Shown piece by piece: positions 1 through 64,000 of a stretch of DNA of 64,000 nt. The number at the start of each line of letters is the position of its first letter. Positions within the stretch are counted from its first letter, which is position 1. Position numbers and translations under genes: made by a program. Origin of the DNA: Mactra quadrangularis (lineage: Eukaryota; Mollusca; Bivalvia; Venerida; Mactridae); assembly GCA_025267735.1 (NCBI GenBank), contig CM046301.1:60965872-61029871 (forward strand), given 5' to 3'. Below the pieces are notes generated by a model, which saw only the letters and a list, made by a program, of their open reading frames with translations, did no database searches and was not told where the DNA came from.

Positions 1-1050
1 AATTGGAGTTCACCACAGGGAATCTTCACTGTTGTATATATTTCAGTGTTTGATTTAAAGTGATTATTACAATATTCGTATGCTTGAAGAGTTGAGTTCC
101 TTCATGTACCTCAAAAAGTAGTTTTTGTAGTAAGCTATACTGATTTCTCAAAAGTGATATATATACGAGTAATTGTCTGACAAAGTCAAACAATTAATAA
201 AACTACTAAAAGTACTGTTGCAAGGATTTTCTAAACAACGGAATTAAAATGTATACATATACCATGCCTTCCTAAAGGAGGACAAATGAAATTTTGAGAA
301 AGTAACTGATCATTTAAAGTTGATTTTAAGGTGCAATTACGAACTTGATATCAGTTGTTTATGTACTTTGCTTATTAAAGTGTACTGATCGAAATAAGTA
401 CGATTCTATGTAAACACAAAGAATTGTGTTGTAGCGTGGTAGTTTGCAGTGAATCATGTGACAGATACTAATGCGCAATATTTGTACAAAATATTTTTAT
501 TCCGTTCACAGTTAAATAATGTTTGATTGATGTAAACTAAGATTAAATATAATAATTCTAAGCATTTGTTTTAATTTGAGTTTGTTTCAAATCATCTACG
601 TTTGATAGTATACATATTTTTCTGTTGCACTATTTTCTTGGTCGCATAAATTTGACAGACCATTCATAGAGAAACAATTTTTTCAAAACAAATCCTTCCA
701 AAAAGCAGAAACAATAATAATGTTTTTTGTAAAAAAGTCCTATTTTAGAATAAAATTATTCATATAATCTCATATTTCTGCATGAGTTTCGTCTTCTTTC
801 GTAATTAAAACACAAACTTTCATTTTGCAAAACGTTAACTCATTTTGATGTGGATTTATAAAATTATTTGAATCTACGTAAATGCGTATCATAAGATTAT
901 CTTTCGATGTCGTAATGGCGTATTCACATCACCAACTCTTCTTGTAGTCTAGTTATATGTATCTGTAGTTATATATAATCTTATATCAGAATATTTGCAG
1001 ACATATCATATGGTTAATTTTTATGAACTAAGAAAGTTACAACAACATGT
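1..1050. other. AT-rich non-coding stretch, probably intron of the receptor gene
   Basis: No convincing reading frame is seen. The last part (about 1028-1059) reads like an intron tail and ends in ATATTTCAG at 1051-1059, the first copy of the acceptor that is later amplified. The receptor's signal peptide and any earlier exons must lie here unseen or, more likely, to the left of the window. Confidence 0.5.
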
Positions 1051-3448
1051 ATATTTCAGAATGTTTGCACAGATATCCACTGTCCACCTTTTACGTCTTT
1101 AACTAGAAAAGTGACATTTATATTTCAGAATGTTTGCACAGATATCCACTGTCCACCTTTTACGTCATTAACTAGAAAATTTACATTTATATTTCAGAAT
1201 GTTTGCACAGATATCCACTGTCCACCTTTTACGTCTTTAACTAGAAAAGTGACATTTATATTTCAGAATGTTTGCACAGATATCCACTGTCCACCTTTTA
1301 CGTCTTTAACTAGAAAATTTACATTTATATTTCAGAATGTTGGCACAGATATCCACTGTCCACCTTTTACGTCTTTAACTAGAAAAGTGACATTTATATT
1401 TCAGAATGTTTGCACAGATATCCACTGTCCACCTTTCACGTCTTTAACTAGAAAAGTGACATTTATATTTCAGAATGTTTGCACAGATATCCACTGTCCA
1501 CCTTTTACGTCTTTAACTAGAAAAGTGACATTTATATTTCAGAATGTTTGCACAGATATCCACTGTCCACCTTTTACGTCTTTAACTAGAAAAGTGACAT
1601 TTATATTTCAGAATGTTTGCACAGATATCCACTGTCCACCTTTTACGTCTTTAACTAGAAAAGTGACATTTATATTTCAGAATGTTTGCACAGATATCCA
1701 CTGTTCACCTTTTACGTCTTTAACTAGAAAATTTACATTTATATTTCAGAATGTTTGCACAGATATCCACTGTCCACCTTTTACGTCTTTAACTAGAAAA
1801 TTTACATTTATAATTCAGAATGTTTGCACAGATATCCACTGTCCACCTTTTACGTCTTTAACTAGAAAATTTACATGTATATTTCAGAATGTTTGCACAG
1901 ATATCCACTGTCCACCTTTTACGTCTTTAACTAGAAAAGTGACATTTATATTTCAGAATGTTTGCACAGATATCCACTGTCCACCTTTTACGTCTTTAAC
2001 TAGAAAATTTACATTTATATTTCAGAATGTTTGCACAGATATCCACTGTCCACCTTTTACGTCTTTAACTAGAAAATTTACATTTATATTTCAGAATGTT
2101 TGCACAGATATCCACTGTCCACCTTTTACGTCTTTAACTAGAAAAGTGACATTTATATTTCAGAATGTTTGCACAGATATCCACTGTCCACCTTTTACGT
2201 CTTTAACTAGAAAATTTACATTTATATTTCAGAATGTTGGCACAGATATCCACTGTCCACCTTTTACGTCTTTAACTAGAAAAGTGACATTTATATTTCA
2301 GAATGTTTGCACAGATATCCACTGTCCACCTTTTACGTCTTTAACTAGAAAAGTTACATTTATATTTCAGAATGTTGGCACAGATATCCACTGTCCACCT
2401 TTTACGTCTTTAACTAGAAAAGTGACATTTATATTTCAGAATGTTTGCACAGATATCCACTGTCCACCTTTTACGTCTTTAACTAGAAAAGTGACATTTA
2501 TATTTCAGAATGTTTGCACAGATATCCACTGTCCACCTTTTACGTCTTTAACTAGAAAATTTACATTTATATTTCAGAATGTTTGCACAGATATCCACTG
2601 TCCACCTTTTACGTCTTTAACTAGAAAATTTACATTTATATTTCAGAATGTTTGCACAGATATCCACTGTCCACCTTTTACGTCTTTAACTAGAAAAGTG
2701 ACATTTATATTTCAGAATGTTTGCACAGATATCCACTGTCCACCTTTTACGTCTTTAACTAGAAAATTTACATTTATATTTCAGAATGTTTGCACAGATA
2801 TCCACTGTCCACCTTTTACGTCTTTAACTAGAAAAGTGACATTTATATTTCAGAATGTTTGCACAGATATCCACTGTCCACCTTTTACGTCTTTAACTAG
2901 AAAATTTACATTTATATTTCAGAATGTTTGCACAGATATCCACTGTCCACCTTTTACGTCTTTAACTAGAAAATTTACATTTATAATTCAGAATGTTTGC
3001 ACAGATATCCACTGTCCACCTTTTACGTCTTTAACTAGAAAATTTACATTTATATTTCAGAATGTTTGCACAGATATCCACTGTCCACCTTTTACGTCTT
3101 TAACTAGAAAAGTGACATTTATATTTCAGAATGTTTGCACAGATATCCACTGTTCACCTTTTACGTCTTTAACTAGAAAATTTACATTTATATTTCAGAA
3201 TGTTTGCACAGATATCCACTGTCCACCTTTTACGTCTTTAACTAGAAAATTTACATTTATATTTCAGAATGTTTGCACAGATATCCACTGTCCACCTTTT
3301 ACGTCTTTAACTAGAAAATTTACATTTATATTTCAGAATGTTTGCACAGATATCCACTGTCCACCTTTTACGTCTTTAACTAGAAAATTTACATTTATAT
3401 TTCAGAATGTTTGCACAGATATCCACTGTCCACCTTTTACGTCTTTTA
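1051..3448 (+). repeat. 69-bp tandem array, 35 copies, each carrying a 3' splice acceptor
   Basis: Acceptor-to-exon positions run from 1060 to 3406 in exact 69-bp steps (34 intervals). Each unit holds TTTATATTTCAG, then AATGTTTGCACAGATATCC and about 30 more exon bases, then an intron-like AACTAGAAAA segment. Linkers come in three forms (GTGACA, TTTACA, one GTTACA). Two units have TATAATTCAG instead of TATATTTCAG. Shared variants recur (Cys to Gly in units 4, 17, 19; Pro to Ser in 9 and 30), which suggests block duplication. The AACTAGAAAAGTGAC part matches the unique intron tail before copy 1 (AACTAAGAAAGTTAC at about 1027-1041), so the unit was born from intron end plus exon start. Confidence 0.95.
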
Positions 3449-5130
3449 ACAATGGAGAGTGCCTATCGGACGTCTATCAGAGTGTTCAAGAAATGAGATA
3501 TAACTTGTATTTGAAAATTATACCATTACATTCTGTCACAGTGAAAATGGCTTATTTTGCCTCGGAGGCTATCACGAAATTTGTTGAAAACTTACCATCT
3601 ATATTCGGTGACATATGCGGAATTCAAGTAATGCTTAATTGTGGTGAGGATATTACGTTCAAATCTTATGAAGAAGTTCAAGCAACGGGGATTGAATACT
3701 TTAAAGCCAGGGTTCAATCGGTTGTGGACGACTTTCATTCTCAATTAAATGTTTATGAAAATTATTTTGTATTGCACAATACAAAACATACTATTTCGTA
3801 TTTGAACCAAGAAATTAACAAAGTTGAAACCTTTGAAGTAACCGTGTTGCTTGATGACTTTCATCCAGAGAGGTTCGACATCTTAGCTAACTTGTCGATA
3901 TCGAGTATTAACAATGATATGGGTCTGACTTATTCCGCCGATAACATCCTGCCTCTTAAATTTGTTCTTGATAATTTTATCGTTTCGGACAATTATTCTG
4001 GCTCGGATATCCCGTATATAACAGACCGTTTTCGAGGTTATAGGGGCTATGATTATTGTAACAATCCCAGCAAATACTCTGATATTAATGTAATGTATTA
4101 CAAAATGTGTCCGAAAGTTTTAATTCCACGGGACGAAGCTGTTTGGGTACGAACTGATAATGGTATAAGATTCGCTAAAGGAAATTTTATTGTTCCTAAT
4201 TCCGAATTTATCAAGGACTTCAATGATAATATAATGATTTGTTACGATGTATTCAAAGGATATATGTCACTATTCAAAGAAGCACCAACAGCAGCCATGC
4301 AAATAGTCTCCATAGTTTCCATTGTGTTTTCCTCAACGTCTATACTAGCTTTGTCCCTTACCCTCATTGTATTTCTCCTTATTCCAAGACTGCGACGTTT
4401 CCTTCCGGGTAAAATCAAAATATCACTGGTCCTTGCATTACTCTGTGCCCAGTGCATCTATTTAGTAGGCAGTTTTGCTGAAATACGCATTGGAACATGG
4501 GAATGCATTGTAATTGGTATTGCCTTGCACTATTTCTTGATTCTTTCTTTCGTGTGGATAAATATCTCGACATTTCATAATTATCATGAAATTACCGAAA
4601 TGAAGATTTTGTCAAATACTTCTGGAAAGCGTCGTTTAGTCGTTTATCATATTTACGCAGCGATAATGGCGGCACTTCCGGTTGTAATAAATATTATTGT
4701 TTCGCTTGTTACTTCCGGTACAACAGGTTATGGTGACGCACAGTGTTACATATCCTCCCAAATTATGATCGTCTGTACGTTCGCTATTCCTCTTGGGTTA
4801 GTTCTGTTAGGCAATGTTTCTATGTTTGTTTTGGTTGTTTTCAAAATCAAAAGTCCGACGACTGATAAGAACACTGTACAACGCGAACGCAATGATTTGG
4901 TTATAAACGTAAAGCTATCAATTCTTACGGCGATCTCTTGGTTGTTTGCGTTGAGTTTCTCTTGGACCAATATTACTCCATTGTCTTACATATCTATTGT
5001 TTTGAATGCTGGTCAGGGGGTATTCATTATGTATTCTTTCATATTAAATAAGCATGTGTTTAGCATGTTTAACAGTGATGTATTAGGTCGCAACAGCACA
5101 GACACGAGAGACACTGCACCTATTGAGTAG
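1060..5130 (+). CDS. Adhesion/Methuselah-like seven-transmembrane receptor, last exon
   Basis: The frame is open from 1027 and stops at TAG 5128-5130. It begins with 34 repeats of 23 residues, each holding a CTDIHC pair of cysteines, followed by a unique part. The unique part has an ectodomain of about 280 residues with scattered Cys, then seven hydrophobic segments between about 4299 and 5060: TM1 begins QIVSIVSIVF, TM2 KISLVLALLC, TM3 contains HYFLILSFVWINI, TM6 contains ILTAISWLF, and TM7 is followed by a short cytoplasmic tail ending at the stop. This pattern fits family B (secretin/adhesion/Methuselah-like) receptors, which signal through G proteins at the cell surface. I see no GPS autoproteolysis motif. 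The true exon start is uncertain: any of 35 CAG acceptors (first exon base 1060, last 3406) would keep the frame. The unique coding part from 3406 is secure; translation of the repeats is not. Earlier exons are missing. Confidence 0.8.
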   Translation, partial: NVCTDIHCPPFTSLTRKVTFIFQNVCTDIHCPPFTSLTRKFTFIFQNVCTDIHCPPFTSLTRKVTFIFQNVCTDIHCPPFTSLTRKFTFIFQNVGTDIHCPPFTSLTRKVTFIFQNVCTDIHCPPFTSLTRKVTFIFQNVCTDIHCPPFTSLTRKVTFIFQNVCTDIHCPPFTSLTRKVTFIFQNVCTDIHCPPFTSLTRKVTFIFQNVCTDIHCSPFTSLTRKFTFIFQNVCTDIHCPPFTSLTRKFTFIIQNVCTDIHCPPFTSLTRKFTCIFQNVCTDIHCPPFTSLTRKVTFIFQNVCTDIHCPPFTSLTRKFTFIFQNVCTDIHCPPFTSLTRKFTFIFQNVCTDIHCPPFTSLTRKVTFIFQNVCTDIHCPPFTSLTRKFTFIFQNVGTDIHCPPFTSLTRKVTFIFQNVCTDIHCPPFTSLTRKVTFIFQNVGTDIHCPPFTSLTRKVTFIFQNVCTDIHCPPFTSLTRKVTFIFQNVCTDIHCPPFTSLTRKFTFIFQNVCTDIHCPPFTSLTRKFTFIFQNVCTDIHCPPFTSLTRKVTFIFQNVCTDIHCPPFTSLTRKFTFIFQNVCTDIHCPPFTSLTRKVTFIFQNVCTDIHCPPFTSLTRKFTFIFQNVCTDIHCPPFTSLTRKFTFIIQNVCTDIHCPPFTSLTRKFTFIFQNVCTDIHCPPFTSLTRKVTFIFQNVCTDIHCSPFTSLTRKFTFIFQNVCTDIHCPPFTSLTRKFTFIFQNVCTDIHCPPFTSLTRKFTFIFQNVCTDIHCPPFTSLTRKFTFIFQNVCTDIHCPPFTSFNNGECLSDVYQSVQEMRYNLYLKIIPLHSVTVKMAYFASEAITKFVENLPSIFGDICGIQVMLNCGEDITFKSYEEVQATGIEYFKARVQSVVDDFHSQLNVYENYFVLHNTKHTISYLNQEINKVETFEVTVLLDDFHPERFDILANLSISSINNDMGLTYSADNILPLKFVLDNFIVSDNYSGSDIPYITDRFRGYRGYDYCNNPSKYSDINVMYYKMCPKVLIPRDEAVWVRTDNGIRFAKGNFIVPNSEFIKDFNDNIMICYDVFKGYMSLFKEAPTAAMQIVSIVSIVFSSTSILALSLTLIVFLLIPRLRRFLPGKIKISLVLALLCAQCIYLVGSFAEIRIGTWECIVIGIALHYFLILSFVWINISTFHNYHEITEMKILSNTSGKRRLVVYHIYAAIMAALPVVINIIVSLVTSGTTGYGDAQCYISSQIMIVCTFAIPLGLVLLGNVSMFVLVVFKIKSPTTDKNTVQRERNDLVINVKLSILTAISWLFALSFSWTNITPLSYISIVLNAGQGVFIMYSFILNKHVFSMFNSDVLGRNSTDTRDTAPIE

Positions 5131-5343
5131 TAAGTAGTAAGGTAATTAATATTGTTTGTTTGTTTGTTTTTTGTTTATTTGATTTTTACCTTTATCAACC
5201 GTATTCCAAATGAAAAATTTAAATCAAAATAACTCAAGTATTATTGCCACTTGTATGAAGAAACTTACATAAATGATAGCCGAACCAGCAAAACGCTCGA
5301 TCGGTTAGCTGGTTACTAAGTTTTGTCTTCGAAGTTTTATAAA

Positions 5344-5575
5344 AATCCGGGTCGATAGCGCAGTTGGTAGCGCGCCGGGATATAGAATCTCGTGCCCGAG
5401 GGAGTCCGGCTCGAATCCCATCCGAGGAGGTTATACCCTTCCATGAAAATTTGACAATAATGTCGTTTTTCCTCCAGTGATGAGATAATAAGCATTTATG
5501 ACATATGCCATTGCCTGTGGATGTCAAATGTTGATTATTTCTTGGGGGTTTTCTCAAACGAGTTTACAGAAAAAT
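5344..5575 (+). repeat. tRNA-derived SINE, family A
   Basis: The tRNA-like head begins CCGGGTCGATAGCGCAGTTG at 5347, with an A-box-like TAGCGCAGTTGGTAG and a B-box-like GGCTCGAATCC, followed by GAGGTTATACCCTTCCATG. The same head and body occur at 49482 and 63476. The 3' part diverges after about 5500, so this copy looks truncated or damaged. It is not called as a tRNA because the anticodon arm is poor and the family is dispersed. Confidence 0.75.
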
Positions 5576-7690
5576 TGTATACACAGTGTAAGTGTCCCAT
5601 AAGAACCACGAATTTCACGTGAGGCCACTTTATTTCATGATGAATATCACGCTTGACAGAATATGATTTAGACAAGGAGTGTTTAATAAGTTCTTACTCA
5701 ACAAACATCACGATTTATACTTACTCTTTTTCACGTACAAATCTTGCGATAACCCAACTACTGGATTTTTTTATATAGTGCATAAATATTCTTAACCTTT
5801 GACCAAAAAAAAACCGCATTCGCCTGAAACTTAAAATATTTGTTATTAATTATCTGTACAAATCATTTGTGTACAAGATCTAATTTACCGTTCGATTTAA
5901 ATTTGTGCAAAGTATTTGGAACTAAAAACTAAATCAGGCACTATTAATTAGCATTTTTGGTTAAAGAAAGGTAGTTGTTAGTTTATGCGCTATGAGTCAA
6001 CCAAATATTACGGAATCCTACGAAAAACAGATTTGATTTTTTCCTAATTAGTTGTTGTTTTAGATCACGTGACACGTTGAAACGGCGTTAAATCTAGTAA
6101 AAAAGAAGTTTAATAAGCCGCTTTTTAAACAATTAATTTTTCATTTGATTCGGCATTAGACGTTCATGAATAGTAGACACCCATACGTTGAAGAGCTTAA
6201 GCTATCGTTAACTTCTTCTATTCTTTTTCTAAAGAAACAGGATTAATTATTATTAATAATGAACATTTTTCCTGTTCACTGATTGTTGTCAGTCTTGTCT
6301 TTGCTTGGATTTACTTGAAGAAACACCTTGTACGAATGTATGAGATTTCAGTGATTGAAAATCAACTTAGAAGATGCTATAATATTTTAAAGCACTATAA
6401 TACTATAATTCTTAAATACAATGTAGTTACATAGTTTACGGGCAAATCTAAAAGCCTGTTTATGTGGCGGTAAGTTTTAAACCTCGGTTAGTTTTTAGAA
6501 TTTTTCATTAATGAATAAGAAAAAGGAAAAAAAAGGAAATCAAATCAATAAATAAACAAACAAACAAACAGTTTAAAAAGCATGGTTTCTATCTAATGCT
6601 AACTGAATCTATCGTATCTTTAAAAATGATATTTGACAGGTCGTGTTAAGTGTTGAAACCGCTAGTTTTGCTGTTAGTCGGTGTTTTTTTTTGTTGTTGT
6701 TGTTTTCCCGTTTCTTTGATAAGCGCTTGTTTTATTTTCTGTTCTACTTTTTTCTTGTACGGTTTATTTTACATGAATTTCGTTTTTCGAATGTTTTGTT
6801 TTTATGACCATTTAACACATTAACAGTATATTTTGTTTAAAGGAATCACTTGTGCTCACTAATGAATAGCCTTCTTGGACAAAAGGTACTAGAAAATATT
6901 TCTTAATTCGCATTTACCAACGTGCCGGTTTGACCACTAGTCACCAGTGTTCTCGGGATAGCCATGGTACGATACGAATGGGCTATGATACCAGATGACC
7001 ATCCATGGTCAAATGGTTTAAACCAGCATATGGTCGACATGATCAGGCTTGAAAACTCAATAAATGTCAGCTTTGATATGACGTAATCAGTCGTGTGTCT
7101 ATCCTATGGAGGATTTGTCACCACTAAATGCGAAGCATTTTCCCCAACCTTCTCTAGAGGAAGGGCACGGTTTTGTAGTTGTCTGAGTTAACCTATTATA
7201 TTAACGATACTTTGTATGCATTCGTTGGTTATGCTTAGTTTGATGAAAGGAGGTCGAGTATTATCTTTAGTAATTTATAGAGGATCATAGGAATGGGTGA
7301 TCGGTGTACATAATACAGTTGTACTTGTCTATGTGTATAGACAATAATTACAAAAATAGAAGTACAGATAGGTGTATATTTATTTTGAATAACTGTAAGT
7401 TATGTTCGGGAGATAATTCAGGGGAGGTAATCGTGATCGTAATATTATAGTCCTGTCGCTCGATTAAATATCAGAACTGATTATTGACATATATCAAGCA
7501 CATATTTTGGCGCCGTCAGTATGTTGTTCTAGAAGAATCAATATGTCGAAAATAAACTTGTGAAACGTTTTGCAGTGTTTTTATCGTTTAATAGTAGTTT
7601 TTAGACCTTCCGAGGTCTCTATAGAACAAGTTACAATAGTTGAATTTATTATGATACCAGTGTGGTGGGAAAAAATTTCACTGCTTCTGT
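5576..7690. other. Intergenic stretch without a supported gene
   Basis: AT-rich sequence with short GTTT and AAAC simple repeats (near 5150 and 6555) and a GTT run near 6690. At 6900-7200 sequence of a different, more GC-rich character appears, probably an unclassified transposon relic. TTTTGGCGCCGTC at about 7506 resembles the primer-binding region after an LTR, but no second LTR or gag/pol was found next to it. Confidence 0.4.
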
Positions 7691-7901
7691 AAATTTGTTC
7701 ATATACATGGCAATACTCACACGGGACAGATGATTGCCATCTTCTCTGAAAAACCTGGCGTTTTTTTATATAAAAATGTCCATATTAACTGTGTTAGCTT
7801 CACCTACTAATGAGCCCCTATCGGTTATTTCTGCCCATTTTGTTTTCCATTACCATCTTGTGACGTTGTTCCCTTTTCCAGATTCTTTGCAAGGTGTTGA
7901 T

Positions 7902-8195
7902 TCATATTATTACTCTAAACAACCCAAAGTAAGTTTTGAACATTGTTGTTTCAAAGGTGTCATCACAAATAAAGCAAAGGTTATCAATGATTCTTTTAAG
8001 TATCTGTTTAGTAATAGGAGCTCTTGAATCAGATCTATGGTTTAGACGTTTACAGCCTTCTAACAATATTTGGATTGCGAAATCGTCCATAAAACTTGGT
8101 TGTCCGATTAGCTTTTGGGAAAAGCTTAGCCCTGCTACACATGTAGTAATTGTTTTGGGGGTAAGACCTTGTTCAAAACAATGTATGATAAACAA
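7902..8195 (-). pseudogene. Tyrosine recombinase fragment of the DIRS element
   Basis: A 97-codon frame resembles the N-terminal (core-binding) half of DIRS tyrosine recombinases: LTPKTITTCVAGLSFSQKL, then GCKRLNHRSDSRAPITKQIL, the segment that comes before the catalytic domain. DIRS elements use this enzyme instead of a DDE integrase. The catalytic half downstream (below 7902 on the plus strand) is degraded beyond recognition. Confidence 0.65.
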
Positions 8196-8738
8196 TATTA
8201 CATGTTTTGGTTTTTTTTCTGTGGTATTAATACCTATTTGCTTAGCGAAGTTGTTGCAGGCTCTTGTTGATTGTTGATGTCAGTTATGTGAGTTTTGTAT
8301 TGTAAAAGATGTTGTTCAATAGAATATGTTCGAACTTAGCTTAAATATGCTCCATACAATTCTTGGTATTGATGCTGGGTATTTGTTTGCTTGTGGTGCT
8401 AGTGTTCTGAATCTGTCCATCTGAAATCGAGAAAGACTATCAGAAATTTTGTTCCTTTTCCCCGGTAAGTGGTTTGCTCTGAGAAGGGTGTTTGTTTTCT
8501 CATTGTCATGGCTTCTAATATTGACATAATTAAATCTGATTTTCAAGTTAAAGTGTTGATGGCTTGGACTACTGCATTGTTCTAGCATAAGAATCTGATG
8601 CGCTTGTTTCTTATTTCGTTTTCCCAAGTAATTATAGCTTCTAGTATATATCAAGGGCTGTGATATCTCTTGTGTAGCCCTGTTGGTGCCAGGCATCTGG
8701 CCATTTAACATTACACCAACTACCATTGCAAAAGATGC

Positions 8739-9424
8739 CTAAACCCATGTCATTGCCGCCTGCACTATCAGTATGAATTTGTAGGTCAGCATTTGAAACC
8801 CAGAATCTATCATGGAACATTGATATCCCATTGAAGGACTTGAAAAAATATGCCACGTGTTGAGGTATTCTTTGATAGATTTGTTAATTCTCAAATGGTG
8901 GTATGGTTTAGAAAGGCCTTCAATAGATTGGCATAGATTTCTGCAGAATGGTCTGTCGGCTGCTATAGCCCTACAGCAGAAATTCAGTGAACCTATCAAT
9001 GATTGAATTTCTTTTAGAATGGTTTTGTTTTTGCTTAGAGTGTCTTTAATTGATTGTACATTATATTCTATTTTATCTCTATCTAGTCTTACTTCCATTT
9101 TCACGGAGTCTAGTTTTAGACCTAAGGACACTAGTACAGTTGTTAGGCTCACAGTTTTTTCATCCACTAGTGGTACACCCAGATCTGCCATGCATTTATC
9201 AAAATTTGCCATGACTTCTTGACACTTAATTGTACTTCTTTCCAAGCCAAAAAGTCATCTAAATAACTAAGCAGTTTTCCTGATTTAATTTTTTGTTGTT
9301 TCACAAAGAATTCTAAAAAGGTTGAGAATTTTTCAACCGTACTTGGACTAATGCTGGCACCAAATGGTAGGGTTTTTATAGAGTATTGGTTTTTGGAATG
9401 AAAATCCGAATAATTCAAAGTCAT
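8739..9424 (-). pseudogene. DIRS reverse transcriptase/RNase H fragment
   Basis: Two overlapping minus-strand frames (9424-9167 and 9245-8739) cover the best preserved part of the element. The first carries LPFGASISPSTVEKFSTFLE and the YLDDF metal-binding motif of reverse transcriptase, normally followed by template binding and thumb segments. The second carries the connection region (ETEKT-like VDEKTV, then LDRDKIEYN and IGSLNFCCRAI), the usual DIRS/Gypsy spacing before RNase H. The frame shift between them shows the copy is inactive. Confidence 0.75.
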
Positions 9425-10850
9425 CTGGGAGAATGTGCATTAGTCTGAAATCACTTTTAATGTCCATTTTAGATAATTGGCAATTTTTGCCCAAGTATTG
9501 TATAATATATTACTCCGCAAATGGCTCGGTCAAAATTGGATATTGAAATGAGCATAGTGGCGATTCAATGTCATCATTGATTGATTTCCCTTTTGGAAAA
9601 GATAGATGATGTATTAGCCTGAGCTCGTTAGGTTCTTTCTTTGGTGTGATGCCTATTGGGGAACAATAAAGTTAACAAATGGTCTTTGATTAAAGGGCCC
9701 TGCTACTCGCAAGCTATTATTTCTTTGTAATTTTTCTTTTTTACTATATCAGGGTGTTCGTAAGCTGATTTTGGATTTTTTGAATCCTTTTTTGCCCTAA
9801 TCTCTTAAAAATTAAGTCTGAAACCATTTGTAAAACTTTTTTCTAAAAAATCTGCTTTGTTTTATTATAGGATTTAGGAGCAATTTTTAAATTGTTAATA
9901 CCAATAGAAGATCTAGCTAGCTTAGTGTGGTCATAATTAAAACAATTGTTAGACCTGTTTGGAATAGTCTCTTTCCTTCCCTTCCCTTTCCCCTTTGCGT
10001 GCTTTGGGAGCGAAAATAATGCCTTTGGATGTCTGGGGTTGAATTCTGTATTGCCTTATTCTGAATTGTTGCTTTTCACAATGATAACATGAGTGTGAGT
10101 ACTTGCAGTTTTGCCATTTGTAGTTAACCCTTGATAAAAACATTGCAAGTTAGCTCTCCTTGGTGGGTTGCTGAAGCGGGGGCTGAAGCTGAGGGTTTAG
10201 TGCGGTGGTTATCGTTATTGTTTAGCAACATACATCTGCATCATAGATAATTGTTTATTTCTAACCACATTCCAGGGCCAGTTTCTTGTCTAAACTGTTT
10301 GGCATAGGTAATACAAGCAAACCCTGGTTGCTTCGCACAATCTCTGATTATGTTCATGTAATAAAATATTTCATAGACCTTTTCTATATAGTAAGATGGG
10401 TAAATAGAAGCATATAAAATGAAGGCATAAGTCCAGCGTTCAATATTGTTAATAGTTTTTTATGTTATTTGGGTCTTTTTATTAATTGGCCATCAGATAT
10501 TCCTAACTCATTTAATTCTCTCCCTCCCTTAAGTAATAAAGATATGTTAACGTATTCGCCTTTTCAAATAGCGCGGCGTAAGCTACTGGGCACGCGCGTG
10601 CTTAGGAAATCATCCGGGGTCCGGAACGGAGTGAGATTTTTCTTTTGCCCGGAAGTTAAGTTGAATTTAAATGGCGCGTCCATAATAGGACTGTCCGACG
10701 AAGTTCTAAACAGAAAGTCGTCCTGTTCCTTTGTTTCTACACCACACGCTCTATTTATATGTGGAGCACAATCCGAATTGCATAAAATTTGTTCGAAGTC
10801 AACAACAGGTAAAGTGTTCTAATATTAAAGCCCCTTTACTAAATAGAACG

Positions 10851-11985
10851 CTGAAAATTGTCAAGTATCACGCGTTTGCTTAAAACTCTTGCAAACATTA
10901 AATGAATATATAAAACGCACCCAAGGCACAAAAAAACTCAAGTATTTTCTCCAGAATTTATACTAATACTATTTTAAAATTAGCAATAAAACCCAAGGTA
11001 ATGACTCTACGGAAAATCACGGAACTCAACGAACGAGAACGGAACATCCCGTCGTGGCTAAAAATAACCACAACTTCAAATCGGAAGAAAACAAATTTTC
11101 TTCTTTGATAAATACACTTTTGTATAGTGAATTTCGTGCGAAAGCCAATTAAAACTCACGAAATCATGTAAATAGTTTTACATAAAAATGTACTGACGGG
11201 AAAAAGAAACGAACCAATTAATGTCATGTGTGGTGAAAGGGTGACCGTTCATGCCAAATGAGTGTGAAATCTTTTTGTTCGGCGTAAACGATTCTAAAGT
11301 CACCGTCACCAACGTCTATCTCTCCGCTCGTATCATCGCGATCATGTACTTGAGTTGGGAGAATGTAGAGTTCAGTGAGGATTCGCGTTTCGGCTAATGT
11401 AACGCCCTCAGATTAATCAATGTTTCAAAACGAGTTTAAGTCACAACTCGTTGTTTGCCAAGGTTGGGCATACACATAGACCAGCTTTTATGCTCGGTGA
11501 GTGTCTCTATATTTTGGCAACGTCATGACTGTATCTATCAGCATAGTAACGACAGACTTTACGTTGAGCATGTCACCAAGGACTTCTTACAGGGTGAAAA
11601 CATTAATGTTTCCTTATATTATTCTGAATCCCGAAAATTGTGTACCTAGTTGAAATGAGGCGTTTCTTTTTAGCATCAGTTTAAATGTTTGCGTACTCAA
11701 TATTTGCACGCACTGATTTCTCGAGTAAACCACTGGAAAAACGATATGACATATCCATCACTTTACAATTTTGTGTAAGTTTTACCAAACACCTTTTAAG
11801 CAACTTGATTGGCTGAGAGGGTATCTCCGTAATCTAATTTGCATGTTATAAAAGTACCCCACTTTTATTAGAAATTAATATTTTGAATAACTTGACCCCT
11901 AAAAGGGAGCCCGCTACAGAGAGTTATTATAATCCAAAGGCAGTTATATTCTATTGTCTTTTTGATAGTTTTACTTGTTTTTAAA
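10851..11985. other. Intergenic stretch, nothing recognised
   Basis: No domain or repeat match that I can name. A 64-codon plus frame at 11455-11649 has no family signature and no splice context. The block 11240-11420 is somewhat richer in CpG than its surroundings. It could hold an unannotated exon or regulatory DNA, but nothing in it decides this. Confidence 0.3.
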
Positions 11986-12231
11986 TTAATGATAAAGATT
12001 TTGTCTTCGTTTAGTGGCTTTAATTAGTAATCTAGTATTTTTCTGTACGGCTCTGTTTGCGTCTGAACGGAGCCTTCTCCTAACCGTCAGTTCCATATTA
12101 GCTGCTCTACGTTTACGACCACGGCCTCTTCCTGGCTTTTTTAAACTTTCTTGAAGTTGGGTTGAAGCTAAATTGATGTTTGACTGTCGAGTGATAAAGC
12201 ATGAATGCGTGGACGTGGCGTGAGTAGCTCT
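11986..12231 (-). other. Unassigned minus-strand open frame with a basic segment
   Basis: An open frame between stops has no early ATG. It encodes ESLKKPGRGRGRKRRAANM followed by ELTVRRRLRSDANRAV and ends at TAA (plus-strand 11986-11988). The codons look gene-like and the Lys/Arg run resembles a nuclear-localisation or nucleic-acid-binding segment. It may be an exon or a transposon gag remnant. I do not recognise a family. Confidence 0.25.
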
Positions 12232-13850
12232 TTAAATATGTCCGTGAATGTGACCTTTGGTAGAACTTCCGACGGTGAACATGAACAAAGCGGAAAATAA
12301 ATTGAATGTATTTATGGGGTTAATCAATTGTCATTATTTGTACATCAATGTTTAATTTAAGCTTGTATTGATATCGTACGATGTATTATTGTATTACTTG
12401 TTATTTATATGTTGTATATATATAGTCTGTTTTTATCCGGTGAGCCCTGGCTGTGCTTTTGTATTTTTGGTAAAGTAATAAATGTTTATTGTCAATTAAA
12501 AAGTGTCCGACTTGTTAATGTCCTTGAAAGTAGTTGAAATAATATTTTACAAGGAGATATAAAATAATAAAAGGAATAAAAATCTGTAACCTATCGGTGA
12601 TATGGATAGTCAGTTTGGTCCCATGACTAGCATTGTCGGATACCCACAGCGGATTCATTGACATCAACCGATGGTATTCGATGGTGATTATTAAGAACAT
12701 GGTTGCATGTGTTAAATAGCTGACGATTGCTCGACAGGACAGGAGTCTAGTATTGGTATATCACAGTCACTTATGTATTTTTATTTGTTTGGGTCGTCAG
12801 ACCAAACAAATAATGGTAGCGAAATTTCAGACCCGAATGCTGTTAATTGCAAATGCCGAAAGTAGTCCGCTTTTTTGAAGCGGTTACTTCCCTTTACATG
12901 GACATTAACGCCGAAAAATTCAGGGGAGATCACTGCGTGAAGATTGTCAAATGGACTGGTCCCCTGCGAACCACAATAGGACAGGGGACCAGATTAATTT
13001 TCAAATAACAGGCGCATTAATTTTCAAACCTGCTCAGGGAAGAAAATATAGTTTCCGATTGGTCGAAGATTTCTAATATTGTGCAAGTCTGTAACATTAC
13101 CGCAAATTACTGGTAATATATTTAAATAATTTTGATTAAACGCACGTCAATTTTGAACTCTTCAATTAAAAGGCGTTCGTCTATGGGTTAGTTTATACAA
13201 CAAATTCAATTTGTCACGTGATCAAACCACGCTGAAGAGCCAACAGAACAACCCACGGAGAAGAAAGAAGGTTTGTAAATAAAATTTCATCCAATATTTA
13301 TTATACATTATCGTTTGTTGGTATTATTTATAAACAAGAAATATACGTAAAGTTGATTTCACATAACAAACCAGTTTGTGACAGCGATAATATTACTTAT
13401 TTAAACTTAAAAAAACCATGTTGACCATATTATATAAATATACTGTTATACTTGTTGTAAGATATGTTGGATATAATAATGTTAGTTTTTTTGCATGTTT
13501 AGATATAGGATACATTTTTGTATGTTTAAATAAGTTTTAATATATTGAAATGTTACATTATTTTCAGTTCATTAAAATATAAATTTATAACCCTGTGTCA
13601 TTGTTTCTTGAATTTATAGCATCTATATTACATTTATATATCATTGTTTCCACACAACCTTCACCTTTGTGATATTCCAAGACCCAAACAAATTCAGCGC
13701 CTTCTGTGCTTTGATTTTCTTCTCAAATTGTCTTGAATGTTGAAGTATTAATAACTGCAATCTTATGAGCTTGGCATACTGTATCGTAGTTTGAAAAAAT
13801 TCCTCCTTATAACAAAATCTACAGGAATTCACCGCTGCAATCGCCCTATA
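12232..13850. other. Intergenic stretch; contains one GC-rich hairpin
   Basis: AT-rich, with AATAAA near 12477 but no gene to go with it. At 12956-12992 an 11-bp perfect stem (CTGGTCCCCTG and its complement) closes a 15-base loop. No coding frame is supported. Confidence 0.35.
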
Positions 13851-13854
13851 TGTA

Positions 13855-14460
13855 TATAGAATGATTATAGAATTGCATATTGTATAAAATTGAAATGTAT
13901 TGTCAGTATATTGTATTAAAATACAATTTTAAATACAAATGACTACTCTATACACAAGTATCAAAGCTAGTAAAATAAACAATTATAATTCTATATGCAA
14001 TTAGAAATTTTATATAAATACACAATTCAACATACAGTGTACAGCTCTATATACAAATATACATTTTAAGTACAATATACATTTATATATAGAATGTTCA
14101 ATACTATAACGATAGAATACAAAATGTATATGTAGTTCTAAACAAAGTTCAAAGTACTTGGGATATACAATTCTACATGCATAATGGATTTCCATACAGA
14201 CAATACAATTATTTACTCTATTCAATTCTATACAATTTGCAATTCTAAAATTATTCAATATACAGTTCTATAAAATATATATTTTTTTAAATATATAATT
14301 ATATATCCACAATACAATATATACAATTCTAAATAGTATTCAATTATATATATACAGTATAAAACTCGTTATGCAATATAGAAAGTGTCTATACACTATA
14401 CATATGTCGGTACAATAAGTCGATACACTTATATATTTTCACATATACAAACGACATGAA
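13855..14460. repeat. AT-rich degenerate simple-sequence block
   Basis: Many imperfect copies of a roughly 20-30 bp motif of the type ATACAATTCTATATACAAT, in both orientations, over about 600 bp. The one open frame inside (14258-14010, minus) is a by-product of the repetition and not a gene. Confidence 0.6.
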
Positions 14461-15670
14461 AATACCCGAAAGACCGTTGCTTAAATTAATGGGCCCTAGT
14501 TTAGGTCGAAAGTTCCTTGGTACGAAAACAAACAAGTTCCGTAAAAATCAGTACCGAACGGATTGATTTTATCAGATACTTTTTCTATTCGAGCGCTCTT
14601 GAGTTTATCAAAACGAACTTTTTTGCTGGCGATCACATCCGAGTTTTTCGAATGTGGATAAAATAATTTCAGTGCGTACTGCGGACTGGCGACACTTCCC
14701 CCGACTTTAATGTTTGCGTTGGGTCCTTGACCTATTTATGAAAATAGTGGAATATATTTTATACGTACTAGTTCAATTAATTATAGAAGATTATAGTGCC
14801 TTTCTTTTTACTTCATAAGCTGAAATTTATGCCCGTGTCTTATGTCGACAATCGCTCACATCACGGTCCACAATTATTGTATTCCGACGCGGACTATTTT
14901 TCTCGTGATAATACCCGCGGTTGAGTTCTTCACATTTTTGTTACACAACTTTGAGTCAACATCGTTTTATTTCTTCGCAATATACAAAATTCTATATACG
15001 AAATAAAATAATTATCCACTGAGTACCTAATTTGAAACCGATAGTAAAAGCTCTAAATAGCAAGAAAAATTATCCATTTGTTATGATGTTCTGCGATGTA
15101 AGTAAGTATTTACATCCAGCAAGACATAATACATATTAACAAGAAACATTAAGCTCTAGTGTGCTTTTTAACCGACTATCTCACAGTGCGTATATTAATA
15201 CAAATAACAACAATTACATGTACATTGTATCAACACACACATAGGAAAAATGACTGATTCTAAAAAAAAATTAAAATTACAAACAGTATTGAGCATAATA
15301 TCTATACTATAACACTATAATAATTATTAATATTGTTTAAAAAATGTGATTTAAAAAATTAAAACAAAAGCAGAAAATGGACACAAATGAATAATATAGT
15401 AAAATGAATTTATTGGTAAAATCTACATTGCAATTGGTTTAAAAGTACTACTTTAAAAATTATCTCGATAGAAAATGGTTCTTATTTCAAAGACATATTT
15501 TAAATTCACATGCCATGTTCATAAACATGAAAACATTGGTGAAACATTGGGTGAAAACATTCAATACACATGCACATAAGAACAAAGTTACATTGACATA
15601 TATTGTTGATATAACTCTGACGACACAGACAATAAATGAAGATGATATTTGATTATATATACTAGCAAAA
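14461..15670. other. Intergenic stretch, nothing recognised
   Basis: AT-rich sequence. The block 14470-14960 is somewhat richer in GC and CpG. No open frame with family features and no recognised repeat. Confidence 0.35.
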
Positions 15671-15678
15671 ATATATAA

Positions 15679-15890
15679 GCCACCCGGCTAAGTTGGTAGC
15701 ACGCAAGTTTACTGATCGAGGGGTCGTAAGTTCGATTCCTGGGCGGGCCTACTTTCGTGGAGCTTGGTCGTGAAATTATTTCTACGGCCATTCTCCCTCC
15801 TACCACTGATTCTAAATCATGTAGGACAGTAGTCAGTTACTGACGGAAGTATGCGCCTAGTAGTTGAAGCCCAGAGATTACATACAAAAG
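15679..15890 (+). repeat. tRNA-derived SINE, family B, 3' truncated
   Basis: The head begins GCCACCCGGCTAAGTTGGTA and contains TAAGTTCGATTCCTGG, a B-box-like segment. The body reads GAGCTTGGTCGTGAAATTAT and then a stretch with CCATTCTCCCTCCTACCACT. The same body is found in reverse at 29666-29981 and in part at 46523, 52004 and 58591. Confidence 0.75.
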
Positions 15891-16189
15891 AACTAGATCT
15901 AACCCTTCATACAGCTAATCAGTAAAACGTAATTTATACCAGTTACTGTGTAGTTTTTCCGAGTGCAAGGTGTCTGCTTTGGAGCAAATAGGCTCTTCTC
16001 GTGTGTTTTTTTTTGTAACGTTAACGATCAAGTTATTCTATACTGTATATCTTTTTTAAATCAGTACAAAAACATATTTATGAAACAAAACATGCATTTT
16101 CATGCGCTTCAACGTGTTTTATTCCTGTTAACACGGTCTTTACAATGTTCATAATTCGTTGATAATCTTTGCCAGTCTTTACAGTGTTT

Positions 16190-16281
16190 AGTATGACCCG
16201 GTTAGAAAGACCGCAACTACTGGTTCCTTAGCTGTCATAACTATTAACGATAGAGCCGGGCTAAAATCTGTTTGTTTACAA
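16190..16281 (+). promoter_or_regulatory. Putative 5' UTR/promoter-proximal region of NEK9
   Basis: Short, less AT-rich segment right before the ATG, with ACCCGGTT and GAGCCGGG. No TATA box at a fixed place. It is inferred only from position; the transcription start cannot be read from the sequence. Confidence 0.3.
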
Positions 16282-16422
16282 ATGGCGGTCACGGGAGTAG
16301 AAATGGCTAGTCTTGATCTTTCACCACCTGTTTTTGAAGGTGGACAAGAGACGTCCTATATATTTGTTCGAAGTCTTGGTGCAGGAGCCTTTGCGGAAGC
16401 TAATCTTTACCGAAAAATAGAG
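16282..16422 (+). CDS. NEK9: NEK9 exon 1
   Basis: Start ATG at 16282, in [16 protein letters not shown]; a second in-frame ATG is codon 8. It ends ...LYRKIE with the donor GTAAGTAC at 16423, phase 0. It encodes the first kinase strands and the glycine loop (LGAGAFAEA). The sequence just upstream is locally richer in GC, as expected for a promoter/5' UTR. Confidence 0.9.
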
Positions 16423-19400
16423 GTAAGTACATAAGTTATCCGTTGTTTAATGTTTTCATTCATATTCTATGGATATCATATAGATCTAACAGCATACAGT
16501 CTTCAAAATTAGCACTTGCTCATTCGCCTATAAGAGTGAAATTAAATTGGGGTGACAAAAAATTAATTTCCTGTTTGCTTGATAGGCTAGTAAAAATTTA
16601 TTTGCATTTAACCGTGTATTTTTTAGTGGGAAATCATACACATGGTATGACATCATGCTGTTTCCTGTCATTCACATCACAGGTGCCCATCGCATTACAA
16701 AACTCCAAATAATTGTTAATTTTTACTTAAACATGCTCTAATTATCATAAAAACATCAAATATAAAAGTTCCAACCAAAAGCCAAAATTTTGTTTTGTTA
16801 AAAAATATAAGGTATCCAACTCGATGAAATCGTTCTGAATTTTACTCGGAAGAGATGTGACAGGTCAGCTTTCCCAGACTAAACACCTCTTTTCCAATGG
16901 CTTAGCGCTAAAATCGAATACTGACGTGTTAGATAACTTAAAAATGGACTTCCATCATCAATATCAAGTTTCTCGCTCCCGTGCTAAGATTGTACCGATC
17001 ATTTTACTTGAATCGGTTTTGATAATCTCCCGAGTCGACCATTTTATTGAATGAGGATGCGCGCGCATCACATTTGACCTTAATTTGGTTACGAGTCATT
17101 TTATTGGACAGAATAAAAATACCGTCCAATGAAATGACTCGTAACAAACGTGATGCGCGCGCATCACCATTCACAAAATGGTTGAGCCGGCAGATAAACA
17201 ATAGCGATTCGAGTAAACTGATCGAAATACAGTCTTGCGGATCATAGCCAGAAGTTTGATATTAACGCTAGTAATACATTTTTTGTTTGTCTAACACGTC
17301 CTTATTAGTATTTAGCGCTTAATCGTTCGGGAGTGAGTGTTTAGTCTTGAAAAGCAGACCTGTCACATCTCTTCCGAGTAAAATTCTGAAGGATTTCATC
17401 GAGTTGGATACCTTATATTTTTTAATAAACTAATATTTGGATTTCCGACGCGACGGACACCTGTGATTCACATAGGCGGATCCAAGGGGGGAGGCAGACC
17501 CAACGTACATAAGACTTGATAAGTACATGTAGAATTTCAGTCCACAAGGAACGGTCATTCTAATTACCCCAAGACACCCCCAAGATAACCACAATGCCTC
17601 TTACAGTGTTATTTCTGTTTCACTTTCACCTTAAAAACGTCTAACCAATGAATTTCATCGCTCAGACGCTCACAAATAATTGACTTTGCAAAAAATTGGT
17701 TGGTCATAAGCTACAGGAGGTCACTTAGTTGGTTCATAATATCGATGGCATCATGCATATTGAAATATCCTATCTATCTATCTATCTATCTATTTATACT
17801 GCATCACACTCTATGAGCATTATGTGCAGGTGCGCGTCTGTGCAAGAAAAATAAAAGAAGAAATGTACAGGAGATAAAAAGTAATACTATACAAGTATTT
17901 GTAAGAATTGAACTAAAAGCTGATAGTGTTAATAAAAAGAAGAAAATGTACAGATAAAACAGTTAAAAACAATAGTTTCAATTTAAACGTGGTATGAAAG
18001 TGTGGTCACCCCCTGCCTAAATTGGTCCAGGGTAGGAACCTGCACAAGTTCAGTTGGAAGTGAGTTCCATAGGACTATAGTTGCTGGAAAAAAAGAATAT
18101 TTATAGTAATTACATGGGGTGAGGATCTGTCTATAGGAAAGGGGATGTGAATGTCGGGTGTTGCGGACGGACGGCTGAACATATAAGGGTAGTGGCACTG
18201 CAACCAGTCCATGAACGATCTTGTAGAACATTAGGAGTCTGGCATCAGATCTTCTATTTTCCAGAGAGCGCCAACCTAATGTACATAACATATGTGAGAC
18301 ACTGCTGTAGGAAGAAAAGTCATTTGTAACCCATCGCGCAGCTCTGCGTTGAACCATTTCAACTTTGCTGATGTTCTGCTGGGTGTGTGGGCACCAGACA
18401 GAACTAGCATATTCAAGCTGGGTTCTTACCAGGGTTTTATATGCAAATTCCCTTACGCTTGAATTTTTGGAAGGGATGTTTCTTTTCAGGAAATTAAGGG
18501 TCTTTGTGGCTTTAGAGGTGACCTGGTCTATGTGTTTATTCCAGTTAAGGTCAGATGAGAAAGTGATGCCTAGATATTTGGCATCACTGACATTTTCTAG
18601 GATTTGGCCATGGAGTGAGTATTTAGACTTAAAAGGACGTTTTGATTTTGTAATGTTAAGTACTGTACACTTAGAGGGATTAAACTCCATGTCCCATTTG
18701 CTTTCCCTATCCCCTTAAATAGCTTAGGAATATACAAAATAAGAGAGAAAAATAATGAAAAACATACAGTATAAAGAAAAATAAGTAAAATAAAAGGCCA
18801 TGATGAAAGAGCCCCTACTTGTGGTGTGGCCTGGATGCAGAGCTGTATGAGGTATTTTCTTGAATGCAGCAGTACTCATCTGTAACTGAACGCTGATCGA
18901 ACAAATTCTTAGTGACTTTACAGTAGCTCAGTATTGGATATTTGTGTATTTACTTTTACTCAACATAAGATCCTAATAACCTACTTGAGATCCTGGGCCT
19001 GTTTGATTCGCTGGATCTGATTAATCGGAGTACTCTGATTACTGAAAAATTGAATCAAACATTTCAGATTACACGTGTCACGGCACTTACCTGTTCAAAT
19101 TATGGGAAGAAGGCTATGTAGTTGGCCGGATAGCTCAGTAGAGAGAGCACTTGCCCTGTAAGCGAGAGGTCCTGGGTTCGAGTCCCGGTCAGGCTGCATA
19201 TTTTTCTTTCCCTGTGACACACGTGCTCGGAGTACTCCGAATACACCTGCCTTTTAGGAGTAAGCAGAGTATGCAAATGCGAGGATTGCAAATGTTGTTT
19301 TTGACAATATTTTCACATATTTTGTGTCAGATCGTCATCATACTATTTTGATGAACTGCTGTCATCTAACAAAAAGCATCCTGTAACCTTTTCCATCATT

Positions 19401-22400
19401 TCTTGTTTTTTGCTACGAGATTGGGATATTTGATTCATCGGGGCTCGCAGAGTAGACAGGAGTACTCGAAGTAGACTGAATCAAACACGCCCCCTGTCTT
19501 GTGTCAAGGGGGATAATTCCATCATATACTGGTGTAATTGTACAAACATAGTTATTCTCCTTTGTTTCACTAGACTATCTTATGTCTGTTTGGTCTTAAA
19601 CTCAATATTAAATAGCCATTTTTTTTTCAAAAATAAATATGAATGACTTGTAAAAAGTATATTTATGACATATATTACACGTCTAAGAGGTGCTGGGTCT
19701 GTCTTTGGGTGTCTTGAATTAGTCTTGGGGTAAATATTTTGACCCCACAAGAACTATTACTCCATATTGTGCAGATTTTGAGTCATTCCAAATTTCTTAT
19801 TTTTTATGCAACCAAGTGTATTTAATCTGAGTAATCAACAGGCCTATTTTGCTTTGCCTAACAATAGTCTTGTTTGTTTTCATGTATTTCATTCTGGTTT
19901 CAGGACAATAGTTTGGTAGTATGGAAAGAGATTAATATGGCCAAGTTGGAAGAAAAAGCTAAGAGAGACGCAGTCAATGAGATTGAAATATTATTAGTTC
20001 TCAATCATGCTAACATTATAACATATTATAATAACTTTATGGATGGGGACACTTTACTCATTGAACTGGAATATGCTAATGGTTAGTACATACTAGATTT
20101 AAATTACTGTATTATAGTGGTTGTCCTAACAGATTATTTCAATTATATATTATTATCTGAAGTTTTTGGTGGTCTGAAATATTTTTTTGTCCTGGCAAAT
20201 CGAAAGTGGTTATGTCAGTCAACAAGACAATGGCAAAATCATAGAATGTATAGAATACATAAGTATTTCATTGGGATTATGCTCTATGAAAAGTGTGGCG
20301 ATTACTGAAGATGATGATGATAATGAAGATAATGATGATGAAGATGACGATGATGATGATGAATGTAAAGGGACCAACTTGAGTTAACTCAAACTTACTT
20401 AAAATTTGGCTAAATGATGGCTACTCTAAGAATTCTTAAAAAGAGTGTAGGCCTAGATGATTTTCTTGATGCTTCTTAAACTAGTTAGTTTTTTTACAGT
20501 TCTTTTATTGCAATATATATGTTAAGTTATATTCCTTTTCCATTTGTTTAGGCTCATCTAATGTGCTACAGTATTTTATATTTAAAAAAATGATTATATA
20601 TTGAGGGTTGCCCACAAGACTGTAGTAAGTGCATTGCATTAAAGAGCAAGTTACGGTAGTCTTGCGGGCAACCCTCGATATGTGTATATGTATTTCATTC
20701 AATTTATCTTGATTGTGTTAGGAAATCAAACTGTTACTTGTATTACTTTATTTTCCAGGAGGTACATTGGCTCAGAAGATAAATTCACAGAAAGAATTAT
20801 TTGAAGAAGAGGTTATTTTATAAGCTTAATAACTTTGTTTAAATTCTTTCAATGAACACAGGCATGTTTTAGGCATTTCACAGTGGCTACTTCACCCGAC
20901 ACTTGCTCTTACTTTAACTATTCAAAACCTGTCATTATTTTCTGTATGCAATAAAGGACATGTGTAATATGATTCAATTAAAAGTATCAATTATGTAATC
21001 AGAAAGATCCCTAGCATAGTGTTGGGATCAAAATAGTAGCTTTGATCTTTTAACTTGTATATATTCATATGATACAATGTAATTAGGTCATGCAATAACG
21101 CAATTTTGTTAAATGTCTGCATGTGCTTAGGTTTTAGAGTCCTCAATAAAAAAAATGTTGGTGATTTTTTTTTTAAATAATTCTGCTGTTCTTGGATTTG
21201 ATAACAAAATTGTGTTCTACATAAGCAATTTATCATAACTGTGTCATTAATACAATGTATATTTTATGTGAAAAAAACTTGAGTCATTTCATATTAAACT
21301 GTATAAGTCTGTGCTTAAACTAGTAATTTCATAAGTAATTTAGACCATTGTTTCATATTATGATGTTTTTCCATTAAACATATATAATGCATTGTTTTTG
21401 TCATAAAATATTTGTGGTTTTGTTTTCAGTTTGTATGTTTTTGTGAATTGGTACCTAGGTTTGTCAAACTTGAGTTGATGCTTAACAAAATTCCAATTTG
21501 GCATGGCCTTAGAGGTTCCTTGGGAAAACTGCACTACCCTTATGAATTAGTCACATGTCTTTGGTCACAAAGGATTACTTTGTTAAACAAATGAGCCACT
21601 TGTCTAAAGATGTGTTTATAGTAGCCTCAATGACAGTTGCCCCACAATAGATAAAGTTAGTATCATTATGTTATTCTAACTGCAATATAATATATCTTAT
21701 TTTTAATTTTAAGATATTTGAACTTACATATTTTTTTTTACTTTTAGGTTGTAAAATGGTACTTGTTCCAATTAACATCTGCTTTGGCTCATTGTCATGA
21801 ACATGGTATAATTCATCGTGATGTAAAATGTTTAAATATATTTATGACTAAAACAGATTTGTTAAAACTTGGTGATTTTGGTATATCTAAAGTTTTAGAA
21901 TCCACTTCACAAATGGCTGAAACAGTAAGTTATGATAACTTCCTTGGATATTTCATCCATTGTTATTTAAAGTTGCACTGGACATTCTCATAGTCTGACA
22001 CAAACAAGACTGTAATTTTTAGGAACCACACTGAATTATTTCTCCTTGAAAAAATGATTAGAGCCTAAATAAATAAGCCAATTGTAAGCTGATGTTTTAA
22101 GTTTTCAACAATTTTTAAATTGTTAAGTAACAATAATAATATATTCCACGCAAACAAGCAGGCTGAGATGGCTTGGTCACATAGAATGCAGGATAAGTTG
22201 GACCTCCAAAGTAAAAAATTTAAACATCACAGCACACTGAGGCCTAGACAGACCAAAGTTAACCTGGGATGACCTGGTCAAGCATGATCGGCTAGAACTT
22301 CAAATGGAGGACACCAACCCTCTGGACCACTAGTCATGGAGAGGAAGACTCTGATCCAGACGACACAGACAGGCCTCACCCTTGCCTAAGGATTAATCAA

Positions 22401-25400
22401 CGGCCTGTATAATCAAAAACTGATGATGATGATGATGATGATAATGACACAGTTTATTTAGCATAGATTGTTCTCATGAAGGATAAATAATTCAATATTT
22501 AATTATTGGGATTTTCATCTCACATGGCCTGAAAGATGTGAGGGCCAGCATAACAATTGTTTCATTTATAGACTTTCTTACATAAAATTTGAAATCAATC
22601 TCTGTAAACAGATATCCTGTAGAGCACTGTTGTACAGGCTCTCTTAGGTTTGCTAGGAGGGTCAAGTCGAGATGACCTTTGCATTGACCGATTAATGGGT
22701 AGCTTTCATCTAGACGAAACACTATTAATAGCATTTTGATTTTGTAATTTATATTTATAGACTGAGGTTTGCAAGCTAATTTGATGATGGTGTTATTTAC
22801 AGGCTGTGATTGGACAGCTCATTTCAAATTGCATGGCATAGATGATGTAAACAAGTTACTAAACATAATGATTGTGCCATGAATATTATAGTAAGAAAAG
22901 GTCACCTGAATGGACCCTCATAACAATACAGCCAGATCTAAAGTAGCAAATAGGCGAGCTGTAAATTTTACATCGGGTTTAAATCAGATTAATTTGAAAA
23001 AAGACTGATAGTAATATGCATGATTTATAGAAAATACATGTTTATATGACATATCAATTTTAGGTTGCTGGTACACCATTATATATGTCACCAGAATTGA
23101 TGCAGGGAAATAAGTAAGTAGCTTTTGTATACATAGTTCATACAAAATAATATTTTATGTTTGTGTAAACATTAAAATAAACAATTCATTCTAAAGGTAA
23201 TATGTTAATGGTATTAAACTTTAGAGGATAATATTAGTTACACAGTCAGTTACTGACCGGATACGGTGTGATTAATATTGTAAATTAATATTGGGTGAGA
23301 GCGTAGCTCCAGCCCAATATTTTTCACTGACGCGGTATCACACCGTATCCGGTCAGTAACTGACTGTGTAACGAATTTATCTTACCGAGTACCCCCATCT
23401 ATTAATTTTGGAGTAGAAAAATAAGGTTTCGTCAGCGCTATCATTTATAAATTTTGTTACTGACTGGATATTAGAATCTACTGACCTAATATGGGATAAT
23501 ACATGGTCAGCACGTGACCGCTCTCGGCCAATGAAAAACGAGTATTCTGTACGAGGTAAGATAAAAGTGTTTACAAGTGTGATTGTCTGCTTAGTGTATG
23601 CATATACAGTATATTTCTAGTATGTTTTAGTATGGTTTGAGATAAAATGAAAACAAATTTCAGGAATGCAACACATTTATAATGTTCTGCATTATTTTGA
23701 AATGCTTAGTAGTTTTGCTTTATTTTTTGGTTGTCATTATGATTATAAAAATGCCGAAAAGCCATGTCATGGAAAATAATTACAATAAACATGGTTTTGG
23801 AGGCTTTAGGAAGTCGGATGCAGAATATTGTAAATATATAATTACAGTGAGTACTTTCTTCAGTTGTTCGGTTACATTTATGCTAAATAAAGTATCCGAA
23901 ATTCTAACGAGACTAATCCACGTCCGAATTGTGTTCAAGAGAGACATGTTTGTGTAAATCGTTCGCTAAAAATAAAGCAAAACTACCAAGCATTTCAAAA
24001 TAAACAGTTATCCAGTTATCAAATTTTAGATAAAAGCTATTTAGTAGGCCTACAAAGTGAAAATGTCTCCAAACTTTTGGTGGGTACTGTATACATGTTT
24101 ATGCTGATGTTACATTTAAATTTGATGAATTCAGTTTGTTTGCAATATTATGAGTTTATGTACTTTACTATTAAGACTACCCAGTGGTGTGGAATTCCAG
24201 GTTTTTTCCTCTTGTCCACAGACGAGTGAAATCTAAAAATCAACTTGTCCAGGATTAATTTGCACTGGCACAGATGTTCAATACTCAAAACTAAATATTG
24301 AAAACTGTGATTGTAAACTTCATACTGCAAGTAATGATAAATAATTGACAAAAAGATTCATTTTGAAGCATTTAGTTATCCACTTTTCAACGAAAAAATT
24401 CCACTAATAGTTGGGCGAAACATGGGCTGGCAAGGGGTCGGGCGTCCAGTGCCGTTAACAATTGTGTTAAAGTTTTTCTTTACCATATATTTCTGCCATA
24501 TATTGTCAGATCTTTATAAAACTTCATACAATGATAACATACCATGTGATAAACGGAATTAGATAGTAACCACAACTCTACCGGCCTTTATTACTACATT
24601 TCTATATGTACAATGTAGTATATTTATGTATAGTATATGCATTTAGCTAAAAAATATTTTTGCCCATGGACAAGTGGGATAAAAACATTGACTTGTTCGC
24701 TGACACCAATGAACCGGACAGACATAAAGTTGGCCTAGGAATTCTGCACACTTTCTACCTATGTTTATTATATATTATTATATTAACAGGTATGATTATA
24801 AAGTTGATATGTGGGCCCTTGGTTGTATTTTATATGAATTACTTACATTGACAAGAACTTTCCAAGGAACTGTAAGTTATACCAACTTGATACTAACTTT
24901 TACTAACTTTTTGTGGCTGGCTGGCTGTCAGATTGATTGAAGCAGGGAAGCAGAAAAAGTTTCATGGTGTATCATGGCTGATGTTTGAAAGTTACTACAG
25001 TAAAGTTCCGCTATTAAGACCAGCAAAATCGATGGTCTTAATAGTGAAACGGTCTTATTATAGAGACCTTTTTGTTCACAAATTAAGCATTTGGGTCTTA
25101 ATAATTGTCAAAAATTGCATGATTTTGAAATAACAAAAGTGGTCTCAATAGCAGAACTTTACTGTATTTGGGGGATGTAAAACAGGACTGGCAAGAGAGA
25201 TATAGGGTAGGATGCAGAGCTATGGTGATATTTGTTGTCTACAAATAAACTGAACAAAAGACTTCCCACAAAACCTGACAGACTTGGATTACCACTGTTG
25301 AGCCATATAATCATGCTTCACAAGATACTAAATATTTTTTTATTTAAAGTCAGAAGATTAACAATTCAACTTTAGCAATGTATTGCTATTCACTGTCTAT

Positions 25401-28400
25401 ACATGTATAACTTAGAGACTCTATGAAGAACAATTACTTCACTTACGTTGCTTTTGATATTTTTACATTTGAAAATTGTTGAAACACACAGTCCATTTAT
25501 ATAAGACAGTAAAGTTGTGTGCTTGAAAGATCACCTTGGTTTTTACAAAATCATGAAAGTTTGGAAGATTTTTAAGTCCCAAATGCATAATTTAAGAAGC
25601 AAAAGACCATTAGAGACCATTAATGGTCCTAAAATAGGGTATGGCCAAGGGGTTACGATGTTGGACTGGTAATTTTTGGATAGCTAGCTCAGCGTTATTT
25701 TGAATCCCATCCAAAACTTACTCCGTTGTTTCCTAGAGCAAGAAACTTTATCCTACTAGCTCAGTACAGAGGGACAAGGATGCAAACTCAAAAGCAATAA
25801 ATCTAAGTTGTGAGACCTTGTTTCACAATCGAGCTAGAATAAATTAGTATACCATACAATGATGGTCCTGATAGTGGGCCTTTACTGTAATATAATGAAA
25901 TATATTTCAGAATCATCTTAGATTGGCCTATGAGATTGTTTGTAATGAACATAGAAAAGTTGATGGACCTTATTCTAAAGAGATAAAAGATTTGGTTGAT
26001 AAGCTACTACAGAAGGTTTGTACATTGTTTTGTAAAATTTTCATTCAACTGTCAATGGCCCATACATTAATCCCGCTGATTTGAATTCACAATATTTTAT
26101 CAATAAACCCTGTTCATAGATACAGGTAACTATTGTTATTAATAGTAAGTACTGAAGTACTGTAATGAGTATTTAAATTAGCGGGGTTAATGTATGCCCC
26201 TCTGAAAGTTGAATACAATTTGACAATTTTGTTCTTCATTGATAGGCTTATAAAATAAGTTGTACTTTAATTCTGGTGTTGTGTGTTTTTGTATTATTCT
26301 ACTATAAATATAGGCAACCATGTGTTATATCTTAAATAGGAAAATGAATACAATGTTACTGTATGAGGAAACATTCTTTTGCACTTAAATGCTCATTATA
26401 CCCCCGTTTCGAAGAAGAGGGGGGTATACTGTTTTACCCTTGTCCGCGCATGTGTGCGTGCGTGCGACTGTTACAAAATTTCCGTCGCAGTTTTCTCAGC
26501 AACTATAACATGCATCAGTCTAATACTTTGCATATTGCTTCATCCCATAGTCCCATGTGGTGTAAAGCGATTTCATGCTCCTTGCTCATCTACTTCCTGT
26601 TTGTTGCATATTTTTAGATTTTTGCGGGGGTATCACTAGTGAGCATTAGCTCACAGATTTACTTGTTTTTCATGTTCATATTTTTACTTGAAATGACATT
26701 CATAACAGGGGATTCTCTACATACCTTAGATTTATCAATATGCATGGGTATATGTTTTTGGTACTGATATTGTAAGTCGGGACTTAAAGACTTAAAAAAC
26801 AGTTCAATACCTTTGTAAAAGCTGAAAAAAATCATAAAATTTATGTACAATTTATTTGAAAATTTGAACATACAACTATGTTACCTTTTTTGTAAACACT
26901 AAAAGAGAGAGGGCAGTTTATAAAGTACAATTGCATATCATATTATTGTACATGTAGTTCAATGCTAAAAAGTGTTACAGAACACTACAAAAAATGATGA
27001 AGTATTTTTATAAATTGTACATTCAATGAATATTAGTTTTTGTATATTAAATATTACAGGAGCCTAAAGACAGACCATCAGCTCAAGATGTGATAAACAG
27101 TGATGTACTGGCAAATAGAAAGTAAGTCTTATGTTTTATTACCATAAATCTTGGTCCTTGGTGAAGTAGGTTACTAGTAGGATTTTTATTCTAGTGTCCC
27201 ATAGGGATTGCTAGTTGGAGCCTCACCTAGGCTGGTTATACCTATCCATGAAGTTTTGTCAATCATGTTTATTTTCCACCATTAAAAGGTATATGAAGAA
27301 GTTGTAAGTTTAGTAGAAGGGTAGGTAAGTACTGGCTATAGACCAATGTCTAGGAAAACTTAGGTAAACTAAAAACCCCAAAATGACCATAATTTGTAAC
27401 AAGATGGCATTAAACTCAATAAGGAAAAATCTTGAAATAAGCATTTTATGTTGTAGATACTTTATTATACCCCCGCTTTGAAGAAGAGGTGGGTATACTG
27501 TTTTACCCTTGTCCGTGCGTGCGTTTGTGCGTGCGTCCGTCTGTTACAAAATTTCCGTCGCAGTTTTCTCAGCAACTATAACATGCAGCAGCCTAATACT
27601 TTGCATATTGCTTCATCCCATAGTCCCATGTGGTGTAAAGCGATATCATGCTCCTTGCTCATCTACTTCCTGTTTGTCGCATAGTTTTAGATTTCGTTAA
27701 ATGAAAGTTACATTATGATAGCCATATTTCTCACTGCGGGGGTATCACTAGTGAGCATTAGCTCACAGATTTACTTGTTTAAATTGGTCTCAGTTTATCA
27801 ACTTCAAATCAGCTCATCTGAACATAAAGTGATTATGGATTATATAACTGTTTTAGGTAACTATCTCAGTCAAAAGGATAAATCTTAGAAAAACATGATT
27901 AAAATTTCAAGTTTGAAAGGCTGTGACTCATTTGAAGAAGAAAAAATACTACACTAATTCATGTTTAGCTCGATTGTAGAACATGTTCTTACAACTTAGA
28001 TTTATCACTTTTGAGTCTGCTTCCTGGTCTCCCAGTTCTGAGCTTGAGTATAAAGCTAGGATAGAATTTCTTGCTCAAGAAAAAGAACATCTAACAGTTT
28101 TTGGAACGATGTTTAACATCGTTCCAATGGTAACAAGAAAGTATAAGATTACTCTTTTCACGCTTCAACAATTTTCAACATAGACAAAGAGGCGTAGTTC
28201 AAGCGTGAAACTCATTAACATCTCATTTAAATGTAATACAACGCTGGCTTGTGTTGTCGTTCTTGAAACTCTTCAGGAAAAGGGAGGTTACTCTCAGGAC
28301 ATACAAATTATGCAATGGAGACGGGACAACTAAACTCGTAGACAACTCAAACCGTGACAACTGCAATGATTACTTGTTGGCGTAAAAAGGGCCTACGATG

Positions 28401-31400
28401 TTTTTGACAATGCCTGTTATATGTGTAGCATAATTACATCATTCGATAGTAATAAACAATATTAAATGGTCGTATTATATTATGATACTTATGTCAATAC
28501 ATTAAGGATGATTTTGGTAGTTTTTGGGAGCACCGTTCTGTGCATATCTAAAACATACACGACGTCAACGTTACAAATAAGGCAGTGGCTAGAGTTACGG
28601 TACCGTAACTTTATACCCAGGTTCTAGAGTTACGGAAGTTCCGTAACTGTAGACAACCCTGCCATGGTTGGCTATGGTTACGGAAGTCAAATAACATGCG
28701 TACATTGTATGTTTCAACTTTTAAACGTCGAAAAACTTGTTTAAATTCATTATTACTAGAAATAAACAAATATTTACCGATGTGACTTATCCAATTGTTA
28801 TTACACCCGCCATTTTGGATATGACTAATACACTTACTTTCATAGCTAATGTTAAATACAAATGTATGTATCTTTGTTACAAATATCCGACAATAAATAA
28901 AGTTTGTATTGTATTGTATTGTATTGTATTGTTACCGGATGTTTAATATACGGCGATATGACGTAGTCGTCTTCAAAGTGTCACATTAAAAGTTTACTTG
29001 AGCAATTTTAAGTTTTAGAGTTTGATTATAATTTGGAATGAATATGTATAATTTTGTACGGAATTTTAAGCAAATATTTATAGGAAATAGACGATTCGTA
29101 GAGCAATTTTAATTGTGAATAAATTGCAAGTGCAAAACGTTAATTTGACTTAAATTTCGTGAACAAAAATGGGAATGTAGCTTGATGCAAAAGAGCTTAG
29201 TACTTGGGGGAAATCCTTAAATGAATTGTTAGAAAGTCGATGTTTTTGTGAAAAAAATTCAGCTTGTCATTCCACACCAAATCTTTAAAATTTTAACGAA
29301 AATATTAACGATCTCGTTAAAAAATACCCATTGATAACCAAAAATAAGAAGTTGTCAGCTCCTTGTGGTTAAAGAAAATAGTCCAGAATAAGATTTGGTT
29401 TGGTGAGATGGCTGCTGTACATGACCCTAAAATGTGTTGATGAAAATTAATTCTTTGACTGGTTTATTTTGTTTGATAAAGTAAGATAAACCTTGCCATG
29501 AGCAAACCACTTGAGAAGTCTAGTGCTATCCTTTTGTTAAATTCCGTTAATTGATACTTAATACATTATTTTATAGATAATGTACATAATTATATATTCT
29601 TTAATCAAAAAATAAGTTCAGGACATCGTTCCTCCTGCACTCCAGTGCTTTGATTCATATTCTTTGTTTTGTTGGGTTTAACCCCACAGCAACAAATTGT
29701 ATAGGTTATATCACAGTGGTCTGCCCACCTACTCACTGTTCCTAGAAAGGCTAAAAAAGTCTCTAGATTTAGCTTTTAACCAACTACTAGAGACAAACTT
29801 CCATTAGTGACTGACTACTGCCCTCCGTGATTTAGAACCAGTGATAGGAGGGAGAATGGTCGTAAAAAATTATTTCATGATCAAGCTTCACAAAAGCACA
29901 TTGTATGCCCCTCCTGGGAATCGAACCTATGACCCCTCGTTCAGTAGACTTGTGCGCTTCCGACTGAATAGCTGGGCAGGCTCATTTCATAATCTGGTTT
30001 GTATATTTCAGTATATATGAGAAAAGAGTATCAGAACTAAATACTGGTGCTAGAAGACTAAAAATATTACAGTCAACTACATCTGTTATAGAACAAACAG
30101 TTGTACCTGTTGTTAAATCTAAAGTTACAGAGGTTTGTTATACATTCAGATTTTATTCTGTTAATTTATCTGAAGTCAGATCCAACCAAACGTATGGGTT
30201 ATTCCAAATGATTGTTTGGTCAAAATGTTTTTGATATACAAAATATAATCAGTGTGCTTTATTAGAAATGAGCTAATTGAATATTATGGCTTAACAGAAC
30301 AAAAGATTTCATCTGACTTGTGGTATGTGCTATCGCAAACTGTAAGATGTAAATAAACAATAAATCCAAAAACAATTATTACACAATCGGGGCTTTTTTC
30401 AGTGTTTGAGGAAGGGGCCTGGTGCCTTTTCTTATATAGAACATTTGGGGAAATTTTATCGCAATTTCATATAAAGGGGAACAAAAAATCCAAGTTAAAC
30501 TCCAAATTTGGGGAAAACTGCATGATTTTAAAGAAATTTCATGAGGGGAAGGGGCCTGTAAATGGCCCCTGTTATGTAAGGAAAAAAGGCCTGACAATGT
30601 TTTATATACCAGCAGTGATACATTGTATACTGTATGTATACTAGTAGTTAAAAGTTTTGGTCTAGAAGTCTAAGCTTCTTCTGACTGAAAAAAGAAGCAG
30701 ATGTCAATCAACAACAACATGGTGACAGCAGTAATACAAGAATTGAAAAGCCTATGATATATATGGGCTCAATAACAACATCTTGCCCAAAATAAACTCA
30801 GTGGCGTAAACCTGTTGAGGCTTTATGTGCCAACTGGGATGAAGAGCTGTGTTATAGCTTCATAGAAAGAGGAAAAAATATCTTATAAGTCATTGTGTAT
30901 ATTTTATTTCTATGTTACAGGTTTATCAATGGGGAGGTGGTAAAGTTGTACCAAAAAAACAAGATGTATTTGTTACTGGGAGAAGTGCTGCATTTGTCTC
31001 AGCTGGTCATGCTCATTTTGCTGTAGTTACCATGGAAAAAGAATTATATACATGGGCTGTAAGTTAAAATATCTCTGAATTTAATTTAATTTTGCCCCTT
31101 TAGGAGGAAAGGCGGGCTTCCACACTTATTATCAGGAAATCAGACTAGACTCCTTGTTAGTTACTCATAGATTACTCCTTAATGTTAGGGATTTTTCCTA
31201 TGACAGACAAAATTTTGATTGCAAATTTGCTGTCACGAATTTAAATGAACAGTTCATGTAAACTCTAATTGGCCTAAGCATGTTAAAATTAAATACTCTT
31301 CAATAACAATGACGTCATTCTGGGAGTTTCCTACTTAAAATAGAATCCAACGCACATGTTTATTTTCTCAAAATAGTTGGATACATTGTAACCCACAATG

Positions 31401-34400
31401 TATAATAGTAAGATAATTGATAATAAACTGTCCTGAAGAAGTTTTTTAATTAGAAAATTAGAATGTGTATATTACATTGTAGAATGTACAAGGTGGTGAT
31501 AAAATAGTTGGACAATTAGGACATGGTAATACTGCAGCTTATAAAACACCAAAGAAAGTTGAAGCATTTGAAGGTATAGGTATAATACAAGCTTCTTGTG
31601 GTGAAGATTTTACTATTTGTTTAACAGGTCAGTCTAACATTGTTGTTTGTTTAATGCTTTAGTCATTTGTATCCCATACGCTTCTCCCACTCCTAGGGAA
31701 TAGGTGAGACTATGACTTCCAGCCTGCCCAGCAAACCCTGGATAAAATCCCCACCACTATTTGTTTAACAGGTCAGTCTTACATTGTTGTTTGTTTTATG
31801 CTTTAGTCATTGGTATCCCTTACACTTATCCCACCCCTGCGTATTTGGGTATTGACTTCGAGCCCAGCAAAACAAAAGTTCAAATTCCCACTCTATGCGC
31901 TATTCAGATGGTAAAATTATAGTTTAATGCCCCTGCACTATGAAGTTTTACTAGCCAATTACATTTTCAAAGACTCTGCTTATTCCTTTTAACTCCAGGA
32001 TACATAAAAGCTGAAACCTGTACCAACCACTGTAAAAACATGGTTACTATATGGCTTTAACCACTGTTTTTACCGTCAAAAAAATTAAGTTTTCTAAAGC
32101 AGTGACCAGATTTTTTATGTTATATAATATACAATTCAATTTCTCTTGAATAGAGGCACAAAATGTGTTGCTGTTCAGAGGTTGTAACTCTACAGAAGTT
32201 AAATCTAATTAAGATTATGGCATAATTTATGCCTATATATAGTAAGAGAAATATTAAAAGCTGTCATTGTGTAGAGGATTTGTTCTGTAGATTGCCCCTT
32301 CTGCAGTGGCTATACTGTGGTAAAAGTAAAATTTGTCAACTAACCAGACCATAAGAAATAAGTAAATTTCTTTAATCTCTAAATCTGAAATAAATTTTAG
32401 TAGTACCAGGCATTGACCTTGCAGATTAAAGCAATGACTGATTATACTTATTTCAATTTCATCTACAGATGAAGGACAGTTGTATGGTTTTGGATCAGAT
32501 TTCTATGGGTGTTTAGGTTGTGACAATATAGAAGGGGATGAAGTGATCACACCTATATGTATTGATGTATTTAATAGAAGACCTGTTCAAGAGATTGCAT
32601 GTGGAGATAACCATGTGGTTGCTTTAACTAAATCTGGGGATGTTTATACATGGGGTTATGGTGAATTTGGTAAGTTTTCTTGGTTATGGTATTGCTATTG
32701 CATTTTATAATCTAAGTGTCATACTTATGCATGTTCTCCAACCTTGCAGCTATTACCCCTGGTTATTTGGCTACTGGTATATATCCATCAATCTCCTAGG
32801 GAAGTCTTTTTACTCAGCTTAGTGCAGCCCACATATTGACACAACAGTTTACAAAGTTATGGTTATTCAAACAGGTCATTTTAGTAGCAAGCACTGTATC
32901 TCCTTTGTAGTGTTTTGGTTGCCCAACAGAAATTATTGGTTGGCAGAACTAAATAGTGGTTGTCCCAGACAACCAGATACCTACTTATTTCATAGACTGG
33001 CACAACAAAGTTTTACTTATCTCTCAGTTACCTACTTACACCTCCGTGGAGTGAAGCAATTGCAGGTTATGTTGTTGCTCAAGGCGATTGGCAGTGCCCC
33101 TGGTGCGGTTGAACCTTGGATCTCTCAATCCCTTAGTGGGTGTCCCATCATTAGACTACTGCTCCTACATTGTATGGGTATATCTAGGGCTAGAATTTAA
33201 GCTTGCATACTCGCAAAAAGCGAGTGAATTTTGAAAATTGGGAGTAACTTTAATTTAAACTTGCAAAATTTTGTGAGTTGAAATTTTTGCAAAAATATTT
33301 GGGTCCAAAATAATGAGGTTCAAGTCAGCATTGAAAGCCCCAGATAGATCGGTAGTACATGTAATAATTGAAGATTCACAGTAAAAACATGTTCAATGTT
33401 CTTGGTCTATCCTACAATAATGCTATTGTTTTATTTATAGTTAAATTATTATAGTACTATGTTGTTTTTTTATTGCATATATAAATAGATATCATGGATG
33501 CAATTTTAAAACATTTAAACAAAAAATGCGAGCATTTCTTTCATTTTGCGAGTTAAAATAAAATCACTTTGCAAAAATGTGCTAGTCCAATTTTTTGTTT
33601 AATTCAAGCATTGGTATGTCATTGCTTTTTATATCCATGATTAAGTGGTTAAAGGTGCTGACTTAAGGCACTGAAACTTTTTACTGATAAAAGGATGTAA
33701 GCTTAGCTGCAGAGTAAACCCTTGACACAAACTATGGTTAGGTGAATGTTTGGTCTATCATGTTGTTTGACTGTTGAAATCAAAGTACTGAAAGCACTAG
33801 ATTTGTTTGGTTTTGATAGTTTTCTTTGTTTTTTTGTTTCATTCTATCCTTGGGCCCCATGAATGTTTATTGTTTTGTGTGTTTGCAATGAATGCATTTG
33901 TACCCAAACAAATATAAATCTACCTGTTCAATACTATATTGTTCAGATATTGTATTGGTATAGACATACAAATGAACAGACAGAATACATTATATCTGAT
34001 CTAATCATATTAATTATCTCTCTCATGACTGACCATTTACCTTTTTCTCTTAATTATGAAAATTATACTTTATATCAGTACAAGAGGAATTTTTACTGGC
34101 TGCTGTTGTGAAATAAGTAAGCGGATAATTCTTTATCAGTTTTTAATCATATTGATCAGTACTGATACTAATCAATGAATTCAATAATATATAAAATACA
34201 AGTTGAAAATTTCAGGTAGATTAGGGCTTGGGTCTGAAGATGACTTTTCTACTCCACAGAAGGTATGATTAGTTGTACATGTAATATTTTTACAAGTTTA
34301 TTCCATCTTTATCTTTATAAACTGACATATTTTAATATTCTGTTTGCATTTCTATCAGCATTTGGTTCAATGTTCAAAACATGAGCTGCCAGCATGGTTC

Positions 34401-37400
34401 TGGGTTGTTTAAATATAGTAGAACTGTGCCAGCTGCCCATGGTTTATAACAAAGGCATTGAAAAAGCCATTTCCATCTACATTATTGCCCTAAGTATACT
34501 TATGGTATTTTTTACACGGAACTGTGCATATCACCTATGGTTTAAAACAAAGGCTTTATAATAGCCACCTTCATTTCTTGTTTAAGCATTACCCTGATTG
34601 GGTACATGTAAGGGAAAGGCATTCAGAGGGTAATTGTATCTTGGTGACTCACTGATCTAGTTATAACAATTTCACTTTGACTGACCGATTTGTTTGCGCC
34701 AGTATCATTCTGGGTAGGGCTGGTCATGTTATCAGCCAATGTTGACATGTGTGGGAATAGACCACGGCAAGATATAAATGTGGCAGCCTTAGTTTTATAC
34801 AAAAAAATTCTTAAATGAAATACTGTTACTAGTATAATTTCTGCAGAGTGGCTGTCTACAGAACAATCCTCTGCACAACAACCGTTTTTGATATTTCTTT
34901 ATGTTTAATTTTAATTGAATCTTCGCAGAGTAACAACCACTGAACAGCAACCCACTTTAGTCCCTCCCAGTGAGTGTCGTTCAAGAGAGGTTGTACTTTA
35001 CTTGTATTATATTTTATTTTGTAGGCAGAATTAAGAAAACCATATCAAGTAAAACATGTATATGCTGGTATTGATGGGACTGCATTATTAACACAAACTG
35101 GTAGAGTGATAGCTTGTGGTAGTAATGAATTTAATAAATTAGGTTTTAATTCTGAAACATCAGGACTGAAGAGACATAAACCTAAGGTATGATAATTTTG
35201 TAGAAAATTTTTTGTGTTGGTCCGTTTGTAATTGTTTGTTTTTTAGGAGATTAATTTGGGTAATTTGCGTACCTATATTTATCTAGATTGTTTACTAAAA
35301 TGAAGTGTTACCTTGAGCACTTAAAAATTGCATAAAATTGGCAGGGTTGTTGTTAAATGTTCAGGAAACAGGTATCATATCTAATTTTGTTTGAAGTCTT
35401 TTAGCATGGCCAAACTGACTAAAAAATATCTTGAATGTTTTTATAGATATTATTACATGTAATACAATATACTATAGGCATATTGATAGTTAATTGATAC
35501 TCAAAAAATTCAAAATTATTGACATTAAACTGAGTGAAAAGTGTGTACAGCTAAAAGTGAGCCAAAATTTGTTTGACATGCACCTACATCTACGAATGTT
35601 ATGAATAACTTTTTCATTCTATGAATTTGATGTTTTAATTTTTTAAGTTTTAAGGTTTTTTTCTAAACTTGATGTTTTGTTTTTCAAATTTAAAGTCTTT
35701 GTTATTTAGAATTTATCATTTTTAAAAGTTTGTTTGATTGTTTTCTACATATATTTTACAGGTCTATGATATTCCATGTAAACTTACATTTACATTGGTA
35801 CGACCATTGATGAGACTTAATGTTGTTACAATGTCTTTAGGAGCTACACATTCTGCGGTTATAGATGGTATGTGTGTTATTAACTACTATAATTGTTGTG
35901 TATTTATATTCTACCAATCATATTGTACTGCAGTTAAACGTGCTGATAAGTCACGCCTTCATTATAGTATTTGTAACAGCAGGAGCAGTAATCCAGTGGT
36001 AGGATACGCGCTCAGGGATCGAGAGGTCCTGGGTTCAAATCCCATTAGAGGCACTGCTAATTTTTCTTTAGCAAGAAATTTACCTGCAATTGCTTCACTC
36101 CACCTAGTTGTAAATGGGTACCTGTTAGGGTCATGCACTGTATGCTGTGGCGTATGTTAACAGTTGGTGTGTGACTCGATGATCAGGGAAGTTAATGTCA
36201 AGAGTCGACTGAATAGTGATACTAAAAGTAGACCCCAAGAACTCTTGCTTTAGCTTTTTAACTTTAACATGTACTCTGGTCGTTTATCTGAGTATTAAAC
36301 TAGCCACTATAGCATACAGTATTCTCTTATTATATGAACCCAAGACATATTTATAGTAATTATAACATCTTATATATTTCAAAATGTATCAAGTTCTATT
36401 GGTCTTGCGTTATAAGGACCAATGCACAAAATATGTTTGTTAAATTCTATTACTGCAATGCAGTACACAAAGTTGAACATGGACTAGAAAGTTTGCCAAA
36501 CCAATCTGTTTGAATACTTTCCCAAACTGGCCAGTACAAGCATAAATAACATACATGTATACCATACTGTATAACAGGCTTTATAGTAATTGTGAAATGT
36601 ACTATAATCAGTAAAGCAATGCTACTGCTTCTTGGATTCCAGTATGCTCAGTTTATATCTATACTATAGATTTAGTACTCATGTAAAATGATTGTTAGGT
36701 AAAGATGGGATACACAGTATATTAATATAATTAGATTTTTCTTGTTTAATGTCTTTGAAATAATTTTTATTTTTATAGAATTTATAATTTAGCAAGTAAT
36801 GCCATCAGATACAGATGTATATCCTATCCCTGTACTGGTCAATTCTGTGTTTTACCCCCATGGCTGTCACAGCCGCTGCAAGAATTGAAATTAGTGTTTG
36901 TAACATTAATTTAAATGATTTCACTTAAGGACTGGTGCCATAAAAATTACTTTTTTTTCACATGACTCCCAATGAAATATATCTCAAGGAGGATGCCCCC
37001 TTCCCTTTGCCATAATGAATTGGAGCAGTATGTGAGTATACCTTTAAGCTTTTAAACCTGATCTATTTGGACCACAATATAAATAGGAGATTTATCTCTT
37101 ATTGTGTCATACCCAGTATTGATGTGTATGACATATTGCATTTTACATACTCTGATATTAACCATTTGTATGCCATGTGTCATGTCATAGTTACCGAAAT
37201 AAAATTATTATTAACTATAGATTACATATTTCTATTTCAGTATGTGGACATCTACACACATTTGGTTGTAATAAATATGGTCAATTAGGTGTCGGTGATT
37301 TTAAAGTACATTCTGGTATATGTAGAGCGCCTGGTGTATTAGTAAACCATAGAGTAGAGAAAGTCACATGTGGGGATGGTTTTACTGTTGCTTCTACCAG

Positions 37401-40400
37401 TGGTAAATATGTCTTGTTTATTTTTTTTTTAATTATGGAGTTCAGTGGTTTTTTCATGCACTGTTGGAGCACAGGCATGAGCCAAATGATTGTCAATTTT
37501 GTATTTTTGTTGGCTAGAGTTTCATATTTGAGGAACTTACTTTAACATAAATCTAGGATACAAGTATGTAAATATATGTGATTAATTCATTAACTCTTTA
37601 GCCTGCTAGGAGTGACTATAAGAGCATTAGCTTACAGCTTGAAACTTGGCCAGATGCAGAGTAACTTGGTCTCTGGTCAGGTTCCCAGCTGTTTGTAATT
37701 CAGACAGTATTTATACACAATTTCATGAGAAGTGGACAAAAGTTAAAACTCAAGCAGACAGTGTTCTCAGCAGGCTGGACTTACTCAGCATGCAATGATT
37801 TTAACAAAATAAGCTCTTGTCTTTGTATTCTGTAGAATCAGCCGTCCAGTGGTAGGATATATGCTTAAGAGATTGAGAGGTTCCTGGTTCGAACCCCACA
37901 AGGGGCTTTGCTAATTTCCACTCTGTCCAGGTGAAAATTTGGTACTGTGAGGGATTACCTGTCTGATGATGATTGGAGTTATCATACAGTCAGCTAAACA
38001 TATATGTGGTGGCAGACCTTAAACTGCGCTTTTTTAACTTTTTACTTTAATTTTGTATTGGGTAATATTTCAGATAATTATGTATATGCCTGGGGTAATG
38101 GCGAGAATGGTAGATTAGGTACTGGCGAGATGGATCTTGGTAAAGGACCAAATAATAAATCTATATCAATACCTAGACCTATATTTGGTGCATTACATAT
38201 AGTACCACATTTATCATCTAGACATTGGCATACCATACTTATAGCTGGTGAGTAAGAAAACATTATACTGTAAAGTTCTGCTATGAAGACTACCATGGTT
38301 ATTGCAAAATAAAGTGATTTTTGACGAATTTTTAGTCCTAAATAGTAGGGATGGCAGCAAATATCAAAACCAATACTCGAGTACTCGGTCATTTTTCCAA
38401 TCGAGTAGTCGGTTACTCGGATAAGTTTCAATGATCTTCGAAGATTTATCAATCAATATCAACACCGTCTGCATGCTACTTTCATTTTCTATGTTCTATG
38501 CATTGAATAGATATTATTCGAAAGTAAAGTTGATGTCCTTTCCAAACTGGATATCTTTATTTGTAACATATAAACCACGATGAAACCAAATAAAATCAAG
38601 AATTATGTACAAACACATTTTTCAGTTGGGAAAACCCATAAATTCTAGTTTTTCAAATAAGAACGATTCGTAACTATAAATAGAACTACAGGGCAAGGGA
38701 GGTAACTCAGAAAGACCAATAAACAAAGAAATTAAACGACAACATTATATTTTATAGCATTTAATCGATGCATACTCAAGTTTAAAACATGTATAACATT
38801 TCAAATATCTTTTTCTTCTTAAAATACTTTAATCTAACATTCATAATAGCAATTCGGTCCTTAGCTGTTTTCAAAACAAATACCTTAAAACAAATTCTGC
38901 TACAAACTGTAACACGATTAAAGGCAAGTAAATATCATAAGAGGCCGAATGACGTAAGCGACTTAAATGTTCCAAAATTTGCGCGTGTCAAACTGTTGAT
39001 CGCTACATTGAATTAACAATATCATTTTCGCACCTCAACAAGGATGTTTTGATTGCATTTAAGAGATAGTTATGGTGATACATGTACATCTCCAAATTTC
39101 GGGGCTAATTAGATACACCAATCTTTATAATCACAAAAATAGATATTTTCCGAGTAATCCAATGTCAATTTTGTTGACCGACATTAGGATGATGCTAGGA
39201 TTGAATTGTTTTGTTTATTGCAAACACATGTCAAATTGTCAGATCGACTTTCACACCTTTGAAAGGATGTTTTGATAACACTAATCGCGGAATGGGATCT
39301 TTTTGCAAAATAAAATTTCTTTGTGAAGCAATTTAAAATGTACATTTTTAAAAAAAAATCTGAGAACTCGAATATCAATTTTGGTAACCGATACATGGAG
39401 GTACGATCGAGTACTCGGTTAACCGGGTACTTGTTGCCATCCCTACTAAATAGTAAAGTTCTGTTATAAAGACCACCTTGGTTATTGCAAAATAAAGTAA
39501 TTTTTGACGAATTTTTAGTCCTAAATAGTAAAGTAATGCTATAAAGACCACAGTCATGTGATTTTTGCCCATTTTAAAGTCCCAAATTCTTAATTTCGGA
39601 AGACTATTAAGCTATCATGACTATTTATTTTGATGATTCTAAATGTGGAACTTCACTTTGTCGTAAATATTGACATTACCAAAATCATATATTTTCAGAA
39701 CAGACCTATGGCTCTATAATTTTACTGTATTTTTCAAATCATATCCCAAATTTCTCAAGAAATTCCAGCTTGACTATGTATAGTCAAGATTGATTGATTG
39801 TGATTTATTTGGTTGAGTATTTTGTCTACAAGTCCTTCTTTGGATGAGGGAATGCTGTCAGTTTAAGGATTATCATGCAAAGAATCCTACATTTTTACAA
39901 GGTTTTATTTAAAAGGATATCAAATTCCTGTATCAATTCCTATATTTTTGAAAGTTAATGGTTGATAGCCTGCTGTAAGCAAAGTCAGAAATTACAAAGG
40001 CTTGACAGAAATCTCTGAATTGGTCTGCATTGAAAGTAGGCATGTTGGCAGCCATCTTGGATGCCATTTTGGATTTAACATAGCATTGCCTGAAGATGAA
40101 GATAAATGGTCATGACTCTTTGTCTTTAAAGCTGTACATGTATATTGTACCCTTATAAACTTAATTATGATCTAACTTTTTCTGTGTTAATTTTCTTGTA
40201 GAAAAAGTTCTGAATCAAAAGACATTAAAGACTAGAGCATCTTTACCAAAAAGTAAGTGACGCATATACAGGCAATATCCTTGTCAGTTTTTATTATAAA
40301 AGGATGAATGCAAAATATGTTACTTGTACATGTACATTATTTTACTTTTTAATTAAAGAAAAACTAAATGCTCTAACATTCTGTATCAATATGTTCACAC

Positions 40401-43400
40401 TATTGGACCACTTTATATTTCATGAGTGTCTACGTGAAAATAACTAAAGTTAGAACCTTTTTCTATCAGATGTATTTGTTCCTATTTTATTAGGTATTTT
40501 GATTGATATGGAAAATGTTTGTTTTTTAAGAAAAGTGATTTATAACTATTTTACCTTCATCCTGTTAATTCATTATAATTTATATAATTGTATGTTGCTC
40601 ATATTTACTTATTCTCCTGAAAGTCTGAAAGGCAATATGGAGTGGAGAAATATCACTATCATGTACCTTTTAATTGGTTAACTGTACTCACACTCCAAAG
40701 TTTTACTAGATAGTGTTCCTATTTGAATAATATCATCGCCAATATCCAGCAAGTCCATTCTCCAATATTTTCCCATAAAATTTTGATTGCCATCTTTTAT
40801 TTTCCTACGTCTACCAATTCCATTTGTTTTTACTGTCATCCTGTATTTGTCATTTTCCCCTAATTGTGGCCTCACATTTTTGCAAAGTCCTATATTTTTA
40901 TATATTTTGTTGCTTGTTTTGAATGCCTGCAGTGTATTTGTACTTGTAGTGATGTGATCACATAACATGATTTTTTGGTTCATTTTAATCCTTAAATTGT
41001 TTTTGTTTTTCTATATTCTGGATGTATTTTATGTTCTTTCAGTGAAGTTTCACTCAGGTATTTTAAGTTTTTGTTTCTGCTTGCACTAACTTTTTTTACA
41101 AATATTTTTATACATATATCTCAAACATATATTATTTTACCCCTTACACAATCACTCTTTTTTAGAATTTTTCTGACATTTGAGATTCCTATTTTTCACT
41201 CACGTGTAGTTTCCTGCAGTAAGTTGTGTTCTGGTAGTATTTTTTACACCTCTGTAGAATGTTTACTTGTTAGACTTGATGTCTTCTGCCACCTAAAGCA
41301 TTAGTTTTTTCTAGTAATGCGATTTTTACCTAATGCCTCTTGGATTAATACTGGCACCTTGGTCTTCTAAGTTATTTAGCTACTTTGTAGTTCGACTATT
41401 TGGAGAATAGTGGGGCTATCCTACTCAGTTGTGCGTCTGTGTTGGCGTCAGTGTAACACTTCTTGGTTAAGTTTTTAGGTGCAACATTTTTATATCTTTG
41501 GAACCACAGAAGGGATTTACTTGAAACTTCACGCATTTCTATTGGTTACCATTGAGGATTGAGGGTCAAATATCAAGTTGTCTAACTCTAGCATGACTTT
41601 GACTGGATTATGGCCCTTTCATACTTAAAAAATTCTTGGTTAAGAGTTTTGGTGCAAAGTTTTATCTTTGAAACTACTGAATGGATTCACTTGAAATTTC
41701 ACACATGTCTACAAGGTTACCAGGGTCAAATACCAAGTTGCATAATTCTAGCAAGAATTTTGACTGATTGTTGCTGTTGTTTACACGAATACCCCGAATA
41801 GTGGAGCGCACTGTCTGTGAACTGCTCTTTTTCTTTCCAAAAAATATAGAAGTGACATATTGTCTTGCAGATTGTAATAGCATTTATTGCTCCTTAACTT
41901 TCTTTCATTGACTCCCATTTGCATTTAATTTCATACAATAAAAAAAAAATGAATTTATCTTATGTAATGTTCAGTAGGGCATTGACTGTTTATGTAATCA
42001 TTGATGATTTTATGTGTCACAAATGCTAAGCACTTATCCAATACACTATTACATAATTTGTACATCTTATTTGGGACATAAATTTGCACTGAATAATGTT
42101 CTTAAAGTCTAAAGATTTGCTCTGAATAATGTCCATAAAGTCAAAAGATTTGCACTGAATAATGCCCATAAATTCTAAAGAAACAGCCATGGTTTAAATG
42201 TACCCCTCGGTAAGCCCATTAGAATACAAAAACAAGTTTTCACACATTTATACCCCCACCATCAAAATGGCCAAAAAAATGCCCCATTTAATTTAAGTTT
42301 CAAAAATTAATTTTTTGGCCCTGTCATAACTAGTAATGTACTAAAATAATGCACCAGTTATGTCATACTGTGTCCTATCTAAGAAAATCATGTTAATTTG
42401 CTTATAAATGCAAGTTGTAACATTTTACTGCATTTATTGTACTGCACAATTTAGAATTTTGCATAACATTACTCACATTTTGTCATAAGCAGACATGTGA
42501 CATATTTTTTGAAAGTACATTATATTTTTGCACAAAATTTGAACTGCAATCAAAATAATCACAGCTTTTCCTTAAAAATAACTTGAATTAGAGATTCGTG
42601 GACTCATTTTAGGCCAACATAGATTATTTTGAAAACCCCAGTTTATAATACTGTAGGCTACACACAGGAGTTTGAATCAAGGATCCCAAAGAGGTTGTTG
42701 GTTTGCCATTCACCTTTGATCACCTAGGAAATTTGTCAGTAACGTCGATTTTTCTCCATTGATAAAGTATAATGGAGAAGTCATTGACCTTATAGAAGGG
42801 TGAGTGATTGCTGCACAAAGGTCCAGGAAAACTAAATTAGGTGAGATGGCTGCCTTACATGTACTATGACCATTACTTGACACAGGGTTAAACACAATCA
42901 AAGAAAAAGATTTAAAAACCAAATGTGTAGCCTTCTTAAATTAAGCATTAACTCTCTAATACTTAGTATTGATAATATGCTATATTGAAAATAAATAATT
43001 CTTAATAATAATAATTTGTTGTATAAACTCACTACTTTATTATACCCCCGCTTCGAAGAAGAGGGGGGTATACTGTTTTACCCTTGTCCGTGTGTCCGTC
43101 CGTCTGTTACAAAATTTCCGTCGCAGTTTTCTCAGCAGCTATAACATGCAGCAGCCTAATACTTTGCATATTGCTTCATCCCATAGTCCCATGTGGTGTA
43201 AAGCGATTTCATGCTCCTTGCTCATCTACTTCCTGTTTGTCACATATTTTTAGATTTTTGCGGGGGTATCACTAGTGAGCATTAGCTCACAGATTTACTT
43301 GTACATTTTGGATTGAGGGAGGAGAATGGTTAAAAATTGAATCCTATTATGATATTCACATTGCTTCCAATAACATGTTGTACATTTGTATGATTTTAAC

Positions 43401-46400
43401 ATTTTTAGCCAAAAAAGTAGAATTTAAGGAGCCTACAATTACAGGTAAACATTGGCTGCATGAGTTAGAGTTTTTCTGCTTGCTTGTTAAATGTACATTC
43501 CTAGCCAGATGTTGTTTTTATTGTTTACATTATTTGGAGAATGTGGTTTTGTATTTCCAAGCTTTGCTTTTTTTGGGATGCAGGTGTGATCTTTTTATGT
43601 AAGATGTTGTTTAACATTTTAACTGGTAATCTGAAGTATTTAAAACTTAATTTTAGAGTAATATAGAGTTATTTTCTATATGTTCGTGTTTGGTTTTAAA
43701 TACACTGTCAATAACATGGTCGCAATTTTTAACGATGGTCAGCGAACTTAAATGGTCCCTTTCAATCAGTTCTAGCTTAACTTTTGATAGGAGCCAAATA
43801 CTTATCTCTATACAAAGAAAACAACAGAATTCAATTTTGAGTTTACTGTATGTATTTTACATATAGAATAGCATGAAAAAGATTTTTTATTTACTACCAT
43901 GATTTTTTTCTCTGAGCATGGATGGATATGTCTTACTGTGATCAAACATTGTACCCAGATCTCTTGACTAAAGTTGAATCTGCTACCTCTGCGCCACAGT
44001 TTCTAAGAGGATTAAATCTTTGGTTAAGCAACTCTGATGACAATGTGCAGATAATTACAGGAAAAGAATTTGTCAGCAACAACTCTAGCTTGACTATACT
44101 ATTTGAGCTCACTAGTAAATGGAGCCCACTTGTGAACTTTGAGGATTGTTCAGCTGAATTATTTTATCTTTTTTGCTGAAGTTTGAATGTTTATGCAATG
44201 GGGCTCAGTTGAAATCTTCACCTTACCAATCAGAATGTTTGTAATCAATACAGCTCAAAGTATCTTTGCACCAGTCCAATCTACTCCAGGACTTAAAAGT
44301 TATGGCTCTTGGAACTTTCAACTTACATACTTTGTGATATTTCCATTCTTGGTGTTCATTTTCTTTGATTTGAAGCATGGGTTTGAGTATCTTCAGCATA
44401 TTTTGATGTGTTGTGTTATGTGATTCAAATGTCACTAACATGTTGTATTGGTATAGAAACCATAATGTTAAAAGTGTAGTGTGTTTTTGTTTACCATTTT
44501 GTACCAGTTAAAGCCACATTATCAAAAGTAACACTGTCAATGGACTACAAAGAAAATAAGCATTTACATTTAAATCTGTTTTAACCCCTTCAATGAAAAA
44601 CAAACTTTATAATACATAAATGCAATTATCGCTTTAACATGTTTGATATTTATTGTATTTCAAAGTGAAAGTAGATCAAAACCAAAAGTAGAATTTGGTT
44701 GTCAATTTCAAAAATATTGTTTTGATCAGAGTATGTTCAAGATAAAGTCTTGTGATAACAAAAAACTTCCTCCAAATTACATTTATAAGATCAAAAACTA
44801 TATTTGATCATATATATTTAGCGCTTACATTAGAATAAGCATAATGCTCTCTTGTGAAAGATTAACCCTCTTTTTTAAGCGATAGCAACTTTGTCAAACT
44901 TAAACTTAGAAAGCAAAATGGTATATAATGTTAATTTTGTCTCTAATGCATGTTAGATTGTGATAACTTCAAGGCTGCAGGACTGTTTTCATGTCTACTG
45001 GAATGAATATATTTCTATACAGTAGCTGGAAGGTGATGGTTTTAGAAGTCTTAAATGTGTATTGCTTGTTGTTTTTGGTGAAATGGCACTTATGATTGTT
45101 TTATTAAATCGTTCACTGATAAAGTAAACATAACACTTTGTTCCTTCTAGTTTCTTGCTGTTCATTGTATTGTTTTTCTCCATAACTTTACTTATGAGCA
45201 TATTTAACAAAGGTTTACAGCACAACTAACTATGTGATAACATCATAGAGCTCATAGTTATGTTTGTGAACAATTGTATCGTAATTCAAATAAAAAGGTC
45301 ACTCAGTGAATGTTTAATTGTCTTAAAATAAAAAAAGGTCTGAATGGTGTTTGTGCATGCTTATGTGCTGTGAGTGTATCAATTATTATTTGTAATCTTT
45401 ATATATTGTTGTAAAGAAGTAAATGCATATGTTGTTGGCATTGCTTGTTACAATGTATATGACTTTAATATTGTAAATAATATATTATATCCTCATAGAA
45501 TTGTACCATTTAGTAATCATAATAAGAAAACATACATGTTTTCAGTCCTGGCTTTTGCTTACTGCATGTGTGGTTACTCCTTATTGCTTTAGGCCTTGCA
45601 CATACAGATTGCTTGTTTTTGAAGTATCCATTTTTACAGAAATGTGTGAAAACTTACATAGATTACTACCCATATTTCATTACTTCAGAGCCATCATTAA
45701 TATGTACTTCATTTAATTGGTACCTATAGCATGTTGAATTGACTGTTAGTATAATATTGTCAACTACTATTTTCTAAACAGATTTCATCAGTCAATTCAG
45801 ATATTTAATTGTATGTTTATGCAAAACAGTTAATGTAATAACAGTCTTAAATCTCTTCCAACATATTGCTTAAATTAGTGGTTCTATTTTTCTAATTTCT
45901 GTTGATTAACAACTGCCTTAACAAAAATAGTACATTTGTATTTCTAATTGGGAACATTACCCTTTTTGTCCCCTTACTCTCACTACTTCATTTTACTTCA
46001 TGTAAAACTTGAACAAACCAGTTTTAGAATTCCCTAATGTGTTTTACATTATTGCATGTTATGTATCAATCATCACAAAATTTGACAACTTTCAGATAAG
46101 TTTTGTTTCCTAGAATTGCCATGACATTTTAAACAAAGAGACTCCAAATGATAAATATCATTGGACAACTTTTTGTCATGATTAAAAGGATTATAGTAAC
46201 AGGTGGTCAGCACAGTCACTATCCATCAAAACCCCTTAACATTTATACACATTGGTGAATTTGGACCATCCCTGGTCAAAAATGTGCATCCTACCCTAAA
46301 AACTAGTTGTCTCTATAATTCACATAATTTATGTTCTCAGGATTTGACATTAATTTTTGAATTAGGTTACCTGGTTGGACATTCAGCTATATGTTTCGGG

Positions 46401-49400
46401 TTTTTTTGTGCTTGCCCCAACCAAATGTTTACTGGAAGTAACAATTGCGCGAACAAAAATATAAGTCATTAGAGGCAATTGGACAACCTTTAGTGTAGAG
46501 CCATGCATCTTACATTTCAAAAGCCGCCCGGCTAGCTCAGTTGGCAAGTCTACTGATCGAGGGGTCGTGGGAAAGTAAACTAAAGACAGTATGCGCTTAG
46601 TAGTTGGTTCTGGATTTAGCTTTTCCGGGAGGAGTGAGTAGGTTGACTGACCGCCATTATATGACCTATAATTGTGTTGCTACGGTGTTAAACCCAACGA
46701 ACAAACAAACTTACATTTCAATGTTGTATTTCAGTAAGTATGACTGATGTAGATTCCGGGGCAGGGTCCAGTGAGTATATAGAAGAGGAGTATATAGACA
46801 ACAAAGAGAAGACAAACAATATCAATGGTATAGATGAAGTCTTCCTTACAAAAAGTAATGATTCTGGTAAACCTGTGTCACCTGATGGTTCTAATTCTTT
46901 CTTGTTATCACCAAATACTGAAACACCTCCTGAAGCCACTTCTGGTGGATTTGTGGCTCAAGATGCTGAAGACAGTCTACCACCATGGCTTGAAGCTGTA
47001 AGTTATAGTTTACTCATTATACCTCCTTCCCTCTGTCTGTCTCCATGGCTTGAAGCTGTAAGTTATAGTTTACTCATTATACCTCTTTCCCTCTGTCTAT
47101 CACCATGGCTTTAAGCTGTAAGTTATAGTTTACTCATTATACCTCCTTCCCTCTATCTATCACCATGGCTTGAAGCTGTAAGTTATAGTTTACTCATTAT
47201 ACCTCCTTCCCTCTGTCTGTCACCATGGCTTGAAGCTGTAAGTTATAGTTTACTCATTATACATCCCTCTCTTTGTCTGTCACCATGGCTTGAAGCTGTA
47301 AGTTATAGTTTACTCATTATACCTCCTTCCCTCTGTCTATCACCATGGCTTGAAGCTGTAAGTTATAGTTTACTCATTATACCTCCTTCCCTCTGTCTAT
47401 CACCATGGCTTGAAGCTGTAAGTTATAGTTTACTCATTATACCTCCTTCCCTTTGTCTGCCTCCATGGCTTGAAGCTGTAAGTTATAGTTTACTCATTAT
47501 ACCTCCTTCCCTTTGTCTACCACCATGGCTTGAAGCTGTAAGTTATAGTTTACTCATTATACCTCCTTCCCTTTGTCTGCCTCCATGGCTTGAAGCTGTA
47601 AGTTATAGTTTACTCATTATACCTCCTTCCCTTTGTCTGTCACCATGGCTTGAAGCTGTAAGTTATAGTTTACTCATTATACCTCCTTCCCTTTGTCTAC
47701 CACCATGGCTTGAAGCTGTAAGTTATAGTTTACTCATTATACCTCCTTCCCTCTGTCTATCACCATGGCTTGAAGCTGTATGTTATAGTTAACTCATTAT
47801 ACCTCCTTCCCTCTGTCTATCACCATGGCTTGAAGCTGTAAGTTATAGTTTACTCATTATACCTCCTTCCCTCTGTCTATCACCATGGCTTGAAGCTGTA
47901 AGTTATAGTTTACTCATTATACCTCCCTCCTTCTGTCTGCCTCCATGGCTTGAAGCTGTAAGTTATAGTTTACTCATTATACCTCCCTCCCTCTGTCTAT
48001 CACCATGGCTTGAAGCTGTAAGTTATAGTTTGCTCATTATACCTCCTCCCTCTGTCTATCACCATGGCTTGAAGCTGTAAGTTATAGTTTACTCATTATA
48101 CCTCCTTCCCTCTGTCTATCACCATGGCTCGAAGCTGTAAGTTATAGTTTACTCATTATACCTCCTTCCCTCTGTCTATCACCATGGCTTGAAGCTGTTA
48201 GTTATAGTTTACTCATTATACCTCCTTCCCTCTGTCTATCACCATGGCCTGAAGCCGTAAGTTATAGTTTACTCATTATACCTCCTTCCCTCTGTCTATC
48301 ACCATGGCTTGAAGCTGTTAGTTATAGTTTACTCATTATACCTCCTTCCCTCTGTCTATCACCATGGCCTGAAGCCGTAAGTTATAGTTTACTCATTATA
48401 CCTCCTTCCCTCTGTCTATCACCATGGCTTGAAGCTGTTAGTTATAGTTTACTCATTATACCTCCTTCCCTCTGTCTATCACCATGGCCTGAAGCCGTAA
48501 GTTATAGTTTACTCATTATACCTCCTTCCCTCTGTCTATCACCATAGCTTGAAGCTGTAAGTTGTACTCATTACATGTCTCTCCCTAAGCTAAAATAATG
48601 TTCATCACTATGACTTGAAGCCATAACTTGAAGATAACTTATCAAACAATCGTTGCATGTGCTACAAAAATTTCTAGCATATGGGTGTAAGTTTGACTGT
48701 TAGCTGCAAATGTTGGGTTACTAACAAGTCTCATGATAGTGGTTACCCAGATACTAGTTACCCTGGTTTAATTATGTTCCACTGTTAGGTCTTTAAAATT
48801 GATGGCATTAATAGCAGAATGTTCCTAATATTGAGATATTTTTCTTTTCAAATCTAGCAGTTAGTACTTTAAAAGTTGCACAATTTTGCAGTAAACAATG
48901 TGATCTTTAATTGTAGCAGAACTCTGTTATTTACATGTATGACATAAGCTGAAAACTTATTCATACTCTATGAGTTACCTTTGTGCATGATTGTTATGTT
49001 ATCTTAAATATTTTGAATCAAATATATCAACAATTCTCTCATACTCTTTATGTTCTGGTTTTTGCTTTTCTATTGTAGGAATTAGAAGATGATTTCATTC
49101 CAGTTCCAGTGGATTTTGTAATACAGTCACCAGGAGTGGGACCTTTTCCAGCTCCTAACGTGACCCCAGATGGCTTTCAGTGGCAAGTGAATAGTCCTCC
49201 TCCTGTACTTACACAATCACCAAATGTTGTCAACTCTGATGTTTCACCTGGCAATTTTACTGATGATACTCATGACTCTCTTGTGAATAATGTACGTGAT
49301 TTTGAATGATTATTGGTTTCTATATGAACATTTTATTGGGTCATGATCAATCTGATTTAAAATGTAATCTAAAATTATTCACTTGCACACTCTCTTATTT

Positions 49401-52400
49401 TAGATCTGGCTTCTTCATATTATGGGTCAAATTCAGCTGACCAATGCTTTTATAATATTAATGACGTGACAAAATCATTTTAGCCCGGGTCGATAGCGCA
49501 GTTGGTAGCGCGCCGGGATTTGGAATCTCGTGGTCAAGGGGGTGCGCACTGGGTTGGAATCCCACCCGGAGAGGTTATACCCTTCCATGAAAATTTGACA
49601 ATAATGTCGATTTTCCTCTATTGATTAGATAATATGGAGAAGTTTCCAGCCTTGTGGAAGGGTAGGTGAGTACTGGTTATAGACAATGGTCCAGGAAAGC
49701 TAGGTTAGGTGCACTGGATGCCGTAAAATGACCTAAAATTGTGTTGACACGGCGTTAACTCCAATAAATAAATAAATAGACAAAATCATTTTGTTCAGTA
49801 ACTTATTTGCATCATCTTTGTCACGCAATTAGCAAAGAGCCATGAAATCCCAGTCTGTGAATAAACAACCTTCAAATTTACTTGCAAATCTCTGTCAAAA
49901 AAGAATTTACGAAATCAAGATGCTATTGATAGTGTTTTATCTTGATAAAAGCTACACATTGATTGGTCAACACAAAGGTCATCTTGATGTGACCCTTAGA
50001 GCAACCATTAGAGATCCTATATGACAGTGCTCTATATGATATCTGTTTACAGAGATTTGGTCATATCATGTCAGCCAACTCACCTAACCTAGCCATCTTG
50101 AATGTTTGTCTGCAAACAGTACTCACCTAACATTCCACAAGGCAGATAAATAATTTTTAGTTATCGCTAAAGTTAAAAAGACAATAAATGATATACATAT
50201 ATGAAAATGTTTGAAATACCTTTATAAATGCCTGATCACTGATTAGCATTTTTGAAGAGCATTTTTGCAGAAAATGAAATCTGAAGTATATTAAACTTAA
50301 TTACAGTTATTCAGTTTCAGATCCTTTGATATAAAGATCAGTATAATATGATTTTAATACATTTAAAATAATAGAACACCTTAGAGGTGATCAGGATTCA
50401 GATTACCTGCATATCATAACCTCTAATTGTTGTCAGTTTATAGTCTGACAAAACTGACCTCATACAGGTCAACCTTATTTCTAACCATCCAATCTGTTTG
50501 ACTAAGAAAAAGAAAATGTTTTAGAACTGTAAATGTAAGACATGCTTACTTACATACATACATATCCTGAGTTTATTTGTCATCTGCTGCGGGTGTCCCA
50601 GATACTGAGGTCGGCAGCAGGCGTCTTGAACGTCTAACACCAGCTCTCCATCCGTCCCTATTGTGTGGACTGGTATTGCCCATACCACACACACTTAAAT
50701 CGGTCTTGATGCAATCAGACCAAGATTTTCTAGGTCTTCCACGCCTACGGGCCCTTGGAATATCCATGTTCATAATGGTGTTGGTACAATTGTTACGAGA
50801 AGCATGGCCAAACCACCTCAGGCGTTTGGTACGAAGAACTATGGCTATCTCTTAAATTCCTAGTTTGGTGTACAGAGAATCTGTGGTGACATTATCATTA
50901 GGATTAACACCGCAGATCCAACGGACCATGGCTCTATCATTACGTTGTAATCAATGTAGGTCTGAAGTGGACGGTAATATTACAGTCAAAATTAAATTCA
51001 TGTTATCAACCGGGATCGATTAGGAGGCTCTCTGATAAAGGGCAAACATGACACTAACTATTACCCTTCTGCAAAAGAAAACCAAATCAGAGAACAAGAG
51101 ATTGCTTTTCTGTAATTTTGATTAATGGTTTCTCATTCACTATTCTGAAAAAAATTAATTAAAATGTTTCTATGACATTGCATCTGTTACATGTTATGAT
51201 ATGTTATGGATGAATCACATTACTATTACTAATTGCAGGTTGAAGAAAATTCATCTAAAACTATTGAAGATTTGAAATCTAGAATAGCTGAACTAGAACT
51301 CACAAATAAAAAGGTATTGTCTGATTTTCATCATTCATTTTATGTTTTATACCATCAAGCAGATGACCCTCACAGTACCCATTTATACCTAGGTGGAGTG
51401 AAACAGTTTACAGTAGATATTATTTTTTGCTCAAGGTAATTAGCAGTGACTAGTGGGGTTTGCACCTCAGACTTTTCGACCCCTACCACTGGACCACTGC
51501 TCGTAATTAAGTTTGACACTTGATATTAGATTCATAGTCTGCCTTTATGTGTAGACCACTTTTATTATTGCAAAATTATTGGATTTTTATGCTTTATAAA
51601 ACCTTTAAGCGTGAGGAGAAAAAGATCTTTTTAATAAGACCATTCCTCTTTAAATAATATCAATTTTGATGGTCACAATGGTAGACCTCTACTTTATGTT
51701 TAGATATTGTATTGTTATCAAGTACAAAGAATGATTCATTATTTCAGCTTCAAGCTACATTTGAGGACCAAGTTAATGTCTTACAATCAAGAATACAAGT
51801 ATTAGAAGAAGAAAATAAAAAAGTAAGTAGATTAAACTGAAGGAGGTATAAATGAGATCATGTGGCTAGTTTTAACCTGGCATAGTCATGGTTTGATTCC
51901 CTAAAACTTAGACATGCATATATTTTATTCCGCATGTGCATAAAGAAGAAACTAATTTGACTAAAGAAAACTGGTTTGTGAAATGGGTCATTATGAAATG
52001 ATGTTTGTTTGTTTATTTTGTTGGGTTTAGCACCATAGCAACACAATGTATAGGTCATATAACGGCAGTCAGTCAACGTACTCACTCCTCCTGGAAAGGC
52101 TTTATCTCTGGATTTAAGCTGTTAAGCGCATACTTTCGTTAGTGACTGATAAATGCCCTACATAATTAAAAATCAATGATGAAATAGTTATAAACTCAAT
52201 GATACCACTAAAATCTCAAAGAAAACACTTCTGAGAATTCATTACAAATTCAAAATTTGAGGAATATTGCGTTCCACAATCTTTGAAAAATAAACTAAAA
52301 TACAGCATTTTACAGTTAATGCATTTGATTATAATATTTATAAGGAGCAGCCTTTCCCTTGAAAGATCTATTTAATAACATTTTTTTAAAATAACTTCTA

Positions 52401-54127
52401 CAGCTATTCTCCTAACACTGATTCAAAATTTTGTCAGTCACTGAGACACGAATATGCCTAGTAGCTATTAACAGCTAAATTTAGACATTTATCCTTCCCA
52501 GGACCAGTGAGTAGGTTGACTGAATGTCATTACATGCGTTTGTAACCAACAATGTGTTACTACAGCATTAAACAAAAAAAATTGTGTAGTCATAAAAAAT
52601 ATAATCAAATCCTTAGGGATGCAATTATCACAAGTCCCATCTAATAACAAGTGTTATAAAACTGTGTTTTTTATTGGTTAGTTCAGTAGATTTTCCTGTC
52701 TAATTTTATCATTTAATCTGTATTTATTGAACGACAATTTTATGATAAAGCATGGCACATGATAAATTAATCATTAAAAAGTATAACAAATTATGATGTA
52801 TTGTCAACTGTATTCCATCTCATTTTTATAATCTTTTCATCACCCTTCTGTCAATATTTGATCATGTAATTGTGAAAATTCTTAAAATCGTTAGAAGCAT
52901 TAGGACAAAGATTTTTACCAGTGTTTTACAAGTATTAGGCCACTCTTGATTAAATGTTTGTAAGCACTTCCCTGACCCAGAATTTTTAGAGTGGGTAGGT
53001 TCGTAGGTAGTTAGGAAGAAATATTTTTTTTATTTATATTTTTCAAGCTTTAAGTTTAATCGTACAACATCAAAGCAAGCATTTTAGCACCAATCATTTA
53101 CTGTACAAATATTTTTGGGGTTGGGTTTAACGCCATAGCAACACATTGTATGTACAATTATACTTCATCTTGGGAGTGAATTTTTCTGCATATCTGATAA
53201 AAAAAGTTCAGTATTGCCAGTAAGAAATTTGAGTCGAGCCAATTAAGTGGGTAGGTAGAGAAACTGCAAACACTTTTTTAAGGCTGGCCTTAAATCAGTC
53301 TCTTGTACTAAACATGCCATGTAACTTAAGCCCTCCACTGTCATTATACAAATACTTGTTATTATGCAACTAATTAAACTTTCTCTTATAAATATATAAT
53401 AATCTGGTCAATAAACCATCTAGGGACATGTGCCAATCTGATTTTACAATCTATTAAAATGTCAGAACAATCTAGCGACTAATCAACGTTTATTTATCAG
53501 CCAATAAAATTATCTAGGTCAAATTTTCCGCAGAATTTATTACGCAATATACAATATCTGTCAATGTTAACAAGGAGTGGCTCATTTTGTTCTTTTAATT
53601 ATGAACTCTTATGATGTACTGTACTGAAAGTGCAGTTGGTATTTAAAATTGTATGTTACACAGCATTATTTACAGCAAAGTTTGTTATACATTATTGCTG
53701 AAAAACATGAATTTCAGATTCAATCCTTTTGTTCTTCCTACACATGTTTTCATGTGATGGTGAAATTTTGTTTCATATCGAAAAACTCAAATTTTTGAAT
53801 TCCGGATTATAGTCTATTATTATCATTACAATTATTATACAATATATTAAATGTTTATGATAAGTTTTAAAGTGTTTTTCAACTTTATTTAACCACAAAT
53901 TATGCAGTCTTCAAAATTATCTTAGTGCATTTAACATGTAAGTGTTGTCCAATTATGTTTATGTCCTTGGCAAGTGAATGTTACTAACAAAATATGACAA
54001 ATATAGGTTTTCCCTTGTCCAAAAGTAGTTGCAAAATTGTGACAATCCACTCCTGTAGAAGTATAACTTAATTTTATAGCTTATGCTAATTGATTTCTAT
54101 TTTCAGTTAAAAGAGGCATCATCATAG
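16282..54127 (+). CDS. NEK9: NEK9 (NIMA-related kinase 9), complete gene of 23 coding exons
   Basis: Joining the 23 exons listed below gives 933 codons with every phase consistent. Order: Ser/Thr kinase (residues about 26-282), RCC1 repeats forming a beta-propeller (about 324-705), acidic/Ser-rich linker, coiled coil (about 878-927). Catalytic marks: G33-A-G-A-F-A loop, K55, HRD 147-149, DFG 167-169, activation-segment T187 before PLYMSPE. In vertebrates NEK9 is a mitotic kinase: its RCC1 domain restrains the kinase, and active NEK9 phosphorylates NEK6/NEK7 to promote centrosome separation and spindle assembly. Length is close to human NEK9 (979). Odd points: the third glycine of the glycine loop is Ala, the protein ends six codons after the coiled coil, and no K-x-T-Q-T dynein-light-chain motif is visible. 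Two exon ends are tandemly duplicated (exons 11 and 19). The call is secure; isoforms are not excluded. The span includes introns. Confidence 0.95.
16798..17425. mobile_element. Foldback/MITE element with TTAA ends in NEK9 intron 1
   Basis: The left arm 16798-16866 and right arm 17357-17425 are inverted repeats of about 69 bp with few mismatches; outer bases are TTAAAAAATATAAGGTATCC and its complement. TTAA is present at both edges, which would suit piggyBac-type target choice. A second nested inverted repeat lies inside (17037-17185), with GATGCGCGCGCATC on each side. No transposase frame. Confidence 0.7.
17768..18718 (-). mobile_element. 5'-truncated non-LTR retrotransposon with (GATA)n tail
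   Basis: A 235-codon minus frame (18690-17983) is the C-terminal end of a LINE reverse transcriptase of the Jockey/CR1 type: [52 protein letters not shown] and [13 protein letters not shown] are family-typical. It lacks the catalytic YxDD part, so it is truncated at the 5' end. The 3' end is marked by a TATC/GATA microsatellite at about 17768-17798. This frame is intact, so the insertion is probably not very old. Confidence 0.85.
17983..18690 (-). pseudogene. LINE reverse transcriptase C-terminal fragment
   Basis: Open for 235 codons with a stop at 17983-17985. It holds the thumb and post-RT region only: the WNKHI block, the WCPHTQ block, and a terminal [17 protein letters not shown] block as in Jockey-like ORF2 ends. 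It cannot make an active enzyme without the missing upstream part. Confidence 0.8.
18992..19500. mobile_element. Element with short inverted ends around a tRNA-like sequence
   Basis: GGGCCTGTTTGATTC near 18996 is the inverse of GAATCAAACACGCCC near 19485. Between them are GGAGTACTC motifs in several copies and a tRNA-like sequence at 19126-19197. It may be a small DNA transposon or a composite. No target duplication is clear. Confidence 0.4.
19124..19197 (+). tRNA. tRNA-Thr(TGT)-like sequence, probably pseudogene or SINE head
   Basis: It folds as a cloverleaf: acceptor stem GGCCGGA/TCAGGCT (one mismatch), D-arm GCTC/GAGC, anticodon stem CTTGC/GCGAG with loop CCTGTAA (anticodon TGT), T-arm CTGGG/CCCGG with TTCGAGT. 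The base before the anticodon is C instead of the near-universal T33, which argues for a pseudogene. It sits inside an element with inverted ends. Confidence 0.45.
19904..20081 (+). CDS. NEK9: NEK9 exon 2
   Basis: Acceptor ...TTTCAG ends at 19903, donor GTTAGTAC at 20082; it leaves phase 1. It encodes [20 protein letters not shown] with the ATP-binding Lys (K55), the C-helix glutamate region NEIEILLVL, and LIELEYANG of the hinge. Confidence 0.95.
20300..20365 (+). repeat. GAT/GAAGAT microsatellite in NEK9 intron 2
   Basis: Imperfect GAT triplet run over about 60 bp. It translates to an Asp-rich tract by chance and lies in an intron. Confidence 0.7.
20603..20676. repeat. Small near-perfect hairpin in NEK9 intron 2
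   Basis: Arms begin GAGGGTTGCCCACAAGACT and end AGTCTTGCGGGCAACCCTC, with partial pairing continuing toward a loop near 20633-20642; AT pairs extend the base. The size is close to a pre-miRNA, but it could equally be a tiny foldback transposon. Confidence 0.6.
20759..20811 (+). CDS. NEK9: NEK9 exon 3
   Basis: Acceptor TTTTCCAG ends at 20758; a weak donor GTTATT begins at 20812. It encodes [18 protein letters not shown], the hinge and helix D region. Phase returns to 0. Confidence 0.88.
21748..21924 (+). CDS. NEK9: NEK9 exon 4 (catalytic loop)
   Basis: Acceptor CTTTTAG ends at 21747, donor GTAAGTTA at 21925, phase 0. It carries the catalytic loop HRDVKCLN and the metal-binding DFG in LGDFGISKV, ending SQMAET of the activation segment. 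Confidence 0.96.
22150..22450 (+). mobile_element. LINE 3' fragment ending in (GAT)n, NEK9 intron 4
   Basis: Contains [16 protein letters not shown] and [16 protein letters not shown] translations, as in the degenerate C-terminus of non-LTR ORF2, with stops. It is followed by GATGATGATGATGATGATG at about 22421-22442, which may be its tail. Confidence 0.55.
23064..23113 (+). CDS. NEK9: NEK9 exon 5
   Basis: Acceptor ATTTTAG ends at 23063; donor GTAAGTAG at 23114; leaves phase 2. It encodes [16 protein letters not shown], the activation-segment threonine (T187) and the SPE form of the APE motif. Confidence 0.95.
23237..23372. mobile_element. 136-bp foldback element, NEK9 intron 5
   Basis: Two 35-bp arms are exact inverted repeats, starting GTTACACAGTCAGTTACTGA and closing with its complement, around a short AT-rich centre with another small inverted repeat (CCAATATT/AATATTGG). 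A partial related motif (GTTACTGACTGGATATT) recurs at about 23456. There is no coding capacity. Confidence 0.75.
23373..24789. other. NEK9 intron 5, remainder
   Basis: No exon is supported here: the 91-codon frame at 23682 and the 67-codon minus frame at 24351 have no family features. No named repeat is seen apart from the small motif just after the foldback element. Confidence 0.4.
24790..24871 (+). CDS. NEK9: NEK9 exon 6
   Basis: Acceptor ATTAACAG ends at 24789; donor GTAAGTTA at 24872. Residues [20 protein letters not shown] include the helix F aspartate (VDMWALG). Phase returns to 0. Confidence 0.95.
24996..25166. mobile_element. 171-bp inverted-repeat element (MITE), NEK9 intron 6
   Basis: The left end TACAGTAAAGTTCCGCTATT is the near-inverse of the right end AATAGCAGAACTTTACTGTA. 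Inside are further GGTCTTAATAGT/GGTCTCAATAG motifs. Related sequence occurs at 25506-25888, at 38270-38345 with 39446-39560, and weaker at 51534-51710. Confidence 0.65.
25506..25888. mobile_element. Related MITE interrupted by a tRNA-like SINE
   Basis: The ends ACAGTAAAG (25506) and CTTTACTGT (25880-25888) match the 24996 element. The middle, about 25637-25860, is a tRNA-like insert: GGCCAAGGGGTTACGATGTT then a TTTTGAATCCCATCC B-box-like segment. Its inner ends abut GGTCC motifs of the MITE, so this is a nested insertion. Confidence 0.5.
25911..26015 (+). CDS. NEK9: NEK9 exon 7
   Basis: Acceptor TATATTTCAG ends at 25910; donor GTTTGTAC at 26016; phase 0. It encodes [15 protein letters not shown]...[10 protein letters not shown], kinase C-lobe helices. 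Confidence 0.93.
26396..26667 (+). repeat. TATACCCCCG dispersed element, copy 1
   Basis: Begins TTATACCCCCGTTTCGAAGA, then a variable (GTGCGT)n-like stretch after CCTTGTCCG, then a conserved core (GTCGCAGTTTTCTCAGCAAC, CATCCCATAGTCCCATGTGG), and ends TTTGCGGGGGTATCAC followed by GCTCACAGATTTACTTGT. Five copies lie in the window. The shared open frame in them is a consequence of similarity, not proof of a gene. Confidence 0.85.
27060..27121 (+). CDS. NEK9: NEK9 exon 8
   Basis: Acceptor ATTACAG ends at 27059; donor GTAAGTCT at 27122; leaves phase 2. It encodes [20 protein letters not shown], with the RPSA arginine that marks the end of kinase domains. Confidence 0.95.
27200..27425 (+). repeat. 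Diverged SINE family A copy without its tRNA head
   Basis: Matches the family A body in order: GGCTGGTTATACC, TTTTGTCAATCATG, GAAGGGTAGGTAAGTACTGG, CTATAGACCAATGTC. The 5' head is missing or too diverged to recognise. Confidence 0.6.
27464..27780 (+). repeat. TATACCCCCG dispersed element, copy 2
   Basis: Same order of parts as copy 1, with a longer GTGCGT/GTCCGT stretch and about 50 extra bases before the closing GCGGGGGTATCAC. Confidence 0.85.
28101..28127. repeat. 27-base perfect palindrome, NEK9 intron 8
   Basis: TTGGAACGATGTT, one T, then its exact complement. A second inverted pair (TTTCACGCTTCAAC / GTTCAAGCGTGAAA) flanks 28156-28210. It is probably part of an unnamed foldback element. 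Confidence 0.5.
28593..28648. repeat. Two adjacent GTTACGG palindromes
   Basis: AGTTACGGTACCGTAACT at 28593-28610 is a perfect 18-base palindrome. At 28628-28648, AGTTACGGAA and TTCCGTAACT flank one G. A third GTTACGGAAGT lies near 28676. The function is unknown. Confidence 0.5.
28904..28933 (+). repeat. (TATTG)n microsatellite
   Basis: About five units of TATTG ending near 28932, in NEK9 intron 8. Confidence 0.8.
28934..29665. other. NEK9 intron 8, remainder
   Basis: AT-rich. A short block near 29390-29440 (GGTGAGATGGCTGCTGTACA) matches the 3' body of SINE family A. Nothing else is recognised. Confidence 0.4.
29666..29981 (-). repeat. SINE family B, near full length, next to exon 9
   Basis: Minus-strand copy. 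The tail complement GTTGGGTTTAACCCCACAGC is at 29671 and the tRNA-like head ends near 29981 (GCCTGCCCAGCTATTCAGTC when read on its own strand). It stops 30 bases before the exon 9 acceptor. Confidence 0.8.
30012..30132 (+). CDS. NEK9: NEK9 exon 9 (kinase-RCC1 linker)
   Basis: Acceptor TATATTTCAG ends at 30011; donor GTTTGTTA at 30133. Residues [18 protein letters not shown] then [19 protein letters not shown] link kinase and propeller. Phase returns to 0. Confidence 0.92.
30921..31058 (+). CDS. NEK9: NEK9 exon 10 (first RCC1 blade)
   Basis: Acceptor TATGTTACAG ends at 30920; donor GTAAGTTA at 31059; phase 0. [15 protein letters not shown] opens the RCC1 domain and [19 protein letters not shown] is a canonical RCC1 strand pattern. 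Confidence 0.95.
31483..31627 (+). CDS. NEK9: NEK9 exon 11
   Basis: Acceptor ACATTGTAG ends at 31482; donor GTCAGTCT at 31628; leaves phase 1. It encodes [18 protein letters not shown] and [12 protein letters not shown]. The exon end and donor occur a second time 144 bp downstream. Confidence 0.94.
31613..31900 (+). repeat. Two-copy 144-bp tandem duplication across the exon 11 donor
   Basis: ACTATTTGTTTAACAGGTCA occurs at about 31613 and again at about 31757; the donors GTCAGT start at 31628 and 31772, 144 bp apart. Similarity continues through ACATTGTTGTTTGTTT and ATGCTTTAGTCATT into TATCCC and, more loosely, CCCAGCAAA. The second copy is intronic if donor 1 is used. Confidence 0.85.
32469..32669 (+). 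CDS. NEK9: NEK9 exon 12
   Basis: Acceptor CATCTACAG ends at 32468; donor GTAAGTTT at 32670; phase 1 in and out. It encodes [36 protein letters not shown]: two RCC1 repeat units closely like vertebrate NEK9. Confidence 0.96.
32703..33168 (-). repeat. SINE family C with internal insertion, NEK9 intron 12
   Basis: The minus-strand tRNA-like head is at about 33090-33168 (GTAGGAGCAGTAGTCTAATG on its own strand). The body matches the 54321-54626 copy but holds about 150 extra bases around 32840-32990. Confidence 0.7.
33169..34215. other. NEK9 intron 12, remainder
   Basis: GCGAGT/GCGAG words recur at 33210-33590 as a loosely inverted pair (ACTCGCAAAAAGCGAGTGAA and TTGCGAGTTAAAATAAAATC). No exon is supported. 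Confidence 0.35.
34216..34262 (+). CDS. NEK9: NEK9 exon 13
   Basis: Acceptor AATTTCAG ends at 34215; donor GTATGATT at 34263. A 47-base exon, [16 protein letters not shown], completing an RCC1 repeat. Phase returns to 0. Confidence 0.94.
35025..35186 (+). CDS. NEK9: NEK9 exon 14
   Basis: Acceptor TTTTGTAG ends at 35024; donor GTATGATA at 35187; phase 0. It encodes [19 protein letters not shown] and [15 protein letters not shown]. Confidence 0.95.
35762..35867 (+). CDS. NEK9: NEK9 exon 15
   Basis: Acceptor TTTTACAG ends at 35761; donor GTATGTGT at 35868; leaves phase 1. It encodes [20 protein letters not shown] and [11 protein letters not shown]. Confidence 0.94.
35976..36255 (+). repeat. 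SINE family C, NEK9 intron 15
   Basis: Head GCAGTAATCCAGTGGTAGGA, then GATCGAGAGGTCCTGGGTTC, a clear B box, then the body TTTAGCAAGAAATTTACCTG and CACTCCACCTAGTTG. Same family as 37838, 58235 (plus) and 32703, 51362, 54321 (minus). Confidence 0.8.
36256..37240. other. NEK9 intron 15, remainder
   Basis: AT-rich with no recognised repeat or exon. Confidence 0.4.
37241..37402 (+). CDS. NEK9: NEK9 exon 16
   Basis: Acceptor TCTATTTCAG ends at 37240; donor GTAAATAT at 37403; phase 1 in and out. It encodes [20 protein letters not shown] and [14 protein letters not shown]. Confidence 0.95.
37838..38035 (+). repeat. SINE family C just before exon 17
   Basis: Head GCCGTCCAGTGGTAGGATAT, B-box-like GGTTCGAACCCCACAAGG, and tail GTCAGCTAAACATATATGTG near 37990. 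It ends about 40 bases before the exon 17 acceptor. Confidence 0.75.
38074..38247 (+). CDS. NEK9: NEK9 exon 17 (last RCC1 repeat)
   Basis: Acceptor AATATTTCAG ends at 38073; donor GTGAGTAA at 38248; phase 1 in and out. It encodes [20 protein letters not shown] and RHWHTILIA, matching the end of the NEK9 propeller. Confidence 0.96.
38346..39445. mobile_element. 1,100-bp hAT-like non-autonomous transposon, NEK9 intron 17
   Basis: The ends TAGGGATGGCAGCAAATATC and (inverse) TAGGGATGGCAACAAGTACC are flanked on both sides by CTAAATAG (38338-38345 and 39446-39453), the 8-bp target duplication expected of hAT elements. Subterminal CGAGTACTCGG motifs occur at both ends. No transposase frame remains. 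It is inserted into an older repeat of the AGTAAAGTTC family, whose halves are 38270-38345 and 39446-39560. Confidence 0.88.
40202..40252 (+). CDS. NEK9: NEK9 exon 18
   Basis: Acceptor TTCTTGTAG ends at 40201; donor GTAAGTGA at 40253; phase 1 in and out. A 51-base exon, [16 protein letters not shown], the basic stretch after the propeller (vertebrate counterpart begins VLNSKT). Confidence 0.93.
41459..41782 (+). repeat. Imperfect two-copy repeat of about 171 bp
   Basis: CTTCTTGGTTAAGTTTTT... at 41459 and ATTCTTGGTTAAGAGTTTT at about 41630 start units that both continue with TTGGAACCACAGAAGGGATT-like, ACTTGAAACTTCACGCAT-like and GGGTCAAATATCAAGTTG-like blocks. GAATAGTGG lies on both outer sides (41405, 41796). 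Probably part of a dispersed element. Confidence 0.6.
42662..42905 (+). repeat. Diverged SINE family A copy
   Basis: Body blocks CAGTAACGTCGATTTTTCTC, ATAATGGAGAAGTCATTGAC, GAAGGGTGAGTGATTGCTG and GGTGAGATGGCTGCC are in family A order. The tRNA head is not recognisable. Confidence 0.6.
43038..43303 (+). repeat. TATACCCCCG dispersed element, copy 3
   Basis: Same parts as copy 1 with a short GTCCGT stretch. Core and closing GCGGGGGTATCACTAGTGAG are intact. Confidence 0.88.
46523..46711 (+). repeat. SINE family B, internally deleted, abutting exon 19 acceptor
   Basis: Head GCCGCCCGGCTAGCTCAGTT, then directly (after a deletion of the middle) ATGCGCTTAGTAGTTGG, AATTGTGTTGCTACGGTG, and a CAAA-type tail at 46701-46711. 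It ends 23 bases before the AG of the acceptor. Confidence 0.8.
46735..46997 (+). CDS. NEK9: NEK9 exon 19 (acidic linker)
   Basis: Acceptor GTATTTCAG ends at 46734; the first donor GTAAGTTA is at 46998, phase 0. It encodes [20 protein letters not shown] and a Ser/Pro-rich stretch, ending DSLPPWLEA. The exon end and donor are the first copy of the 60-bp array; 26 further copies follow, so the annotated end is the simplest of many. Reading past the first donor stays open through copy 2 and stops in copy 3 (TAA near 47111). Confidence 0.88.
46979..48585 (+). repeat. 60-bp tandem array, 27 copies, each carrying a 5' splice donor
   Basis: The unit begins CACCATGGCTTGAAGCTGTA and continues AGTTATAGTTTACTCATTAT, then a C/T-rich tract (ACCTCCTTCCCTCTGTCTAT). 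The period is 60 bp except one 59-bp unit at 48001. Twenty-three copies keep GTAAGT; one has GTATGT (47761) and three have GTTAGT (48180, 48300, 48420). The last copy is partial and has ATAG in place of ATGG. Between 48180 and 48540 two unit types alternate, a 120-bp higher-order repeat. Confidence 0.95.
48590..49078. other. Rest of NEK9 intron 19
   Basis: Unique AT-rich sequence with a weak match to the AGTAAAGTTC element (GGTCTTTAAAATTGATGGCA, ATAGCAGAATGTTCC near 48790-48825). It ends in the acceptor TCTATTGTAG. Confidence 0.5.
49079..49291 (+). CDS. NEK9: NEK9 exon 20
   Basis: Acceptor TTCTATTGTAG ends at 49078; donor GTACGTGA at 49292; phase 0. [13 protein letters not shown] corresponds to the conserved post-linker block (ELENAEFIPMP in vertebrates), then a Pro/Ser-rich region. 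Confidence 0.93.
49482..49778 (+). repeat. Full-length SINE family A with 14-bp target duplication
   Basis: GACAAAATCATTTT stands at both edges (49468-49481 and 49779-49792). The head is CCCGGGTCGATAGCGCAGTT with a GGTTGGAATCCC B-box-like segment, the 3' tail AATTGTGTTGACACGGCGTT then (AAAT)n. This is the reference copy in the window. Confidence 0.92.
50050..50160 (-). repeat. SINE A-like 3' fragment
   Basis: Complement of CTAGGTTAGGTGAGTTGGCT and of the block before it; short and diverged. Confidence 0.4.
50560..50990 (-). mobile_element. LINE ORF2 C-terminal remnant, NEK9 intron 20
   Basis: Minus strand: [11 protein letters not shown] near 50810, then [20 protein letters not shown] and [12 protein letters not shown], ending in a stop near 50577. 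This is the usual end of non-LTR ORF2 proteins. There are stops upstream and no RT core. A TGTATGTATGTAAGTAAG run on the 3' side may be its tail. Confidence 0.75.
51239..51313 (+). CDS. NEK9: NEK9 exon 21 (coiled coil)
   Basis: Acceptor AATTGCAG ends at 51238; donor GTATTGTC at 51314; phase 0. [20 protein letters not shown] shows heptad spacing of Leu/Ile. The vertebrate coiled coil mediates oligomerisation. Confidence 0.9.
51362..51510 (-). repeat. SINE family C fragment, NEK9 intron 21
   Basis: Complement of the head (GAGCAGTGGTCCAGTGGTAG on its own strand) and part of the body; shorter than other copies. Confidence 0.6.
51748..51822 (+). CDS. NEK9: NEK9 exon 22 (coiled coil)
   Basis: Acceptor ATTTCAG ends at 51747; donor GTAAGTAG at 51823; phase 0. 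[20 protein letters not shown] continues the coiled coil. It is the same length (75 bases) as exon 21. Confidence 0.9.
52004..52172 (-). repeat. SINE family B 3' part, NEK9 intron 22
   Basis: Complement of the family B tail (GTTGGGTTTAGCACCATAGC) and middle (GTACTCACTCCTCCTGGAAA). The head is missing. Confidence 0.65.
52173..54106. other. NEK9 intron 22, remainder
   Basis: AT-rich. A SINE B-like piece lies at about 52440-52570 (CAGTGAGTAGGTTGACTGAA). Sequence at 53690-53800 resembles 57110-57250, an unnamed dispersed repeat. No exon is supported. Confidence 0.45.
54107..54127 (+). CDS. NEK9: NEK9 exon 23 (terminal)
   Basis: Acceptor CTATTTTCAG ends at 54106. It encodes LKEASS and the stop TAG at 54125-54127. 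This is shorter than the vertebrate C-terminus, which continues past the coiled coil. A longer isoform with another last exon cannot be excluded, but none is seen. Confidence 0.8.
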   Translation, partial: LKEASS

Positions 54128-54214
54128 AAAATAAGTTAGAAGTATAGTGTTTTATTGTATGGATGACATCCCCAATCTTCTTTGATAGAAAAAACATACT
54201 TAGGTTTTTGTGTT

Positions 54215-54220
54215 AATAAA
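54215..54220 (+). terminator. Candidate polyadenylation signal of NEK9
   Basis: AATAAA lies 88 bases after the stop codon, in GTTAATAAAGTCACTG. A T-rich stretch follows near 54290. Confidence 0.5.
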
Positions 54221-54320
54221 GTCACTGTATGGAAATAGATGAAATGTGAACATGGTATTAAGGGTCTCTACATAACTATATGTTGCTCCTTTTTTTCAAC
54301 TACATGTAATTGTAATTGCA

Positions 54321-54626
54321 TTTTATAGTCTAAGTTTCATGCTTATGCACGTTCACCGACTTTACAGCTATTACCCCTGGTCATCCGGCTACTGGTATCT
54401 ATCTATCAATCTCCCTGGGGAGTCTTTTAACTCCGCTTAGTGCAGCCGACACTTTGGCGCAACGGAATTATACCACCCTCGCAGGTACCCATTTACACCT
54501 GGGTGAAGTGAAGCAATCGCAGGTAAATTTCTTGCTCAAGGAAATTAGCAGTGTCCCTGGTGGGGTTCGAACCCGGGACCTCTCGATCCCTAAGCGTGCG
54601 TCCTACCACTGGACTACTGCGCCTAC
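54321..54626 (-). repeat. SINE family C, best-preserved minus copy
   Basis: On its own strand: GTAGGCGCAGTAGTCCAGTG head, GGTCCCGGGTTCGAACCCCA B box, GAGCAAGAAATTTACCTGCG body, ending in CTATAAAATGCAATT near 54321. Confidence 0.85.
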
Positions 54627-55000
54627 ATGTACAAAAATATTAATAATTTAACATATTATTATTAAGTGACTCGGTGTGTTAGAATGTTCCTTGTTAACAA
54701 CTGTGACAAAGTGAGAAGTGTTTTTATGATCAGGTAAACCAGACAAGTTGTTTAGTGGCATAATGCCTGCTTATTGAGTCAATATTGCCTTGGTATTTGT
54801 ATACCAGAACATATTCATAGTTCAGTATCCATGAAATCATTCAAACTTTGACAGTTGAGAATTCAATTATAATCATTTAATTCAGGGATATCATTAAAAA
54901 TACATATGGCAGTTACCTGGTATATAGGTAACATTGTATCTGCAGCAGAAATATAAAATGTTGATGTTTGTATGAAATAAATCGAGTATATTTTGCTGGT

Positions 55001-55064
55001 TTAGCACAAAATGGCCATAACTCACTCTTTTTTTTAATTTGAGTTATTACCATTTTGCGCTAAG
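55001..55064. repeat. Hairpin of a dispersed repeat
   Basis: TTAGCACAAAATGGCCATAA pairs with GAGTTATTACCATTTTGCGC-type sequence on the other side of a T-rich loop. Related pieces occur at 57240-57305 and 57470-57525. Confidence 0.5.
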
Positions 55065-55559
55065 TCTGCGATTTGTCTTTTTTGTTATATGATGGATTGT
55101 TTTTGAAGCCAGCTTGCCCAGAAAACATTCCATCGTGTGGTTATGTCATGCATCAAAACATATAAAATTGATGTTTTTTTGTTCATGTTTTTTTAGTATT
55201 TTGATTAGTTATATTAATATATACTGTTCTGTCATTTTTATATTTTTACTGTGTAAAAATAACTGATTCATATTTTCACTATGTACATTGTATATATTTT
55301 CATCTATTTTCTTTGAAATCCATTGTTATATGATAATTATTGTCATTTATGACTTACATGGCAATTTACTATAAAAAATTTCATATTGAAATTCCATTTA
55401 TTTATTGATTAGACATTTTGTAGATGTATACCATTTTATTACTAGTTAATGCGAATCAACTTTACTTTCAAGTTCAGTAAGGATTTTAAATGAGCTATAG
55501 TTTAGGCTTAACTTGCATTGTTAAGTGTAAACCAGGGTATGTAGTATAATAGGCCACAT

Positions 55560-55797
55560 CTGCAGGTTTTTTATGTAGTATCTAAAAGGGGTTGCTAGTT
55601 TTTCAATAGCCACAACCGGGCTGGTTATACCCTTCCATGAAAATGTTACTTTTCTGTTATTGATAAGGTACATGTATATGGAGAAGTTTTCAGCCTTGTG
55701 GAAGGGTAGGTGAATACTGGTTATAAACAAATGTACAGGAAAGCTAGATTAAGTGAACTGGCCTCCATAAAATGACCATAGTGTTGACTAGTTTTCA
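55560..55797 (+). repeat. Diverged SINE family A copy
   Basis: Blocks GGGCTGGTTATACCCTTCCA, GGAGAAGTTTTCAGCCTTGT, GAAGGGTAGGTGAATACTGG and GGAAAGCTAGATTAAGTG follow family A order. The tRNA head is lost. Confidence 0.7.
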
Positions 55798-55846
55798 TAT
55801 TTTGTATTCATGTTTTGATCTCATACCATTTTACTACTTATTTCTA

Positions 55847-56170
55847 GTCCCCTACCGGAATTTACACCAGAGGGGACTATAGGTGTTTTTGTTTTTATAA
55901 TTGTCTTTTGATTGTTTTTCTCCTTCATTTTACATCATGCTTTATATTAGATAATGAGTCAAATTTATTCTTTGTTAAAATATTTTGTAGGACATTCCTA
56001 TTGATTTTGTTTAAGTGATGCACCAAAATCATATTGTTTTATTCTCAGTCAGTATTATACCATTTGTGTAATACCAGGGATTTTATATAACAGGGATTTG
56101 TAAGGATAAGTAAATGTTATAGATTTTCATCAAATTTCACTGTCGTCGACTCGTCGCAATTATTTCGGCC
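55847..56170. repeat. Possible element starting with a CCCCT/AGGGG inverted pair
   Basis: CTAGTCCCCTACCGG and AGAGGGGACTATAG face each other at 55847-55882. The block around 56140-56165 (GTCGTCGACTCGTCGC) also stands out from the AT-rich background. The far end is not defined. Confidence 0.35.
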
Positions 56171-58234
56171 CATACGGAACACAAGTATAACAAGTTTAAA
56201 TAAAGATATTCACTAGAAATGTTGTACCAGTACCATTTAAATTGACATAAATGTTAAGAAAAATGTGTTTCTAGATGATCTTGAGGTAAAGTACACTCAC
56301 AGACTGTTTCACAAAATAATGCATTTTACTGCCGATCTGCCATTTTGAGCCCCATTTTACATCACCTAAAGTCATATTTTCAGTTATAATTGCAACAATT
56401 TTTTGTCAAAAACTTTAAAAACATTCATAATTTGCATGGAAGACATGTACAAAAACATAAATCAAGTTTTAAACTCTGGAATAGTTTGTACAGCCTGCTT
56501 CAGCCAGTTATAGACAGTGAAGACCGTGAAAATTCAAAAAAGCACTTCGTTACAAATCCCTGTTATATAGAATCCCTGGTAATAATTATATTCATATTTT
56601 TATGTGTTCCCATGCTGCTGGCAGTAAATGCATACATACATGTATCTTAGAAATTACATATTTCTGGTTTATCAGAGGAAATTATTTTGCCACTATCCAT
56701 TCAGAGGCAGAAACTGTTAAGGTTCTTGTTTTCATCATTTGTTTGTGATCTGGTCTGATCAACCTTTGTGAATCTCCTAAAAATAAAGATCTACATTCTA
56801 TTTAACTATACAATTTTAATTTTCATTTATTTCTGTGATAATTTCATTTCTTTCTTTATGATTCCATTAATTTTTCTTTCTGTGATATTTTTTATATTTT
56901 CTGTGTACATGTACAATGTTAATATTTATTTTGTTTCTTATGATTTATGTTGGCATAATAAATTGTTGGAAATAAATTGTTATAGATAAACTAAATTGTG
57001 GTTTTTTTCTTTGTTGCAACTCTTCTATACATGCTAAGCAATAAACCTAATTTGAAACTCCAATCTATGTTTTTTCCATCCGTGCACAGACGGTACAAAC
57101 TAATTTTTCTTCACATTATTGTTGAAAAGCATGAAATATGGATTTAATTCTTTAATTCTATGTACTCATGTTTTCAATGTCACGATGAAAGTTAGTTTGT
57201 ACTTCAGAGACAAACCCAAATATTTGAGTTCCTAATCGGGGGTTTAGCACAAAACCATTGTAACTCTCTTCTGTTATTAAATTACGACCATTTTGCTATT
57301 GATGACCATGGATCACGATCAACCATGACACATGAATGACAATAAACCACAGCTTAAAACATGGTTTACAATGGATAAAAACATGGTTCGTATTTCAAAG
57401 TCAGCAATAGTCTGAGAAACATGGTTTACCATGGATAAAAACATGGTCATTTCAAAGTCAACAGTACTCGTAACTCTCTTTTTTAAATTGAGTTATGGCT
57501 GTTCTGCGCTAAGCCAACGACAAGCCAACAATATGACACTACTTTCTGTATTAATTATTTGGGAAATAAATGTTCAAAATTAATACATTAAGTCCAATGC
57601 TGAAGCATATGAACTGTAAGTAGTTAAAATATTCCAAATCAAACCTTCAGTCTGAGTATACCCAGGAGAAAACAATAAATTAGTTTAATCTTTACTGCTT
57701 CATAATTGTATGAGATACAACAACGATTGGAATTATATTACAAATCATACAATCAGATTATACAATATTTTAATGGCTTTTAATACCCATGGGAGTTATA
57801 TTTTACTTTGGTATAGGACACTATCTATGACGGATGACTCGTAATGGTAGATATTTTGTCACATGTCAGAGCTCTTACTGGGAACATATTGATGATAAAA
57901 GATACATTGTCCCATATGTACAATATTATGTGATATTTAACGATAAAATATCTAGAACAGACCATTGGAGGATCAGGTATTATTGTTTGTTATAACTTTT
58001 ACACTGGGATGGTACCAGTTTTCAACAAAAGTTCAGTTATATCAACTTACCAGTTTTCTTGACCTATTTCTATGACCTAGATCAGTACCAATTGTCAAGT
58101 CTCAAGAACCTGGAAATTCCTCCAATGGAGGGAAAATTTAACTGTCTGCAGTCTCTGTCAGAGGATGTACTATTTTTGTTTTTAGCTTCTTTCATACTGA
58201 TGCGTCACAATTTGTTGGACAGTTATATATATTC
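56171..58234. other. Intergenic stretch, no supported gene
   Basis: AT-rich. It contains a two-copy repeat at 57356-57475 (AACATGGTTTACAATGGATA and AACATGGTTTACCATGGATA, about 60 bp apart) and pieces related to 53690 and 55001. Open frames up to 86 codons are hydrophobic by AT bias only. Confidence 0.45.
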
Positions 58235-58460
58235 AGTGGAAGGATGCGCCCTTAGGGATCGAGAGGTACGATCCCAACTAGGGGCACTGCTAATTTCCTT
58301 GAGCAAGAGATTTACCTACATTAGTTCCACACCACCCATGTGTAAAGGGGTACTAACAGGGATCGCCTGCCTGAGGATGATTTCAATGATAAGGAGTTAT
58401 TGTACAAGACTGTAAAGTCGGCTGATCATGTATATGGAAGCAGACTTCCAATTGTTGCGA
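58235..58460 (+). repeat. SINE family C, plus copy
   Basis: TTCAGTGGAAGGATGCGCCC, then GGGATCGAGAGGTACGATCC, CTTGAGCAAGAGATTTACCT and the tail GTCGGCTGATCATGTATATG. The tRNA-like head is damaged. Confidence 0.7.
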
Positions 58461-58590
58461 AAAAATAATTTTCATATTATCTTAAAGGTACTGTACAGCT
58501 CTGGATTATCAATCATGACATTTTTTACATTTTTTCTGTTTAAACTGCTTAATTTGAGAAGAATAAGGTCCCCATAGTAAACGATACTAT

Positions 58591-58828
58591 ACTTTTGTGG
58601 AGTTTTGTTCATGCAATAATTTCTACAGCCATTCTCCCACCTACCACTGATTCTACATCATGTTGGGCAGTTGTCAGTCACAGCCATTGACAGAAGCATG
58701 CACCTAGTAACTGCTCAACAACAACATCCAGAAAGTTAGCCTTTTCAGGCTTAGCGCGTAGGTTGATCGACCACTGTGCTATGACCTAAACAATGTGTTG
58801 CTACATTGTTAAACCCAACCAAAACAAC
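58591..58828 (+). repeat. SINE family B, 5'-truncated
   Basis: Starts in the body (ACTTTTGTGGAGTTTTGTTC), continues with CCATTCTCCCACCTACCACT and GCACCTAGTAACTGC, and ends CAATGTGTTGCTACATTGTT with AAACCCAACC. Confidence 0.75.
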
Positions 58829-60515
58829 TCTTAGTTATAGTCTTATCTCGATAATTCATTTTTAATTTAACTGTAAAAATATATCAATTATACATGCATA
58901 GTAATGTTATACTTACCAAGATCAGACAGAATATGTCAGAAATGGAAATTTTATCTGCAATGAAATGCTTTAAGTTACATTTATATAATTAATTTGATTT
59001 ATAACTGCAATATTGCTGGTTTTAAATTAATTTAGACATTAGTTTAATGACATCATTAGTTGCGAGGTGATTTTTTACGATGATATATGTTGATAAAACG
59101 CACCAGCAAATGCAATTCAAATAAACCCAAAGTAAATTTACTAAGGAGTATAGAATTATTACTATTACATGTATGTCATGCTTCTAGAAGACATGCGGTT
59201 ATAATTTGGTTCAAATAAGTCAAGAAATGTTTAGTATGGTTCAATTGTTTGGCAAGAATATATTTTGTTGCTCAATACATAGGCAAAGAGAAAAATCTTT
59301 AATTGCTTACATTAGAAAGCCTGAAGGCCAACTGAGAGCATGTTTGATCTGAAGTTTTGAAAATGGCTTCTATGATTTTTCATTTCAAGACTTTATAGGT
59401 ACCCCATCCAGGAAATCTTTAATTCACCTCTGGAAAGTACATTCGTGTATGTACATGTACTTTTACAGTACTTGTCCCTTGATCATAAAAGTCTATTTGA
59501 TGAAATAAATTCCTCACAAAATCCGATGATAATTGCATCTTAGGAGTAGAATTACTATTGTTAGAGATATTTTTGGCAATCTATGGGAGAACATGACATA
59601 AGATTAATTTTGAACAATGAGATTTCTTTTTTTTGTGTTAATAACACAAACTCTATATTTCCAGAAACTGATACCTTATATTAAGAGTACAAAAATATCT
59701 TTTTTAGTCTTGTTAATTGATTCTTTGCTATTTAGAGTTGATGTACAATTGTCCACTGGAATCGGTATCAGTAGCCTACAGGAGGTGACTGAATCACTTT
59801 ACTCCTGGCCGCTTTGATGGTAAGAGTATGTGATGCGTTCGTCAGCCTGCATCAGCACTATAACAAACAATAGGATACCAAGCCCCAGAAAGCGTGAGCG
59901 TCCAAGGCAGACATTGGTCAGTAATTCAGGATTTGTAATGGCCGACTTATAAGCATATATTCTCATGGACACTGATCATCTAAGCAGCGCCTCATTGCAA
60001 TCAAATGTCAGATGATCTAGCTGCCTGCTGTAAACCCCAGTTTGTAGGATGCTCACGGCAGATGGAAAACAATGGATTTAATTGATGATAGGTTGAAGGA
60101 CACATGTACGAGTAAGTAACTATAACAACACAAATGTATAAAATTGCTATTTATTAAAAATGATATATATAATTGTATACAATAATGCTAACAAAGTGAC
60201 TATTACATACATACATGTACATATATAAAATTTATGAAAATGCTAAAATATACGTATCTTTAGGAAAACAAATACATATTTGTAAGTTAGGGAATGGCAT
60301 TGATAACCATACATACTGGGTATATAGAGCTTAAAATTGAATTTCAACTGTTTCATAAACAAATCAGTTTCACAAAATTAGTTTTTTCATAAAACAGACA
60401 AAAGACTAAGTATTATCAATACACAACAAAGGGAGAGGCCTTAAATAGAGAATGTACACAATTCTAACATAGGCACGTGCGTTTTCACTCTTTATTTAAT
60501 GTGACGTCATCTATG
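58829..60515. other. Intergenic stretch, nothing recognised
   Basis: AT-rich sequence. The segment 59760-60080 is less AT-rich (GCCTGCATCAGCAC, GCAGCGCCTCATTGC) but no family or exon can be named. Confidence 0.35.
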
Positions 60516-60992
60516 CTTTATTATTCAACAAAATATAGCTCGTGACGGCTGTTGAAATTTGACTCCCCACGTTAAATGCGCAAAGCCGAAAATGGCGCCC
60601 GAGTTTATAAGGGTTGACTTTTACAATTTGGTTTCTATTCTATAATTAAGATTATAATATTTTTTGTTCGGAATAAGAAACAACTATCTGTGAGAATTGT
60701 GTAAATAAATGCTATTTTCGGCCTTTGCACTGGGATGGATTTCAACAGCATGACGTTTCTGACAGTTAAAATAGTTCTATAAATATATCTTTTCTACGGA
60801 TGTATTTTACGATGTTAGAATCGAAATAACTTACAGTTGTCTATATTTTGTTGTCTAATAAAATATAGGCACTCGTTTGATGCGCTTATTAAATCACTCG
60901 TGCTAAAGCACTCGTGATTTAATCATACGCGCATCACAACTCGTGCCTATATTTTATTAGACAACAAAATATAGACAACTGTAAGTTATTTC
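60516..60992. mobile_element. Foldback element with a 170-bp long palindrome
   Basis: 60823-60992 is a near-perfect palindrome: GAAATAACTTACAGTTGTCT at the left and its complement at the right, centre near 60907, with the motif CACTCGTGATTTAAT and complement around the centre. A second, weaker inverted pair (GCTGTTGAAAT at about 60549 and its complement near 60748) lies just left. There is no coding frame. Confidence 0.7.
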
Positions 60993-61116
60993 TTAAACAC
61001 TACTCAAAAGTTCTAAAACTCTATACTAAATAAAAATCAAACAACTTGAACACTCGTCTGGTTGATTTCTGCTGTTTTCATGTACCAACAATGTCAAAAC
61101 AAATTTAATACATATA

Positions 61117-61390
61117 AAACAAGTAAATCTGTGAGCTAATGCTCACTAGTGATACCCCCGCAAAAATCTGAAAATATGCGACAAACAGGAAGTAGATGAG
61201 CTAGGAGCATGAAATCGCTGTACACCACATGGGACTATGGGATGAAGCAATATGCAAAGTATTAGGCTGCTGCATGTTATAGTTGCTGAGAAAACTGCGA
61301 CGGAAATTTTGTAACGGACGGACGGACGGACGCACGCACGGACAAGGGTAAAACAGTATACCCCCCTCTTCTTCGAAGCGGGGGTATAAT
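61117..61390 (-). repeat. TATACCCCCG dispersed element, copy 4
   Basis: Minus copy. It opens on the plus strand with AAACAAGTAAATCTGTGAGC and closes GAAGCGGGGGTATAAT, with a GGACGGACGGAC stretch near 61315. Confidence 0.88.
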
Positions 61391-61787
61391 AATAGACAAA
61401 CGTCTAGTAAAGCTATCTTAGATTAAAAGACCTTCATTACATTACTTCTACTTAAGTACAAACATAATTATGCAATGAAAAACTGGACTATTAAATGGAA
61501 TAAAAAAACAATTTTTGGTTCAGATTAAAATTACATTCACAATAAAGAACAAAATACATGCATCATATTGTATCAAAACAATGCTATTTTAAACCTTACA
61601 GGTTATTTCTAATTCATAAAATATATCGACTATAAAAGCCTTGCATTCATCATGTTATGTAATATTCTTTCTAAATCTTGTATAAAACAATAATCTACTA
61701 TATAAAATACACTCAAAAAAGAGTAAATAATGAATGATGAAACATCCCCATTAATAATAAATCATAATAAAACTCCAAACTTACTGT

Positions 61788-61885
61788 AAATTTAAAAAAA
61801 AATCCTAACTTATAATAAAAATCAAAACTAACTTTAATTGTAATAAAAAATCAAAACTAACTTTAATTGTAATAAAAATCCAAGT
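61788..61885 (+). repeat. Short tandem repeat, about 31-bp unit
   Basis: AAAATCAAAACTAACTTTAA followed by TTGTAATAAAA occurs twice, with a partial flanking copy on each side. Confidence 0.65.
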
Positions 61886-61951
61886 TATTTTTATTCATAC
61901 AAAAACAAACACAAAATATCATGTAAAACAAAACCATTTAAACATGTATAA

Positions 61952-62212
61952 AACAAGTAAATCTGTGAGCTAATGCTCACTAGTGATACCCCCGCAAAAA
62001 TCTAAAAATATGCGACAAACAGGAAGTAGATGAGCAAGGAGCATGAAATCGCTTTACACCACATGGGACTATGGGATGAAGCAATATGCAAAGTATTAGG
62101 CTGCTGCATGTTATAGTTGCTGAGAAAACTGCGACGGAAATTTTGTAACGGACGCACGCACAGACAAGGGTAAAACAGTATACCCCCCTCTTCTTTGAAG
62201 TGGGGGTATAAT
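61952..62212 (-). repeat. TATACCCCCG dispersed element, copy 5, with 24-bp flanking repeats
   Basis: Minus copy about 830 bp from copy 4. The bases on each side (61930-61953 and 62213-62236) are the same 24-base sequence with one difference, starting AAAACCATTTAA. That is either a long target duplication or a pre-existing duplication. Confidence 0.85.
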
Positions 62213-62239
62213 AAAACCATTTAAGCATGTATAAAATAT

Positions 62240-63470
62240 GACACAAAACATTATCATCATAAAATAGCTACCAATAATTAACTAAGATACAACAACTATA
62301 CAATACCACGGAATACAAGGTTATAAAACTTACCTGAAGTAATATAACATAGATTCCTTTGGTCATACTAAAGAAACATCTTTATAGAAGCCTAAGGCCA
62401 CAACAAGTTGATGATATGTACTATGGATTTTTCTAGAAAAAAAAATGGGGCAAGCAAAGAAAAAAAATTTAAAAAATCTTTATTCACTTGCTTTATATAG
62501 CGGTTTGACCAAATTTTTATGAGCGAGCGAGGAAATAAATTTTTTTTTTGTAAAAACGGTCAAAATTCAGGTGCGAGTGAATCCATAGAACATGTGATCA
62601 ATTTGTTGTGGCCTAATTAACCATAATGTAACACTAAGTGATTTTGATAAGATTGTACCATCTACGATTTTATGTACAAATTTTGACCCCAGAAGTTATT
62701 TGCAAAATCATACATTCTTCAAGTAATTAAACCATTATTAAATTCTATTTTATATCATTTTATGGCAATATATTTATAACAAAAGAAGTGAAATGCATAA
62801 AAGATAAATATAATTATCAAAAATGTAAAAGGGCTGTCGGACATGAGGTTTTGATTGAGAATATAAAAATGGAATTTTACAACAAACAAAAGCCATACAA
62901 GGAAAATATTTAAAGTTTAACGATCATTAATACTTAACCAGATAAGATATGTACTTCAATTGCACGAACTGTATTGTTGATTGTAAAAGTGAAGTACTTT
63001 CATTGCGGTAGTATTTGTCATTTATCCATATGTGTAGCCTTAAATGTAATCGTCTGTGGCAAATTGAAAATGAGAATTTTCTACAGTTCAGAAATCTCAT
63101 GTAAAACAATTTGTTTTTAAAGATGTTCCAATAATATGACCTCTGAGATTGGTTTAACAAAACTTCTCAAATCGAGATTGGATTCAGGTGCAACTTTTAA
63201 TAAAAAAAAACACAACTTGCCAACAGGCTAAACACAGATACACATATTATGCTCTTGTGCCTGACTTAAGAAATTATTTACTACAACGATGAATGAACAC
63301 CAAACTAGAAAAGTTTGTTCTGTGCATGTGCATTTAAATTCTATTACGATAGTTATGGCCCTTGAATTTCAAGGTAAATTTTCATTATGGCATCTACCTA
63401 GGCAGTGAAGAAATGCTCAAAAAGTACATAAGGGCCATGTGGATCCACATGTTCCTATTTAAAGTCTATC
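62240..63470. other. Intergenic stretch, nothing recognised
   Basis: AT-rich sequence with A- and T-runs (62440-62560) and no supported exon or named repeat. Confidence 0.4.
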
Positions 63471-63475
63471 GCCAC

Positions 63476-63768
63476 TCGGGTCAATAGCGCAGGTGGTAGT
63501 GCGCCGGGATTTGAAATTTCGTGTTCCAAAGGGGGTACGGGTTCGAATCCTACCCGTGGTGGTTATGCCCTTCCATAAAAACTTGACAATAATGTCAATT
63601 TGCCTCCTTTGATTAGATAATATGGAGAAGTTTCCAGGCTTGTGGAAGGGTAGGTGAGTACTGGTTATAGACAAGGCTCCAGGAAAGCTAGATTAGGTAA
63701 GCTGGACGCTGTAAAAAGACCTAATTGTGTTGGCAAGTCGTTAAACCCATTAAAATAACAAAAAAAGA
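63476..63768 (+). repeat. SINE family A, nearly full length
   Basis: Head TCGGGTCAATAGCGCAGGTG, B box GGGTTCGAATCCTACCC, body GTTATGCCCTTCCATAAAAA, tail CTAATTGTGTTGGCAAGTCG then TTAAACCCATT and an A-rich end. Confidence 0.88.
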
Positions 63769-64000
63769 AGTTTTGTGAAACCGTATCCCTGGTATCTCCT
63801 GAACGTAATCTACAAATGGACAGTAGAATAGATGTGATTGGTAGATTCACATCATAAACTCTACTAGATTTAAATATTTCATAACTCTAGGATAAGAGCA
63901 CACAAGATGAGTTATGATTCGAGATCAGCATGAAAACTTTCTTACACAATGACATACAATATCTAATTATAAAAAACACATATACTAAAGGAATATAATC

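Follow-up and report, generated by a model that had tools for sequence, protein, structure and literature searches.

Minisatellite-like repeats that lie across intron-exon borders have been described in amphioxus as "mirages"; they can occupy either border, and the splice signal is often part of what is repeated (PMC3087553; PMC3902484). Mirages are reported in the globin genes BflGb6 and BflGb9 and in the Adh3, troponin C and PGBD5 genes, their inner copies are alike and the boundary copies stand outside homogenisation, regular splicing is reported to be undisturbed, and the repeats are proposed to be seeds of new introns (PMC3087553; PMC3902484). We analysed a 64,000-nucleotide stretch of the genome of the bivalve Mactra quadrangularis (the window), whose GC content of 33.4% and SINE-like tails are reminiscent of a bivalve and in which one receptor gene, W, carries an array of splice acceptors and, about 44 kb away, a mirror array repeats a splice donor. 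The likeness extends to both borders: BflGb6 repeats the 3' end of an intron with the 5' part of an exon, as does the acceptor array, and in BflGb9, as in the donor array, it is an exon's 3' border that is repeated. The dimensions differ: the two BflGb6 haplotypes contain 6 and 3 units, each 150-160 bp long, and Adh3 units measure 10-72 bp, whereas Mactra has 35 units of 69 bp in one array and, in the other, 27 donors with a 60-bp period. The Mactra case also differs from the mirages in that one paralog (A) still preserves an older state with two copies, and in that no unit of the W acceptor array leaves the frame or closes it.

Turri reportedly described in 1995 multiple splice donors in the minisatellite of human IFI6 (6-16). 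That minisatellite resembles the W array in repeating a splice site, but it repeats donors where the W array repeats acceptors, and its unit is 12 bp. The IFI6 units are reported to serve as splice donors (PMC4526556). Human genes in segmental duplications also carry internal tandem repeats where exons meet introns, and these can yield alternative splicing or new introns; these average four units of 30 bp, however, and the part of the source available describes no 35-fold acceptor array (PMC2812944). A narrow literature search returned no 3' border array of such size and no molluscan example. The W array is a large and homogeneous border minisatellite of the mirage type, that is, a known kind of structure with an unusually clear history. 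A single gene family presents three stages, the single border (nine paralogs), the two-copy border (paralog A) and the 35-copy border (W), and this series offers a natural view of the birth of a border minisatellite. Thirty-five near-identical acceptors in one intron also constitute a natural test of which of many almost equivalent sites the spliceosome picks, and of whether intron DNA can end up in protein.

The acceptor array and the receptor gene

Tandem Repeats Finder (TRF) delineated a 69-bp unit present in 34.8 copies at window positions 1045-3446, with 97% matches and 0% indels. One acceptor occurs per 69 bases from 1059 to 3405, 35 in all, reading TTTCAG/AAT in 33 cases and ATTCAG/AAT in two (the slash marks the border); CAG/AAT is intact in 35/35, so the splice signal is present in the units. 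The window contains the motif TATATTTCAG 36 times, and 33 of these occurrences are acceptors of the array; 100 shuffles gave 0.46 on average, which rules out a chance motif as the source of the row. The 34 full units (1060..3405, plus strand) each end in an acceptor and, as TRF and the comparison of units indicate, each combines 41-42 exon bases (41 of them identical) with about 27 bases of intron tail. An open frame (1027-5130), the only one among the six frames of the unit, runs through all 34 units into a secretin-family 7TM domain. The TRF result, the acceptor count, the shuffles and this frame bear out what the earlier note had proposed from the letters: 35 in-frame acceptors at a 69-bp period, preserving the frame whichever is used. 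Its division of the unit into exon and intron was likewise correct, exon 2 of paralogs A and B starting at the same base.

Across the 34 full units, variation is confined to 8 of the 69 positions. Positions 52 and 54 almost always co-vary (TTT in 18 units, GTG in 15, GTT in 1), so that the context before the 35 acceptors reads TTTAC 18 times, GTGAC 15 times and GTTAC once, the first acceptor standing apart. The inner units are homogenised and a diverged edge copy (copy 0, below) is left out. Counted back from where the AG ends, each unit type holds a branch-point-like yTnAy motif at 26 nt, and T units have an additional one at 14 nt. Higher-order block structure of the unit types was not significant (257 of 2000 shuffles), and the G and T units showed no significant polarity from one end of the array to the other (p=0.065).

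Exon 2 (3406..5130, plus strand, stop codon included), whose first 41-42 bases are copy 35, encodes the remaining extracellular part and the 7TM domain (7tm_2, PF00002, E=2e-14 in Pfam); the nearest solved sequence in the PDB is ADGRG2 (6.7e-21). At E<=1, Pfam returned 7tm_2 alone for exon 2, without a GAIN/GPS domain, which could escape if diverged, and no match for the exon 1 product. The public protein set yielded only two remote 7TM matches and was uninformative on the border. A search of the window's own genome (979 Mb, 447 contigs) gave 74 protein matches of exon 2, of which the 11 that begin at residue 1-3, W and 10 others, were taken as the paralog set; the remaining 63 match later parts only and were left out. 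The 10 paralogs are 28-68% identical. Each of them has one CAG acceptor at the homologous base, at the start of exon 2, and an in-frame stop 15-90 nt upstream of it. TRF found no tandem repeat in the 1500 bases upstream of the acceptor in any of the 10, so among these 11 genes the array is confined to W. Because a homologous single-copy acceptor, preceded by stops, is found in all 10 paralogs, the exon-intron border is real.

Upstream stretches were compared in W, A and B, and each contains a long conserved ORF, which constitutes exon 1 (55% identity between W and A, E 1.7e-151) and ends in a conserved phase-0 GTAAGT donor. In W this ORF ends at C9:60963472, upstream of the window; its start, judged by eye, looks like a signal peptide. 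On the strength of this conservation, W is a two-exon gene, and the 3' splice site that the earlier note had postulated receives support from both sides, from the paralog acceptors and from the conserved upstream exon and donor. The predicted product comprises 367 residues from exon 1 followed by 574 if the last acceptor is used, or by 1356 if the first is. Values of dN 0.20 and dS 0.40 between W and A make the receptor look constrained. Two closely related pairs were also noted among the receptor paralogs (C9:69753736 with C9:64179696, and C10:1476775 with C10:1471476).

An older second copy of the border

The sequence just upstream of the array had been regarded as a unique intron tail. It is actually the end of a diverged full copy (copy 0, 981..1059, plus strand), which aligns in register with the whole 69-bp unit and ends in the first array acceptor at 1059. 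None of 5000 shuffles equalled the score of its exon-like half, nor did any of 9566 other stretches of the window, and for its tail half the count was 0 of 12,090 window stretches; with the place left free the result is weaker, with 0 of 500 shuffles as good when the tail region is included and 2 of 500 when it is not. A further old copy at 37-52 was considered and rejected as not significant, because 26 of 500 shuffles did equally well. In paralog A a homologous second copy stands 65 nt before the acceptor and covers 25 bases, two of them mismatched; the corresponding spacing in W is 70 nt. For W and for A, 0 of 2000 shuffles equalled the second copy; it was not detected in the other nine paralogs, for which 707-1786 of 2000 shuffles were as good. 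W and A are sisters with 98/98 support in a tree in which long branches, A among them, are flagged. The presence of the copy in W and A only, together with their sister relation, indicates that the two-copy border predates the W/A split. Paralog B may retain a worn remnant of the second copy, which would make it older than the ancestor of W and A.

The 65-70 nt spacing of the two-copy state is close to the 69-bp period of the array. Since the tail before the array is part of an older copy of the border, one that paralog A has as well, the array probably grew from a two-copy repeat. The earlier note had suggested a join of exon to intron at a small shared motif; such a chance join by itself is a less probable start than the repeat spaced 65-70 nt. 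The history may be reconstructed as follows: (i), in the ancestor of W and A, part of the exon 2 border would have been duplicated 65-70 nt upstream, within the intron; (ii), in W only, among the 11 genes, the two copies would have given rise to 35 through slippage or unequal exchange; and (iii), the same process would keep the units alike, the copy at the intron-side edge having decayed.

Acceptor choice and coding potential of the units

Acceptor strength was estimated with a home-made pyrimidine score, and pyrimidines were counted in the 15 bases before each acceptor. The last acceptor (TATATTTCAG, 3396..3405, plus strand), homologous to the single acceptor of the 10 paralogs, scores 10.7 with 11/15 pyrimidines, inside the 8.1-13.4 range of those paralogs. 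The first acceptor has the lowest score (5.2, 8/15 pyrimidines) and the 15 G-type acceptors score 6.3 (9/15); both fall below all 10 paralogs, which have 10-13 of 15. We favour, with a probability of roughly 0.68, a border minisatellite of the mirage type that arose by an older duplication, expanded in W alone of the 11 genes and is normally intronic because splicing goes to the last or another of the stronger acceptors. The spliceosome would most likely join exon 1 to 3405, the probable functional site, or to another stronger acceptor, and the open frame would make slips to other acceptors tolerable. Several points run the other way, among them the confidence of a six-unit structural model (below). 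Of two equal acceptors the upstream one is often favoured, a preference that would place the array within an exon. That all 34 units are open in frame, none broken, counts weakly against an intronic array; the absence of stops is uninformative, as only 7 of the 207 single changes in a unit create one. Either way, the acceptor in use most likely belongs to the repeated family.

Splicing to many of the 35 acceptors would insert 0 to 34 extra 23-residue extracellular units between the exon 1 and exon 2 products. The near-identity of the acceptors, 18 of them TTTAC and 15 of those with a well-scoring sequence, the branch-point-like motif in every unit type, the frame that stays open for any acceptor chosen and the reported use of IFI6 units as alternative donors (PMC4526556) are all consistent with such a ladder. 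We nevertheless consider it unlikely: the first and the 15 G-type acceptors score below every paralog, and border repeats in amphioxus are reported to leave splicing unaffected (PMC3087553). It is rather doubtful, too, that the ladder is tunable and variable in copy number, with 18 TTTAC and 15 GTGAC acceptors competing, receptors varying by cell or individual in partly intron-derived 23-residue inserts, and exon borders acting as recurrent birthplaces of minisatellites in the genome.

Each unit retains just the first 13-14 residues of the conserved exon 2 start, without the third Cys of the C-x4-C-...-C start of the paralogs, and ends in translated intron; the first Cys is replaced by Gly in 3 of 34 units. 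Two of the eight variable positions are silent, or three if GTT is an intermediate between GTG and TTT (position 54), close to the 21% expected of neutral single changes and resembling drift. These features do not favour the splice-tunable stalk of Cys-pair repeats that had been imagined for the receptor, and a tunable stalk is best kept as a testable, unlikely extra. They also tend to weigh against a constitutively coding minisatellite, in which splicing would link exon 1 to 1059 and all 782 residues of the array would always be part of the receptor. Upstream of 1059 the open lead contains two more AGs, both of them AAG sites, so an in-frame whole-array transcript from exon 1 must enter near 1059, at the acceptor with the lowest score. 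The frame is open across all 34 units, as this reading demands, and a single-sequence model of six units was beta-rich and fairly confident (pLDDT 80.5, pTM 0.79) compared with a mirror-array control (pLDDT 60.9, pTM 0.44). Single-sequence AlphaFold2, however, tends toward confident solenoids on perfect repeats, and a fold search with the six-unit model gave 76 PDB matches at E<=10 and none at E<=0.001. We regard permanent inclusion of the array as improbable. An unspliced transcript from an internal promoter, translated from the ATG at 3493, which no earlier in-frame ATG precedes within the open frame, is scarcely credible, given that exon 1 and the phase of its donor are conserved in A and B, that the acceptor is found in 10/10 paralogs and that codons upstream of 3493 are conserved (e.g. 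NVC.DIHCPP in W, A and B).

The donor array and minisatellites elsewhere

The mirror array (46998..48562, plus strand) follows an exon (46735..46997, plus strand) whose 3' border it amplifies. Its 60-bp unit consists of the last exon bases and the donor, and it comprises 27 donors including the exon's own: 20 GCT/GTAAGT, 3 GCC/GTAAGT, 3 GTTAGT and 1 GTATGT. The sequence is stop-free only before donors 1 and 2, a stop preceding donor 3, and a later 1-bp deletion shifts the frame; that donors beyond the second are preceded by stops was counted in favour of the intronic, mirage-type reading. A decayed copy lies at 48618, on the intron side, as in the acceptor array. The next exon (49079..49291, plus strand) would be in phase 0, and neither it nor the amplified exon has a Pfam match. 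Upstream on the same strand are RCC1 exons (Pfam) and, at 21748-21990, an exon that encodes kinase sequence (Pkinase, 6.9e-16 in Pfam; nearest solved sequences GCN2, 1e-12, and NEK1, 2e-12). We infer that the kinase, RCC1 and array-flanking exons form one gene, presumably of the NEK8/NEK9 type.

The donor array raises the question of whether border repeats are common in the Mactra genome. We compiled minisatellites in 253,570 bases, made up of the window and loci L009-L016 and L020-L046, with 1000 bases counted twice and loci that are no random sample. The period is divisible by 3 in 8 of 9 rows (69, 60, 18, 30, 51, 33, 45 and 57), the exception, 44, being homologous to the 45-bp row, and several of the divisible rows lie at sites without a recognised gene. 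Since 8 of 9 rows share it, the divisibility of 69 by 3 is weak evidence. The argument that two large border arrays are very improbable by chance is weakened by the frequency of arrays (9 rows in 253,570 bases).

Other repeats were noted near members of the receptor family and in the window. A 57-bp array of about 25 copies starts at the stop codon of the 7TM paralog at C10:13856307, on the minus strand (L041 1-1447), and an 18-bp array of about 121 copies lies upstream of the receptor gene (L009 1967-4152). Two stretches of the window (5349-5450 and 49485-49600) are similar to each other and, by eye, resemble tRNA-like SINEs.
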